Made by a program: the position numbers and the translations under genes. The notes below the pieces were generated by a model, which saw only the letters and a list, made by a program, of their open reading frames with translations, was not told the origin of the DNA and searched no databases. Below, piece by piece: positions 1 through 64,000 of a stretch of DNA of 64,000 bases. Within the stretch, counting starts at the first letter, position 1. Every line of letters begins with the position of its first letter. Origin of the DNA: Microvelia longipes (Eukaryota > Arthropoda > Insecta > Hemiptera > Veliidae); NCBI GenBank assembly GCA_018340805.1, contig JACMZG010001908.1:37275236-37339235 (forward strand), in the 5' to 3' direction.

Positions 1-1405
1 CTAGTGTCTTAAAAAAATTGGCAAACTCAAATATTAACTTAAAAGAGCATTTTGTAAAAATTGCATCTGGGTGACCAAATAAAAAAAAGGTAGAAACTAC
101 CGTTTTTGTTTGAATGACCTTGTCAGTTTACTCCATTTTTCAAGTGTAAATGACAGGAATATAATATTTTGAAGTCAAAGGAATATTACATGAGGCATTG
201 GGTAAGCATGACATTCAGTGAAGCAAGTTCGAAACTGTGAAGTTTTTTGACGTTCCACATACCAGTCTTTTTAAACTTGCTTGAAGATGATTAATAACCC
301 AAATAATTTTTAAAAATCAGCTTTATTTAGAAAAATAAAATTTCTCTCCAATATATTTAAAATATTTTAAAAACAATAAATATTTATTTAGGTATTAATA
401 TTTACTAAAAAAAAAAAGTATAAATAAAAAGTTAGAAAAATATATACAATAATTTATATTTATATATTGTTTGTTATATATTAGTAAAAGTTAGAAAGAA
501 GTAAAATATAACCTCGTGGACGAAGGCAAGGGTTCGTGAAAAAAATCTGAGAGTATAATAAATATATATTATATATCTTTTTATTGCACGAGGGATAATA
601 TATATATTTTACCCCCTCTTGTGGTCGTCCTGGGAGCTATTACGTGAGACTCTGTAGTGGTAGGGGCACCTATTATTTTGCATTAGTGAGATGTATGTTT
701 TTTACTTTATATATAAAAAAGACCCTCTCAGTATAAGTAAGATCTCTCACTTTCAGAGTGACATAAAAATAAGAAATTTTTTGTTTACAAATTCTAAGCT
801 CTTTATTTACTAAAGTAACGTACTTATCACATTGTTATTTATTAAAATAACCCTGTTCAAGTGACATACATATCATTTTAACAGCATAGCGACTTATTCG
901 TGACATAATATATTATTTTTAAGTTCACATATTACATTTTATACTTTTCTCATTATGTACTTTAAGAGAGAAAAAGTATAATATAATTTAAGTAAATAAA
1001 ATAAAAATTGTAAATAATGTGCCCCCAGAGACTCAAAGATCTTTTCTCTTGGAAATGTTTTTCCCTCCTTAATTTTTGTTGACAGGTAGTAAATTCAAAT
1101 ATTTTAGTACATAAAGGTCAAAGAAGAGAATATTTCTTATTTTTGTGTTACTTTTTAAAAACAAAAGAAGCACAAACAAAGTATTTATTCTAAAGTCTTT
1201 ACTATATACAATTTGTTTGTACCTATTTTATTTAAAAATGCCTGTCATCACTGTCAGAAAACGAAAAGAAAATCATTAAAAAAACTTGAGAACCATGAAG
1301 TAATCGAGTTATGTTAGTTACAAGGTCAGCTTTCTTGCTATATTTCTTTATGGAGTTTATTATAACAGAAGCCTTCGGCCCATCAGGAAAATGCATATAT
1401 AAATA
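1..1405. other. AT-rich DNA without recognisable features
   Basis: I see only AT-rich sequence with short A and T runs. No open frame, hairpin or known repeat family stands out. A slightly less AT-rich patch near 515-660 matched nothing else in the window. Confidence 0.6.
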
Positions 1406-1410
1406 AATAA

Positions 1411-1425
1411 TATATAAATATATAT

Positions 1426-1486
<61 letters not shown>
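1411..1486. repeat. (TA)n microsatellite
   Basis: Almost uninterrupted TA dinucleotides, with a few phase breaks at the left end. A second, longer TA tract lies about 100 bp downstream. Confidence 0.95.
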
Positions 1487-1489
<3 letters not shown>

Positions 1490-1584
1490 TCTCTCTTCGT
1501 CTGTGGAAGAACTTAAACAGTTCGAAACGTTACGTTTTTATTGTAAGTTTTCTAAATGTTTCTTTATATTTCTTTTATAATTAA

Positions 1585-1585
<1 letters not shown>

Positions 1586-1679
<94 letters not shown>
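1586..1679. repeat. (TA)n microsatellite
   Basis: About 47 uninterrupted TA units. The open frame across it encodes only alternating Tyr-Ile and is an artefact of the repeat. Confidence 0.97.
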
Positions 1680-1683
<4 letters not shown>

Positions 1684-1851
1684 TCCCTGGTCATATATGC
1701 AAAAACTTAGTAGTATATATATTTATGAAATCTTGAGGTCAATCGGAATCAACCCCCACTAGCTCTACCATCTAGCTCTGCGTGTATTTGTGTAATTTTT
1801 CTGGTGATCCAAATATTTTGCAGTTACTTTTTATCTACGATCCTAAAGACT

Positions 1852-2458
1852 TAAGTCCAAGAGCCGCACCTGAAAAAATGTGACTCATTTTGTACTATTT
1901 CAAACCAAATTATTCTGAAAATGTACCTTGAATTATGAAGGAAAAGTATAGTCTGCCTATCCAGAGTGAAGCCTTTTCTTATGATTGCGCATGCTCAAAA
2001 TTTTATAAAATCGCACTAATTCCAGTTTTCTTGCAATAAGTGGCTCCCTGTAAATCGTGTGCAAAACATGAAGAAACATAAGATTTTCTATAAAACGAGT
2101 GTTATCCAATTCGGATGACTACAACCAAACTTATAGCTCTTTCAAAAACTCCAAAAAAATGGTTAATTTATGCAGTCAGCGAATTTCATTGAAAATATAT
2201 TGACTTTTTGTGGATTTTTTTTGGCCATTTTTTTGACCATGGACAAAAAACACTAGTTTTGAAGTAAATTTTATCAGCATAAAAAAAATTCTCTACGTGT
2301 TTTGCATGAAACCTACAGGGAACTACTTATTCCCAGAAAACTGGAATTAAAGCGAAGTTTTGAGCATGTGCAATCATAATTTAATGTATACTTTTAAAAT
2401 AATTTGGTTTGAAGTAGTACAAAATGAGTCACATTTTTAGGCATTGCTTTTGGACTAT
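1852..2458. mobile_element. M1 fold-back element, copy 1
   Basis: The left end reads AGTCCAAGAGCCG and the right end closes with a degraded complement ending GGACTA. Inside, left-half motifs (ACTCATTTTGTAC, CAAAACATGAAGA) recur as complements in the right half (GTACAAAATGAGT, a TTCTCTACGTGTTTTG segment). The whole ~0.6 kb unit is therefore one long imperfect inverted repeat. The same element recurs at 14774-15407. It has no open frame, so it looks like a non-autonomous MITE-like or fold-back element. The superfamily is unknown. Confidence 0.75.
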
Positions 2459-2740
2459 TATTTTTAGCCCTGTAGTCTCGATCCACTTAGTGCGAGGGAG
2501 CAACATAGGCAGATATTCATCAGCCATATTATAATAAAATAAATCCGCTGTTTCTAACAATAAGGGACCTAGAGAATTTTTGTACTTTTGTTTTTAATTT
2601 TGGATTTAAAACGATCATTTTATTTTACTTGGACTCAGCGAAAAAAAAAATCAGTATGATTTCATGGTTACAAAGGAAATAAACAGTTTTTATCAGCTGG
2701 TAATATTATTTCAGTCATAACCATGGAATAAATAAAAAAA

Positions 2741-3505
2741 TGGGTACGGGTACGGAGTACAACGGAACTTTTCCTCATCACATCGGATTCGATACGGTCA
2801 TATTCCCTACTTCGCACTCCCTTTACTCGTCCTCAGAATATACAAATCGTTAAATGTATACTGAAACACGTCTTTGAACTCACTTCGCGCGTCCTCAGAT
2901 AGTAAATAAATACATTAGTTCCATTCCTAGCAGTTACCAATCCAGGCACTGACCACACTTGATACTGCTAAACTGTAATGATCAAACAACATTAATTAAT
3001 TGTCGTATTAAAAAGAAGTTAAATTACGTGTACTTTAATTACGTAAAAGTATACACTTGTACCGAATTCCAACTTGACTGAATTTTTTTCCGATTTTTTA
3101 CAATTGTTTTAAAAAAAAACTTACAGAAGGAACTAATGTTCATAACAAAATAAAACTTGCCGCATATGTTATTTTTATGCATGATTTTTCTTCTAACTTT
3201 TTTCCGAAATTTTCGCTGAGTCATTATTGCGTCATAAAAAATATTTTTCAAATAGCACAACTACAGCTACAGACTGATTTTTGTGCAAAGTTTCAACTCT
3301 CTAGCATAAATACACTAAGAGCTAAGATGTCAACAGACACATACAAATACTCACACACATACACCAACAGAAAACTTTGTGAAAACCACTACTTAGGAGG
3401 CCTTTAAAACGCCTAAAACGGATAATTCCGGTTTCGGATTTTTTTTTGCAACCACAATAATACTTTTCCTATTTACCTACGGAAGAAATGAGGAAAAGTA
3501 AAAAT
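2741..3505 (+). repeat. R1 dispersed repeat, near-complete copy
   Basis: It starts with a GGGTACGG-type leader followed by ACTTTTCCTCAT (2767-2778) and ends with the exact inverse ATGAGGAAAAGT (3488-3499). In between are degraded versions of the two GC-rich mini-hairpin motifs near 2811 and 2885, an ACTGACCAC segment, a CATTATTGCGTCATAAAA segment and a short CA-rich stretch. The same blocks occur in the same order in at least seven other places in the window. No coding potential is seen. The inverted ends suggest a DNA-transposon-derived non-autonomous element, but the conserved leader lies outside them. Confidence 0.8.
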
Positions 3506-4059
3506 ATTGTTAAATATTGGATTAAAATTATGAGAGATGAATACATAATAGTAAAACATATCCAATAGGTTTATACACAGAACTCTAAAAAAGAAAAGTC
3601 AATATATCTGACTATTTCCTATGATACGCTATCCCTTAAATAAGGTAAAATCAGGAATTGACAGAATCCTGAGAAGGATTACTGAGATTCTAATTAAACG
3701 TCTTCAGATTTTCGGTACGTCGAAGGAAACTCAAAGATATATTGAAACGGAGGGAAATTCGAATAAATCTTGCAAGTAAGTAGAACGAAGACAAACCTTT
3801 AAACATATGTTCTGTCAACTTTAGTTCGACTCAAAAATACAAGACCAAAGTAAAAGAGATGGACGGCTTATGATACATGCTCAATCTTAAACCCTCCTTT
3901 AACTAATTTTCTTTTATCCTTACTAGAAAGCTATCCCTTATTCTCTAATAACAAAGATGTGTCACTAGCACTCTACTATGTAATTGTAATTACATATCTA
4001 ACAAATATGTATACGATACTATACTATATTGATATTAAGATAAGGTACTTTATTGACTA
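3506..4059. other. AT-rich DNA without recognisable features
   Basis: I recognise no repeat, RNA or coding signal here. Confidence 0.5.
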
Positions 4060-4170
4060 AAAAAGTCATGAAAGTTGTGAACTTTTGCTAAGTTATTATT
4101 GCGGGTATGTCCAAAACGATAGGGTTTAGGACATTCATAAGGTCGATTTTCGTACCAAGTTTCATTCAAT
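4060..4170 (+). repeat. R1 fragment next to a TA tract
   Basis: It contains the R1 blocks AGTTATTATTGCGGG and GATTTTCGTACCAAGTTTC, then runs directly into a long TA tract, as other R1 copies run into CA or TA tracts. Confidence 0.5.
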
Positions 4171-4172
4171 TA

Positions 4173-4204
4173 ATATATATATATATATATATATAATATA
4201 TATA

Positions 4205-4269
<65 letters not shown>

Positions 4270-4279
4270 ATATATATAT
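4173..4279. repeat. (TA)n microsatellite with phase breaks
   Basis: TA dinucleotides interrupted by AATA/TTAT phase shifts. Confidence 0.95.
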
Positions 4280-5064
4280 CAAAGAGTTTGTTCTGTTAAA
4301 AAGTGATTATCCATTCATATAAATATTTAGAGAAAGAAATGTGTTTAGGGCCTCTTTGTAACACTTTTTTATAAATTCTTTAATAAATTTAAATTGATAC
4401 CCCAAAATCTAGTTCTTATCCTCACAAAACTTAATTGTTGTGCCAAGTTATACAGAAATTAAATCACTTGAGCTAATTTAGCAGCTAAATAATCTTTATT
4501 CAGCAGTTTGAGCTGAATTATGCACGTTGACAAGAAACGTACACAATTTATTGAGGATGTACCAATTTTTTTCAAAATTTCAGGATAACTGCTAAAACGT
4601 TGACATTTGACAAAAAAAAGTGTTGTTCTTTTTGCTAACGCAATGATTCTACTTCTTTTTAGGAAGTAGGGAAGCAATGTTCCAGGAAATGAATCCGAAG
4701 AAATTAATTCCTACATTTTTATAGTTCTATGAAGTACTAGATCTGAGAAATTTTACGATGTTAAAGAAAACGGTATGTTAAAAGACATTACTGAGAAAAA
4801 CAGACGGTTCATATCCTATTCTAGATTAGACCACTAATTCCTTTTGTAACTAGCCGCTCTTTTTTACAAGAAACTGCTTAAATTTTAAGAATTAAATGTA
4901 AAAAGATATGCAATAAAGGAAAATCAAATAAAAGACAAAGATTATATTTTCAAGAATTGAAAACCTCCACGAAATTGGCCGAGCCACCGGGGCTTGGTAA
5001 AATTATATCAATCCGTTTTATAAATAGACTGACAGGTCAACTACACTAAGATTACATCCTAATT

Positions 5065-5096
5065 ACTATTTCTACTAAAAAAATAGTAGAAATAGT
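5065..5096. repeat. Perfect hairpin, 13-bp arms
   Basis: ACTATTTCTACTA is followed by six A and then its exact complement TAGTAGAAATAGT. Confidence 0.85.
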
Positions 5097-5218
5097 TAAA
5101 ACTTACTTCAAGTAATCTACATTACTTGATAATGCAGAGAAGTAATCTGCATTGAGTTAAGTTGAGCATAGTTAAATTAAGCATTTACCGCAGATCCTGA
5201 AGTAAATGCAAAATCTGC

Positions 5219-5253
5219 ATATTACTAAATGCAGATTCTGCATTTAGTAATAT
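5219..5253. repeat. Perfect 35-bp inverted repeat
   Basis: Two 17-bp perfect arms (ATATTACTAAATGCAGA and its complement) are separated by one base. ATGCAGA-type words also recur just upstream (5130-5218), so the palindrome may have grown from a local repeat. Confidence 0.85.
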
Positions 5254-6277
5254 TAATAAAAGTGATAAGAAAACATTATCAACAGGATCAAGTTTATTAC
5301 TCCAAAAGCTCAGCCTTATTTATTGACGTGGGTGGAATTGACATTTTATTACCTTTGCCATAGCCAGCTCATAATATAAATGGCACAAGAAACACTTGCG
5401 TATTTTTTTTTTACTATCAGTAGGTAAAACTATAGAAAATGAACTATTAACAATGCCTACTAAGTTTGATCAAGTGAAATTTTAACACAAATAAACAATC
5501 TATAAAATATAACATAAAATATTTGACCACATAGAAACCACGCACTTGAAAAGACGAGGGGATAGGGCATTTCAATAACCCCTTCAGTGAACACTATTTG
5601 CAGAGTTTACACGTTATCACTACTGCACATATAAACGGGTAGCATCAGTAATTGGCTTTTATCATGCTTAAAAAAACTTAGAAACATAAAATTGGCACTG
5701 CTTTAAAAAAATTATTGAATAGTTCATAAGATATTGATTACATATAGAGCTCTTCATTTACTTGAACTCAAGTAATCAACAAAATATTAACCCATACTTT
5801 TAAAATAGATCCTTGTCTATATTATATACTTTTTAAGAACCGAAGACCTACTAAAACTGTTACTAAATATAAAATATTTGAAACAAAATTTAACGTCTAA
5901 TGGCTTACATAATAATATCTATAGGTTATATAAAAAAAATATTAAAATTTAATTACTATTTGATAATTATAATTATTTTACACGTAGAGTGCTTTGCCAC
6001 CAGCCTAATAGTGGCTTTTTCGGACCACTTAGTATGATAACTGACTGGGATAGTCGGCTAACCAGGGTGGAGATAGGATATCTCTTTGTCAACTACCTTC
6101 CTAAGAGATGACGTGAATGAATCACAGTTTTGATTTATATATTAGAGCATTTGCTCTGTGCTCTCAATTAACATTGAGGTGGCAATATCCCAAATTATTA
6201 TCAAATTCATATTACATTAACTAGTAATATGACAGACTGATACAGGAAAAAATAAGGTGACCCCCAGCTGCGCCAAC

Positions 6278-6290
6278 GCCGCTTAGCGGC
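6278..6290. repeat. Short GC hairpin
   Basis: GCCGC, loop TTA, GCGGC, standing out in AT-rich surroundings. It resembles the hairpins at 10815-10937, but its loop does not follow the GNA rule. Confidence 0.7.
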
Positions 6291-7102
6291 TAAGAGTTTT
6301 GTCTCTAATGTGACAAACAAAAGATAATATAAATTGTATCTTATCTAATGTATATAAAACATAACCACATAAGATTTAGGCTAAAAAAGTTCAGGCTAAT
6401 TTAAAGCTACGTAAATTACCATTAAACAACTTAATTATACATTTCCTTGATAACATTTCAACTTTTAATAAATACACAAACTTTGTATAATAAAATGCAT
6501 AAATTTAAATTAATGCATTAACCACAAATTTAAAGTTTACCAGGATATACAAAATGTTATTAAGGGTTAAAAGAGGGGCACAGGACATTAAAATTTTAAA
6601 CTATGAGATTTGTTATCAAACCATCAAGGGAGGCATATTTTTGCATATTATGTATAATACTTGCATATATAACATACTTTAACTAGACACGACTCCAGTT
6701 TCCCATAATATGTCTTTTTACAACAAAAATCAATGGTAACTTATGCATAACATGAATATAATCGCAGATAGAAATCGACACAAATTCTACCCCTTTTTTG
6801 TGACTTTTGGTTTGCTGTGATCCCTTTCTAAAATTAGTGTCATTTAAAAAATATGTTTTTATACTTCAAACTAGTTTAACTTATTCTTTTATATAGAAAA
6901 AGTAAAAGCAATTTTTAACAAATTTCCAAAAGAAAATCAGCTAATAAGATTTTTTGCATTGCATTAAACCAATCATACAATCATATTCATACAATTCTCT
7001 TTCTGACATAAGTACCTACGTACATACATACATACATACTTCCAATACAGACTTAAATCTTAACTAAAAATAACTAATAATAAGTAGTACAAACTATAAA
7101 AT

Positions 7103-7300
7103 AATTCTGGCACGGAGGTCCGCAAGCCGGGCGAATTTTCTTTGAAATGCATGCTTTCTTGCTTATCAATCCTATTTTTACTTTTGTCTAACAATTTTTC
7201 GGTATTTGTTTAATGACCTAATTAAATAAGTTGTGACGCTACTACAACTTATTATTTAATTTTTTCAAAATTTTCAAAGAAAATGCGCATATTTATCCTA
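7103..7300 (+). mobile_element. R2 fold-back element, left arm
   Basis: It starts AATTCTGGCACGG, followed by GTCCGCAAGCCGGGCGAATTT, and reaches AAAGAAAATGCGCAT, the inner end of the R2 arm. I did not find a matching right arm downstream, so the copy looks truncated or decayed. Confidence 0.75.
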
Positions 7301-7689
7301 TGATTATACATTATACGACACAGCATTATTAACACTTACTTGATGCCAGATTAGGCTAAGTTTTAGAGCAAACTATCTTGTTTTTGACAAATAACTTTTT
7401 TCAGCTCATTATTAGTTCTGTTAAAAAATACACTAAATTATATAACTCAAACTTTCTTTTGAGTTCAATATTTTTTTTGCAATACCTATTTTAATACCCC
7501 AAAATGTTTGGGGGGACGCCCTCTTCCCCTAATCCGACTCTGAACTATAACAATTTTATAACTTTCCTACCTGAAACCTGCATCAATAAGTTCAAAAAGA
7601 CTAAATAACAACAATATATTATCTCCCCACTTTCTCCTTTTTACTACATATTGCTTGTTTTGACAATTTAAAATTTACAAATATTAGGT
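7301..7689. other. AT-rich DNA, possibly a decayed R2 interior
   Basis: Nothing clear. It follows the R2 left arm and may hold its worn interior, but I cannot show an arm. Confidence 0.35.
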
Positions 7690-8080
7690 AATTTTCTTTG
7701 AGGTACTAGGGGATTGCTAATGAGGTGGCTTGTTTGGCGGAAGTTGATGTCGAAAGTAAAACCAAAAGCCGTTTCAGAGGTCTCTGATGACGGGACGTTG
7801 AATCGAATGAAATTGAAGTCAATTTCATTTAAGCGAAGTCAAACATTTTAAGTGACTAAGAGACAAGACACCCGTGGTAAACTGCATGAAAACTTCAAAT
7901 AAAATTGGAAAACAAAAGTTATGTAGAAGACTGGCGTTTTTAATGTTTTTTGAGGGGCTATAAATCGATGAAACTGGTCTGGAATCATTACGACCATTCA
8001 TAACCAGGGTTCCCAAGTTCGAATCTTGGTGCTAGGGATAAGTTTTTATCGTCATATTTAAAGTACATAAATTTATAACT
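7690..8080 (+). mobile_element. R3 repeat with Pol III box B
   Basis: It contains CCGTTTCAGAGGTCTCTGA, then TGAATCGAATGAAA, then a tRNA T-arm-like box B at 8016-8026 followed by GTTTTTATCGTC. The same order is seen at 61950-62960. It joins directly to an R2 left arm at 8088 through a TTATAACTTAAAAATAATT linker, the same junction as at 62960. It is probably a tRNA-related SINE or a SINE-derived part of a composite element. It has no coding potential. Confidence 0.65.
8016..8026 (+). promoter_or_regulatory. Box B-like internal Pol III promoter in R3
   Basis: AGTTCGAATCT is close to the tRNA box B consensus GGTTCGANTCC. It sits inside a small stem (CCAAG ... CTTGG), as in a T arm. No clear box A was identified for this copy. 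Confidence 0.5.
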
Positions 8081-8087
8081 TAAAAAT

Positions 8088-8440
8088 AATTCTGGCATAA
8101 AAAGGCTCGCAAGCCGGACAAATCCATTTTGACATTCGCGCTAACTTACACAACAATCCATTTCATGCTTAAGTTTCCGGTATATGTTTTATAACATGAG
8201 CGGTAGCGTAACAACTTATTATTTATTCCCGAATTTTTCAAAGAAAATGCTCTACAAAATAGTATCAATAATAAGTGTGAATAATGCTGTGCCGTGCATT
8301 GTATAATCTGGGAGAAATGTGCGCATTTTATTAAAAAATAAAGAATAATTAAACAAAAAGTTGTGATGCTCCTTCTTAGGTTATAAAGCATATACCAGAA
8401 ATCTAAGCAAGAAAGCACGCATTTCAATAAAATTCGGAAA
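8088..8440. mobile_element. R2 fold-back element, complete but degraded
   Basis: The left arm begins AATTCTGGC and includes GCAAGCCGG and TTCAAAGAAAATGC. The right arm, in inverse orientation, includes GTGCGCATTTTATT, AAAGCATATACCAGAA and AAGCAAGAAAGCACGCATT. The minus-strand open frame spanning it is a product of the inverted repeat and is not supported as a gene. Confidence 0.75.
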
Positions 8441-9490
8441 ATGTTGACTTCCCCTAACATTTTCATTTACAAAAAACCAGTGAAACCATTTTTCCTAAAT
8501 CTGGCAGATTTAGTGACAATAAATACCCCAAAATAAGGGTAAGGTTTTGAATTATTTGTGTTTTCTGCCAAAAATATGGCATTTTTACTCTTTGAAAATT
8601 CTTTCTAATGTCATTGCTTAATTGATGTACATGTGTGTAAATTTTTAAATTGTCCTTATTTTCTCATAATAAGAAAGAGAAGAGTATAAATACTTCAACT
8701 ACTCATTAAGTTTAACATACAAGTGAGTCTCATCGATACTTTTGCTGAACCCTAATGAAAACAAGTATCATTATCTTATCCTAAGCAAGTTTAACAGTCG
8801 TACATCCAAGCCAAAGTTGTGACTGTCAGTGGTCACAGACCCTAAAATGACTTTAACCAAACCAAGATAAAATAGATAATTAAACTTTAAAAAGAATTAG
8901 ATAATAAAACTAAGTATCCCTTAGAATAATAAATACTTAAAGCCACGAACATTTTTGATTAAGTAATTACTTAATCAAAATCATCATCATGTGGTGAAAC
9001 AACAATCACTCATGTTGAAAACTCATGTGAACGAACTACAAATGTGTTTCTGATTAGTAATTAACTTGATTAAAGCCAACACAATAAAAATATGAACGTA
9101 TTATTATAAATGCAGTTTTCTGCATCACCGGCAATAATTAGTTTTTCGCGTCTATATTTTTCTACAATAAAGATATAAAAACAACTTAATTTTAGAAGTT
9201 CCGCATTATACCTGATAGGGAAATTTTAAGATTAGTTAAGTATGTATATTAAAATACAACAAATAAAATATAAACCGCATTTAAAAAAAAATTGCTTGGT
9301 TTTTAGATTCTCAGCTATACATAAGTTTAAAAACAAGAGGGCTCCGGTATCTTGGCCGTTGCGTAGCGTCGGCGCTAGGGACCGCTTAGCAGACATATGG
9401 TTGATGTCCTATATTAATTTTTCATATTATAATAAGTATATATAAGTAACTCCCTGCAACAATATAAGCGAATTTCCAAACGTATTAGTA
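8441..9490. other. AT-rich DNA with one small GC patch
   Basis: Mostly featureless. Near 9345-9390 a GC-rich patch holds the heptamer GCGTAGC (9361-9367). The flanking GCCG (9355-9358) and CGGC (9370-9373) could pair around it, an imperfect relative of the hairpins at 10.8 kb. Confidence 0.45.
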
Positions 9491-9496
9491 AAAAAA

Positions 9497-9660
9497 TCGG
9501 GTACCTCGGAACTTTTCATCATTCCATCAGATTTGCTACGCTCATCCTCACAGCTTCGGACTCACTTCGCTCGTCCTCAAAAATGTAGTTCCCCGTACAC
9601 TTTTACTAAATTTCAACTCAATTGGACCATTTCCTGATTTTTTAAAAATTTTAGCGAATT
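9497..9660 (+). repeat. R1 5'-end fragment
   Basis: TCGGGTACCTCGGAACTTTT, then GGACTCACTTCGCTCGTCC, then a jump to the AATTTCAACTCAATTGGA block. This is the 5' part of R1 with the middle deleted. Confidence 0.7.
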
Positions 9661-9777
9661 TTCATAATGAAAATGACGCTTATGAGGTTGTTCGGATGAC
9701 GGAAGTTGAGGGTGGGAGTGAGTGGAATCGGTTCCTATTGGCTTCCTGATAACAAAAATATATGTCCGAAAAAAGTT

Positions 9778-9838
9778 TATATATATATGTATATATATAT
9801 ATATATATATACATATGTATATATATATATATATGTAT
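9778..9838. repeat. (TA)n microsatellite with GTATA interruptions
   Basis: TA dinucleotides broken by ATGTAT and ACATATGTAT. Confidence 0.9.
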
Positions 9839-9840
9839 GT

Positions 9841-10130
9841 AAGAGTTTCTACCCTTTCGTATGGCGAACGATAACTCTCGAAGGCGTTCTCAAATTGAAA
9901 CGAAACTTTGCAAATCGCGAGATGTTGTGGAGGTTACGAGGCCTATTGTTTAAAAAACATTATGACGTCATCAACCAAAGTTATGACGTCATGAAAAAAA
10001 TTTTTTTTTGAAACTTAAAATGGCTTTAAAACAAGGTATCTAGTATTTAGGTAGACGGCTAGCTGAATCGATTAAAACCAATTTCAGCTCAATCGAACCA
10101 TCACAAATGGCGCAATCGGTATACATATAT
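9841..10130 (+). repeat. Repeat module, copy 1 (GTATGGCGAACGATAAC type)
   Basis: The blocks TACCCTTTCGTATGGCGAA and TTTCAGCTCAATCGAACCAT recur in diverged form at 10368-10600. Two TATGACGTCAT-type sites lie close together near 9960-9990. They are perfect CRE-like octamers, but here they are probably just part of the repeat. Confidence 0.5.
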
Positions 10131-10217
10131 ATATAATCTTGTATATATGTATACGTCTAGGTCAAAGACTCGTACGATATCTGTAGGGTTCAGTAGTGTT
10201 AGAGGGTGGGGATATAG

Positions 10218-10225
10218 TATAAAAG
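10218..10225 (+). promoter_or_regulatory. TATA box-like element
   Basis: TATAAAAG matches the TATA consensus well. It lies 61 bp upstream of the ATG at 10287, in a stretch (about 10150-10370) that is less AT-rich than its surroundings and not seen elsewhere in the window. It could equally be chance in an AT-rich region. Confidence 0.3.
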
Positions 10226-10286
10226 AAAGACCTCTACCTCTTGCTCCATCCTGGTAAGCCTACTGTCCCAGAGAGACAGGGCAAAA

Positions 10287-10418
10287 ATGGCTTCCACTGA
10301 ACCACGCCGAGCTAAGCAGACCCGTAAAGAGGAAGAACATCGAAGTAGTCTTTATATGGTCGAAGTTATTCTAAAACGAATGCGACCAGTTTCAGCTCAA
10401 TCGGACAATCCTAAGTGA
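10287..10418 (+). CDS. Possible 43-codon reading frame or gene remnant
   Basis: A short frame opens with ATGGCTTCCACTGAACC behind a TATA-like box and a leader of mixed composition. The predicted peptide starts MASTEPRRAKQTRKEEE, a basic, charged N terminus, and continues to SLYMVEV. The charged start and this SxYxxxV stretch weakly recall the N-terminal region of histone H2B. I regard that as suggestive only. The last third of the frame overlaps the TTTCAGCTCAATCGG block of a dispersed repeat, so the frame is at best a captured or broken 5' gene end. No splice donor or continuation was identified. Confidence 0.18.
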   Translation: MASTEPRRAKQTRKEEEHRSSLYMVEVILKRMRPVSAQSDNPK

Positions 10419-10600
10419 CGCAAACGGTATTTTTATTTTGAATAATCATGAATATATTTTTTTCAATCTTAAGATTTTACTCAAATAAACAATTTGTTTA
10501 CAAAACAAAATTTGACATTTTTCTTTAAATTCTATAAACAATCATAAACGTAAGTTAGAGTTATACCCTTTTGTATAGTGGACGATAACTAAAGCTGATG
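10368..10600 (+). repeat. Repeat module, copy 2
   Basis: It shares TTTCAGCTCAATCGGACAAT and ATACCCTTTTGTATAGTGGA with the module at 9841-10130, with the two blocks in the opposite order. This suggests a tandem array of which only parts survive. Confidence 0.45.
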
Positions 10601-10697
10601 AAACTATAATCTTTTCATACCCTTTATACAAGGTTACTTTAACAGTTGCAACGTGTGGATTTTTTCCTCACAAAATCAAATTTGTGAGAAAGCCTCT

Positions 10698-10718
10698 CAG
10701 GCCCGCGAAGCGGGCCTG
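10698..10718. repeat. Perfect GC hairpin, GAA loop
   Basis: CAGGCCCGC, loop GAA, GCGGGCCTG: a perfect 9-bp stem in AT-rich DNA. It is the first of the GNA-loop hairpins, and the rest are clustered at 10815-10937. Confidence 0.9.
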
Positions 10719-10814
10719 TGAAACGAAGCTGTGAAAATTCGCTAAATACGTGGCAAAATGCCATGTAACAAGAAACGATAGTGAAACCATACATTAATAC
10801 AAAACAACAACAAT

Positions 10815-10937
10815 GTGGCCGCGAAGCGGTCACTGGGAGGCCCCCGGGCCGCGAAGCGGCCCGGCGGGCCGACGCCGCGGAGCGGACGAGGCGCGAAGCG
10901 CCGAGGCCGCGTAGCGGCTACGGGCCGAAGGCCCGTA
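10815..10937. repeat. Tandem cluster of six GC hairpins with GNA loops
   Basis: Consecutive stems are at 10815-10833 (8 bp with one G-T, loop GAA), 10844-10864 (9 bp perfect, GAA), 10875-10885 (4 bp, GGA), 10890-10902 (5 bp perfect, GAA), 10905-10919 (5 bp plus one G-T, GTA) and 10919-10937 (8 bp perfect, GAA). Every loop is G-N-A, and five of the six close as GC-GNA-GC, the heptamer known to form extraordinarily stable DNA mini-hairpins. Composition is sharply GC-rich against the surroundings. No coding signal is seen. The function is unknown, and it could be a mobile GC cluster or a structural element. Confidence 0.85.
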
Positions 10938-10939
10938 TT

Positions 10940-11230
10940 TAAAAAACCAAGTCATTTAATAAAAAATGAACTAATACTGACATTAAGATGAAACTTGGCT
11001 GGAAAATGTTAGTCATATACATAGTCACATGCGTGCCAAATCTCAATTTGATCAAATAATTTTTTTCAGCGTTTAATGTTTTATTTGAAATTTTTGCTGA
11101 GCCATTATGGTAAGTTAATGACGTCATAAACAAATTATTTTCCGATTGCGCAATTACAGTGGTAGACTGAGTTTGTACAAAATGTAACTCTCTAGCATAA
11201 ATACACTGGGCGCTACGATAATAACAGACA
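10940..11230 (+). repeat. R1 middle part
   Basis: It holds the R1 blocks GATGAAACTTGG, CATGCGTGCCAAATCTCAA, GACGTCATAAA and CTCTAGCATAAATACACT in the usual order. It enters at the R1 middle directly after the GC hairpin cluster and runs into the CA/TA tract. Confidence 0.75.
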
Positions 11231-11262
<32 letters not shown>

Positions 11263-11278
11263 ACACACACACACACAC

Positions 11279-11345
<67 letters not shown>

Positions 11346-11360
11346 ATATATATATTATAT
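11231..11360. repeat. Compound (CA)n-(TA)n microsatellite
   Basis: CA repeats (to 11279) pass into TA repeats. The tract sits where R1 copies carry their short ACAGACACACAC segment, so it is probably an expansion of that segment. Confidence 0.95.
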
Positions 11361-13432
11361 TCTTAGTAAAATCTACCTCTCCCTCCATCTCATATTTTCT
11401 TTTTAAATTTTTAAAGGTAGCCCAAATATGATCACTGGTCTTTAATGCATTCGTGAACCTAGAATAAATGTACTACCGGTATTATTTGATAAAACACCAT
11501 TTTAATAATACTGGACTGGTAAGCGAGAAACCATGCGTTTAACATAAAAGTTCTAATAAATTATCTAAAAGAAAAGACACTTAAAAAGGATAAAATGTAA
11601 ACTAACTAAAAGATTACCATTTATTTTCACCCCGATAATAATCATTTTAACTATTAATAACTATTTTCATAAATACTTTCCACCCTTTAGCCAATTTTCA
11701 ACCAATCACATCACGTCCATAATTTGTCAATAGACAAGATTTATTCAGTTGTTTTTTAAAGTTTAAAAAACAACATTTTTTTAACTTTAAAACCCTTTTT
11801 TGAAAATTAGAAAAAAACGTTTTTTAATCCCCAATTTCAGACCACAAATCTCCGAAAGGCTTTAAAGTAACGTCATAACTTTTGGAACGTCTAAAAGTTA
11901 AAAAAAAATCTAAAACAAAAGGGGAAAACGGCAAAAATTGACTAAAATACATGTATATTTTTTTAAAAAAAAGAAGGGGTATTTTGAATCTTTTGAAAGC
12001 AAATAAATCACGATGAATTCTTCACAAATATTAAATTAGATTTAGAGGTAAACATCATTATTCTGCTGATTTACACTTGATCTCATCTGGGGGTATTATT
12101 TTTTTTATTTTTTAGGACATCTATTTGGAAATGAGGGGCAGTTTTTTAAATCATTTTTTACAAGAGAAATTATGGTCTGTTTTTGTTTAACCTCACCCCT
12201 CTAACTCTTTAGGACTTTTTAAGGAATTATTGAAGCGGAGATGAAATCTAGAAGTAAGAGGGAGAATTTCAATCAATCACACGGGGACAAAGTATTAGGG
12301 GACAAATTTAGGAGCAGGAAGACGAAAAACAATATCATTATAAAAAAAAACGTTTTTGTTTGTTCTATTTATTCATCCTGAGTTATTTGTCATCTCATTT
12401 TTTAGAAAAAAGAAAATATTAAATAATCTGAGTTAGATTGTTTGAGAATTGCAAATAAATGACTTTTGTTTGATTGAATGCTAAAACACATTATGATATG
12501 TTATTGATAAAGTTGAAGTATTAACGGTTTATTTGTTTGCTCTCCGAATTTTTTATTCAAGTTAAAATGATTAAAAAATTAAATGAATAAGACGAAATAA
12601 AAAAGCATAATTACCAGTAGGGTCTCCTCAACATTAACCTGAAATAAGAAATATCTATATTATTAAAAAAATATATATATAAATTCTTGATCAGAGAGTT
12701 CCCTTTTCCAAAAATTCCATCCCCCCTCCTACCCCCTCCATGCCCCCAACCTTATATCATTCAGGTTTTTTGACGATTTCTTCGACTAATTGCTAAAAAA
12801 ATACTCATATTATTAAAATTTACTATGCAGCCTTAAAAATGTGAGTCAAGAAAAATGCTACAACTAAGGAGATAGAACATTTCCTTTACTTCTGCCGGCT
12901 ATAAAATTTTAATTTTCTGCAAATAATAATTAATAATAATAATATTATGTAGAGACTAATTTGTCTAAACAAATAAAGAATTAAATAATTAGGTAAAGTA
13001 AATAAAATATTTTTTTTATACAGGCTACGCTCCCCGAAAATGGTACATGACTGTAAATCGATTTTATTGCTTTGGCAATTAATTATTGAATCGCTTTGCT
13101 CGTCAATAATCAAAATTTTGGCAACAACATTGTAAAAAAATAATTGTGACACGTTAAGTCTCATTACCAGCATTATATCAGTTATAAGCATTAGTTAGTA
13201 GAACTATTTTATATCAAATGACAAAAATTAATCCCGTAGAAAGCTTTAGTACAAGGATATAAATGTACGTGTAATAAATTAGTATACTTAATTCCTTTTT
13301 AAAACGGCAAGTATATCCAGGAGTTTTTAGTAAATAAACGTTAAGCAGTGTCGAGCTAAATCAGTGCTTGGATAAGTGACAGCTTGTTTAGATTTGAATT
13401 TGCCTTTTAGCACTAAAAGACCGACAGTCGAC
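11361..13432. other. Unique AT-rich segment
   Basis: I see no gene, RNA or repeat family. A perfect hairpin lies at 11748-11774 (13-bp arms GTTGTTTTTTAAA and complement around one G). Confidence 0.5.
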
Positions 13433-13470
13433 TGTATTGTTTCTCTTACCAGCCTTCTAAAGCCAATAAA

Positions 13471-13745
13471 AATTCTGGCACGGCTGTCCGCATGCTGGGC
13501 GAATTTACTTTGGAATGAGTGTTTTCGTGCTTAACAACCCATTATTTGCTTAAGGCAAGCACTACTTATAACTCATTTCTTCTGCATTTTTCAAAGGAAA
13601 TGGGTACAATTATCTTATTGGCAATACAAAACTATGCCTCTAAAATTGGCATTGCACACCATTATAATAGTACTATAATAAGGCTCAGTTGGTTTCTTTA
13701 AAGGTTTTAGTGCATTTTCTTTGAAAAATACAGAAGAAATGAGTT
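13471..13745. mobile_element. R2 fold-back element, right arm truncated
   Basis: The left arm runs from AATTCTGGCACGG to TTTTTCAAAGGAAATG. A short inverse segment TTTGAAAAATACAGAAGAAA near 13720-13740 is the inner start of the right arm, after which the copy stops at R3 sequence. Its 35-bp upstream flank is shared with the copy at 13898. Confidence 0.75.
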
Positions 13746-13748
13746 TTC

Positions 13749-13870
13749 AGCGCCCCCCCCCCCCATTCGTAAACGACACCCTGCTCGAAATTTAATTTTA
13801 ATCGAATATTATGGTTTTTCCAAATTTCGGGTCACTTAGAGTGGCCAAAAAAGCAGTCGCTATATTGTTT
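13749..13870 (-). mobile_element. R3 fragment with a 12-C run
   Basis: On the minus strand it reads through the R3 core (GAGTGGCC complement, GACACCCTGCTCG complement, GCGCTGAA-type end). A run of 12 C occupies 13753-13764 where other copies have AGCGCCCAAAA. Confidence 0.6.
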
Positions 13871-13897
13871 CTTTTACCAGCTTTCTAAAGCCAAACA

Positions 13898-14070
13898 AAT
13901 TCTGGCACGATGGTCCGCATGCCGGGCGAATTTTCTTTGGAATGCGTGTTCCAAAGAAACCAATTTCTTGCTTAAGGTTTCGGTTTATAACCTAAGCAGT
14001 TACTCAATTATTAAGCACTCTTTATAACTCATTTAGTCTGAATTTTTCAAAGGAAATGCGCATAATTACC
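13898..14070 (+). mobile_element. R2 left arm
   Basis: AATTCTGGCACGATGGTCCG through TTTTTCAAAGGAAATGCGC. It has the same upstream flank (TACCAGCTTTCTAAAGCCAA) as the copy starting at 13471, 427 bp earlier. Confidence 0.75.
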
Positions 14071-14773
14071 CAGCTGGTTATACTATTCTCATTGAATCAG
14101 TATTTTCGGAATAATACAATTTTCTGTGCATCCGAACAAACTTAAAATGTGATCCTTGTGATCTTAAATTTTTACATTCACTTTGCATATTATTACATTT
14201 ACATATAGATTGTCCAGCTAAGGGCTGCGGCCCTTGTCGTTTTTTTCTTTGAATATCTTTTGTTTAATATTATAGAAAACCCTTCGTTAGTATTTCCTGA
14301 CCTCGCAATCAAGACGGTCAAAGAAGACCCCATAATAATTTCAACTGCCCTAAGGTTATATACAAACAATACACGAGCTTTGCTTGAAAATGTTTTTTCC
14401 ATTGCAAATTCAATTTATTTCGATTGATAATGGTTATTTTTATAAAAAAAGAAATTAGACAAAATTAAAAAAAAATATTTTGAGAGATTAATTACATTGA
14501 GGAGCAAACAAACTCCGTGACCCCAGTAATGTTTGAAGATAATCTGCAAAACTTTAAACTACTAGAATAGAATGTGAGTCTCATATGATTTAATTATGAT
14601 TAATATAGGTATACAGTACTAGGGTATGATCTTAAATAGTTTATTAAAAGTTCGCTCACCAATTTACCTTTCTCATGTAAAAGAGGTAAGGTATCAAGAC
14701 TCTGAATGTACCAAAAACAATCAGAAACCAAATAATTTGTATACGCAAAGATAAAAAGTTTCATAATGCATAA
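14071..14773. other. AT-rich DNA without recognisable features
   Basis: Short open frames occur on the minus strand, but nothing supports them. Confidence 0.45.
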
Positions 14774-15407
14774 TAGTCCAAGAGCCGGACCAAAAAAATT
14801 TGACTCATTTTGTCCTACTACAAATAAAATTTTTCTGAAAATATACCTTAAATTATGAAGAAAAAACATAGTCCGCCTTCCAGAGTGGAAATTTTAGTTA
14901 CGTTAAAATAAGTTGCTCCCTGAGGGTTGTGTGCAAAACACGAAGAGAACCTTTTTAAAGGTGATAAAATGTTCTATAAAACGAGTGTTTAATCATCAAA
15001 ATGGCATGACTATAACCAAAGTTATGGTTCTTTCAAATACACCAAAAAATTGTTAATTAATGCAAAGCTAGCGAATTTCTTTGAAAAATATTAGCTTTTT
15101 TTAGCCAATTAACAAATTTTATAACTTTAGTCGTAGTTATCTGATTTTAACAAAACAAAACACTCGTTTTACAAAATAAAATTATCAGCTTAAAAAAATG
15201 TTCTCTTCATGTTTTGCCCACGACCTAAATTATTGTATAATATTGAAAGATATTATATATAATTATTGAAAGAAAACTGGAATTAGCGCAATTTTCTAAT
15301 ATTTTGAGCGAGCGCATTTCATAATTTAGGGTATATTTTCAGAAAAATTCGGTTTGAAGTAGTACAAAATGAGTCACATCTTTTAGGTCTGCGGCTCTAG
15401 GACTATA
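14774..15407. mobile_element. M1 fold-back element, copy 2
   Basis: It begins TAGTCCAAGAGCCGGACC and ends with the inverse GGTCTGCGGCTCTAGGACTA. Left-half blocks (TTTGACTCATTTTGT, TTCTATAAAACGAGTGTTT) return inverted in the right half (ACAAAATGAGTCACA, AAACACTCGTTTTACAAAA). The arms therefore extend nearly to the centre. It is the better-preserved of the two M1 copies. Confidence 0.8.
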
Positions 15408-15410
15408 AGT

Positions 15411-15798
15411 GTTTTTTTTTTCCTCTAAAGGCGTCAATTTATAAAGAATTTTTTGCAAGGACTACCAGGGTTTCGTAGAGCTTAAGGTTTAAGTTTATAT
15501 CAAAAGTTATTCCGAAATAAGACATAATTACTACTATTTTGAGCTAAATGTATAACTTCCCCTGAAATGGTTTTTGCAGTGTGTGACTGTAAAAAACTCT
15601 ACATGTTTTTTTTTTCCTCTAAAGGCGTCAATTTATAAAGAATTTTTTGCAAGGACTACCAGGGTTTCGTAGAGCTTAAGGTTTAAGTTTATATCAAAAG
15701 TTATTCCGAAATAAGACATAATTACTACTATTTTGAGCTAAATGTATAACTTCCCCTGAAATGGTTTTTGCAGTGTGTGACTGTAAAAAACTCTACCA
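15411..15798 (+). repeat. Perfect-looking tandem duplication, 194-bp unit
   Basis: Copy 1 (15411-15604) and copy 2 (15605-15798) both run from a T-rich start through TCCTCTAAAGGCGTCAATT to GACTGTAAAAAACTCTAC. I found no mismatch outside the T run. It starts immediately after the M1 element. Confidence 0.93.
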
Positions 15799-16790
15799 GC
15801 TACATGTTTAAAGGGAGGTGAATAAGCGATTTTGGTCAGCTTTTTACGAAATTATATTCTTTTACTTTCTCCAACCCTAATTCAAACTAACGTTCAAACT
15901 AACGTCAAAATGTTAACTCCCTTTTCCCTTAACATGAGAGACATAGATTAACAAATACCTCTAAATCCTTAAAATAGCAATTAACTTGAATTAAAATCCT
16001 TTACTAAATAGTTTGAAACATCCCTATTCCTTAATTACTTCAAATAAGTTTTAATTGCGAGAAGGAGGGATTGTTCCTCTATCAACCCTCACGGTATTTG
16101 AGAAAATTTAATTTGGATTGACTAGTTGAGAATTAATAGATCACATGTTAATGAAAGTTAAATTACAAGTTTTTAGATGGGATATTAGTAAACTAGAAAC
16201 ATGGTTACCAGCTTAACTTTAGCAGAGCAGGATTTGGTACATTACTTTAGATTCAAAGTGATAAGTTTACAGGGAACTAAAACCAAGGCAAAGGGTTTTA
16301 GTAATACAACTAGGAAAGCATCAGATCTATATAAACAAAAACAACAGTGTCGGTCCACTATATGAGCCTTGGGCAACACCACACTAACAACCCTCAGCGG
16401 AAAACTATCTGTAAGTTAATTAATTAGTTTGTATGATAGGTTTTGTTAAAGGTATTTACATAATCAAAACTTGCAGTAGAGAATTAAGGGTAGATCCTAC
16501 ATTTAATTAGGATCTGAGAAGTAGAAAGGACCTTAGCACATAGAAATGTCTTTTAGAAACTTCACACCAAACATAAACAACGATCACCTCAAGTCCTAAA
16601 TTACTTATACATTTTTTTTTTAAATTTCTCATATTCATTCATAAGATCAATCAATAAAACTATATTATAATTTATAATACAACACTATATTAAATTTAAA
16701 ATATGTTACTTTTATCAATTATAAGGGGGGTTCAATAGGTACCAATAAGATCGCTTGATTAACTTATGAAGGCTTGAAATGTTATAATAA
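15799..16790. other. Unique AT-rich segment
   Basis: No gene or repeat could be supported. Confidence 0.5.
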
Positions 16791-16796
16791 GTTTAC

Positions 16797-17044
16797 CATA
16801 TGTTTACCACATATGTTTACCACATACCTACACATATGTATACCACATACCATACACAATGTTTACCACCACAACACATACACAATGCTTACTACATACA
16901 CAATGTTTACCACATACACAATGCTTACTACATACACAATGTTTACGACATACACAATGTTTACCACATACACAATGCTTACTACATACACAATGTTTAT
17001 CACATACAAAATGTTTACCACATACACAATGTTTACTACAATGA
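16797..17044. repeat. 18-bp minisatellite
   Basis: Units alternate between ATGTTTACCACATACACA and ATGCTTACTACATACACA, with irregular units at the left end. The period is a multiple of three and the unit has few stops. Five of six frames stay open, giving false 60-100 residue frames on both strands. Confidence 0.95.
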
Positions 17045-17167
17045 AGCTGCTGCACATTTAGGAATCGTTCTTGAGACAAGGTAGCCGAGATCCTAAATTT
17101 TAGGCGGAAAAGACGCTCAGCGAAACTGATTATTATGGTCAATGTGTTTCATCCCACTATATATCCG

Positions 17168-17951
17168 TTCTTGTATTTTTACTTTTCCTCATTTATATCG
17201 TAGGTATATAGGAAAAATATTGTGTTTGCATAAATCCGAAACCGGGATGTCACTGGAATTTTCCGTTTCAGCTGTTTTTAAGACATCTTAAGCAGTTTTC
17301 TCAAAAGTGTCTGTCTGTAGGTGTGAGTGTCTGTTATCATCGAAGTGTATTTATGCTAGAGTTCTACCGCTCTAGAGTAATAAAATCAGTCTACCGTTGT
17401 AGTTGTGCTATTTGAATTTTTTTTTTTTTCACTAACCCGAAATAATGACTCAGCAAAAATGTCATAAATCATAAAACGCGGAAAAATAATTTGATCAGAT
17501 TTAGCAAGCATGTAGGTATGCATAGACTAACAGATGTGCTAAGTTTCATCTTATTATCAGCATTAGTTTTTTTATCAAATGACTTGTGAAAGTTTAAAAA
17601 AAAAGTCGGTAAGTAATCCAATTGAGTTAAAATTTGATACTAGTGTATACCTTTATACCGAAATAAATAAGCACACCATTTATTAAATATTTTTTTCGTT
17701 TCAATACAAGTATATCCATTATTTTTGTTGGATCTTAAAAGTTAACCATTGAGCCTGGTCAGTACAGAAAGGGAGGACGCTGAGAATGAAATGGATGTAT
17801 GTACTATCTCAGGACGTGTCGCAGTATAAATTGTATACTCTGATTGTATACTACAATTCGCAGTATATTTTGTGAATTGTATAATCTGAGGAGAAGTGAA
17901 ACGAGTCCGATGTGATGAGGAAAAGTTCCGAGGCACCCCGTACACCATTTT
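17168..17951 (-). repeat. R1 copy, full length
   Basis: On the plus strand it starts ACTTTTCCTCATTTATA and ends GATGAGGAAAAGTTCCGAGG, so both inverted ends are kept. The CCGAAACCGGGATGTCAC and CTGTTATCATCG blocks are intact. The hairpin motifs near the right end are degraded. Confidence 0.8.
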
Positions 17952-20625
17952 CTTTATTTGATTTTATTGAGATTCTTAATTGTATCCTCTTGCATAACTA
18001 TTTTACAACTTTAATGCATTTTTGCATTAACTTTAATTTGCATTCGTTATTAATAATACCGAAATATCTGTTACCTTGATCAATACCGAAATATTTTACC
18101 TCTATTTCAAAAATATATGTTTGGCTTGTAGCAGGGTCTCAGCGCTAGTAATTGACGCAAGCTTTGTTTAAGAAAACGACGATAAGCTGGGATGACCAAA
18201 CGGAACACGTTATTATTGATTTACCAACTTGCAGTCAAAATCATAGGCGATCCTAGAAAACAATCACACTATCTATCAATACCTACACACACACAAACAC
18301 GATTTAATGGCTGCTTAGGCGCGTATTTGTTTTGAAATTTGGTGATACAATGAGGTAATGAAAAGTCCCTACACAAAAGAAATACGAGGCAGAGAGTTGC
18401 GACTCTTTGGATTGGCCAATTGTATAACTAATTAGGCTCTTTGCATTATTTCCTCTTAGCTCTACAGCAATCCCTGTTCCGACCGGATTTGGAATACCGG
18501 TCAGGACGATATCTGTTTCACTATTTAATTTAACTATTAATTAAATAAAAAGTGATTTGATTCTCACTCTGCTACTTAATTGTCAACCTGAACATCAATA
18601 AGCCTAAACCTAAAGAGAACTACAGATAAGGAAGAGAGCTATCGATAAGTTAACTAAAAACAAAATTAAGTTAATTCTCTTAGTACTGTATGAGGGCAAT
18701 AGGAGTTTTTTTTGGTTAGGGGGGCTAATTTCAAACCAGGGGAGGCTTAACCTCCACAAGAATCGTCTATGAGTATAATGTTATAGTTAAATAAGTAGCG
18801 AAGTTCCATGAAAGTGGTCTCTATATTAAGTATAAGACACATTTCCTTTTGTTTAATACTTAATACTATTTTTAGTAGGACCTCTGTTTATTTTAGTAAC
18901 TAGTAATTTTAAATCTTACAATCATAAGTAGTAAGATTAAACTAAAACTCTAAGCAACCTAACTTAATAGAACTGGAAAGGTGCGTTGAGTACACAAATA
19001 TTATTAACTAAAAATTATTTTAAATACTTTGTAATAATATTTATAATTTGGAGGGATTAGAAAGTATAAGGTAAAAAGATATAAAGTATAATATTGTAAA
19101 GTGTTATAACAATAGACTATAATACAACAAATACTACAGTCACAATTTTCTAGGATAACTTCTATTTATGATAGGATTAATATCTCTAGTTATCAGACGA
19201 GATATAATCATTGTCGCTAAAATGAGAAGATATCCGAGTCGATAATTATTCGATACAGGTTTATGAGACACACACGATAGTTTCCACTATTGTTAAACGT
19301 AAAGTCTATAGAAGTAATGTAATCCGAGAAATCTCTTTTGGAACTGAAAATCATTTGGGAGGAAACAATTCTCAGACCATGGACATCGTTCTATTCAATG
19401 TTTACCAATGGCTAGATTCCGGTGATTGGATAGTTTATGGGTAAAATACTGGTGGAATCGAATTTATCAGAGTGTATGGTTAAGAAGATTTCAAGCAAAA
19501 CCACGGGAGCAGGTGTGGAGAGACTCAAGAACTAGTTTTGTTATTAACAAACAAGGCTGATTCTCTATTCATCATTTTGATTCTATTACAGAATATTGAA
19601 CACATATAGAAATGGGATGAGGGGAACCATGTCATCTCTAGGTACAAATAGACAAGTGCTGTAGGAGGTTCTATCAACTAGAGTGTATTTACTGGATTCA
19701 CTACCGGCCTATTATAATCCTATCTGCTAGTGAAAGGTTTTAATATTTCTAACTCAGTCATATTGTATATTTTGATTCAGCGAGATGATGAAACAAGGTA
19801 ACCTCTGGCATATCCTCTCCCTCCCAATATTCTAAATCACAAATCCTAACACTATTTCCCATTCCTCACCACCAAACTCTATTTCTATTATCGTTTTCAA
19901 ACTGCCTCTTCAATTATATTTCACCCTCCAGTGAATTGAAAATTTGAACACTTATGCAGAAACGTTTTTGTAACTCCCTTTCAACGACGAATCAATACCC
20001 CATAACTGGAGTCCTACCAATCATCCTCAAACCCCTCTATCATTTTATAAACTATCTGTTTAAGTCTACACGGTACTTTTAGTCGAGATTTACTCTTTAT
20101 ATCTTGTTTCATTTTAAAATTTTGACAGTAATGGCCCCATCTATTTCCAATTTCATAAATAGCATTTTGCGAAGTATTATTCACACTAAATGATAAATGA
20201 AATAGGATAGCTTCAAACGATTATATCTGCCAATAAATAAATTGTACCTTATTTATTGATAGTAGTAGTCCTCTTTATCTTAAGTAGATTAAAACTGTTT
20301 TATTTGCTACATTACATAGAATCGCCACGAGAAAGCCAAAATCCTACAAGTTAATCATTAATAAAATCTCTTGTTATTTCCACTAAAGCAACTCAAATCG
20401 CTTATAAAACTCAATTACCGATGACATCACAAAACCTCTTTCAAAATAGGAACTTTAGCTGGGAGATCGAAGAAAAGAGCAGATTTTATAATAACCATTA
20501 TACATTGACGCTCTATGTCAAAAATAGCATAAAACCCCATATTTGAAGGAACAATAATACAGTAAATTTTAAAAAAGATTTTATTTAAAAAAGTATAAGA
20601 TAAGAGATTTTCAAATTTTTTGACA
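17952..20625. other. Unique AT-rich segment upstream of the LTR element
   Basis: No coding or repeat feature is supported. A short hairpin, GACCGG ... CCGGTC, lies near 18481-18505. Confidence 0.45.
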
Positions 20626-20630
20626 AGCAT
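20626..20630. repeat. Target-site duplication, left
   Basis: AGCAT immediately before the 5' LTR. The same five bases follow the 3' LTR at 26915-26919. Confidence 0.85.
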
Positions 20631-20924
20631 TGTTGGATATTAGTCCTACATATTTATTTTGTACTTTAAATTCATATTTTAGCGCCCTTCTTTAGATCTC
20701 TGTGTAGATTCCCCTTTTTTCTGTAAGTAGTTGGCTACACTGAAGTAAGTAAAATAACCTGTTGCTTTTAAGTTTTTGTTACCCCTCTTGAACAATGGCG
20801 TAATTTGTAAAGTTTTTCCGGTGTACCGTTTGACTCATTTAAGTAATGAACTCAGCATTCTTTAAATTTTCATCTCTAATTAAGTGGCATCGAAGCCTTC
20901 TCTACTGGTGTGAGTACACACTAT

Positions 20925-20932
20925 TATATAAG
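20925..20932 (+). promoter_or_regulatory. LTR TATA box
   Basis: TATATAAG about 295 bp into the LTR. Its counterpart in the 3' LTR is 26353-26360. Transcription would start shortly downstream, giving a U3 of about 320 bp. Confidence 0.55.
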
Positions 20933-21267
20933 TGAACTTGAGGCTCAAAACTCTCTTGAGTCATGAGCACCGCATGGGGTTGCTCCTGTACAGGGCTTAA
21001 TTTAAGCCAATCACCTCATCTCTTCCTCTTTTATGGCCTAATATCTATTAGGTTCATCCTCCTTGCGAGTTCCTACAGGTGAGTTGTCAGGCCCGCTGGT
21101 AGACACTCACCCAACTCATCACCATCTCGTCAGGTACACCGGCTACACATCTTTCCTACGTGCTAGGGCAAACCTAGAAATTATCTCTCTTAATTATGTT
21201 TATTTACTTCCTACGTGCTGGGGCAAGACTCAGACCCAGCTATTTATACCAGGTACTCTCTGTACAG

Positions 21268-21273
21268 AATAAA
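21268..21273 (+). promoter_or_regulatory. LTR polyadenylation signal
   Basis: AATAAA, about 340 bp after the TATA box. The copy that would act on the transcript is in the 3' LTR at 26695-26700. Confidence 0.5.
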
Positions 21274-21489
21274 AGAGCATATACAACTACTGTTGATTTA
21301 TGATAGTCTCTTTTGAGTTTAATTATTTACACAATATATCTTATGTTAACTTATTTGTTTCGTTTTTATCTCTATTATGGGTTCTAGTTCATACCACCCT
21401 CTCTATCCAAATACAGTCCTACCTCTCCCTCTGGAACCAGCTCTCCCTCGAGATGTCAGTGCTAGCGAAAGCTCACTGATCTCTTAACA

Positions 21490-24400
21490 TTTTGGTCCTT
21501 CTGAGCCTGGGATGGCTTTTATTTTGTTTTCCCTTTTTTTTGTTTCCTGTCAGTTCCTTGGTTAAATCACTGGTACTGTGGAAACTATCTTCTGTGGTAT
21601 GATTAGAATCCTGTATTTAGTTTACCGGTGATTACTTGATTTGTCTGTGTATGCTCTTTGTAATTTCTTATCTCTTTTGTTAATCTTATTAGTGTACCTG
21701 GATAATATGCTGATCTCGATGTACATCTTTGATTGTTACCGCCTAAAGTATGTTCCTCAATTACTCATAATAATATTTTATTCTCTATATATATTATGAC
21801 CAACTTAGTCTCCTCTTTGAGATTCAGAACTTCTTATTGTTCTGTTAGGTTATGAAGTGATTTTGTTAAGTTTGCTTTTCTCTCTTAGGTTTGACGGTTC
21901 AATCAAAGATTTTTAAAAAAATACTTGTAACTCTTCTCTTTTGTGTATTTCTTATCATTTGACGTATGTTTATATATTCTCTCTCCCTCTCTTATTATTT
22001 TTTGTGTTATCTGGCTTTGTAGATAACTTACCTCCTCTTTTTACCTACTTTTGGTATGATGTTCTAATAACCCAGGTTTGGTTAACTTCTTACTCTCTTT
22101 CGCTGTAAGTCTTAATGCATTGCAGGTGGCCAACTGCTAATGTATTATTGAACTTACAACGTGTAAATTAAATGTTGTCAATTATATTAGTTATATCCTT
22201 ATTTATTTTAATTAAGTTATTCCTTATCTAAAGTCATTTTGCAAATTATAAACATACGTCTACTTATTATAACTTCTCATTTTTTAAGTAAATTAGAATA
22301 TTTTAGTGGTTGTTTATTTTTCTTTTCTCTTTTTATGTAACGTCAACAAGCTTCTCTTGGACTCCACACATCTCCTCTCTCGCTGGGACTTCTCTATGTA
22401 CTAGACTCTTTACTCTTTGTTTTTCAGGCATTGGCTGTCTTACGAACACTCTTGTGGGTGCTAGCCCCAACTCTCTCTCTCTCTCTGAGTTCACTATGTT
22501 CATCGCAATGATGACAAAGGGACTGCAGCCCTTTTCTCTCTCGTCTGTTCATCTGCCTTGCTCAGTGACAGATCTCTAGATGTATGATGGTGCACAACGT
22601 ACATCTATTTCTTCTCTACCTCGTATGGTGTCGACGTCACTAGTACTCTAGACTTGCATAGTATAATTAGCTATGACTCGTTGCCTTCTCCTTTCATCAT
22701 GGAAGTCTGTAGCCTTACAACCTACAGTTTTCATTTCTCACTTATACAAGGATTGTCTATAGACTTACAACCTATAGTTAATTGTTAGCTGGCCAGGAGA
22801 CCAGCAGGACTGATTCTTACATCAGAATAGTCTTAGAACCACTTCTCTCTCTGGAATGGTTCATTTAGTGACACTCTCTTCTTTATTCATCCTTATATGA
22901 ATAATTTTCTCTCTATTGGTTTGGTGAACTCATTAACTTACAGCTCAGATAGCTTAAGTTATTCTATCATTGCCTGAAAGTACTCTTTATCACATAGGTG
23001 ATATTTTTTGTTTAGTTAATTAAGAACTATATCTTCTCTCTCTTCTCTTCACCTCTATGTAGTGCCACCTTCTCTCATGGTTGGCGGTGTTCTCTCAAAT
23101 TGACATCTTGCAGGAGCTCTATTTATTTCTTCTTTGGCTCTATAGCCTATTCTCTTCACGGTTGGCGATTTACATTTTACTTCTAATTTCTCCAGGACTG
23201 GTTTCAGGTTTTGGTACTGAATTTGTGATATAACTTTAAGCTTAATTTTATAAACAACCACTCTAGACTCTCATTGTTCTAGTCATGCTAAGTAATGTTA
23301 TATATGTAATTATTGACAATTACTTATTTTAAGGTTTTCTCCCTCTAATTAACTTTTAGTCACAGTTGTGACTTATTGAAGTATAAACTCTTAGCTCTCA
23401 AGTCAATATACCTCTTTGATGCAACCATTAGGGTTAGCTTACAAGTTTAAGTAAATTACTGTGCTTACTTTCTATTTACATTCATATTAAGTCTTACAAA
23501 CTTATTTGAATTGTTGAAAAAAACCTCAAGGTTACTCGACTCTCTTTGAAGTAATTTATCTACTTTTAAATTACTTATTATTATTTTATTTTAATATAAA
23601 TACATGATGTATTAATTTACTCTGTCAATGTTATGCATATGTAAATCTCAAAATAACTGTATTGGATGTGCTATTATTATTTAAATATTTTTTTTACATT
23701 CTTGATTATATTATTTTTTAAAACATGGAGTTTATTTTGAATTTTCTTTTCGTAAAAGTGTTTTTTGTGCAGATTTTCTCATTATTTTACACATCCAATT
23801 AGGTTATTTATCTCTTAAAATATTATAAAATTTATTTTCTCTACTTCTAAGATTTGTGAAATATAAGATAGAAACTTATTTCCTATTTCAACTTATTGAT
23901 ATCTGCTTAACTTTAATTATTGTTTGCAGACTGTTGTTGTAGTCTCACTGCTGTAAGAGCTTTTATAATTTAGATGTTCTTAATTATATTTTTTCTTAAT
24001 CACACTGTCACACATGAAATATAATTTATAGTAAAAATTTAATTTAATTAATTAAATCTATGAGTTGAGTTTGTCCCTCTCTTGTAATAGCTCTTTACTG
24101 GGCTCTTTTCTAAAAATGTGAAGAATTTATTTAACTTCCCTTGAGACCCTATCTCTTGCGGGTTATATTTAAAACTCTTTGGTTTAATAATGGTTAATCA
24201 ACCTGATTTTTTCTTATTGTTCCCTTATGGGCAAAACATTTTTCTTTATTTTAATGTAATTCATTTGTGTATTGCTTTACTTAAGGTCTTGATAACTCTC
24301 TAAATCTCTCATTATGTTACCTCTCTCTATTTTACAAGTATAAGCTTGACTCTAAATTGTTATGTAAACTGACATTATTCTTTATTTCCCAGTCAATTCT

Positions 24401-26061
24401 TATATACCTCTTTCTCTAGGTGGTAATTTTGGCTGATAGCCTCTTTAATATGTATTCATTAGAAGAAAAAGTTGTAAAATTTATTTGTCATTGATTTCTG
24501 TAATATTATTCTTGATAGCCGTGTAGAATTGTTCATTTTGTTAAATGATACCTCTTAGCTGTTGATAAAATTTTAAATTGTAAATCTTAATTAGATGTGC
24601 TTGATGACTTACTATTTTCTATACTGACATTCTCTTTATTTACATTCTAATATTCTTAATGATAATTTTTTATTTTATTTTCTAAACTGGTTTTGTTCTC
24701 TCCCTCTCTAATTTTAAATCTTATGTACCAGTTTGCTTTAGATCTCTTTAATTTGATAATTTCAAGTCGTTAAGCATTTGTAGATATAACTATCTTACCT
24801 TAATTATACATGTATTGTTTATTATATATTACTCTCTTTTCTATGAAGACAGTGTTGTTGTCAGTTCTTAGCCTGTCATGGTACCTCTTATTCTACAGCC
24901 ACTTTTTTATTCGTGTATTAATTCAATTTATTTCAGTGGCAGTTCAGTGAATAGTCTTATTTGTTTCTCTATTTCTCATATATTAAACAAGTTTATAATT
25001 GTAAATTTCTTTGGCTAAGACACTCATGACTTCACTTTATATCATTTAGATGTTATGTATCAATAACTGCTTTTCTTTAAAAATATTATTTTCTTAGGTT
25101 AATCTTTCTTTCTTATTATACTTTGAAAGTTGGTGCTTATCTGTGACAAATATTTAAATTAAGGTTTTAGGTAGATTTATAATAATAATCTCTGTTATGT
25201 ACCGATTAGAATTCTTATTCTCATTGAGCTTAGTGTGAGTTGGTAGAAGATTTCTATTTCTTTATTTGTGGTTAACTCTATTCTTATTTTCTTTTGAATT
25301 TTCCGGATAAGACACCAAATATAATATATCTCTGTATCATATTGATATAATCGTTGCAGTTGATTCATAACAGTTCATTAACTTTGTATTATAATTATTT
25401 TCTTAAATTTTCCAATTGTTTAAATGAAAATTATTTTAATTTTCTCTCCCTACTTAATATATGGTCTCTTGATATATTGATCATCTCTTGACCTTTAATT
25501 GATTTTTTCTTCATTCTCTCAAAACCACTGCAATTTTTAATTATGTAATAGTTACATTTAATTCTACTTGGTATTAAATCTCACTGTTAATGATTGTTTA
25601 ATTTCAATTAAAACCTTGACCCCTAAATTAGGGTTGGTTATACTATTAGCATAGCATGTGTGTACTGCACACTTACTCTATCTTAATATTGTTTTCTTTT
25701 CAAAATACCTTTTATATGCAAGTAGCTATGTCTTATTATTTTTTGTTAGTGATTCTAGTAATTAATATATTTTGAATGCGCTCAATTGCCCTCTTTATTG
25801 AGTTTTAATTTCTTAGTTCAATGGTTTTGAATTTGTGTATTCTGAAGTAACTTTTCTTTAATTTGATATTATGTTTATCTGAGCATTTCTTTTGTTTATG
25901 TACTATTATATATTTCTCGATAATTAAAGTATGCCCGACTTAACTATGTGCAAAATGATTCTAATTTTTTTATGTATTGCTCTATAACTTATTCTAGTAT
26001 ACTTAGTACCTGACTTGCCTTACTTTTATGTAGATATGTTGCCATATCTAGGTTGGCGGTA
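21490..26061 (+). other. Interior of the LTR element, pyrimidine-rich and non-coding
   Basis: The sense strand is strikingly T-rich, with many CTCTCT-type runs and few purine tracts. The longest frame (22310-22579) is a low-complexity Ser/Leu/Phe product and does not begin at an ATG. GGTTGGCG words recur near 23080, 23160 and directly before the 3' LTR (26051). I see no protease, reverse transcriptase, RNase H or integrase signature in any frame. Confidence 0.8.
21493..21510 (+). promoter_or_regulatory. Primer binding site, tRNA-Tyr-like
   Basis: TGGTCCTTCTGAGCCTGG lies 3 bp after the LTR. It equals the complement of the animal tRNA-Tyr 3' end (TGGTCCTTCGAGCCGG) with a single T inserted at two places. 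The first nine bases match exactly. Confidence 0.6.
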
Positions 26062-26914
26062 TGTTGGATATTAGTCCTACATATTTATTTTGTACTTTAA
26101 ATTCATATTTTAGCGCCCTTCTTTAGATCTCTGTGTAGATTCCCCTTTTTTCTGTAAGTAGTTGGCTACACTGAAGTAAGTAAAATAACCTGTTGCTTTT
26201 AAGTTTTTGTTACCCCTCTTGAACAATGGCGTAATTTTAAGTTTTTCCGGTGTACCGTTTGACTCATTTAAGTAATGAACTCAGCATTCTTAAATTTTCA
26301 TCTCTAATTAAGTGGCATCGAAGCCTTCTCTACTGGTGTGAGTACACACTATTATATAAGTGAACTTGAGGCTCAAAACTCTCTTGAGTCATGAGCACCG
26401 CATGGGGTTGCTCCTGTACAGGGCTTAATTTAAGCCAATCACCTCATCTCTTCCTCTTTTATGGCCTAATATCTATTAGGTTCATCCTCCTTGCGAGTTC
26501 CTACAGGTGAGTTGTCAGGCCCGCTGGTAGACACTCACCCAACTCATCACCATCTCGTCAGGTACACCGGCTACACATCTTTCCTACGTGCTAGGGCAAA
26601 CCTAGAAATTATCTCTCTTAATTATGTTTATTTACTTCCTACGTGCTGGGCAAGACTCAGACCCAGCTATTTATACCAGGTACTCTCTGTACAGAATAAA
26701 AGAGCATACAACTACTGTTGATTTATGATAGTCTCTTTTGAGTTTAATTATTTACACAATATATCTTATGTTAACTTATTTGTTTCGTTTTTATCTCTAT
26801 TATGGGTTCTAGTTCATACCACCCTCTCTATCCAAATACAGTCCTACCTCTCCCTCTGGAACCAGCTCTCCCTCGAGATGTCAGTGCTAGCGAAAGCTCA
26901 CTGATCTCTTAACA
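26062..26914 (+). repeat. 3' LTR, 853 bp
   Basis: Same ends as the 5' LTR. It differs by deletions of 2, 1, 1 and 2 bp, mostly in homopolymers or dinucleotide runs. I noticed no substitution. The region just upstream (GGTTGGCGGTA) is not a classical polypurine tract. TATATAAG is at 26353-26360 and AATAAA at 26695-26700. Confidence 0.95.
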
Positions 26915-26919
26915 AGCAT
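26915..26919. repeat. Target-site duplication, right
   Basis: AGCAT directly after the 3' LTR, matching 20626-20630. Confidence 0.85.
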
Positions 26920-27773
26920 GTTTTTTAAATATTCATATTGGAGTAGTTGCATTGTTATATTGAGTGTAAAATAAAAAATATGGATGTGAAAATGATATCA
27001 GTTTGATAGTCAACAATAACACGTGAGCGGGAAAGGTTAAAATATCTCCGAATGCAGTTTATCTCGAGGTGTCAACTGGGACGAAATTTTGGACAGTTTT
27101 ATTTAATTTTTTGTTAAAAAAGCGGCGTGTGTGATATGTATAGTTGCATTAGTTTGTTGCAAGCTTTGACATTATCAGTGTTGGAGAAGAGAAAGAGTCG
27201 ACAAAGCTTTGAGTCGGATCGAAGTCAAGTTAAATCTATTGTCTTCACACCCCCTGTATGTCACGCGTGTGTGTCCCTATTCTAATACCTTTCAATATTA
27301 TTCCTCCTTTTCCTCTAAAATATTCATTTTTTACCCTAAAAAATACCACCCCGATGTATATATATTTTTGTCGAGTTCTTCCAAAAAATTGGTAAAATCT
27401 CCCTCACCATAGGTTGTAATTGGATACCGTAGGAAAGTCTTGGCTCTTACTGGAATGATATAGGGAACAGGTTTCACCTAACGAATATAATTTATATTAA
27501 AAAATACCATGAAACCTCCTTCCCTCTTACACTTTTTGTTATATAGCTTTTTTGGGTATACGCGTTATTTTTTATTTTTCTAGTATATGACAACGCGAAA
27601 CGAAGGGAAGTCCTTGATTAGATATCAGATGGAAGGGACATCCAATTTCCCTGTACCAAGATTAATTATTGGTTTTTTAGGAGACGACCAAAGACACGTC
27701 ATCGGATGCCAAAACTCATCCCTCAAAAACTAAAAAAATATAAATCCCACACATTTTTTCCTAAATAAAAATC
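26920..27773. other. Unique AT-rich segment
   Basis: A 67-residue frame at 27209-27412 is not supported by any recognisable domain or composition and starts at a non-ATG codon. Confidence 0.45.
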
Positions 27774-28354
27774 CAGTATTTTAAATCTTTCATCTGCTGT
27801 AAAATAAAACAAGATTTTTTCAACTCGTATTTTTTTGGTAGAAAAATTTTGCTATATTGGTTTTAGAAAAATATCCATTTATTATTATTGTATTTTTCTT
27901 CTTAAACAAATATGATGTATTGGTAACTTTTTGAAATCTGGAAGCCACTTTTTAGGCTATCAGTTTTGAGCTACATACAAGTCAATTTCCACATAAATTG
28001 TTTAATTTATAATTTATCTCGATAACACATTATTTGATTTTATGCAAATAAATTTATTAAAAAGTCTGTTAATTTATAGAAATCTAAATTATTATCAGCA
28101 TTTAACAAAAACAAACTATAATGCATATAATATAAATTTATATACAATTAATAAAGAACAATTTCTAAAAAAATGGGTATAGAGAAACTTTTACTCACAA
28201 TTTTGTCGAGTAGAGGATTGTTTTCAATGTTTTTTGGGGTGCAATAGAAGAAAACTGGCCCGGAGTCGACACGACCAGTAGAAGTACTTAATGACAGGGC
28301 TTACATGTAATGTTTACCGCTATAATAAAAATAAAAAAATAAATAATATTTACA
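27774..28354 (+). repeat. Segmental duplication, unit 1 (A+B)
   Basis: Block A (27774-28206) is repeated at 28353-28785 and block B (28204-28354) at 29443-29593, apparently without any mismatch. In this unit A joins B directly, with TGT shared at the joint. Confidence 0.93.
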
Positions 28355-28882
28355 GTATTTTAAATCTTTCATCTGCTGTAAAATAAAACAAGATTTTTTC
28401 AACTCGTATTTTTTTGGTAGAAAAATTTTGCTATATTGGTTTTAGAAAAATATCCATTTATTATTATTGTATTTTTCTTCTTAAACAAATATGATGTATT
28501 GGTAACTTTTTGAAATCTGGAAGCCACTTTTTAGGCTATCAGTTTTGAGCTACATACAAGTCAATTTCCACATAAATTGTTTAATTTATAATTTATCTCG
28601 ATAACACATTATTTGATTTTATGCAAATAAATTTATTAAAAAGTCTGTTAATTTATAGAAATCTAAATTATTATCAGCATTTAACAAAAACAAACTATAA
28701 TGCATATAATATAAATTTATATACAATTAATAAAGAACAATTTCTAAAAAAATGGGTATAGAGAAACTTTTACTCACAATTTTGTATTCTTAGCACTCCT
28801 CCTCACTAGTTCAGATAACTTTGCCTCATGCAAATCTCTGCGTGTAAATGTGACGATTAAATAATCTATATTATTTAATTTG

Positions 28883-29083
<201 letters not shown>

Positions 29084-29139
29084 TGTTTGTGTATGTATGT
29101 ACGAGATTTTTGTGTCCTAAGCGTTTCTATGGGCATGAT

Positions 29140-29301
29140 AATTTTCTAAGGACTTTTGGTTTGGCCAGCGTTCCTGTAGAGGAAATTGTAGAACCTACCC
29201 CTAAACAAGTTGATAACTTTCTGCGAGTCAGTAGACTTGTTCAGGGGGTAAAGGAACTGAAGGGCTTTGTTGTATTTTTACCACCTAATGCTCTGGTTTA
29301 A
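29140..29301 (+). other. Short frame with coding-like composition
   Basis: The frame downstream of the GT tract encodes about 50 residues of balanced composition, including VPVEEIVEPTPKQVDNFLRV and a hydrophobic end FVVFLPPNALV before a TAA. It looks less random than other frames in the window and may be a remnant of a host or transposon gene. No family is recognised, and no intact upstream exon or start is evident. Confidence 0.2.
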
Positions 29302-29324
29302 AGGCCCGGGTTTTTAAAAAAATA

Positions 29325-29442
29325 TTCACCCAAAAAGGTCCATCTTTAGATTATTGGAGCGCTGAATCAAACTAAAACAATCCGGAGTCGATACGACCAT
29401 TTAAAATGACTAAAAAGTCGGCAAAGGTCGGATAACAACATA
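29325..29442 (+). mobile_element. R3 fragment
   Basis: GCGCTGAATCAAACTAAAAC and GGAGTCGATACGACCATTTA match the R3 core. It forms the end of segment X. Confidence 0.55.
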
Positions 29443-29612
29443 TGTCGAGTAGAGGATTGTTTTCAATGTTTTTTGGGGTGCAATAGAAGAAAACTGGCCC
29501 GGAGTCGACACGACCAGTAGAAGTACTTAATGACAGGGCTTACATGTAATGTTTACCGCTATAATAAAAATAAAAAAATAAATAATATTTACATTATATA
29601 AGTTATAACTAC

Positions 29613-29680
29613 ATAATAATGCTGGCGCGGAGGTCTGCATGCGCCAAACCTCCTTTGTGGTAAGGAGTGCTGCGAATACG
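29613..29680 (+). mobile_element. R2 left-arm fragment
   Basis: ATAATGCTGGCGCGGAGGTC and GCATGC, preceded by the usual ATAAGTTATAACTA linker. It lacks the inner arm. Confidence 0.55.
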
Positions 29681-29705
29681 AAATTGTGCACAAAAGCTCT
29701 AAGGT

Positions 29706-30294
29706 ACACTATACCCGAAATTAACTTGGCATATTTGTAAATGTTTTGAGTAGGTTCTGTGCAATCATGATATCTAGATAAAAGGATAAAAGGCTTAACT
29801 AAACCGGTAAACTAAATAAAGGTTTTTTTGTGCCAAGATTCAACTCACTCGCAAAGTGACGCTGGACAGTTCAATGATTATATATACGCTAACTAACAAA
29901 ACTCAAACATAATAAATTAATATAAATTTGATAAAAAATATAAATTACCATCTCATTGGAATTAAGTGGTTAATACAACACAAAAATATGGTTGACCTTT
30001 ATGAAAAAAACTGTTAATGATTTAATTAAAAACCTCTAGTTATTCATCATCCTAGATTATTGTTCATAGTTACAAGAAACAAGCATTTATGATAATAGAG
30101 CAAAACTCTATTACGGATATCTAACCTAACACTAGTTTAGTACAACTAATGGAATGTGAATGTGGTATATTTGGTTAAAATATCTTTAGAATTAATTTAG
30201 TTTCTAAAACAGTCATTATTGAGGTATGCTCTAATTTAGTAGTAACAATATAAACATATCTTGGTTATGAGCAAAATAAATAAATGTCCGTTTT
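29706..30294. other. AT-rich DNA without recognisable features
   Basis: Nothing supportable. Confidence 0.5.
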
Positions 30295-30519
30295 AGGGCC
30301 TTCCTGACCTTTGTCACCCACGGAGGTCTGGGGTTCGCATCTTAGGTTACGCTCTCAGTTTATAGAAGATTATTGTTTCGATAAATTATCGCCAGCTTTA
30401 GAATACACTTTGAGCGTAACGGTTGCTACTACCACCCGAAATGGTTCCTGCAGGGGTTATCCCTGATGAGCCACAAGGCTCTAAACGGGCATTATTATTA
30501 TATATAGGTAGGGCCTTCC
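30295..30519 (+). mobile_element. SINE with 10-bp target-site duplications
   Basis: A 205-bp body (30305-30509) is flanked by identical AGGGCCTTCC at 30295-30304 and 30510-30519. A tRNA-like box B (30332-30342) sits near the 5' end, followed by a central domain with the stem GAGCC-ACAA-GGCTC. The tail is (ATT)n-type, ending TATATATAGGT. The structure is that of a tRNA-related SINE moved by a LINE, possibly 5' truncated because no box A is evident. The central domain resembles a decayed hammerhead core. Confidence 0.7.
30332..30342 (+). promoter_or_regulatory. Box B of the SINE
   Basis: GGTTCGCATCT against consensus GGTTCGANTCC, 28 bp into the element. Confidence 0.5.
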
Positions 30520-30584
30520 GATCCATCAGAGTATTCACCCTGCGGGACACATCTCAGGTATGTCGCATCACTACACAGTAAGTA

Positions 30585-30722
30585 TAAATTAAAGTTTTCC
30601 AACTCGTTTTAACCTTAAGAACACCTCTAAACGGATAATTCAGATGACTCCTCGGTTTCAGATTTTTTCGCTAACACAGTACTTTTCCTGTATAACTACA
30701 GTATGAATGAGGAAAGGTAAAT
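30585..30722 (+). repeat. R1 3'-end fragment
   Basis: Contains CCTCTAAACGGATAATTC, CTCGGTTTCAGATTTTTT and the terminal ATGAGGAAAGGT. Confidence 0.65.
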
Positions 30723-31762
30723 TATAAGCATATCGGGCTACGAGACCTTATATGCTTTAACTCCAGGGTTAGTAAAAAAACAGAGTAATCAAGTGTTTAT
30801 ATGATAACAGCCACACAGCTGTTGAGTAATAGTTGGAAATTTGTTTCCCTAAGAAAACCCGCTAATATGACTTTACTTTAGTAATAATATTTATAAGTTG
30901 AAAACTACACAATAGGATAGTATTGAGATACATGAGTAGATTAGAAAGCATAGTTATCTATATCTACAGGTATCTGATAACAAATAGTGAGGTAGTAGAA
31001 ACTCCCCACCCTTCCTTCTCTTATTCCTACCTCATCCTTACCTATGAAACCCATAGATATACCAATTGATAAGGTATTAAAGCAAATTAGATGTCATACA
31101 ATGTAGTGTAATTAATTATTAGAATATAACATTGTATTAATACTGAGAAATATATTTTAACCTCATACTATATTATACATATAGGTTATATATAACCTCT
31201 ATTACAATATTTATGTATGTGTTTAATAATACTGTTAATAATTATTGTATTTGTGTTTAATAGAAGGTTTCTCTATACGTCCTTCTCTACAATAAGGTTA
31301 TTATTAGTATAATAATAAGTCCCTTTCCCTGGAACTATACAATACAATATATAGCCCTAACATACAAGCCAAAGGTATGTTTGATTTGTAGCGGGAGCTT
31401 GGTCTAGAGAGGGCAGGACATTATTAGTGTAAAATAGATATACGCTTTATATAGAAGATATTATTAAAGGAAAATTAATTTATAGATAGATATTTGAGTA
31501 ATAAATAATTATTATTGTTTAATCGTTAATTAAGAATTGATACAATATTTGCATTGAAATGCGCAGTATTTGCAAACCAGCATAATCAAGTTTACTTTTC
31601 AGACGTTTTGTCCATTTTATTCTCACTGTTCCTTTTCCAATTTAAAGGTATTGTTAAATATATTTATTTATTACAATTTTCATTATATTAGGTACACAAC
31701 AAATACATGAAATTAGTAAAAATTTGAAATTTTTTAAACATTTTTTCCTTCTTCATTCAATA
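30723..31762. other. AT-rich DNA without recognisable features
   Basis: Nothing supportable. Confidence 0.5.
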
Positions 31763-32250
31763 AATTTTGGTGCGATGGTCCGCAAGTTAGGCGAATTTCC
31801 TTCAGGATGGTTGGTTTCTTGCGCACCAAACCATTTTATGAACAGGTTTTCGGTGTGTGCATCGTCATTCGGATGAATAGCACTTTTACTTACTTGTCAA
31901 TAAAGGAAATGCGCATTTTTATACCATATTTTGTTCAAAACTATGCTCGACTACGCATGCATATTTACGCATAAAAAATGCATACTGTATTGTATTACAC
32001 AGCAATACAATACAGACAGCCATGCAAAGCTCAGTTTATGCTGATTCTACAAAATTTTTTAGTGCATTTCTTTTAAAAAATGCAAGGAAATTGACGGACA
32101 AGTTAAATGGTTACTTCTCCAACCATGAAGAACACACTGAAAACCTGTGCAAAAAATGTATTAATGCAAAAATGTAAAAATGTATAAATGTATTAGTGCG
32201 CAAGAAAAATAGGGTTAATAAGCACTCCAAAGTAAATTCACCTAGATTGT
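31763..32250. mobile_element. R2 fold-back element, complete but degraded
   Basis: The left arm starts AATTTTGGTGCGATGGTCCG and includes AAAGGAAATGCGCA. The right arm, inverted, includes TTAGTGCATTTCTTTTAAAA and ends with AGCACTCCAAAGTAAATTCA. The interior holds several TACGCATGCAT-type words. Confidence 0.7.
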
Positions 32251-32323
32251 AGAACACCAACATTTTGTAGTTATAAACTTGTAAAGTAAAAATTTGACGA
32301 TAAATGTTCTTCTTCGAAACAAA

Positions 32324-32334
32324 GATTCGAACTT
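32324..32334 (-). promoter_or_regulatory. Box B-like sequence, minus strand
   Basis: On the minus strand AAGTTCGAATC, close to box B. It lies just beyond the R2 copy, so it may be a worn R3 head. Confidence 0.35.
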
Positions 32335-32485
32335 GGGCCTTTTGTTTTAAGAACTTTGAGTACTCAAATTAGCTTGGACTATTTTTACTCTACTCAGATC
32401 CCCTAAAAATATACACTATTCAATATTTTTTTACTAACCTCATTTTTAAATTCCTAATCGGGTTTATTCGATTTTGGGCGATTTT

Positions 32486-32488
<3 letters not shown>

Positions 32489-32565
<77 letters not shown>
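32489..32565. repeat. (TA)n microsatellite
   Basis: Uninterrupted TA dinucleotides. Confidence 0.96.
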
Positions 32566-32569
<4 letters not shown>

Positions 32570-33778
32570 AATCCCTAAAGAACGTTTTCATATAAAATTA
32601 ACACTTCTATGTACAAATGTTCCCGATCAACGACCAAAGAATAAAATCTACTAATTGATGCTTCCCCAATAAGTGTATGTAGTAAGATATGTCTCTGTTA
32701 CGTGCACACACTAAAATTATAAAAAATAGCTTATTTAAAAAAATAGGTAATAAAACCCGCAACCTTGGATAGGTGCATTTTTTAGAGTATGGTTATCGTT
32801 ATTTTAAATTTCTGTTGTATTTTGATATTCTTATAATTTCTTTTGTTCTCAAGCACTAAGAAAATATTTCCTTCTAAATTTCAGTAAGAATCGTCATCAA
32901 TATTTAATCAAGGTTTTCCTAATTTGCTCGCTCCAAGTTTATTTATTTATACTTTAATTTCTTATAAATTTACAATTTCTAGAAGGAAATAATTTTTAAT
33001 TTAAAACTTAATTTTATTTCTTTATTCTAAAAAAAGTAAAGAAAATTAACATTACAACAACAACAAAAAATTTAGAAAAAGTTTAATACTCGTAAAGAAA
33101 TAAAACTTCTTAATTTTTTATCTCAGAAGGGAAAAAGGGGGGAAGAGAGGCGAAAAACAATAAAATAAAAATCTATTTTAATTCCAGATTTCCAACGCTT
33201 TCTTTTTATTAATACTTTATAAAGATAGAAAACAGAATAAAATGTAAAACAAGAAAATAAAAAAAGAAAAGAAAATCGAATTATATAAGATTAAATTGGA
33301 TAAAACAATTAGTTGGTGAAAGAAGTAAAAAAATAAAAAGAGAAAGAGGGCAATGGACAGGTAAACTAATTAAGTATCTCAAATCGTCAGTACTATAGCC
33401 AGAGTTTTAAGAAGGGGGTTTGGCAGAAAAGCTAACTTAAGAGAAAAGGCCAGGTGTAATTTATACAATAAGAACAGTCTCTGATTGCCCACCATTCTCT
33501 GCTCTAACTAACTTTTATTCAATAAAACTTCATCAGCCTCTGGTAAAATACGAACAAAAAACTAGCCAAAAAACTTTTTTCTCCACCAAAATCTTTTTTT
33601 AAGCCTTGTTCTTAATTCTTAAAGTTTTGTCCTTTAATGGTGGGGGAAACGTTACTTTAGAATTATAATGTTAATTTATTTTATTATTTTTTTCTACAAC
33701 ATATTACTCAATACAAATTACGTAAAAAATAACAGTAAAAAAAAAAGATTTCAAATTACCTTTAATAAATTAACAAAA
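32566..33778. other. A-rich unique segment
   Basis: Strong A-richness on the plus strand from about 32990 to 33370. No gene or repeat family was seen. Confidence 0.5.
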
Positions 33779-33965
33779 TAATTCAGGGGGTACCACCCTA
33801 CTTTTCCTTACAGTCTTCAGACTGGCTTCGCTAATCCTTGGACTTCGGTCTTGCTACGCTCGACCTCAGAATAAAGTGATTCTCCAAAGTTTACGGTATT
33901 ATAACTTTGGACTCGCTTCGCTTGTCCTCAGAGTGTGATGGTTACCCGAAGCTTAAATTGGAATT
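33779..33965 (+). repeat. R1b 5' part
   Basis: GGGTACCACCCTACTTTTCC, then GGACTTCGGTCTTGCTACGC and GGACTCGCTTCGCTTGTCC. It has the R1 layout with a diverged sequence and the mini-hairpin motif kept. Confidence 0.6.
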
Positions 33966-34085
33966 ACTTCGGCTTTGCTCCGTAGAAAAAATTACAAATT
34001 ATGTTTTCTTTGGTATAATTTGTATAGGTAATTTTTATGTATAGGTTTTGTTTTGACATTTTTTGTCTTGTATGTTTAATAGACA

Positions 34086-34165
34086 CTGATGATGACCTCA
34101 TGTTAGGTCGAAAGCTCTCTGCTTTACTTTTAATAAAATCTTTAACTGTGGAATAACTTTTTATT
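34086..34165 (+). ncRNA. Hammerhead-like motif at a repeat 3' end
   Basis: CTGATGA (34086-34092), one extra T, stem II GACCT/AGGTC (34094-34098 with 34105-34109), GAAA (34110-34113), then stem III AGC/GCT around a 5-base loop, and T as base 17. The extra base before stem II and the weak stem I suggest a decayed ribozyme or a structural relative. The following AATAAA-bearing tail ending CTGTGGAATAACTTTTTATT is shared with 53336-53642. The layout recalls hammerheads of Penelope-like elements. Confidence 0.4.
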
Positions 34166-34759
34166 CTTTCGTTATAATACGATGGGCTCCATTGATGCTC
34201 ATTCTAAAACATCAAAATTACTAGGTAACCAAATATCTAAAAATAATGCGGTACAGAGGCATTCATTGACTTAATACGACATACATTTATATCATGTTCA
34301 CGAATGCATTAACCACCTGGAATCATACTTGGCTGCCTACTTTTTTAACACTATATTTCTTTATAAGATTATTTGTACTATATTTTATCAATATATTTCA
34401 TAATTTGATTGTTTAAATTTTCTAAAGTAAAACATCTTATTTTGACAGATGTAAACAAACTTTTTTATATAATTTAAGGAGTAAAACCACAAAATATATA
34501 TGTTCGCCAATAACCTACTAACTAAAATTTCAATTTTATTTATTATAAGTCTGTGAAAAAGCATAATAAGAAAATTAAAATTTATTGGCCGTTAAAATTT
34601 TAAAATCAGTCAATATTTTTAAAATTGCGACCAATATCATGATGAAATTATGTCCTTAAGATGTACATTTGAGTCTAATGTCGACCCTATTTTTTTGAAT
34701 GTTTGATGAAAGGAAATTAGGTATTTTAGTCTGAAAAAATGTCATTTCCGGGCAGCACA
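34166..34759. other. AT-rich DNA without recognisable features
   Basis: Nothing supportable. Confidence 0.45.
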
Positions 34760-35400
34760 TTGACCTAAAGTCTGATTTTTGCTCGACTTCAGGATACAAT
34801 AATCACCCAAACATTTGGGTAATATTACTTTAGACTTCGGTTTCGCTGAGGACCGCAGCCAATTTTGCTTCGAAATCTTAAAGTCTAATCTTAAGTCTTT
34901 CTAAAGTCTAGAAAGTTATAACTTAGGACTCGCTTTGCTCGTCTTGAGAATATCATAATTATCCAAAGCCGAAGTTGATATCATTTCGATCTTGCAACGC
35001 TCGATCTCAGAATAGAAAGGATATCCGATGTCTAGGGTGTTATGACAAGAGACACTCGCTTCGCTCCCCTTTAGAATTATAAGATAACCGATTACCTAGG
35101 GTGGTATTTGGTATTTCTAACCTTTAGAAGGTGTAAAGGTTAAGAAAATAATACGTTAGGTAGGCATTCAATCAAATAATAAGTATTATTATACTTAACA
35201 TTATAATAATTTTGGGCACCTAAAGTTGACCAAAAGTTACCTCAAGTTTGATTTTTGTGCAAAGCTTCAAATCTCTAGCATAAACAAAGCAGGAGCCTGC
35301 CTGAAACGGACATTTATGGTGAAACCTCGTTTTCGGATTTCTTGAGTGAACACTATTCTTTCCTTAATACCTACGTCAGTAGGCGAGGAACAATAAAAAT
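34760..35400 (+). repeat. R1b copy
   Basis: Repeated GGACTCGCTTTGCTCGTC and CGATCTTGCAACGCTCGATC blocks (34850-35090) are followed by the R1-like 3' blocks TCAAATCTCTAGCATAAA, CTGAAACGGA and TACCTACG. It matches 53690-54712 in inverse orientation. Confidence 0.6.
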
Positions 35401-35474
35401 ATTATTTCATAGAGAGAAATTTTACATAAAAAACAACAGACCCTATACGTAATGGTGAAATATATTTACAGTGC

Positions 35475-35503
35475 CGGCTTTCGACTGATTAAAAGCCATC
35501 GTC
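35475..35503 (-). ncRNA. Hammerhead-like motif, minus strand
   Basis: On the minus strand CTGACGA (allowed variant at position 7), an extra T, a stem GGCT/AGTC, then GAAAGCC. CCGGCACTG occurs both before and after the motif, suggesting a partial tandem copy. No convincing stem III and cleavage site could be drawn, so activity is unlikely. Confidence 0.3.
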
Positions 35504-36282
35504 AGTGCCGGTGAGAACCATAAACAGAAAGGAATTCCTTAGGTTTTCTTTTAGCCGTAGATTTTATCAATAAATTTCAATCTCTGCCTCAATAGAATCC
35601 TTTATAATTTCTTTGTTAATGCTTCTCGCCGGGCTGTATATTAAGTATTCTATACTAAGTATATTATATAATATTTGTATACTCAATATTAAGCATACAA
35701 TACTTTCATACTTAATATATATTAAGGATAAAAAAGTATTGCTCTTTACTTGGAAAGAGCGTTGTTCTTTATTTAGAAATTTTACAATTGTTTTTTGGGA
35801 ATGTTTAGAATGTGGTGGAAATGCATTTTGATAAAATAAAAAATCCCATTCCCTTTGAGGCAAAACCATCTTAACTTATAAAGTTAATTTCGCAAATATC
35901 AAACAATCAACAAAGGACTGACCAAATCAACTTTTTTATTTAGATTAAGCCAAGTTCAATAAAAGAAATAAACAAAAAGAGCAAATATGGTTCTGGTTAA
36001 AGATTTGCCTGAGGCATAGACTGCCCGCACTAAGTGGTCTTAAAAGGCATATATAGGAGGGAAATAAAGGATATATGGAAGGGGCGGATCAAACGAAAAT
36101 CCTTGAGATACATGCCTCTTGTACAATGTTAGCAAGTAAAGTTTTTGGACGACTTAATTATTTATAAATTTAAAATAAAAAAAGGATCAATCAAACATTC
36201 GGCTATTTTTAAAACAATTGGCTAGCCACAGTAGCGTAAATTATAGCTCACAAAATCAGGTCTCTAGTTCATGCCCTAACTA
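35504..36282. other. AT-rich DNA without recognisable features
   Basis: Near 35635-35730 there are several short ATACTTAATAT-type inverted words. The overlapping frames on both strands there are not supported. Confidence 0.45.
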
Positions 36283-36500
36283 ATTTATGTCCATTCCTAA
36301 TAAGTGATGAAAATACATTTATGCCATTCCTAATAAGTAATGAAAATACATTTATGCCATTCCAAATAAGTAATGAAAATACATTTATGCCATTCCTATT
36401 AAGTAATGAAAATACATTTATGCCATTCCTAATAAGTAATGAAAATACATTTATGGCATTCCTAAAAAGTAATGAAAATGCATTTATGCCATTCCTAGGA
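36283..36500 (+). repeat. 33-bp minisatellite, about 6.5 units
   Basis: The unit contains ATGCCATTCCTAATAAG and TAATGAAAATACATTT. One frame stays open through the array and repeats an 11-residue word (MPFLISNENTF with variants). The other two plus-strand frames are stopped. It has no surrounding gene structure and I treat it as a minisatellite. Confidence 0.93.
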
Positions 36501-36950
36501 GTGAGAGCAATGAAAAGACAAAAGTATTAAATAAAATACTAAAAATCGGGTACGGGGTACCTCAGATCTTTTCATCATTGCTTCGGGTTCGCTACGGTCT
36601 TCCTCACAATTTTGGACTCGCATCAATCGTCCTCAGAATATGAATAACACCAACTTTATTCTGTGACACTTATTCAGACTCGCTCCGCTCGTCCTCAAAT
36701 AGAAAATACATTAATTTTATTTCCAGCAGTCACCTATCCAGTCACTATGACTTTGCTCGATGCTTTTTAACTTTTATGATCTAACAAAAACCGTAGATAT
36801 ACTTCACATACTTAAACGAAAATTAGTATACTTATTAATTACAAAAAAAAAGGACACACTAGTACCGAATTTCAGCTTAACGGGTTATTTTTCTATTTAA
36901 CATTTAAAAAAAACTCATACATATCAATCAATAAAAATTGACTTTTTGCT

Positions 36951-37258
36951 TATAATGAGATAATTATAACCGCTCGTCTCTGGTAAGTACTTCACATTAT
37001 ATTCTTCGGAATTAATTGAAGGTCAGAGTGAGTTCAGGCTCTGTCGGCGCCCTGATGAGTTAGACGTAACGAAACAGAGTGGGACATGACATTATGTCGA
37101 GCCATCAAGTATGACGAATGTCGAATGATGGAACAGTTCCCAGATGTAGCATTGCATTTTGCTTGTTACATTTCCTTGGTGTCTCTCACACAATTATATT
37201 GTGTGAACTATTCATGTTTTGCAAAACTCGGTAGTATCAAAATGATATAATGAGATAA
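36951..37258 (+). mobile_element. 282-bp retroposon with 13-bp target-site duplication
   Basis: The insert (36964-37245) is bounded by TATAATGAGATAA at 36951-36963 and 37246-37258. Other R1 copies have this sequence once, so the duplication and insertion are real. A long target-site duplication indicates LINE-type retroposition. There is no poly(A) tail and no open frame. It carries the hammerhead core at 37038-37080. It is a non-autonomous element of unknown family, possibly a retrozyme-like or SINE-like unit. Confidence 0.8.
37038..37080 (+). ncRNA. Hammerhead ribozyme, complete core
   Basis: Stem III 5' strand CTCTGT (37039-37044) is followed by C17 (37045), giving a GUC cleavage site. 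Then come GGCGCC (stem I, 37046-37051), CTGATGA (37052-37058), stem II GTTA-GACG-TAAC (37059-37070), GAA plus A15.1 (37071-37074), and CAGAG (37075-37079), which completes a perfect 6-bp stem III extended by one G-T pair. All conserved core bases are present. Stem I is a 6-base palindrome with no loop, so cleavage would need two molecules paired through GGCGCC, as proposed for other minimal hammerheads with a palindromic helix. Activity is inferred. Confidence 0.8.
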
Positions 37259-37470
37259 AACATGGCACATAAGTAGGTTTTATTGAAATATGGAAATATG
37301 TTTCCGCATTTTAAGAATTTTTAAATTTTTGTTGGTCATAACTATAGTTTCTAGTTATAAGGCACAACTAGACCGAAATATTGATTTTCGTACCAAGTTT
37401 TAATTCTCTAGCATAAATAAACGGTAATAGTTTTATATTTAAAACGTCACTGACACATAAACGCTTACTT

Positions 37471-39632
37471 CCAGAAGCAGTTTATATTTTTTTTTTTATA
37501 TTTTATAATACATATTTATCATTAAAACATTAAACAGGAATAACTTCATGAATAATAGACTTCCATATTATTCCATAATCTTAATTAAAAACAAAAATAA
37601 CAATAAAAGTTGTAAAGAAAAAGAACGAAGTCATAACTGACGTAATGCAATAAACAATATACTTAAGCATCATCAGAGAAAAGATGTGAAATGAGTATTA
37701 AATTAAACCGAATTATCTGGCTAATAAAGACTTCACAAATAAAGAAAATGGGGAGAAATAAACAAAAAATTAACTTCCATTAAAAATCAATTAGGACCAT
37801 TATAGATGTTTTATTAAATACTTCGGATAAATATGATTGTTTAAGACGTCTAAAATAATAAATAAAACATTTATTTATCAATTTTATAGGTTCCTTGCTG
37901 TTTCTCTTTTAATACTGATCAGGCCATATTAGTAATTTTAGTAAAAATAAACTACTATAAAATGAACGTGAGATAAAAATACTTTTATGTATTTTATCTT
38001 CATTAGTGATGTAAGAAACATAACCAATATTTTAGAGTGGATTTACTAGGACCAGAAATGGAGGAGATCCACTCAAGTTGCAGGTTGCTGGTCAAATAAA
38101 ATAACAAAAATATATAAATTATAAAATAAGAAAATCAGCATTTTTATATAAAAACCACATCAAAAGGTCTATATTTTGTAAATTTAACAATTAAAAATAA
38201 GGAACTAATCAAAATTACATTTCAGGCTATTTGTATTTAAGATTACTTGTTTCTGTGTTTTCACATTTACTACCATATAGCATCTTATTTAGGCAATTTT
38301 TTCTTGAATTAAAATTAATCATTAACTTTTTAAAATCTTATTAAAAAACTGTCAAATAAAACATGTATCTTTATGATAGAGAAGAACAAAATCGACGCAT
38401 GCCTAGACAAATCGATAATTTGGCGATCGATTAAGGTTTTAATTAAGTCAGGTTAAATAGTTGATTATCATATCGATAATGCCCTCGATGTCGATAAAGT
38501 TGTCTCCATATTTAGGTTATCCAAAATATAAGTTTTCACCTGTATATATAATGCAAAACACATAACCTACTAACAAAAAATTATGTTTCTTTAGCTAAAG
38601 ATCGGGAGTTCCTCTGTACGAAAATGATTTTTTCGTAATCCTACAAGAGTGTCAGAGAGTTAGTTATCTCTGAGTGAGATAAGAGGAAATGCGCGGAGGA
38701 GCCAATATACTCGCTGGGTAAATACGGCGCGCCAATTATCAGAAAATTTCTACCTAAACATGACATCTTATCTATATTTACGTTGAAATTAACTATACAT
38801 TAAACTAAAGACATAATACAAATAATAATACATGCTAAAATCGACGTACTACTGAACTTGACTTATTACATGACTTAATAAAATCATGACATACAACGCG
38901 TGGGTGAACAATTAAAATTAATTTGTTTGCTATATTTAAATGTCACATATACATGGTCGAAATAAAAGAAAATTAAAAGAAAGTGTTCCATATCTTAAAT
39001 AAGGAGTATGCTAAAAAATACAATTCTACCATCGACTCGCAAAAAATAAATATTAATAAATAAAGAAGGTAAATATTAAAAGGGCCGATAGAGTTTTCTC
39101 ACAGGGAAATATGGAAAAAAATCCAATTCTGTTTCCAACTTTTTTCTGGATCAGGAAGAGGAGGGGGTAGTATGTGGAGAAAAATTTACATAATTGACTA
39201 GAATGGGGGTTATATTGAAGGTACTCCTCACCCAAAGCCTTCCAGATTATAAATATAAAATTGGAGTGCACATTTAATTATAAAACCAGGGTATTTCCCA
39301 TGGGTTCTGTCTCCACTCTGGTACCTACCTTTTTTTGGTACGCCCTCAACTCCCTCCCTGGATTCAATTATATTTTAAACATTTAAGAATAGGAAAAAAC
39401 CCTCCACTCCATCAATTATTAGTTACTACCTTTTTTCTCCAAGGTGATTCTTTTTTTTATATTACTCCTTTTATATTAGGCACCAGGAAAAAGTTTATAC
39501 AACAATAAAAATTGTAACATATTTTACTATGAAGTCCATACATAAAGCTTATAATATGCTGTAAATTCAAATGAATTTATTCTTTTATAATTTTTAGCAT
39601 CTCATGAGCTTATTTTATTTCATACAATATCT
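37471..39632. other. Unique AT-rich segment
   Basis: No gene or repeat family could be supported. Confidence 0.5.
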
Positions 39633-40063
39633 TATTTTTACTTTTTATCTTATTTATAGAAAAAGTATTGTGCTTGTCAAAAAATCCGAAACCGGGATTA
39701 TCCGTTTCAGATGTTTTAAAGGACTCCTTAATGGTTTTCACTAAGTTGTCTGTATGTGCGTGTGTATGTCTGTTATTATCGTAGCTCCCAGTGTATTTAG
39801 GCAAGAGCGTTGAAACTTTGCACAAAAATCAATCTATAGGTGTAGTTGTGCTATTCGGGAAATAATTCCTTATGACTTGTGTACGTTTTTTAGAAAATTG
39901 TAAAAAATCGGAAAATAATCCAATTTAGTTTAAATTTGGTACAAGTGTATACCTCTACGTAGTAAATAAGTACCCTAGTTTTAATACGACCAGTATATTC
40001 ATGATTTATATTGGATCGTAAAAGCTAAGCTGGATCGAGCGTGGTCAGTGCCTGGAGTTAAAA
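39633..40063 (-). repeat. R1 copy, 5' part missing
   Basis: On the plus strand it begins at a worn TTTTTACTTTTT end, followed by CCGAAACCGGGATTATCCG, CTGTTATTATCGTAGCTCCC and GAGCGTGGTCAGTGCC. It stops before the mini-hairpin motifs. Confidence 0.75.
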
Positions 40064-41879
40064 CTATATTTACTGAGATATACCTTCGAATGCTCCAGGA
40101 ATCCATTTTATAGTAGCAAAAAAGAGCATTCCAGCTTTTCTTTTTATGAACATTTTTATAATTTTTGGGCGGAAATTAATTACTTTATTAACGTGATATA
40201 ATTTTTTACAGCTTTCCATTTTTCCAATTTTTCCTTTCCCTCCTTTTCCTCAATTTTTCCTTAATAGTTCTCTTTTCTGTGTATCTTTTAGAAGTGACTT
40301 AAAACGATCGGAACAACAAGTGCTACCCCGAAGATCAAAAAAGTGGATGTAAATTTTTTATTACAATTTTGTTTCACACGAATTGTGTGAAACAACACAA
40401 TACATATGTGTGTACATATGTAGATACACAAGGACTAGCCTAACTAAGAACTTGACTAAACTGAATTTATGTTTTAGCAAATTTACATAAGTTTAAACAT
40501 AAATATCTGTACATAGTATATATACAAAAGTATAAACATTAATATATACATAGTATACATACAAAAGTATAAAGTAGGTCAAAATTGCTTTCCACTTTTA
40601 TTCAATATTAAAATACTATAAAGTTCTTTATCACATGTTTTTCTCGTCAAATAATAAAAACGTTTAAATAAAGAATTTATTAATAAAGAATATTAAAATA
40701 TTCTTTTAGAGAGTATGGAATTAAATAAAAATTTCATACGTATATGACGTCGGATATATAAGTAATTTGCAATAAATCTCTACAAGATGTGTGAAGTCCG
40801 ATTCTATTGCCGCTCTCTTGATTGCAATATAACTTCAATTTTATTTTTTCTTCTCAGACATTGATTTATTCAAGAAATATTTTATAATAATTTTTATTTA
40901 AAAAAAGAAAGATTTACTTTTTTTTAAAAAAAAGTAAGTGAAAGAAGTAATAACTTTTTATGAGTTATTACATTTGAACGTCAAAATATTAATAGATTTT
41001 TTTAAGTTATTAAAAGAGGTCCTTTGCTTCTGTCTGGGTTAGACATTTATTTTTATTGTTCCTTAGTTTTAAACAATGTTTTATTTAATATTATTGATGC
41101 AAACAGCCATAGATTGTAAGTAGTTGATTACGTATTGTAAAATGTCCTTTAATCCTTTTTACAAGGAGGATGTAATTTAAAATACCTTTGATATGGTCTG
41201 GGAGTCCCTACAAGTCAGGAGGGTCCAACGACAGATGGCAGGATAACAAAGTATTTTTGTAACCAACTTAGTAATATAAATGGAGGTCAGTGAGTTATGA
41301 CTTTGTTAAGACATTTTATGGACTTCGTCTTTCAGATAAAAGTTAAAGCAAAAACGAACTTCTTTAAAAAAACAATTTATTAATTTGAAATTAACTTAAG
41401 CGTAGCTTAATTAACTCACCGTGAAACCATCAAAAGTGGCGCGTGTATTAAACATAATAGTCTTTTGTTTTGTGATCCTTATATGATATACTTGGCATGT
41501 TTAGGGAGGTTATATATTTAAGAAATATATAGACAAGCTGATAGAATTACTATAACGTCTATTATCTTTGTATATATATGATGATAATCGACATGTTTAA
41601 GGACGTTATATTTGGAATTTTAACTTCTGTTAGGAGATTAAGAAAGGGTAGGCAATGTATAGGCAACTTCATCTCAAATTAGGCAGTGTGAGTTTTAGAA
41701 TCTTGAAATTTTCTGTAAGAATATGGGATAATAAGATAGGCAATAGATCTAGAAGGTTCCTACTTATGGAACTCTAACTGTACTTCAATTGGCCCCAATT
41801 AAGTCATGAATAGTAAGGGAATCACATTGTTGAGTCAGGACGTACACACACCATTAAGCGTCACATGTTGTTATAGTTA
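40064..41879. other. AT-rich DNA with a small tandem repeat
   Basis: A partial tandem duplication lies at 40512-40574 (TACATAGTATAYATACAAAA twice). A faint duplication of a GACATGTTTAAGGACGTTAT-type block is seen at 41500-41620. Nothing else. Confidence 0.5.
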
Positions 41880-41985
41880 TAAAGCATAAACCGGAACCTT
41901 AAGCAAGAAATGGATTGTTAAGCACAGGAACACGCATTCCAAAGGAAATTCACCCGACATGCGGACCACTACACCAGGCTTTTTG
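41880..41985. mobile_element. R2 right arm only
   Basis: Inverse R2 arm: AAAGCATAAACCGGAACCTT, GGATTGTTAAGCACAGGAAC, CCCGACATGCGGACCAC. The left arm is absent. Confidence 0.7.
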
Positions 41986-43912
41986 AAAGGAATTGTGCTA
42001 AAACATTTTTACAACATTTTAAGCATTTCCTCCAAAATCTAAGAAAATCGACTAAGAAGTAGAAGTAATACTTTGCATACTGTAATTTATAAACCAAATT
42101 ATTTTGTAGTTACGTACTTACATTGTACTTAAAACGAAAAACTAATCAGCAGTCCCAAGATTCTAAACTATGCTTATGCCTTAAAGTACTTTATATTTTC
42201 GTAATGACTTCAAAGCAGTTTTATTCGACTCTGAACCGCAAAAGAACATGAAATATACCTATTTTCTCCAACTTTTTACATTATGGTCTAATTTGTATGT
42301 TAGCCGGTAATTCAACTCAGATTTTCAAGTTTTCATTTACACATAAATAAATAAATATACACAGTCCGCTAAATTATTCCAGAGAATCATAGATATTTCA
42401 TAAGTCTTTTAGTGTGTAATTTCTTCAACTCTTTACAGCCCCGCGGAACCAAATTTTTTAGTTTAACAGGGACTCTGAAGATGCATAAATATTAAAATTA
42501 CCAAATAAAATTTCCTTTCAAACAATTAAGAAAATAAATAAAATTTCCTTCCAGACAATTAAGAAAATAAATAAAATTAAGCTCTAAAGCCACTCAACAA
42601 AAACCAATTTCATTTATCATTTCTTAAATTATTGCTTTACTTCTAAAAGTAAGAAAGATAGTACAAAGAGAAGAAATGTTATATATTTAACATTAATAAC
42701 ACTTATTATTATATTTGTATTGTATAGTGGAATTACTTTAAGGAATGTAAGGGTGCGGTGCTTTACTCTTAAAGTAATATTTTTGTTTTACATTAATACC
42801 CTTATTGTGTTTTAGGCTCGGTAATAATACGTATATTCCATGGTTTTTAATAACACAAGGCATTATTCCAACATCCAAAAAGTCATTAAAAGTAATGAAT
42901 GGATCTATGTTTTTTATAATTTATTTTTTATAAACAAAAATAAATGTAACAATAGTGTTATTTAATAAGGAATAAGAATGTATGAGCATTCGATACAAAA
43001 ATAAAATTCAGAAAGTTATATACATCAACCATTAAAATTAAGCTCTGTCTACAAATCAAATCCCTGGAAACATTTAATTCGAACTTTAATATGAAAATAG
43101 TTTTGTAAACATTTATTTGTTAAAAATGTTTACTAATCTACTACTTATAGTATTAACATAAAATTTAAAGCGATCAGAAAATTATGTCTATATCTACTGT
43201 AGACGAGTTTAATTCGCTATTGTTGGTATCGTCAAGAAGAATTCTTCAGTTTATTTCCAAATGAGATTTTATTCATTTAATATTATTGTTATGATTCTTT
43301 TATATATTATTCAATTTCTATCCTTTACTCTTTATTTAAATGAAATTTCATTGATGAATTGGAGTCTGGCCTTGAAGAGGAGTCAGTGGCGTAGTCATTG
43401 TGCCCTAAGGTGACGCAGTCATCTTCAGAAGTTAAAATTCAATAGATATGACATGGGTCTCAGACTCCCATTCAGAACTTCTACATTAATTTTTTTTTCA
43501 ATCATTTTATTTTCTATTGATTATTTAAAATTCATTTTTATTTAGTAACCTTTTCATAAATTAACTTATCTAAAGGTTGTTACATCAAAATCTTTATAAG
43601 GGTACATAATTAGTTAATAAATTTCAAATTTAAGATGATAAATTGTTACCTTAATAGACCTCATTATATCAAACAAGCATAATATTTCAAAACTCCAGAC
43701 GCTATTGTAAGCATATAAAACTCATCAAATTTAAATGACCACTTAAAAATTAATAAATATTTTTTAGACCACACCTCGGACATCAGTCATTGGCCAGGAT
43801 CAATTCTTATTAATTTTTAAATGATCCTTACAGGAACTGCATGTATATAAACTGATACTTTTTATGATGCCAACTATAAACAAACAGATACATTTCTTAA
43901 CTTACACATTTC
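41986..43912. other. AT-rich DNA with a 37-bp duplication
   Basis: At 42503-42578 a unit containing AATAAAATTTCCTT and CAATTAAGAAAATAAAT occurs twice. The rest is featureless. Confidence 0.5.
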
Positions 43913-44685
43913 TTAATTTATGTATATAGGAAAAGTATTGTGTTTGCAAAAAAATCCGTAACCAGGATGTCACAGGATATATCCGTTTCAGGTGTTTTTA
44001 AGACCTCCTGAGTGGTTTTCACAAAGTTGTCTGTCTGTTATCATCGTAGCTTCTAGTGTATTTATGCTAGAGAGTCGAAATTTTGTACAAAAATCAGTCT
44101 ATAGCTGTAGTTGCAATGCGGAAAACTTTTTTGTTATGATGTCACTAACCCACAATAATGACAGCAAATATTTCAAAAAATCATAAACGCAGAAAAATTC
44201 GTAAATCGCAGAAAATTGTTGCAATCAGTTTGAACTTTAGGCACGCGTGTAGCCACGTGAAAGACTAACATATTTGCCAAGTTTTATCTCATTATCAGCA
44301 TTAGTTAATTTTTTTTTATTGAATGACTTGTGTAAAGTGACGGTTTTAAAGACCGTAAAATAATCCAATTGAGAAGGAATTTAATACAAGTATATATCTT
44401 TACTTAATAAATAAGTACACCAAGTTTTGTTTTAATACAACAAGTATATCCATCATTTATGTAGGACCATAAAAGTTAAGCAGCATTGAGCGTGGTCAGT
44501 GCTGTATGTGCCCGCTGGGAATGAAACGGATGTATTTACTATCTGAGGACGAACGAAGCGAGTCCGAGGACGTCCTGCAGTATAAATTTGGCGCATATTA
44601 TATTCAGAGGACAAGCGAAGCGAGTCCGAAGTAGGGAACGTGAGCGAAGCGAATCCGATGTGATGAGGAAAAGTTCTGAGTTCCA
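43913..44685 (-). repeat. R1 copy, full length
   Basis: It ends at GATGAGGAAAAGTTCTGAG and keeps three mini-hairpin motifs (44547-44565, 44609-44627, 44644-44650). It lies head to head with the copy starting at 44738, separated by about 50 bp. Confidence 0.85.
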
Positions 44686-44737
44686 TTTGTTTGCCTCTTC
44701 ACTTAGCTTGTTGAACGATGCTATTTAGTTATATAAA

Positions 44738-45537
44738 ATCGGGCACAGGTACCTCGGAACTTTTCCTCAACAGATTGGATTGGCTACGCTCAACCTCAAA
44801 ATATAGAAGTCGTTAAATCTATTCTGCAACACCCTGGATGTAAATACATCCGTTTCATTCTCAGCGGTCACCCATACAGCACTGACCATGCTCAATGATG
44901 CTTTACATTTATGATCCAACCAAAATCGTGGATATACATGTTGTATCAAAAAGAAACTTAGAGTACGTAAAGGTAGTAGTACCAAATTCAAACTCAATTA
45001 GATTATTTGCCCATGTTTTGCGATTTTTTTAAAATATACACGATTCATTTGATGAAAATTGAACTAATGCAGATAAAGAGATGAAATCTGGCACATATGT
45101 TAGTCTTCAACATGATTACATGCATGCCAATACGTCTCAATTCAATCGCATAATTTTTTCGCGTATTATAGTTTTTAGAAATTCTTGCTGTGTCGTTATT
45201 GCTCAGACGTCATAAAAAAATTCCGAATAGCACAACTATAGCTAAAGATTGATTTTTGTACGAAGTTTCAACACTCTGGCACAAGTACACTAAGAGATAC
45301 GATGATAACAGACACACACTGTCTGTTATCATCGTATCTCGTGGTGCACTTCTGCCAGTGTTAAAACTTTATACAAAAATCAGTCTTTAGCTGTAGTTGT
45401 GCAATTGTGACAATTTTGTGAAAACCACTCAGGAGACCTTAAAAACACCTGACACGGATAATACCAATGACATCCCGGTTTCGGATTTTGTTTCAAACAC
45501 AATCCTTTTTCTATGGTATAAATATGGAAAAGTAAAA
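44738..45537 (+). repeat. R1 copy with internal fold-back
   Basis: TCGGGCACAGGTACCTCGG start, GGAACTTTTCCTCAACAG, through to ATATGGAAAAGTAAAA. An inverted duplication occupies 45231-45401. Confidence 0.8.
45231..45401. repeat. Fold-back inside R1
   Basis: The arms are 84 and 82 bp around a CACAC loop at 45315-45319. The inner 14 bp (GATGATAACAGACA and complement) are perfect, and the outer parts are diverged. Other R1 copies contain only the left arm, so the right arm is an inverted duplication of it. Confidence 0.85.
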
Positions 45538-45810
45538 ATGTTTAATTTCATCAGAAATTAATGAAACTTATTACTTAAATTTAATTTTAGTTTAAATAAA
45601 GATATTTTTTAACCACTCACTTAATGAATTGAGTGGTTTTGTATCGATTTAACAAAATACATTTATTTTGAGATTTAAATGACAAAAATAAGTATAACAG
45701 CTTAGTCACTCTATAAAACAGTGAGCTCAGCTGTTTTTTTTAGTTTTTACAAGATTTAATTTTTTTTATTCTTGACTAAAGACTTTCACTTTTTGTTATA
45801 TCATAATAGT

Positions 45811-46032
45811 TAAGCAGCATCAAGCAAGGTCAGTACAAAGATAGGTGACCGCTGTAATAAAAAAAAATGCATTAGCAATCTGAAGACGAGCGAAGTAAGT
45901 CCGAAGACGTGTTGGAGCATAAATTTGGTAATTTTCATATTTTAAGGACGAGCGAAGCGAGTTCGAAGTAGGGAGGGGAGTGTAGCGAATCTGATGGGTT
46001 AAGGAAAGTTCCGATACCCCTTACCCGATTTT
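45811..46032 (-). repeat. R1 5' part
   Basis: The ACCTATCTTTG/GGTCAGT block, then two mini-hairpin motifs, including GGACGAGCGAAGCGAGTTC (45946-45964), and the CCTTACCCGATTTT end. Confidence 0.75.
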
Positions 46033-46090
46033 TTCCCTTCTGGAGTTAAAAGTAATAAATAAATAAATGTATTAATAAAATAGTTATTTA

Positions 46091-46270
46091 TGCAACAAGG
46101 GATGAAAGTAAGTTTTACAGCTCAAGTTTAAGTTTCGTCCTAAGGCAGCGCCGAAGGAGGAAACTTCATTAGCTCACGAGGTCGGAAGGCCGAGGGAGAT
46201 AAACTAGTTAGCTCCCGAGGCTTGCCGAGGGAGATAATACGAGAGCTGAAAACTTTCATCCCTTGTTGCA
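46091..46270. mobile_element. MITE with ~30-bp TIRs and TA duplication
   Basis: The left end TGCAACAAGGGATGAAAG has its inverse CTTTCATCCCTTGTTGCA at the right end, and inner AGCTC/GAGCT words extend the arms. TA flanks both sides (46089-46090, 46271-46272). The interior carries GCCGAAGG, GGTCGGAAGGCC and GGCTTGCCGAGG words and no open frame. The TA flank fits the Tc1/mariner group. Confidence 0.75.
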
Positions 46271-46272
46271 TA

Positions 46273-47258
46273 TTAAATTTTATCTACGACTAGAAAACTA
46301 ATGCTAACAACTATGAATTTATTCTTCAGCTCCTTAATTGTTATTGTGTTAGTTTAGTTTATTCTTACCAATTCAACCAAACCAAGTCAATTACTCTGAT
46401 GAAGAGAGAATAAAGCCACTATCTTCACATTATTTTATTGTAAGCTGTCAATAGAATAATGTGTAAAACTATATTTGTAATTTAAACATTATCGTGTGTA
46501 CATTCTACCCGTAGTACCAACATAACACCGAAAAAAATCCTAAATATTTCCTAAAATTCCTAAAAATTTTACTAAAGTAGAACTTACAATACAAGGAGTA
46601 GATAAATGTAGTTTTCCTTACAAAAAAAGCATTTTTCTTTTAAGGAACTTACAACAAGCCATAAAATTAGCGGAATCGATTTCCCCCACTACCCCTTAAC
46701 TTCCGTTATCCGAAAAACCTCGTCATTTTCTTTGAAAAATTTAAAGGCTATAAAGGGCATAAAATAGAGATAAAATATTCCTTTGAAATAAATACATCTA
46801 TTATTTTATAACATTTTTAAATACATAGAGACCCAGTAACTGGAGGAGGTATATGTTTGACACAGAAGTACAAGGTGTATAGACAGATTGATTTATATCC
46901 AAAAGATCTGGCATATCTTAAAACAAAAACTAACTCTTAACAAGACATTAGACAAATTAAATAAACAAACAGTCATTTAGTCTTCTTCCTCAGTTTTACA
47001 ACGAAATCAATATGGTACTAAACAAATAAAGACACAAAGTTAAACAATGTATAACATAGTTTATCTTAAAAAGTTTATCTTGGAAAAAGAGTCAAAATAT
47101 AAATGATAATAATTAAGAAGTTTGTAAAGAAACATGTTTCAAAAGCTAAAGAACTGTAATGTAGTAAATTATTTTAATTTGAAATTAAATACAGCCTAAG
47201 TGTGTTTTTCACGTAAATACAAGTACCAACATTTAAAAAATTTAAAAAAAACCATATA

Positions 47259-47260
<2 letters not shown>
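46273..47260. other. AT-rich DNA without recognisable features
   Basis: Nothing supportable. Confidence 0.5.

Positions 47261-47321
<61 letters not shown>
47261..47321. repeat. (TA)n microsatellite
   Basis: TA dinucleotides with one phase break. A second, shorter tract lies at 47472-47510. Confidence 0.93.
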
Positions 47322-47327
<6 letters not shown>

Positions 47328-47478
47328 CTCAGTCATCGGGACTTCCAATCTAACCTGACCGAAGAAGACATACGTCGAAAATTCTCAAAACCCTCTAAAT
47401 CTCTTCGTTACACCTCCTGTAAGTTATTATTATATAAATGATAGTTATGTTTCTGTAGATTTTCCTTTGTAATATATA

Positions 47479-47510
<32 letters not shown>

Positions 47511-47539
47511 CCTCTGCAGGTCTTGAATTAAATGACCTC

Positions 47540-48095
47540 CTAAGGAATTAATGTTACTTGCACAAACCAATGCGGGGTTGGATTTCGTCCGAGACAAGTC
47601 TAGGTCCACGTTTCTGTTGTCTTGAGGTCTTGTAAAGACTTAATTCTGGGGACCGGTGAAGAGTTTGAAAGTTACTAAACCTTAAAACTGAGGACTCTAA
47701 AAGCGGAGAATCGGATTCAGCGGTGTCTGTGGTCCTACGATTAGCATAGAGGTGATTAGAAATGCTGTATTCGATTCTTCTTCGGAACTTCGGCTTTAAG
47801 GTTAGTGCTATTGGAATAGGTTTATGCATACTAACTTCAGGGTTCCTTGCGCTGTACCGGACTACACAGAGAAGTGAGAACTAGAGGAACTGGTGAGGTT
47901 AGGAAAAACAAGTAGCTGGTTCAATAGATGAAACTAATACGATAAGAGTAGCTATTAAAACTGGAGAATGTGAACTAGACAAACTTAACACACAGATGCT
48001 GTCTGAGAGTAAGGGGGGGAGGGGGGTTGAAGTACCGAGATCTTCCCTGGTACCGGAAAGGGTTAAAGGCGCAAAAGGCCTTTTATAAATCAAAA
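47540..48095. other. Higher-complexity segment of unknown nature
   Basis: This stretch has balanced composition and almost no homopolymers, unlike its flanks. Minus-strand frames of 91 and 64 residues cover it (47554-47829, 47899-48093). The first starts MHKPIPIALTLKPKFRRR and is basic, without a recognised domain. It could be an exon, an LTR or leader fragment, or part of an unlisted repeat. I cannot decide. Confidence 0.3.
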
Positions 48096-48534
48096 AATTT
48101 ACATTGGACCTTGAATTGTGAAAATAAAATTAATATATCAGTTTTATCAACGATTTTTTATTTTTTGAGTAGAATTAGGGCCATTTAAATATTAGTACCT
48201 TTCCTCATCTTATCCCAATAACCATAAGCGCCTTTAATTTGTGCGTTGACAAGACACTGAACGTAATTAACAGCGTAAAATATCATTACTTGCGACTGAG
48301 TAAGACTTATTCAATTCAATTTAATTCAATTTTATTAGTTCATTATACAATTGTACATTGTGTAAACATAGTCAATAATTAATATAAATAAAGCAAAAAA
48401 TACATTCATAATCCAACATATTATATAAAATAGATAAAAGAAAACACTTATTCTAATGATAATAATCTGCATCATGTTAAAGTTTACTGTGACATAAATT
48501 ATTAACATAGTAGTAGTAATAAGAAATAAAAACC
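48096..48534. other. AT-rich DNA without recognisable features
   Basis: Nothing supportable. Confidence 0.5.
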
Positions 48535-48708
48535 ACATCGTGAATAATTCTTGCGACTAGCAATTTGTCGTATTTATATTTTAATTTTAACTACTGTTGT
48601 AGCTTCAAAAACGTTAATTAAATTAAGTTACTCAAACTTAATTAATGTTTTTGAAGCCGCACTTAGCGCTTAGAGCGGAAAAAATACGACAAGAATTATT
48701 CACGATGT
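48535..48708. mobile_element. Inverted-repeat element, 174 bp
   Basis: Outer arms ACATCGTGAATAATTCTTG and the exact inverse at the right end, with GTCGTATTT / AAATACGAC nested inside. An inner pair GCTTCAAAAACGTTAATTAA / TTAATTAATGTTTTTGAAGC is near the centre. It looks like a small MITE. No clear target-site duplication was found. Confidence 0.75.
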
Positions 48709-49740
48709 ATACAACCAAAGTATAACTTACAATTAATAAGTAATAAGATAATGATTAATACAGTGAAGTAATAGTTTTAAGTGTAATATTATCATGTTAC
48801 ATAGAATTACCCCTTCAGTGGACATCACTAGAAACAAAACTTAGCTATAATTACTTATTTTCTAGTTCCTCTACTCAATTATTTACAACTGGAAAAAATT
48901 GCTTTTTTAAAACCCATTTATAATGACCTTTGTAATTTTATTTAATTATTAATAAATATTGAAAAACGATCAATAAAAGTATATTTTAAACGGCGGAAAC
49001 TTTAAAAATTCATTATTAAAGGTGGATTTTAAATTGATTAGTTATAATATAATATAATAAAAAACTTTATTGGTATGGCTTCTATAGTAAAAATTACTAA
49101 TTAATTTCACTTCATAGTAATTCTAAAATAAATTAATTTATAGGCAATACAAGACAAAAATGCATATAAAATCCAGTAACAGTAAAAGTATTAAAATACA
49201 GTTACTTTTTATATTAACCCAAAGATGTGTGTAAAAAATATTAGGAACTTTTTTTTTTTATTTAATTAAATGTTGGTGTGCCGTCTTTATGAAGATACAA
49301 AGCTATTTAATACCCACATAACAAATAGTAAGTATGTGATACCCAATATTTACATCCTACTTCTACGCTTTAACTGGTATACTACATTAAAGATATACAT
49401 ACATACACACACACAGACACACATATAACAAAAGTGGAGGAAAAGAGGTTTGAAAATAGCATTTTTGACAATATCTTACCTTCTCACCTTCTTATCTCAT
49501 AAAATCTCAAATTCGACATTCCTAAGCTGAACGCGGAGCTTACAAAACTAAGCTAGCGAATGGTACTTTTATACATTAACGCACCTACTGCCTAAACTAC
49601 TGAACGGATTTTGATGTGTGAGGACTTTTTAATTTCGTCTTATTTTAGTCCAAAAAATAGAGAAATTAACTTTTCTGTCCCGCCAAGTCAAGTCCGTATT
49701 GGGTGGAGACGGTCATAGGCGTTTCAAAGTGAAGTTGCTA
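48709..49740. other. AT-rich DNA without a supported gene
   Basis: The phrase CTACTGAACGGATTTTGATG (49600-49619) resembles a common animal repeat end, but I cannot delimit an element. Confidence 0.4.
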
Positions 49741-50125
49741 GGTTGGCAATAGTTCAGGGCCCTACATTGAGAGGCAATCATCAGCTTCTTCTCCTTGGCG
49801 GAGTGCCAGAAGAACGAATCACCTTTAGAGGTTGTGTTTGCAAGGGTATATAGGGTATAGTGCCAGATTTTATCGTACCCTTATCGTTTCATTTATTCAT
49901 TCATTTCTTTTGTAAACTCCTAGATGTACGCATGCAAGTAAAACTGCCGCAATTATGACAAGTGCTAAAATTTGTTATGATTAATCTCCACGAACACCTG
50001 AATTGTATAATATCTCAAAATATAGCAAAAGAAGATATAAAACTCGTTTACACCACTGGCTTGTCAAGAAGAAGAAGCTGATGATTGCCTCTCAATGTAA
50101 ATAAAGCTCTTAACTATTGCCAAGG
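49741..50125. mobile_element. Element with long imperfect TIRs
   Basis: The left arm starts GTTGGCAATAGTT and contains ACATTGAGAGGCAATCATCA, then GCTTCTTCT. The right arm is the inverse, ending AACTATTGCCAAGG. The inner 28 bp are near perfect. The interior (about 275 bp) has no open frame. A non-autonomous DNA transposon is likely. Confidence 0.75.
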
Positions 50126-50177
50126 AAGTAATTATTGGAAGGGATTAAGCTGTTTTTTAAGGAGGAGACTCACCGAT

Positions 50178-50205
50178 CATTATATATATATATATATATA
50201 TATAG
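50178..50205. repeat. (TA)n microsatellite
   Basis: Short TA tract. Confidence 0.9.
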
Positions 50206-50903
50206 ATAAAACACAATACATGTCATTTATACCAACGGAATAAATAAGGACAATTAAAAATTTATTTTACTATTTTAATTTCAAAGTCTGATAATATTAA
50301 AATGTAAATACAGGGTAGTGTCAAGAAAAGAAACTCTGATATCTTTCCTTCATTATTGGTTTACAAATTAATGATTTACAAAAGCGTATTGAATTCCTAG
50401 ATTAAGTAAATAATTCATAATTTATATATGCAACATACTACTCTTTAGTTTTCTATACTAATAAACATATTTAAACTGCTTTTGTTGGAACCTTTAGCTA
50501 TTCTTATTTACCATTCTTTCATATTTTCTTAAATAAATAATCAAAGTACAATGAATGGCTTGCAACTTAAATCCTATGAAAAGCAAATATTTAACAAATA
50601 ATGGTCTGATGTGTACACAAGTGAGGTATTCTTTATAGGAATAATTCCAACTGGTCGTAATGCTTGTCTTCTTAACTTCATGAATAGTAAAGAAGACTTT
50701 TACAGACCTACATAACGAAGATTTATAAAAGAAATAGGAGCGATGGAGACTGCATATAGAACGCATTTGAGTATGAAATAGCAGCTTTATTGCCTTCTAT
50801 AAGTGATATTTCGCAAAATAGCGGTAATGCTTAAGAAAACAAGCAATGTAAGAGCAACTCAAGTTAAATAATCAAATTAATAAAAGAATCCAAATTTACT
50901 TTA
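50206..50903. other. AT-rich DNA without recognisable features
   Basis: A 90-residue minus-strand frame (50494-50766) has no recognisable feature. Confidence 0.45.
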
Positions 50904-51457
50904 TTTTTACTTTTCCTTTATTTATACCGTAGGCATATGAGTACCATTTATTATGAGAACAATAATGATTATTATTATTATATAGGAAAATTATTGTGTT
51001 TGCAAACAAAATCCAAAACCAGGATTTCACCTGAATTATCCGTTTCAGGTGTATTAAAGACCTCCTTGGTGATTTTCACCAAGTTATCACTTGTCTTCTG
51101 TTATCACAGTTTCTTCTATTGTATTTATACTAAAACTGAAACTTGAAGCAAAAATCAATCTGAATGTGAAATTGTGCCATCTAGAAAATAATATTTTTTA
51201 AGACGTTATTAACTTGCAATTATGAACTAACTAAAAATTTGAAAATTCATAAAACACGGAAAATAATTCGATTGGTTTGAGATTTGACTTGCATGTAGCT
51301 ATATATAAGAACAACATATATGCTAAGTTTCATCTCATCATCACTATCGTCGATTTTCATTAAGTGAATTAATGAATAAATTGAAATTCGTTTTCAAGTT
51401 TATCTCTTTCGTCATCAATAACTATACTATTAGTTTATTATATATATATATATATAT

Positions 51458-51514
<57 letters not shown>

Positions 51515-51775
51515 CTATATACACTAGTTTTGTTTCTACGGTATAACTGTGTAGTTGGATCTTTAAAGTTAATCAGCGTCGAGCGAGTTCAGTGCCTAGA
51601 TGGGTTCCTGCAATTATTAAAACAAATTTATTTACAATTTTAGGACGAGCGAAACGAGTCCGTAGATGTGTTGTAGTATACAAATTTGGAGGTTTTTATA
51701 TTCTGAGGACGAGCAAAGTGAGTCCAAAGTAGAGAGGATGAGAGTAGCGAGTCCGAAATTTGAGGAATAGTTTCG
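50904..51775 (-). repeat. R1 copy with TA expansion
   Basis: TTTACTTTTCCTTTATTTA start, CCAGGATTTCACCTGAATT and CCGTTTCAGGTG blocks, and hairpin motifs near 51643 and 51708. A TA tract (51438-51511) sits inside, and a short ATT-rich insert lies near 50940-50980. Confidence 0.8.
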
Positions 51776-51789
51776 AACTGTAGTGTGTG

Positions 51790-51809
51790 AAGGAACTGTG
51801 TAGTTCCTT
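51790..51809. repeat. Perfect hairpin, 8-bp stem
   Basis: AAGGAACT, loop GTGT, AGTTCCTT. It lies at the R1 end where other copies have the GTACCTCGGAACTT leader. Confidence 0.7.
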
Positions 51810-51989
51810 GTACACAGTTTTTTTTATAACTTTGTTGAGCGTGGGGACATTAATGATTTCTTGTTGTACATATTTTTTACTGATCTAGGACTTTGTAGAT
51901 CTTAAAGGATAAAATAATCCAATTAAATATAAAATTTCGTTTATGTGGTTTTTTGGATCCCAAATTATAGGGGGGAATCTATATTTAAA

Positions 51990-52303
51990 AAGATCGGGTA
52001 CGGGGTACCTCGGAACTTTTTTTTATCTCAATCTCATCGGATTCGCTACGCTTATCCTCCCAACTTTGGACTTGTCGTCAAAATATACAATTCGACAAAT
52101 TTACACAGCAATACGTCTCCGGACTTGCTTTGCTGGTCCTCACATAGTAAATACATGCGTTTCATTCTCAGCGGTCAGCCATACAGAACTGACCACGCTC
52201 CATGTACCCTAACTTTTATGATGGTGACATCCCGGCTTTGGATTTCTTTGCAATCACAATATGTTTTCTACGTACATTCCTACGGTATTAATGAGGAAAA
52301 GTA
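51990..52303 (+). repeat. R1 copy with the middle deleted
   Basis: Full 5' end (ATCGGGTACGGGGTACCTCG) through the ACTGACCACGCTC block, then directly the last part (TGACATCCCGGCTTTGGATT ... ATGAGGAAAAGT). The two frames over it are repeat artefacts. Confidence 0.8.
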
Positions 52304-53335
52304 ATTAAGTATTATTAATCCTTCGTCTTTTATTATATCAACCTGTTTTCTTGGTATAATAATTCTAATAATTTAATTCTCTTTAATGAATGATATTTTT
52401 AAAGACGGAATAATCATAAATCACAACGTTGCTTATTTTATCAATACTAATTGAATTATGTATTTGAAAATGTAGTATGACGAATAAATATGAATTATTT
52501 TTGATAACCTAAGATGCCATTTACCAAATAAATAATGACAAGTCTACTTTAGTATATACATTGATTAACACCACACTCAATTAACATTATCTTTACGTTA
52601 CCACTGCACACACCTTTCACAAAAATTAATTTGGCCAGCAGAAGAAGTTTATTATAAGCAAGTAAAACGGTATCATTTTAGGAAAATGCGATACAGAACA
52701 TAGACTGATTTTCCCAACAGAAATTCGTCTAAAACAGATTTTCTCACTTGATAGTATAGAAATTTCAATAATCCACAAACGGAGTTTTCCTTCAATTCCC
52801 AAAAGATAAAGAAAATAGCAAGTAAAAAGGATCCGATAACTTATTAACTAGTCTCACATATAAAACCAAACAGTTGAGTGAAAAAAAGTATTCTTTTGAA
52901 CAGTAAGCCAGCGACTCCTTCAGACGTTTTTCTTAAGATATTCACAGCAAGGTTTTTGTGGGTAAAAAGACGTGTATGTTTAGAAGTCGAAAAAGATCCT
53001 TTTCTAAACACAAAGCCTGGCAAGCCCTTTGCAATGAGTAAATTATTTATTTTCTTAGCATAGCAAACTTCACCTTACACATATAGAAATTATTTATTTG
53101 TTAAAGCTCTTCCATTTTACAGAAAAACGTTCTTACAGTTAGAATTGGGAGTTAAGATTGATTTTTTCACTTAGATGTTAATACTTTAAACTTAATCATA
53201 AGAACTAATAAATAAATAATTTTTTAATAAAAAAAATGTTTTACAAATACTAAGTGTACCAAAATAGCTTGTTTCCTAGACTTTAAATTTTGAGTTCTAG
53301 GATAAACATAAATTAAGTAAATCTTCAAAAAAGGA
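52304..53335. other. AT-rich DNA without recognisable features
   Basis: A 61-residue plus frame (52878-53063) has a coding-like mix of residues but no start context, family or neighbours. Confidence 0.4.
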
Positions 53336-53642
53336 AAAATAAAAAGTTTCTTCACAGAAAACTGTTTATTTACTAATTACACAAATCGCTTTCGACCTAA
53401 CAAGAGGCCATCATCAGTGCCTGACAAACTAATAAGAAAATACAAAACTATAAAACTCAAAGAAAACAATAAAAATAAATATAAATTAATAAACAAATAT
53501 AAGATAGGTACAAAGATAATTAAAAAAATAGATAAAAAAAATACCGCTGACACAAATTAAATGATAGCCTCGTGTTAGGTCGAAAGCGCTTTGCGTAATT
53601 TGTCAATAAACAAAGTTTTCTGTAGAGAGACTCTTATTTTTC
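53336..53642. mobile_element. Inverted element ending in hammerhead-like motifs
   Basis: The left arm (53336-53425) and right arm (53561-53642) are imperfect inverse copies. Each holds, pointing outward, the TTAGGTCGAAAGC part of a hammerhead-like motif and the tail ACAGAAAACT / AGTTTTCTGT. The left motif (minus, 53388-53417) has the full CTGATGA. The right one has lost CTG but has a palindromic AAAGCGCTTT. It matches the repeat 3' end at 34086-34165, so it may be two such ends joined tail to tail. Confidence 0.6.
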
Positions 53643-53689
53643 TTTTCTTTTTTAAATTTTAAGTCTGTAAACAATATTTTAGTTTCTTA

Positions 53690-54712
53690 TATCCAAGAAA
53701 AATATGGTGTTCACCCTGAAAATCCGGAAGTCGAGCCTCCGAGGTTTTATAATAATTATCCGTTTCATGCAATTTATGTCGTTCTCAGTGGGTTTAATCA
53801 TGATTTTTGCCTATCTATGTCACGCTTAACTCCCGCTGAGTTAACGGTAGAGAGTAGAAACTTGGCACAATAACTAAGCATATAATGTAATTGTGCTGCT
53901 TGAAAAATTAATATTTTTTACCACATAACCTATTTTGCTAAGTTAATTTCGCCGATCGAGTTAAAATTTGAAACCCATGTACATATATGGTAAATCGAGC
54001 CCCTAATTTTAATGTAATATCGATCGCCATTTCAAAAATATTGACTTTTGAACATTCAAAATTTGACAGCCTATAAATTTTAATTTTCAAACTGTTTTGG
54101 GACGCACATCATATTATCAGAAACATTTAATTGTATAAATTCGATACCTAATTAAAATTTATCTTTTAAATTATTGGAATAAAAATGTATGTATTAGAGT
54201 CAGACTTTACATTAAAAAGTTTGTTTACGTACAAGTCTCAAAATTAAGACATTTTACCGCTAAAAATTCAAATCACCAAAACATTTAATATGATAATGAA
54301 TTATATTTCTATCATGAGTATAAAGATTTATAGGAATTTATCTTAGGCTGAATTTTCAAAGCTTTCGTAAACACTTTGACTGTTAACTTAAAGTTAATTT
54401 AATTAACCAAAAGTTGATTTAACCGCTAGTCTAAGCTCTAGCGTAAGGATAAATTGATCACCATAAGCTTAGGGTAATCATGACATTCTGAGGACAAGCG
54501 AAACAAGTCGAAAGTCATAACACCCTAGACATTATGGTCATAACCTTATTCTGAGGTCGAGCGTAGACCAAAATATCACTATCATGAGCTTCGTGGGATC
54601 AATTTTATACCATTTATGCTTTGGATTATCATGACATTCTGAGTACCTGGTAAACGAGTTCTCAGCAGTGAGGGAAAGTACTGAAGTACCCGATTTTTAA
54701 AAAATTTAATAT
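53690..54712 (-). repeat. R1b copy, about 1 kb
   Basis: On the plus strand it starts with CCAAGAAAAATATGGTGTTC, contains TATCCGTTTCATGC and GACAAGCGAAACAAGTC, and ends GGGAAAGTACTGAAGTACCC. The layout is R1-like with diverged sequence. Confidence 0.6.
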
Positions 54713-55613
54713 AACATACATTTTTTGTTTATGAAAAAATAAATAGTCATGCATTTCGCGCAGACATCCCTATTGCAGTTCAGATTATTTATAATTTTAT
54801 TAATTTTATTAAAATATCCATTTTTACATAAAATCGTTTAAAAGATAAGTTTTAATATTATTCTTTCTATTATACGTTAGAGAACGCGTTGACAAAAGAA
54901 GAAATTATAGCTACGTTTGTAGCTTATTTTTCTAACGTAGATATAGATAGGAAAGAAATAAATTAGTCCAATCTATCCACCCACAAAGCAGTTTTATCAA
55001 TTTTCTATTCAATTATCAATAATAATTTCTTATACAATTCTTTAACTTTTCTATCGTATTATTATTTATTCCAATTCTTTCATCTCATAAATAATAAAAT
55101 AAGAATTATTATATATTTTTGCCACCTTGCCTGTCAGAAAAAGGTTTTATTATTAATTTATATTATTAAATTATTCAGAAAATAAGGTGAGAAAAATAGA
55201 ACCTTTATATAATAATAAAAATCGACGGCTGAATTTGTCGAACGTTTGATTGGCTCTCATACCATTTTATATAACGTAGCGAAATAAAATATAAATAATT
55301 CATGAAAAACAAAAAGAAGCAAAAATAATCTAATAGAATATTCTGTTTCTTAACAAAATTATAAGGAAGTATTAAGGTAAAAATTTTACACTCTTTATTC
55401 TTTATTAAATTTATAATTTATTGTTAAATTGTATTCTAATAAATAATGCATTAATTTAGATAATGTATCAATAAAAATACCCAGTGTAAATGATTAACAA
55501 ACAAAAATTAAAAGAATTTCATATATTAATAAAAATTATTCAATGAGGGTATTAGGTAGTATACTTAATAGATTAGGAATATCAATTCTTAAAACACAGT
55601 ACATTATTAAATA
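54713..55613. other. AT-rich DNA without recognisable features
   Basis: Nothing supportable. Confidence 0.5.
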
Positions 55614-55910
55614 AATTCTGGGGGGAAGGTCGGCAAGCCGGGCGAATTTTCTTTTAAATAAATGGTTTCTTTCTTAATAATCGTTTAAGTTTTTAGTATA
55701 CCGAAATCTTAAACGATTGATAAAATTTTAAGTTATAAATATGCTTTATAAGTATAAGTTAAAGTGCTTTATAAGTATAAGTTGCTATATATTTATAAGT
55801 TATAAATATGCTTTATAACATAAATAATTCTGGCGCGGTGGTCCGCATGTCGGGCGAATTTCCTTTGGGATGCTTATGTTTTCGTGCTTAACAACAATCC
55901 TGGTTTAAAT
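55614..55910 (+). mobile_element. Two R2 left-arm fragments in tandem
   Basis: The first starts AAATTCTGGGGGGAAGGTCG (55614) and the second AATTCTGGCGCGGTGGTCCG (about 55824). Between them a TTATAAGTATAAGTT word is repeated. Confidence 0.65.
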
Positions 55911-55939
55911 GATATTTTATAGTTTTTTCATTATCTGTA

Positions 55940-56345
55940 AAAACCGGTTTCATTAGATTCAGCGCCCAAAATACATAGAAAACAACACCCTACTCAAAAT
56001 TTATTTTTTATCGACCTAAATTTTGGTTTCCTGTAATTTACAATGGTTTTTTCGACTTTCTGGTCACTTATAGTGGTTGTATCGTCTTCGGACTGGTTTC
56101 ATTTGATTCAGCGTCTCAAAAACATAAATATTGGCGAAAAATATTAACTCCGAATTTTGCCGACTCAGCAAACCGGGTTAATGACGTAACAAAAACCTGG
56201 TTTACAATAGGGTACGTGTTCCCTATTTATCAACCTTGCTGAAGGTTGATTTTTGTACCAAGTTTGATTAAAAAATATTAATCCGTTCAAAATATAGAGT
56301 GTATAGAGCGAAATATACAAGAAAGTGTCTAGAAATACATACACA
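55940..56345 (-). mobile_element. R3 copy
   Basis: It matches 62195-62500 in inverse orientation: GATTCAGCGCCCAAAATACA, CTTCGGACTGGTTTCATTTG, CAGCAAACCGGGTTAATGAC and AAGAAAGTGTCTAGAAATAC. It ends in a short CA tract where the 62 kb copy abuts a TA tract. Confidence 0.7.
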
Positions 56346-56639
56346 CACACACATTTTCTCATTTGATGTATCTTATTATAGCAGTGGTTGCTATGGATAC
56401 TTATAAATATAATGTATTATTAATGAGACTTTTGATTATACGTGTATTTATGTTTTCTCAAAACTTGCGTTTAAGTTATTAATATAGCTTAATTATTTAT
56501 TTGCCACGAAGGCATCCCTCCAACATATCTGACACTAACAGAATTAGGCGGTAGTTTATACAATCACTTTTTTATCATTTTTGAGTATTAATTTACTGTA
56601 ATTCTTGATGACTTAGCAAATTAGGTTATCCTAATATGA

Positions 56640-56855
56640 TATATATGAATAAGAAAAATATAAGTGTAAATGATACGTGCACAGTCAAACAGACACACCG
56701 CATGATGAAAACCACTGACAAAGTCATAATAAAACCAAAGAAAATGCCTAGAACTGATAATTATGATGAAACCTTAGTTCCGGAATTTTAGAGTGAAAAC
56801 ACGATAATTTCCCTTATGCCTCCCCTAATAGGTATAAAGAAAAGTAAAAAAATCT
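56640..56855 (+). repeat. R1b 3' part
   Basis: GTCAAACAGACACACC, GATGAAAACCACTGACAAAG, CTAGAACTGATAATTATGAT and the terminal AAAGAAAAGTAAAAA block. Confidence 0.55.
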
Positions 56856-59216
56856 ACATTATCTTTTCAATACTTTTTTTTGCAAAGAAAATAAACTTCA
56901 CTATATTTAATAAAATACTTAAAATAACTCTATTTTATTTTTTTTGTAATTTAACAATAACTGGTTATAATATCTGAAACATTTTTTAAACTTCATGTAA
57001 ATTAATATATTCTTTGCTATGTTAAGTTATATTAGTGAAAAAAATAATGTTGAACATGTATTTTTAACATTGAATTAAAGAGAAAAAAAATAATTCAAAA
57101 AAGAAAAATTGTAATAAGTTCTTATAAACTGTAGAATAATACGGGAATTATACATAATTATTAAAGTACGTAATTTATATAGTAATTTATGTCAGATAAA
57201 TTAAATACTTGTTCCTTTATTTATAAACATACCTTATTAATTAATAATTTCCGAAGCTATTTAGCCGAGCATACTTCACTCTAACGATATTTTTTTTATG
57301 TCCTAGTAATCATTTTAACATATCAGAATACATTTTTTTTAAATTACTAAATAATTCAAATATTAAGACCCTATTAACTGTATTTTTTAGGACCCCCCAT
57401 CAAAAATAATTGTGGAAGTTTTTATACTTTGAATTATTTTCTTTTTAAACTGAAAAGTATTGTTCTAAACTGTTTTTAACTATTTCGGTTTAATAATAGG
57501 TCAGATATTAATGCTCACAGATTACTGAATAAGTAATGAATGATTTGTGAAATAAAAGAAGTTTAAAAAAATTACGAAATAGAGCATTTTAATTTTATTA
57601 AAAAAATATAAAAAAATAAGGAAAAATAAAAAATGTAATTGTAGGGTACATAAGAAAATTCTATGAATTAATAAAATTATTTTTCATGAATCACCCTAAA
57701 CCACTATTTGTCTAAAACTAATACAAAACATTAACAATTTTTATTGCTTGAACTCTTTTTAAATTTGTTTTAATTTGTTTAAAATTTTAATATAAAAAAA
57801 ATTAGAAGAAACCCAGAAGATGCGAAAGTTCGTTTTAATCTAAATATCTTTAAAACTAAGATACTGGTAACAGACTGGATAGGTCTTGTTAAGACTGTTA
57901 ACAATTAATACAACACAAATTAGAATTCGTGCTAGTCTCATTTGTGCCCCAACCATCATTTATATAAATTATATAATTTTTAAGGTTTAAAATCAGCACT
58001 AGGTTAACACTAAGCTCTCACTAGCTGTGTTCATAAAAATGATATCACAAAATGACTATATTTTAATGTACTTTATGCTATCACTGGGCTTTTAAATTTC
58101 AAGTCATTACATTTTTTTAATAAGATTAAATTTATAAAATTAGGGTAACTTATTGAAAGCCAAGTTAGGTTAGCATAGAAATGTATTCTGTTCCACTTAG
58201 TTGAAACTAGCTCTTTCTTCTTCGTTTAATTTTATCCTCTTATAGTATATTTTTAAATTTCTATTATTACTTCAATATGACAATATAAAACATATACGAA
58301 CTGAAACATATAGTGAACTGAACATAATACAGTTATTAGCTATTAGGACATTATTACTTATTTTTGAAGTAATAGTTTTCTAATTTTTCCTGAAAATGAT
58401 CCAAATGGATTGAAAATATATATTTTTACTCATTAACAATATTGTACAATTGAAGTCTTTCCTTTCCCATAGTAATTATATGGGATTCTACAAAAAAAAT
58501 GCGTTTCTCTCTTAAGAATTACTTGGAATACATCTTATAATATTTTTATGCAATTAATAAAATGCCAAATAGTTTAACTGTCATCACTACTTGAACTATG
58601 AATAAAATAAAAGCTTTTAAGGCTTTCAACTAAAAAATTGGTTTCAGGCAAAAATTGATAAAATAGATTACAAAGTCACCAATTAAACAATTTGTTAAAA
58701 AAAATTGGAGCATAAAAACCTTGGGAGGAGAGATATTTTTTATAAATATATAAAAAAAAATGTGTTTGATGTGTCCGTTTATATGGGTCCATTCAAACCA
58801 TTTAGGGGTTAAACTGTTTTTTTTTTTTAGAATGGGTAGGAGTGAAGGACTTTTATTTCAATTTTTTTAAAAACTGTTTTTATGCAATAAATAAATTATA
58901 AAAGTGTAGAATAAGAGGTATAGGGCTAAAACGGCATTTTATTACATCTTGGCAAAATGGGCAGCGTTTGGGGGGGGGGGGGTGAACGGAATAGAGAATA
59001 TAAATGGATATAGACACTTATAATTCTCTAAAGGCTTGATAGAGTATAAAAAATAAATGGGGGAAAACAACGCCATAGCATAAATAAATTAAAATCTGAA
59101 AAAAGAATAAAAATATCTATGCTGAAAGCTTTTATGAATAATAACTACAATACTAACGTAAGGAGTAATACATACATACACACACTTATATAAATATAAA
59201 TTATATTTAATATATT
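56856..59216. other. AT-rich DNA with a 13-G run
   Basis: No gene or repeat family. A run of 13 G occupies 58970-58982. Confidence 0.5.
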
Positions 59217-59277
59217 ATTTATAAATATATATATATATTATATATATATATATATTATATATATATATATATATGTT

Positions 59278-59322
<45 letters not shown>

Positions 59323-59360
59323 ATATATATAATATATTATAAGTTTTATATATATATAAG
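59217..59360. repeat. Complex (TA)n tract
   Basis: TA dinucleotides with many phase breaks. Confidence 0.93.
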
Positions 59361-61130
59361 TGTGTGTAATATATGTATATTATATGTAATGTGTACATAT
59401 TACAAAATAATCTGTAAAATTCTTCTCTTTAAGTATAATAATGGTAAAAACTATAGGACAATCTAAAAACAAAATTAATAACTAAAATCTAATTAGATTA
59501 AAGGGGCATTTGACAGCGTCCGTGAAATTGGTTTGGAGTAGATTTTTAATTTATTGAATTTATATCGCATTATTTACTGTTGCAGGTTTGCCAATTGCCT
59601 GATTTGTTTTTTATTTTGATGTCTGTTATTTAGTGGATTCATGATTTAGGTGATTTTAATTTTTAGGGTTTGACTATTTGGTTTTAATTTTGTTACAAGG
59701 ACGATAAATAACTTGTTAAACAAATGTCAACTACCTCAACTAAGAGGTTAAAATTATTAAATATTAAGATAAAAATTATTTTCCTCACAGAAGTAAAAGG
59801 TAATTAATTATAACATATGATTCGTAGATATATGTTTGTCCTCTATGGAAAGATTAATTCATTAATCAAAAACTACATTTAAGTCAATATTACTTCTATT
59901 TAATGTTACATATTTACTTTCAAGCTTCATAATACTAAACAAGGTATTTTCAAACATAAAAATATGAAAAAAATAACAACATTTAAAAAAAACCTGGGAA
60001 GAAACTTAAGATAGGCCGTAACCCATAACATATTATATCAGTTAAAAAATTATTTCTATATAACTTTAAAATACTAGAGAATAAAGCATCACACAATAAA
60101 GCTAATATTCACCATATAATTAAATTATAAAATTGGTATTTTTGCACCTTAGCACTCTTGGAATACAAAACGCATTACTCAATTATAAATCAATACCTTT
60201 CAAAATTTTATAAATAATATGAAAATAAATATTGGCAAAAAATTGATTTATGGACTGAAATAAAAAGATGAAAGTGGAAATTATAGAGGTATCGAGGACG
60301 ACGCTGAGCTAACTTTAATCCTGTAATATTGTAAGTTGTGTTTTGTATGATTAATTTTAATTTTTTTTATATGTTTGTAAGCGTGTTATTTTATTAAATA
60401 CGCATGAGCAGAAGGTGCATATGTTTTTATATTAAGACTTTACAGAAGACATATAGAATATCACTATTAATATATTAATATCATTTATATTAATTTCATA
60501 TCATTAAATTATTAATGATAAACGTATATTTATATTATTCTTAAAAATAGTGGTGTTAAATTTGGGTCGATTTTAAGATTGCACTTCAAATTGTAATTAG
60601 TCTAAATGCTTCTTATTCTTATGTCATTTCGATAGACACAAGGTATAACAAAGACGATATCAACATTATGAAAGGGAATGGCACACAGAAAGACGAGGAA
60701 GAAAATTAGAAATACGATAAAGGCATCTAGAAATTTAATAACACATACTAAAATACAAATATAGGGATCTTTTTTAGATAAATTTGAATAAGAAACCATA
60801 AGAGATATATTACTAGAGGGCCCTATTGGTTAATTTGAAACATGGAAAAAGTAACCTGACTGTATTCGGTTATCAAAATAATTAAATAATCAGAACAAAA
60901 ATACAGCAACTTATCTAGTAGACTGTTTAAAATACAAATCAAAACAAAAACAATGTGCAGGAAGCCGGAAAAAATTGATTGGTATAACCTTAACTTGGAG
61001 GAGATTTTAAAAGGGTTACACAGAGCCCCTAAGAGCCCCACAAAGATGTTCAGGTCCCTTAATGTATTGAGAATATGCTAGCCTCCCTAGTAATATCTCT
61101 ATGTAAGAAACGGAATAAGAGTGCAGAAAA
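59361..61130. other. AT-rich DNA without recognisable features
   Basis: Minus-strand frames of 65 and 72 residues (60602-60799, 60823-61041) are hydrophobic, low complexity and unsupported. Confidence 0.5.
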
Positions 61131-61460
61131 AATTCAAAGCAGGTGAATTTTGTTAAATGCGTGCTTCCTTTTTTAACTATCCATGTCTTGCTTCAAGTTA
61201 ACGGTTAAGACATATCTTAGCTAATTGTTACCCTTTATTTCTTTAAGGAAATGCCCATGTTTATCCCGCAGGTTATACAAAACGATCGTCTTCGTCCCAA
61301 AAACTGCTTAGTATTATCAAACATATTTAAAGCTCGCTTAGTTTATCCTAATTTTAATATTTTTAGCGCAATTCCTTTAAAAATTTGTGAACGAAATTGA
61401 GAAACAAGTGTAAGTGCTACTTATTTATCAGGTTATAAAGCATCAACCAGAATCTTCAAG
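61131..61460. mobile_element. R2 fold-back element, degraded
   Basis: Left-arm remnants GTGAATTTTGTTAAATGCGT and TTCTTTAAGGAAATG, and inverse right-arm remnants GCGCAATTCCTTTAAAAATT and AAAGCATCAACCAGAATCTT. Confidence 0.6.
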
Positions 61461-61489
61461 CAAAAAGGAGATTTTTGAGCTAGTTTCTT

Positions 61490-61680
61490 TTCATTTAAGG
61501 CACCAAAAAACATCAAAACGACATCCAACTCGAAATTTTTTACGTAAAAAAAACGGATTTTTTCGCGTCTTTGTCTACTTAGAGTGGTCGTATCACCTCC
61601 TGACTAGTTTTTTTTTATTTAACGCCCCAAAAAATACAAATGAAGCCATTCTCCCAGCAAAAGGCGGTCAATAGGCAGAT
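61490..61680 (-). mobile_element. R3 fragment
   Basis: CTACTTAGAGTGGTCGTATC and CTGACTAGTTTTTTTT followed by ACGCCCCAAAAAATAC are the inverse of the R3 core. The 86-residue frame overlapping it is not supported. Confidence 0.6.
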
Positions 61681-61949
61681 CAAAAGACGACCAACAATAC
61701 AAATTACAAAAGATTGACTATCTTGGACTAATATTCTATGTAATGAATTCTGCATATGAAGACTATAGGACTGCATTAGTCTTCATTAATCGTAATTATA
61801 TGAAACAAATTACGGTAAGCATTCCGATTAAAGATTTTTTTTGCCATTTTTTTTTGAATAACTAATACCATTTTATAATTTCTTTTGCACGAGTTTATTA
61901 CAGCCAAAGAAGATAATAGAAAGCTCCAATTTTGTAAATACGTTTTAAA

Positions 61950-62080
61950 TATATCTTTAATTTTAGCGAATTTCCTTTGGAAATTCGGCTAATGGGATAG
62001 GCGTCATGGCGGAATTCGAACCTCGGACCACGACACAAATCCGTTTCAGAGGTCCCTAATGACGAAAAATACGTTTCGCG
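61950..62080 (-). mobile_element. R3/R2 junction with tRNA-like head
   Basis: On the minus strand it reads GGACCTCTGAAACGG and then GGTCCGAGGTTCGAATTCCG, which resembles a tRNA T arm. The box B is at 62012-62022 (GGTTCGAATTC). An inner R2-like GCGAATTTCCTTTGG lies next to it. Confidence 0.5.
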
Positions 62081-62081
62081 A

Positions 62082-62082
<1 letters not shown>

Positions 62083-62112
<30 letters not shown>

Positions 62113-62136
62113 TAAGTATATATTATAATATATATG

Positions 62137-62186
<50 letters not shown>

Positions 62187-62190
62187 GTAT
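62083..62190. repeat. (TA)n microsatellite with interruptions
   Basis: TA dinucleotides with AAGTATAT and GTATAT breaks. Confidence 0.93.
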
Positions 62191-62194
62191 TTCT

Positions 62195-62958
62195 AGACAC
62201 TTTCTTGTAAATTATCTTTCGAACGGATTACTATTTTTTTTAACAAACTTGTACAAAAATCAACCTTTGGGAGGACACGAACCCTATTGAAAACCAGGTT
62301 TTTGTACGGTCATTAACCCGTTTGCTGAGTCAGCGAATTTTCAAAATCAGCAAAATTCAGGTTACTATTTTTCCGCGAAAAGGTCATATTTATGTTTTTT
62401 GAGGCGCTGAATCGAATGAAACCAGTCGAAGTCGATACGACTACTCTAAGTGACCAAAAAGTCAAAAAAACCATTGTAAATTTACCAAAAACCAAAATTA
62501 GGTCGATAAAAAAATAAATTTTGAGTAGGTGTCGTTTCGATGTATTTTTGGGCGCTCGAAACGAATGAAACCGGTCCGAAAAGTTAGAATACCGACCACT
62601 CTAAGTGACCAAAAGTCCAAAAAAACCATTGTTAAATTACAAACCAAAATTTAGGCCGAAAAAAATAATTTCGAGTAGGGTGTCGTTTTTCGATGTATTT
62701 TTGGGCGCTGAATCGAATGAAACCGGTCCGAAGTTACCAAAAAGTCGAAAAACCACAAAAATTATCGAAAACCAAAATTACGGTCGTTAAAAATTAAATA
62801 TCGAGTAGGTGTCGTTTATCTATGTTTTTTGGCCTCTGAGTGAATGGCAGTGGTCCGGAGTCAATACGAGCACTCAAACTAATGGTACCTGGGTTCAAAT
62901 CCTGGTAGGGACGATCAATTTTTATCGTTTTTTTTTACTTGATATAAGTTACAACTAG
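62195..62958 (+). mobile_element. R3 copy with ~150-bp tandem units
   Basis: GCGCTGAATCGAATGAAACC-type unit starts occur at 62404, 62552, 62705 and 62832. Each of the first three units passes through TAAGTGACCAAAA or AGTTACCAAAA and GAGTAGGTGTCG. The last unit carries a Pol III-like promoter and terminator and joins an R2 arm. Confidence 0.7.
62845..62936 (+). promoter_or_regulatory. Pol III-like promoter and terminator in R3
   Basis: A box A-like TGGCAGTGG (62845-62853) and box B GGTTCAAATCC (62892-62902) are spaced about 40 bp apart, as in tRNA genes. Box B is enclosed by CCTGG/CCAGG-type arm bases. A run of nine T follows at 62928-62936 and could end Pol III transcription. This supports a tRNA-derived SINE head. 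An intact cloverleaf is not evident. Confidence 0.5.
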
Positions 62959-62961
62959 AAA

Positions 62962-63028
62962 ATAATTCTGGCGCGTGGTCCCGCATGTCGGGCGAATTTC
63001 CTTTGGATGCGTGTTTCCGTGTTTTACA
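62962..63028 (+). mobile_element. R2 left-arm fragment fused to R3
   Basis: AATTCTGGCGCGTGGTCCCG to TGCGTGTTTCCGTG, after the TATAAGTTACAACTA linker. It is truncated 29 bp before the next, complete R2 copy. Confidence 0.7.
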
Positions 63029-63056
63029 CTATATAAGTTTACAACTACTGAATAAT

Positions 63057-63515
63057 AATTCCGGCGCGGATGGTCCGCTGTCGGGCGAATTTCATGTAGA
63101 ATTCGTGTTTCCGTGCTTAACAACCCATTTCTAAGGTTCCGGTTCATGCTTAGAACCTAAGCAGTTACTCGATTGTCAAGCACTGCTCGTAACTCATTTT
63201 GTCTGTATTTTTCAAAAGGAAATGCGCTAAACCTTTAAAGATAATGACTAAGCTTAAAGATAGTAACTAAGCTTTAAACTAGTGCAAATCGTAGTGCGTA
63301 CTTTTAATTTTAGAGGCATAGTTTTGAACAACCAACTGGATAATTATGCGCATTTCCTTTGAAAAATACAGACAAAATGAGTTACGAGCAGTGCTTGACA
63401 ATCGAGTAACTGCTTAGGTTCTAAAGCATGAACCGGAACCTTAGAAATGGGTTGTTAAGCACGGAAACACGAATTCTACATGAATTCGCCCGACAGCGGA
63501 CCCCGCGCCGGAATT
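63057..63515. mobile_element. R2 fold-back element, near-perfect arms
   Basis: The left arm (63057-63227) and right arm (63348-63515) are inverse copies from AATTCCGGCGCGG to AAATGCGC. They differ by four small indels and no substitution that I could find. A 120-bp interior holds GACTAAGCTTAAAGATAGTA. This is the best copy of the family and defines its ends. There is no open frame and no clear target-site duplication. Confidence 0.92.
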
Positions 63516-64000
63516 TTTTAAACAAACATGATTCAGGGTAATACTTAAAATAGATGACATGAATAAAATATATGAATTAAGTAATAATTATTTCATAAAA
63601 CAAGTTACAATAAACATATTATTGTGGTTTTGTAACGGGGTAAAACATTGTTTGTACCTTTATTACCACAAAAACTTTATAAAGATAATCATATTGAACC
63701 TCTCAGAGCTGATTAGTTTATAAGCAATAAGGTCTCGAGTCTTAGGTCTCCGTTATTCAACCAAAAGACCAACGTAAATCCAATTATCCCAAGAGTTTTC
63801 ATTTTCTCTATTTTTTTTATTTAAAAACGGACATTTTCTGAATTAAGCAAATTTCCCACACAATATCATTTTTAAAAAAAAATAATTTTCTATTTTTTCC
63901 ATTTCTTCTTTTCTGTTTAAACTTAATCATCTCTTAAGTATCCCAGTTATTCCATTTTTCACGATTGATTCGATTTTTTTTGTTACCCTCCACGGTAAAT
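63516..64000. other. AT-rich DNA without recognisable features
   Basis: Nothing supportable up to the window end. Confidence 0.5.

Follow-up and report, generated by a model that had tools for sequence, protein, structure and literature searches.

A 64,000-nucleotide stretch of the Microvelia longipes assembly (hereafter the window) contains a hammerhead ribozyme that belongs to an abundant retrozyme family. The sequence-only reading of this locus had the core and the layout of the motif right, but the motif is not an isolated one, and the anatomy of the insertion that carries it had been missed. We consider it probable that the family is a non-LTR retrozyme whose hammerhead, of type III layout, is completed only by two copies, via helix I and two helices III, and that it forms RNA circles and spreads in the manner of Penelope-like elements (PLEs).

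The hammerhead and the insertion that carries it

Judged by its letters, the hammerhead at 37038-37080 is real, and we regard this as confirmed. The parts listed in Table 1, read in order on the + strand, include every letter of the known core (CUGANGA, GAA, UH, G10.1-C11.1 and A15.1-U16.1). The GUC triplet, the four pairs of helix II and the six Watson-Crick pairs plus terminal G-U of helix III are all as first described. An Infernal search with the Rfam models, one of the checks that had been proposed, matched RF00008 (Hammerhead_3) at exactly the coordinates of the motif (37.0 bits; E = 2.4e-4, reckoned for 64 kb x 4227 families), which bears out the type III layout. Yet this score misses the curated gathering score of 48.5, so that the motif is not filed as a member of RF00008; the shortfall is probably due in part to the absent loop of helix I. 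Rfam listed no second hammerhead on either strand of the 64-kb window at E up to 3, and the pattern CTGATGA-N6..20-CGAAAC matched once in the window and in none of 100 dinucleotide shuffles. When the same letters were read, by eye, as a type I hammerhead, the next usable GUC after GAAAC gave no helix I with the letters that precede CTGATGA, and this reading was rejected.

Table 1. Features of the insertion, its ribozyme and its host repeat (positions within the window)
Feature	Position	Strand	Basis
Retrozyme insertion, 282 bp, permuted monomer of a ~316-bp unit minus ~34 nt	36964..37245	+	empty site, direct repeats, consensus
Target-site duplication, left, TATAATGAGATAA	36951..36963	.	empty site and direct repeats
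Target-site duplication, right, TATAATGAGATAA	37246..37258	.	empty site and direct repeats
Older dispersed repeat, recipient of the insertion, left part	36540..36963	.	other window copies, pieces 65-80% identical
Older dispersed repeat, right part	37259..37480, outer limit approximate	.	joined flanks match another copy
Hammerhead ribozyme, type III layout	37038..37080	+	all core letters; RF00008 match below gathering score
Helix III, 5' arm, GCTCTGT	37038..37044	+	pairs with 37074-37080; kept in consensus of 26 tandem units
C17, predicted cleavage 3' of this base (GUC)	37045	+	place in the hammerhead core
Helix I, GGCGCC, self-complementary, loopless	37046..37051	+	sequence; genome-wide exact layout; 6-nt spacing in fetched copies
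Core strand, CTGATGA	37052..37058	+	sequence and RF00008 match
Helix II hairpin, GTTA-GACG-TAAC	37059..37070	+	sequence and RF00008 match
Core strand, GAA	37071..37073	+	sequence and RF00008 match
Helix III, 3' arm, ACAGAGT	37074..37080	+	pairing partner of 37038-37044

The core had been called very unlikely to arise by chance, and the strongest argument for this is its copy number in the same genome. Over the 664.6-Mb assembly (1470 contigs, both strands), a 24-nt core with up to 3 mismatches gave 4923 + 5215 = 10,138 matches. The exact arrangement GTC-GGCGCC-CTGATGAG-N10-CGAAAC, with helix I as the loopless palindrome that the sequence-only reading had recognised, occurs 1841 + 1957 = 3,798 times. 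The reversed-pattern controls gave 0 matches in both searches.

The two copies of the target-site duplication are perfect over 13 bp. Once 36964-37258 is removed, the two flanks together match 44322-44268 on the - strand right through the junction (46/56 identical), a copy that represents the empty site. The window insertion is identical to the family consensus at 271 of 282 positions (96.1%), with about 34 nt absent, and the BLAST match to the consensus (36969-37249) runs from unit position 240 through 316/1 to 203. As the host-repeat copies compared in the window have diverged by 20-35% and the 13-bp duplication is intact, the insertion is probably much younger than the repeat that received it. 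Further copies of this repeat lie at 2747-3118, 44680-44268, 45790-46033 and 51554-51757 (69-73% identical), and a 33-bp tandem repeat of 6.5 copies adjoins it at 36283-36497. Its resemblance to 5S rRNA, seen by eye, was dropped after Rfam gave no confirmation. A hairpin spanning the joined ends of the insertion was also rejected; it was no better than controls, and it is there that the ~34 nt are absent from the window copy. Pfam found nothing in 10 window ORF pieces, taken from 76 stop-to-stop pieces of at least 70 aa. Elsewhere in the window there is a tandem duplication of a 194-bp unit (15410-15796, 100% matches), and two open stretches 5.4 kb apart (21042-21269 and 26470-26718) have their first 60 translated residues in common, in a region of strong AT skew.

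The retrozyme family and proposed pairing between ribozyme copies

We fetched 60 regions of the genome, 59 around exact core matches and one beside a listed array, a choice by which the sample leans toward young, core-bearing copies. The ~316-bp units of the family stand singly or in head-to-head pairs, and many copies lie in tandem arrays. The 26 complete tandem units in the first 20 fetched regions (304-320 bp) gave a consensus of 316 nt with 42% GC, to which they are 92-100% identical. A set of 121 fetched copies was found through the sequence 3' of the ribozyme beside a core-like stretch, with up to 6 errors allowed. The core, whose loss from other genomic copies the sequence-only reading had considered, is kept in 106 of these; GTC with a palindromic hexamer is present in 72 (GGCGCC in 70) and the exact 43 letters in 55. 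As the regions were mostly picked by an exact core match, 106/121 and 70/121 are upper estimates.

Of the 108 fetched copies with the upstream arm in reach, 94 have 6 nt between C17 and CTGATGA; the longest such spacing is 11 nt, and none of these 108 copies was seen to have a normal, looped helix I. On this comparison of copies, the loopless palindromic helix I is the layout of the family and not a local deletion. Hexamers with a first letter other than G occur in 94 + 106 = 200 copies genome-wide. Among the 100 of these that were listed, most resemble drift from GGCGCC, AGCGCC being common, and five, counted by eye, have AGCGCT, a palindrome reached by two compensating changes. These are too few for claiming covariation, in one family with one consensus hexamer. 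The letters of helix I differ from the consensus by 5.0% in the fetched copies, compared with 2.9% in the rest of the unit and a CpG average of 5.3%; the value for helix I is thus close to that for CpG, and these copies give no sign of a special constraint on the palindrome.

The size and GC content of the unit lie within the bounds used for metazoan non-LTR retrozymes (150-450 bp and below 50%), and its duplications are longer than 4 bp, both in the window and among sampled insertions, where 23 of 57 have at least 9 bp. The hammerhead has the type III layout and not type I. As size, GC content and duplications fit while the hammerhead type and the RF00008 score do not, we regard the family as a retrozyme variant and not a typical member. 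No relatives were found in viral contigs or in phages and plasmids. The spacing GTC-N6-CTGATGAG-N6..14-CGAAAC occurs in 48 stretches of viral contigs, several of them mutual near-copies; none of the 48 has a palindromic hexamer, and their helix III has at most 4 pairs. Two bacterial matches in a collection of genome contigs, where Rfam gave no hammerhead, were taken for chance.

As had been argued from the sequence, helix I cannot close within one copy for want of a loop, and only helices II and III can form there; the usual contact between loops I and II is absent for the same reason. The two partners had been thought to be joined by six G-C pairs, but these would not be the only joining pairs. 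Should the GGCGCC hexamers of two copies pair, the order of the hammerhead strands would force each CUCUGU onto the ACAGAG of the other copy, so that by our derivation the helices III are also formed between copies, with 6 + 7 + 7 pairs. The resulting symmetric double hammerhead, with 20 intercopy pairs, has an energy of -29.5 kcal/mol against 2 x -11.2 for the monomers, and in tandem transcripts it is nested and needs no pseudoknot. In the co-folding of two copies, which had also been proposed as a check, the double hammerhead is not the best predicted fold, as another dimer fold of the 43-nt sequence is better (-32.0 kcal/mol). For a two-unit transcript, the minimum free energy lies 14.3 kcal/mol below the energy of the double hammerhead (-156.4), and two separate local forms with helices II and III (-157.0) cost 13.7 kcal/mol. 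The dimer is thus not favoured by folding energies, in a model that gives no credit for the hammerhead core. The local form costs 9.3 kcal/mol in a one-unit transcript. The consensus circle is more self-paired than its shuffles (z -2.4, 3/200), as is the window insertion (z -2.5, 5/200); retrozyme circles are described as self-paired in the available text of PMC7229834.

These data bear on two other explanations of the palindrome. A perfect hairpin always becomes a palindrome when its loop is lost, so that an ordinary type III hammerhead might have lost the loop of helix I and left a dead element; hammerheads that lack the loop-loop contact are indeed slow (PMC6155905, available text). We hold this to be very unlikely, since the exact loopless layout is found 3,798 times, the 6-nt spacing is so widely kept and array units reach 100% identity to the consensus. 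A variant of the same explanation is that the loop may have been lost in an ancestor, before amplification. Alternatively, each copy might cleave slowly as a monomer, with helices II and III local and only a single G-C pair, closed by GCGC, left of helix I. The seven pairs of helix III and the four of helix II can indeed form locally (-7.0 kcal/mol for the 43 nt), and in the two-unit transcript two such forms match the double hammerhead in stability. But the single helix I pair, the only one possible, is unfavourable (-4.8), the 43-nt monomer prefers another fold without the core (-11.2), and we judge monomer cleavage to be distinctly unlikely.

Insertion ends and Penelope-like elements

When the unit was compared by BLAST with the window and the fetched regions, 134 pieces were obtained and grouped into 72 insertions. 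Of these, 38 are simple head-to-head insertions; a head-to-head junction is present in 45 and a tail-to-tail junction in 3. The outer 3' ends (n = 89) gather at two sites about 43 nt apart, with 37 at unit positions 150-170 (site A), 43 at 193-213 (site B) and 9 elsewhere. Where an uncut insertion has a 3' end at both sides (n = 32), the combination is A+B in 24, A+A in 2 and B+B in 1, with another end in 5; the A+B pairing in 24 of 27 compares with an expected 50% (p = 2.2e-5). As seen by eye, site A coincides with a small hairpin rich in A and C. Among 57 uncut insertions, 23 are flanked by repeats of at least 9 bp (a TA run in one case), compared with 1.8% of 3353 mismatched flank pairs; the other 34 have no repeat of this length. 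Such repeats occur in 18 of 30 insertions of the simple head-to-head subset, while 27 of the 57 do not have this simple form. A stricter test, with no overlap with the BLAST ends, gave repeats of at least 8 bp in 12/57 versus 3.5%. The flanking repeats are 83% A+T and the window about 70%, which is a weak test of the AT-rich targeting of PLEs.

The inner 5' ends are scattered along the unit (KS p = 0.12) and do not accumulate at the cleavage site, where 1 of 92 lies within 3 nt and 1.7 are expected. The cleavage site is crossed by 61 of the 101 pieces with an end at site A or B, a share that is raised by the core-based choice of regions. As the 5' ends are spread and pieces cross the cleavage site, the linear cleaved monomer was not the main RNA to be copied; circular or multimeric RNA would fit.

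The same genome contains the reverse transcriptase and the GIY-YIG endonuclease of PLEs, and the head-to-head form with a one-sided tail that marks PLE-type insertion is seen in the retrozyme (head-to-head in 45/72, A+B in 24/32). A pattern that we take to represent the PLE reverse-transcriptase motif has 36 matches in the genome. RVT_1 was listed in 7 of 10 PLE-type ORF pieces, in 5 of them above the cut-off, and GIY-YIG in 1 of 10 (22.9 bits, cut-off 22.6). Compared with 20 PLE-type loci, the consensus unit matched at one only, in a nearby fragment. A truncated retrozyme fragment (2598-2787 of one fetched locus, 86% identical) ends at site A and adjoins PLE-type sequence with hammerhead-like motifs. 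Candidate minimal hammerheads with a short palindromic helix III were noticed by eye in some PLE-type loci; Rfam reported none in six such loci at E up to 0.5. Also in this genome, four COX1 matches lie ~15.0-15.1 kb apart on one large contig (at about 11.66-11.71 Mb), to be explained either by mitochondrial genomes in tandem within the nuclear assembly or by misassembly. A COX1 reading frame of the assembly (invertebrate mitochondrial code), taken from a copy in a large contig, is 96% identical to water striders such as Gerris, Aquarius and Esakia, which suggests that the host is a gerrid or closely related to gerrids.

According to the text available for the sources, PLEs of a rotifer have head-to-head pseudo-LTRs, one with an optional 31-bp tail, and 8-10-bp duplications (PMC3846280). 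In the PLE of the anole, both target strands are cut and extended, and reverse transcription starts internally at two sites that bound the tail and an AC-rich stem-loop, the two strands being alike (PMC11167929). PLEs and Terminons are named only as likely candidates for mobilising animal retrozymes in the review PMC7761336.

For the retrozyme we infer dimer cleavage, RNA circles, a one-unit circle that is silent, and PLEs as partner. Neighbouring copies of a multimeric transcript would pair, GGCGCC with GGCGCC and each CUCUGU with the ACAGAG of the other, and the double hammerhead would cut both copies after GUC. Monomers would then be circularised by a host ligase, and a one-unit circle, having a single ribozyme copy, would be catalytically silent. 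A Penelope-type reverse transcriptase/endonuclease would cut both target strands. Reverse transcription would begin inside the unit at either of two fixed positions, near 161 and near 204, usually one per target end, and on a template that is circular or multimeric it would continue past the site of ribozyme cleavage. A fuller version of this model is more tentative, with the balance leaning slightly against it: the hammerhead would be an obligate dimer on a palindromic helix I, the number of copies per RNA would gate cleavage, PLEs of the same genome would have the mirror design (a palindromic helix III), and PLE machinery would copy the retrozyme from the two fixed sites, one per target strand.

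Two further explanations concern the role and the origin of the ribozyme. PLE machinery might spread the family from uncleaved multimeric transcripts, with the hammerhead as a passenger that has no role in mobility. The insertions that cross the cleavage site and the 5' ends without pile-up agree with this; in the anole PLE, ribozyme mutants left insertion in vitro unaffected, the ribozyme cut only when protein was added, and no reads were found at the cleavage site (PMC11167929, available text). Against it, ribozyme positions outside CpG vary by 1.6% and positions elsewhere by 2.75% in the fetched copies, a weak difference in regions chosen by an exact core, and a passenger hammerhead strikes us as rather unlikely. 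That the family is instead an integrated viroid-like or HDV-like RNA is extremely improbable. Type III hammerheads are known in viroids and in HDV-like RNAs of termite and toad (PMC7936874, available text), and the unit circle is self-paired, but the hammerhead is listed on one strand only (both were scanned), the genome holds thousands of copies as well as arrays, and the phage and viral collections searched gave no match.

Comparison with known systems

In the literature searched, which omits most subscription papers, we found no description of an obligately dimeric hammerhead with a loopless palindromic helix I, which is no proof of novelty, nor of two such end sites in retrozymes. The obligate helix I dimer, if true, would show that hammerheads have arrived at dimerisation in a further permutation, and would explain how a circle could escape being cut again. 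The insertion ends make the question of what mobilises retrozymes testable, as the sampled young copies have two preferred starts of reverse transcription and a one-sided tail, as in PLEs. Minimal hammerheads of PLEs and Terminons are reportedly the subject of Lunse 2017 and Cervera 2014.

The comparisons below follow the portions of the cited papers that were available. Like metazoan non-LTR retrozymes (PMC7229834), the family has tandem units a few hundred bp long, a GC content below 50%, duplications of more than 4 bp and a proposed circular RNA, and cleavage as a dimer is known from the amphibian members (PMC7229834). The hammerheads of these retrozymes are of type I, and in some of them helix III is weak (PMC7229834); the present family has the type III layout with a loopless helix I. 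The type III hammerhead, the lack of autonomy and the proposed circular RNA are shared with plant LTR retrozymes (PMC7761336, PMC7229834), which differ by their LTRs, PBS/PPT, looped helix I and duplications of 4 bp compared with the 13 bp found here.

In the literature examined, dimeric hammerheads share helix III, with the exception of a proposal for cave crickets in which stems I and II are formed between copies (PMC2837043). The minimal hammerheads of PLEs and Terminons (PMC7761336, PMC6466107) resemble the present one in having one helix too short to stand alone, a palindrome and a proposed tandem double hammerhead. In them the palindrome is in the short helix III and helix I is open (PMC7761336, PMC6466107), whereas here helix I is palindromic and helix III is open, with 7 pairs. 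The repeat-type hammerheads of Aedes and others (PMC3088659) are likewise found in an insect repeat with a palindrome that would allow a hypothetical dimer, but there the palindrome sits in stem/loop III. Two tandem copies also act together in the double hammerheads of ASBVd and newt satellite RNA (PMC6155905, PMC6466107), which, unlike the arrangement proposed here, merge their helices III. Partly similar is the exception mentioned above, pDo500 of Dolichopoda cave crickets (PMC2837043), an insect tandem repeat with a proposed double hammerhead. pDo500 also folds singly, its stem III is local and its repeats are about 500 bp long.

The insertions themselves are like those of PLEs (PMC3846280, PMC11167929), with head-to-head ends, an optional tail of 30-40 bp at one end, short duplications and two internal starts of reverse transcription. 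Unlike PLEs, the 316-nt unit is too short for a reverse-transcriptase gene, and its sites A and B are separated by about 43 nt. The start sites of the anole PLE are the same on both strands (PMC11167929), whereas the retrozyme usually uses one site per end.
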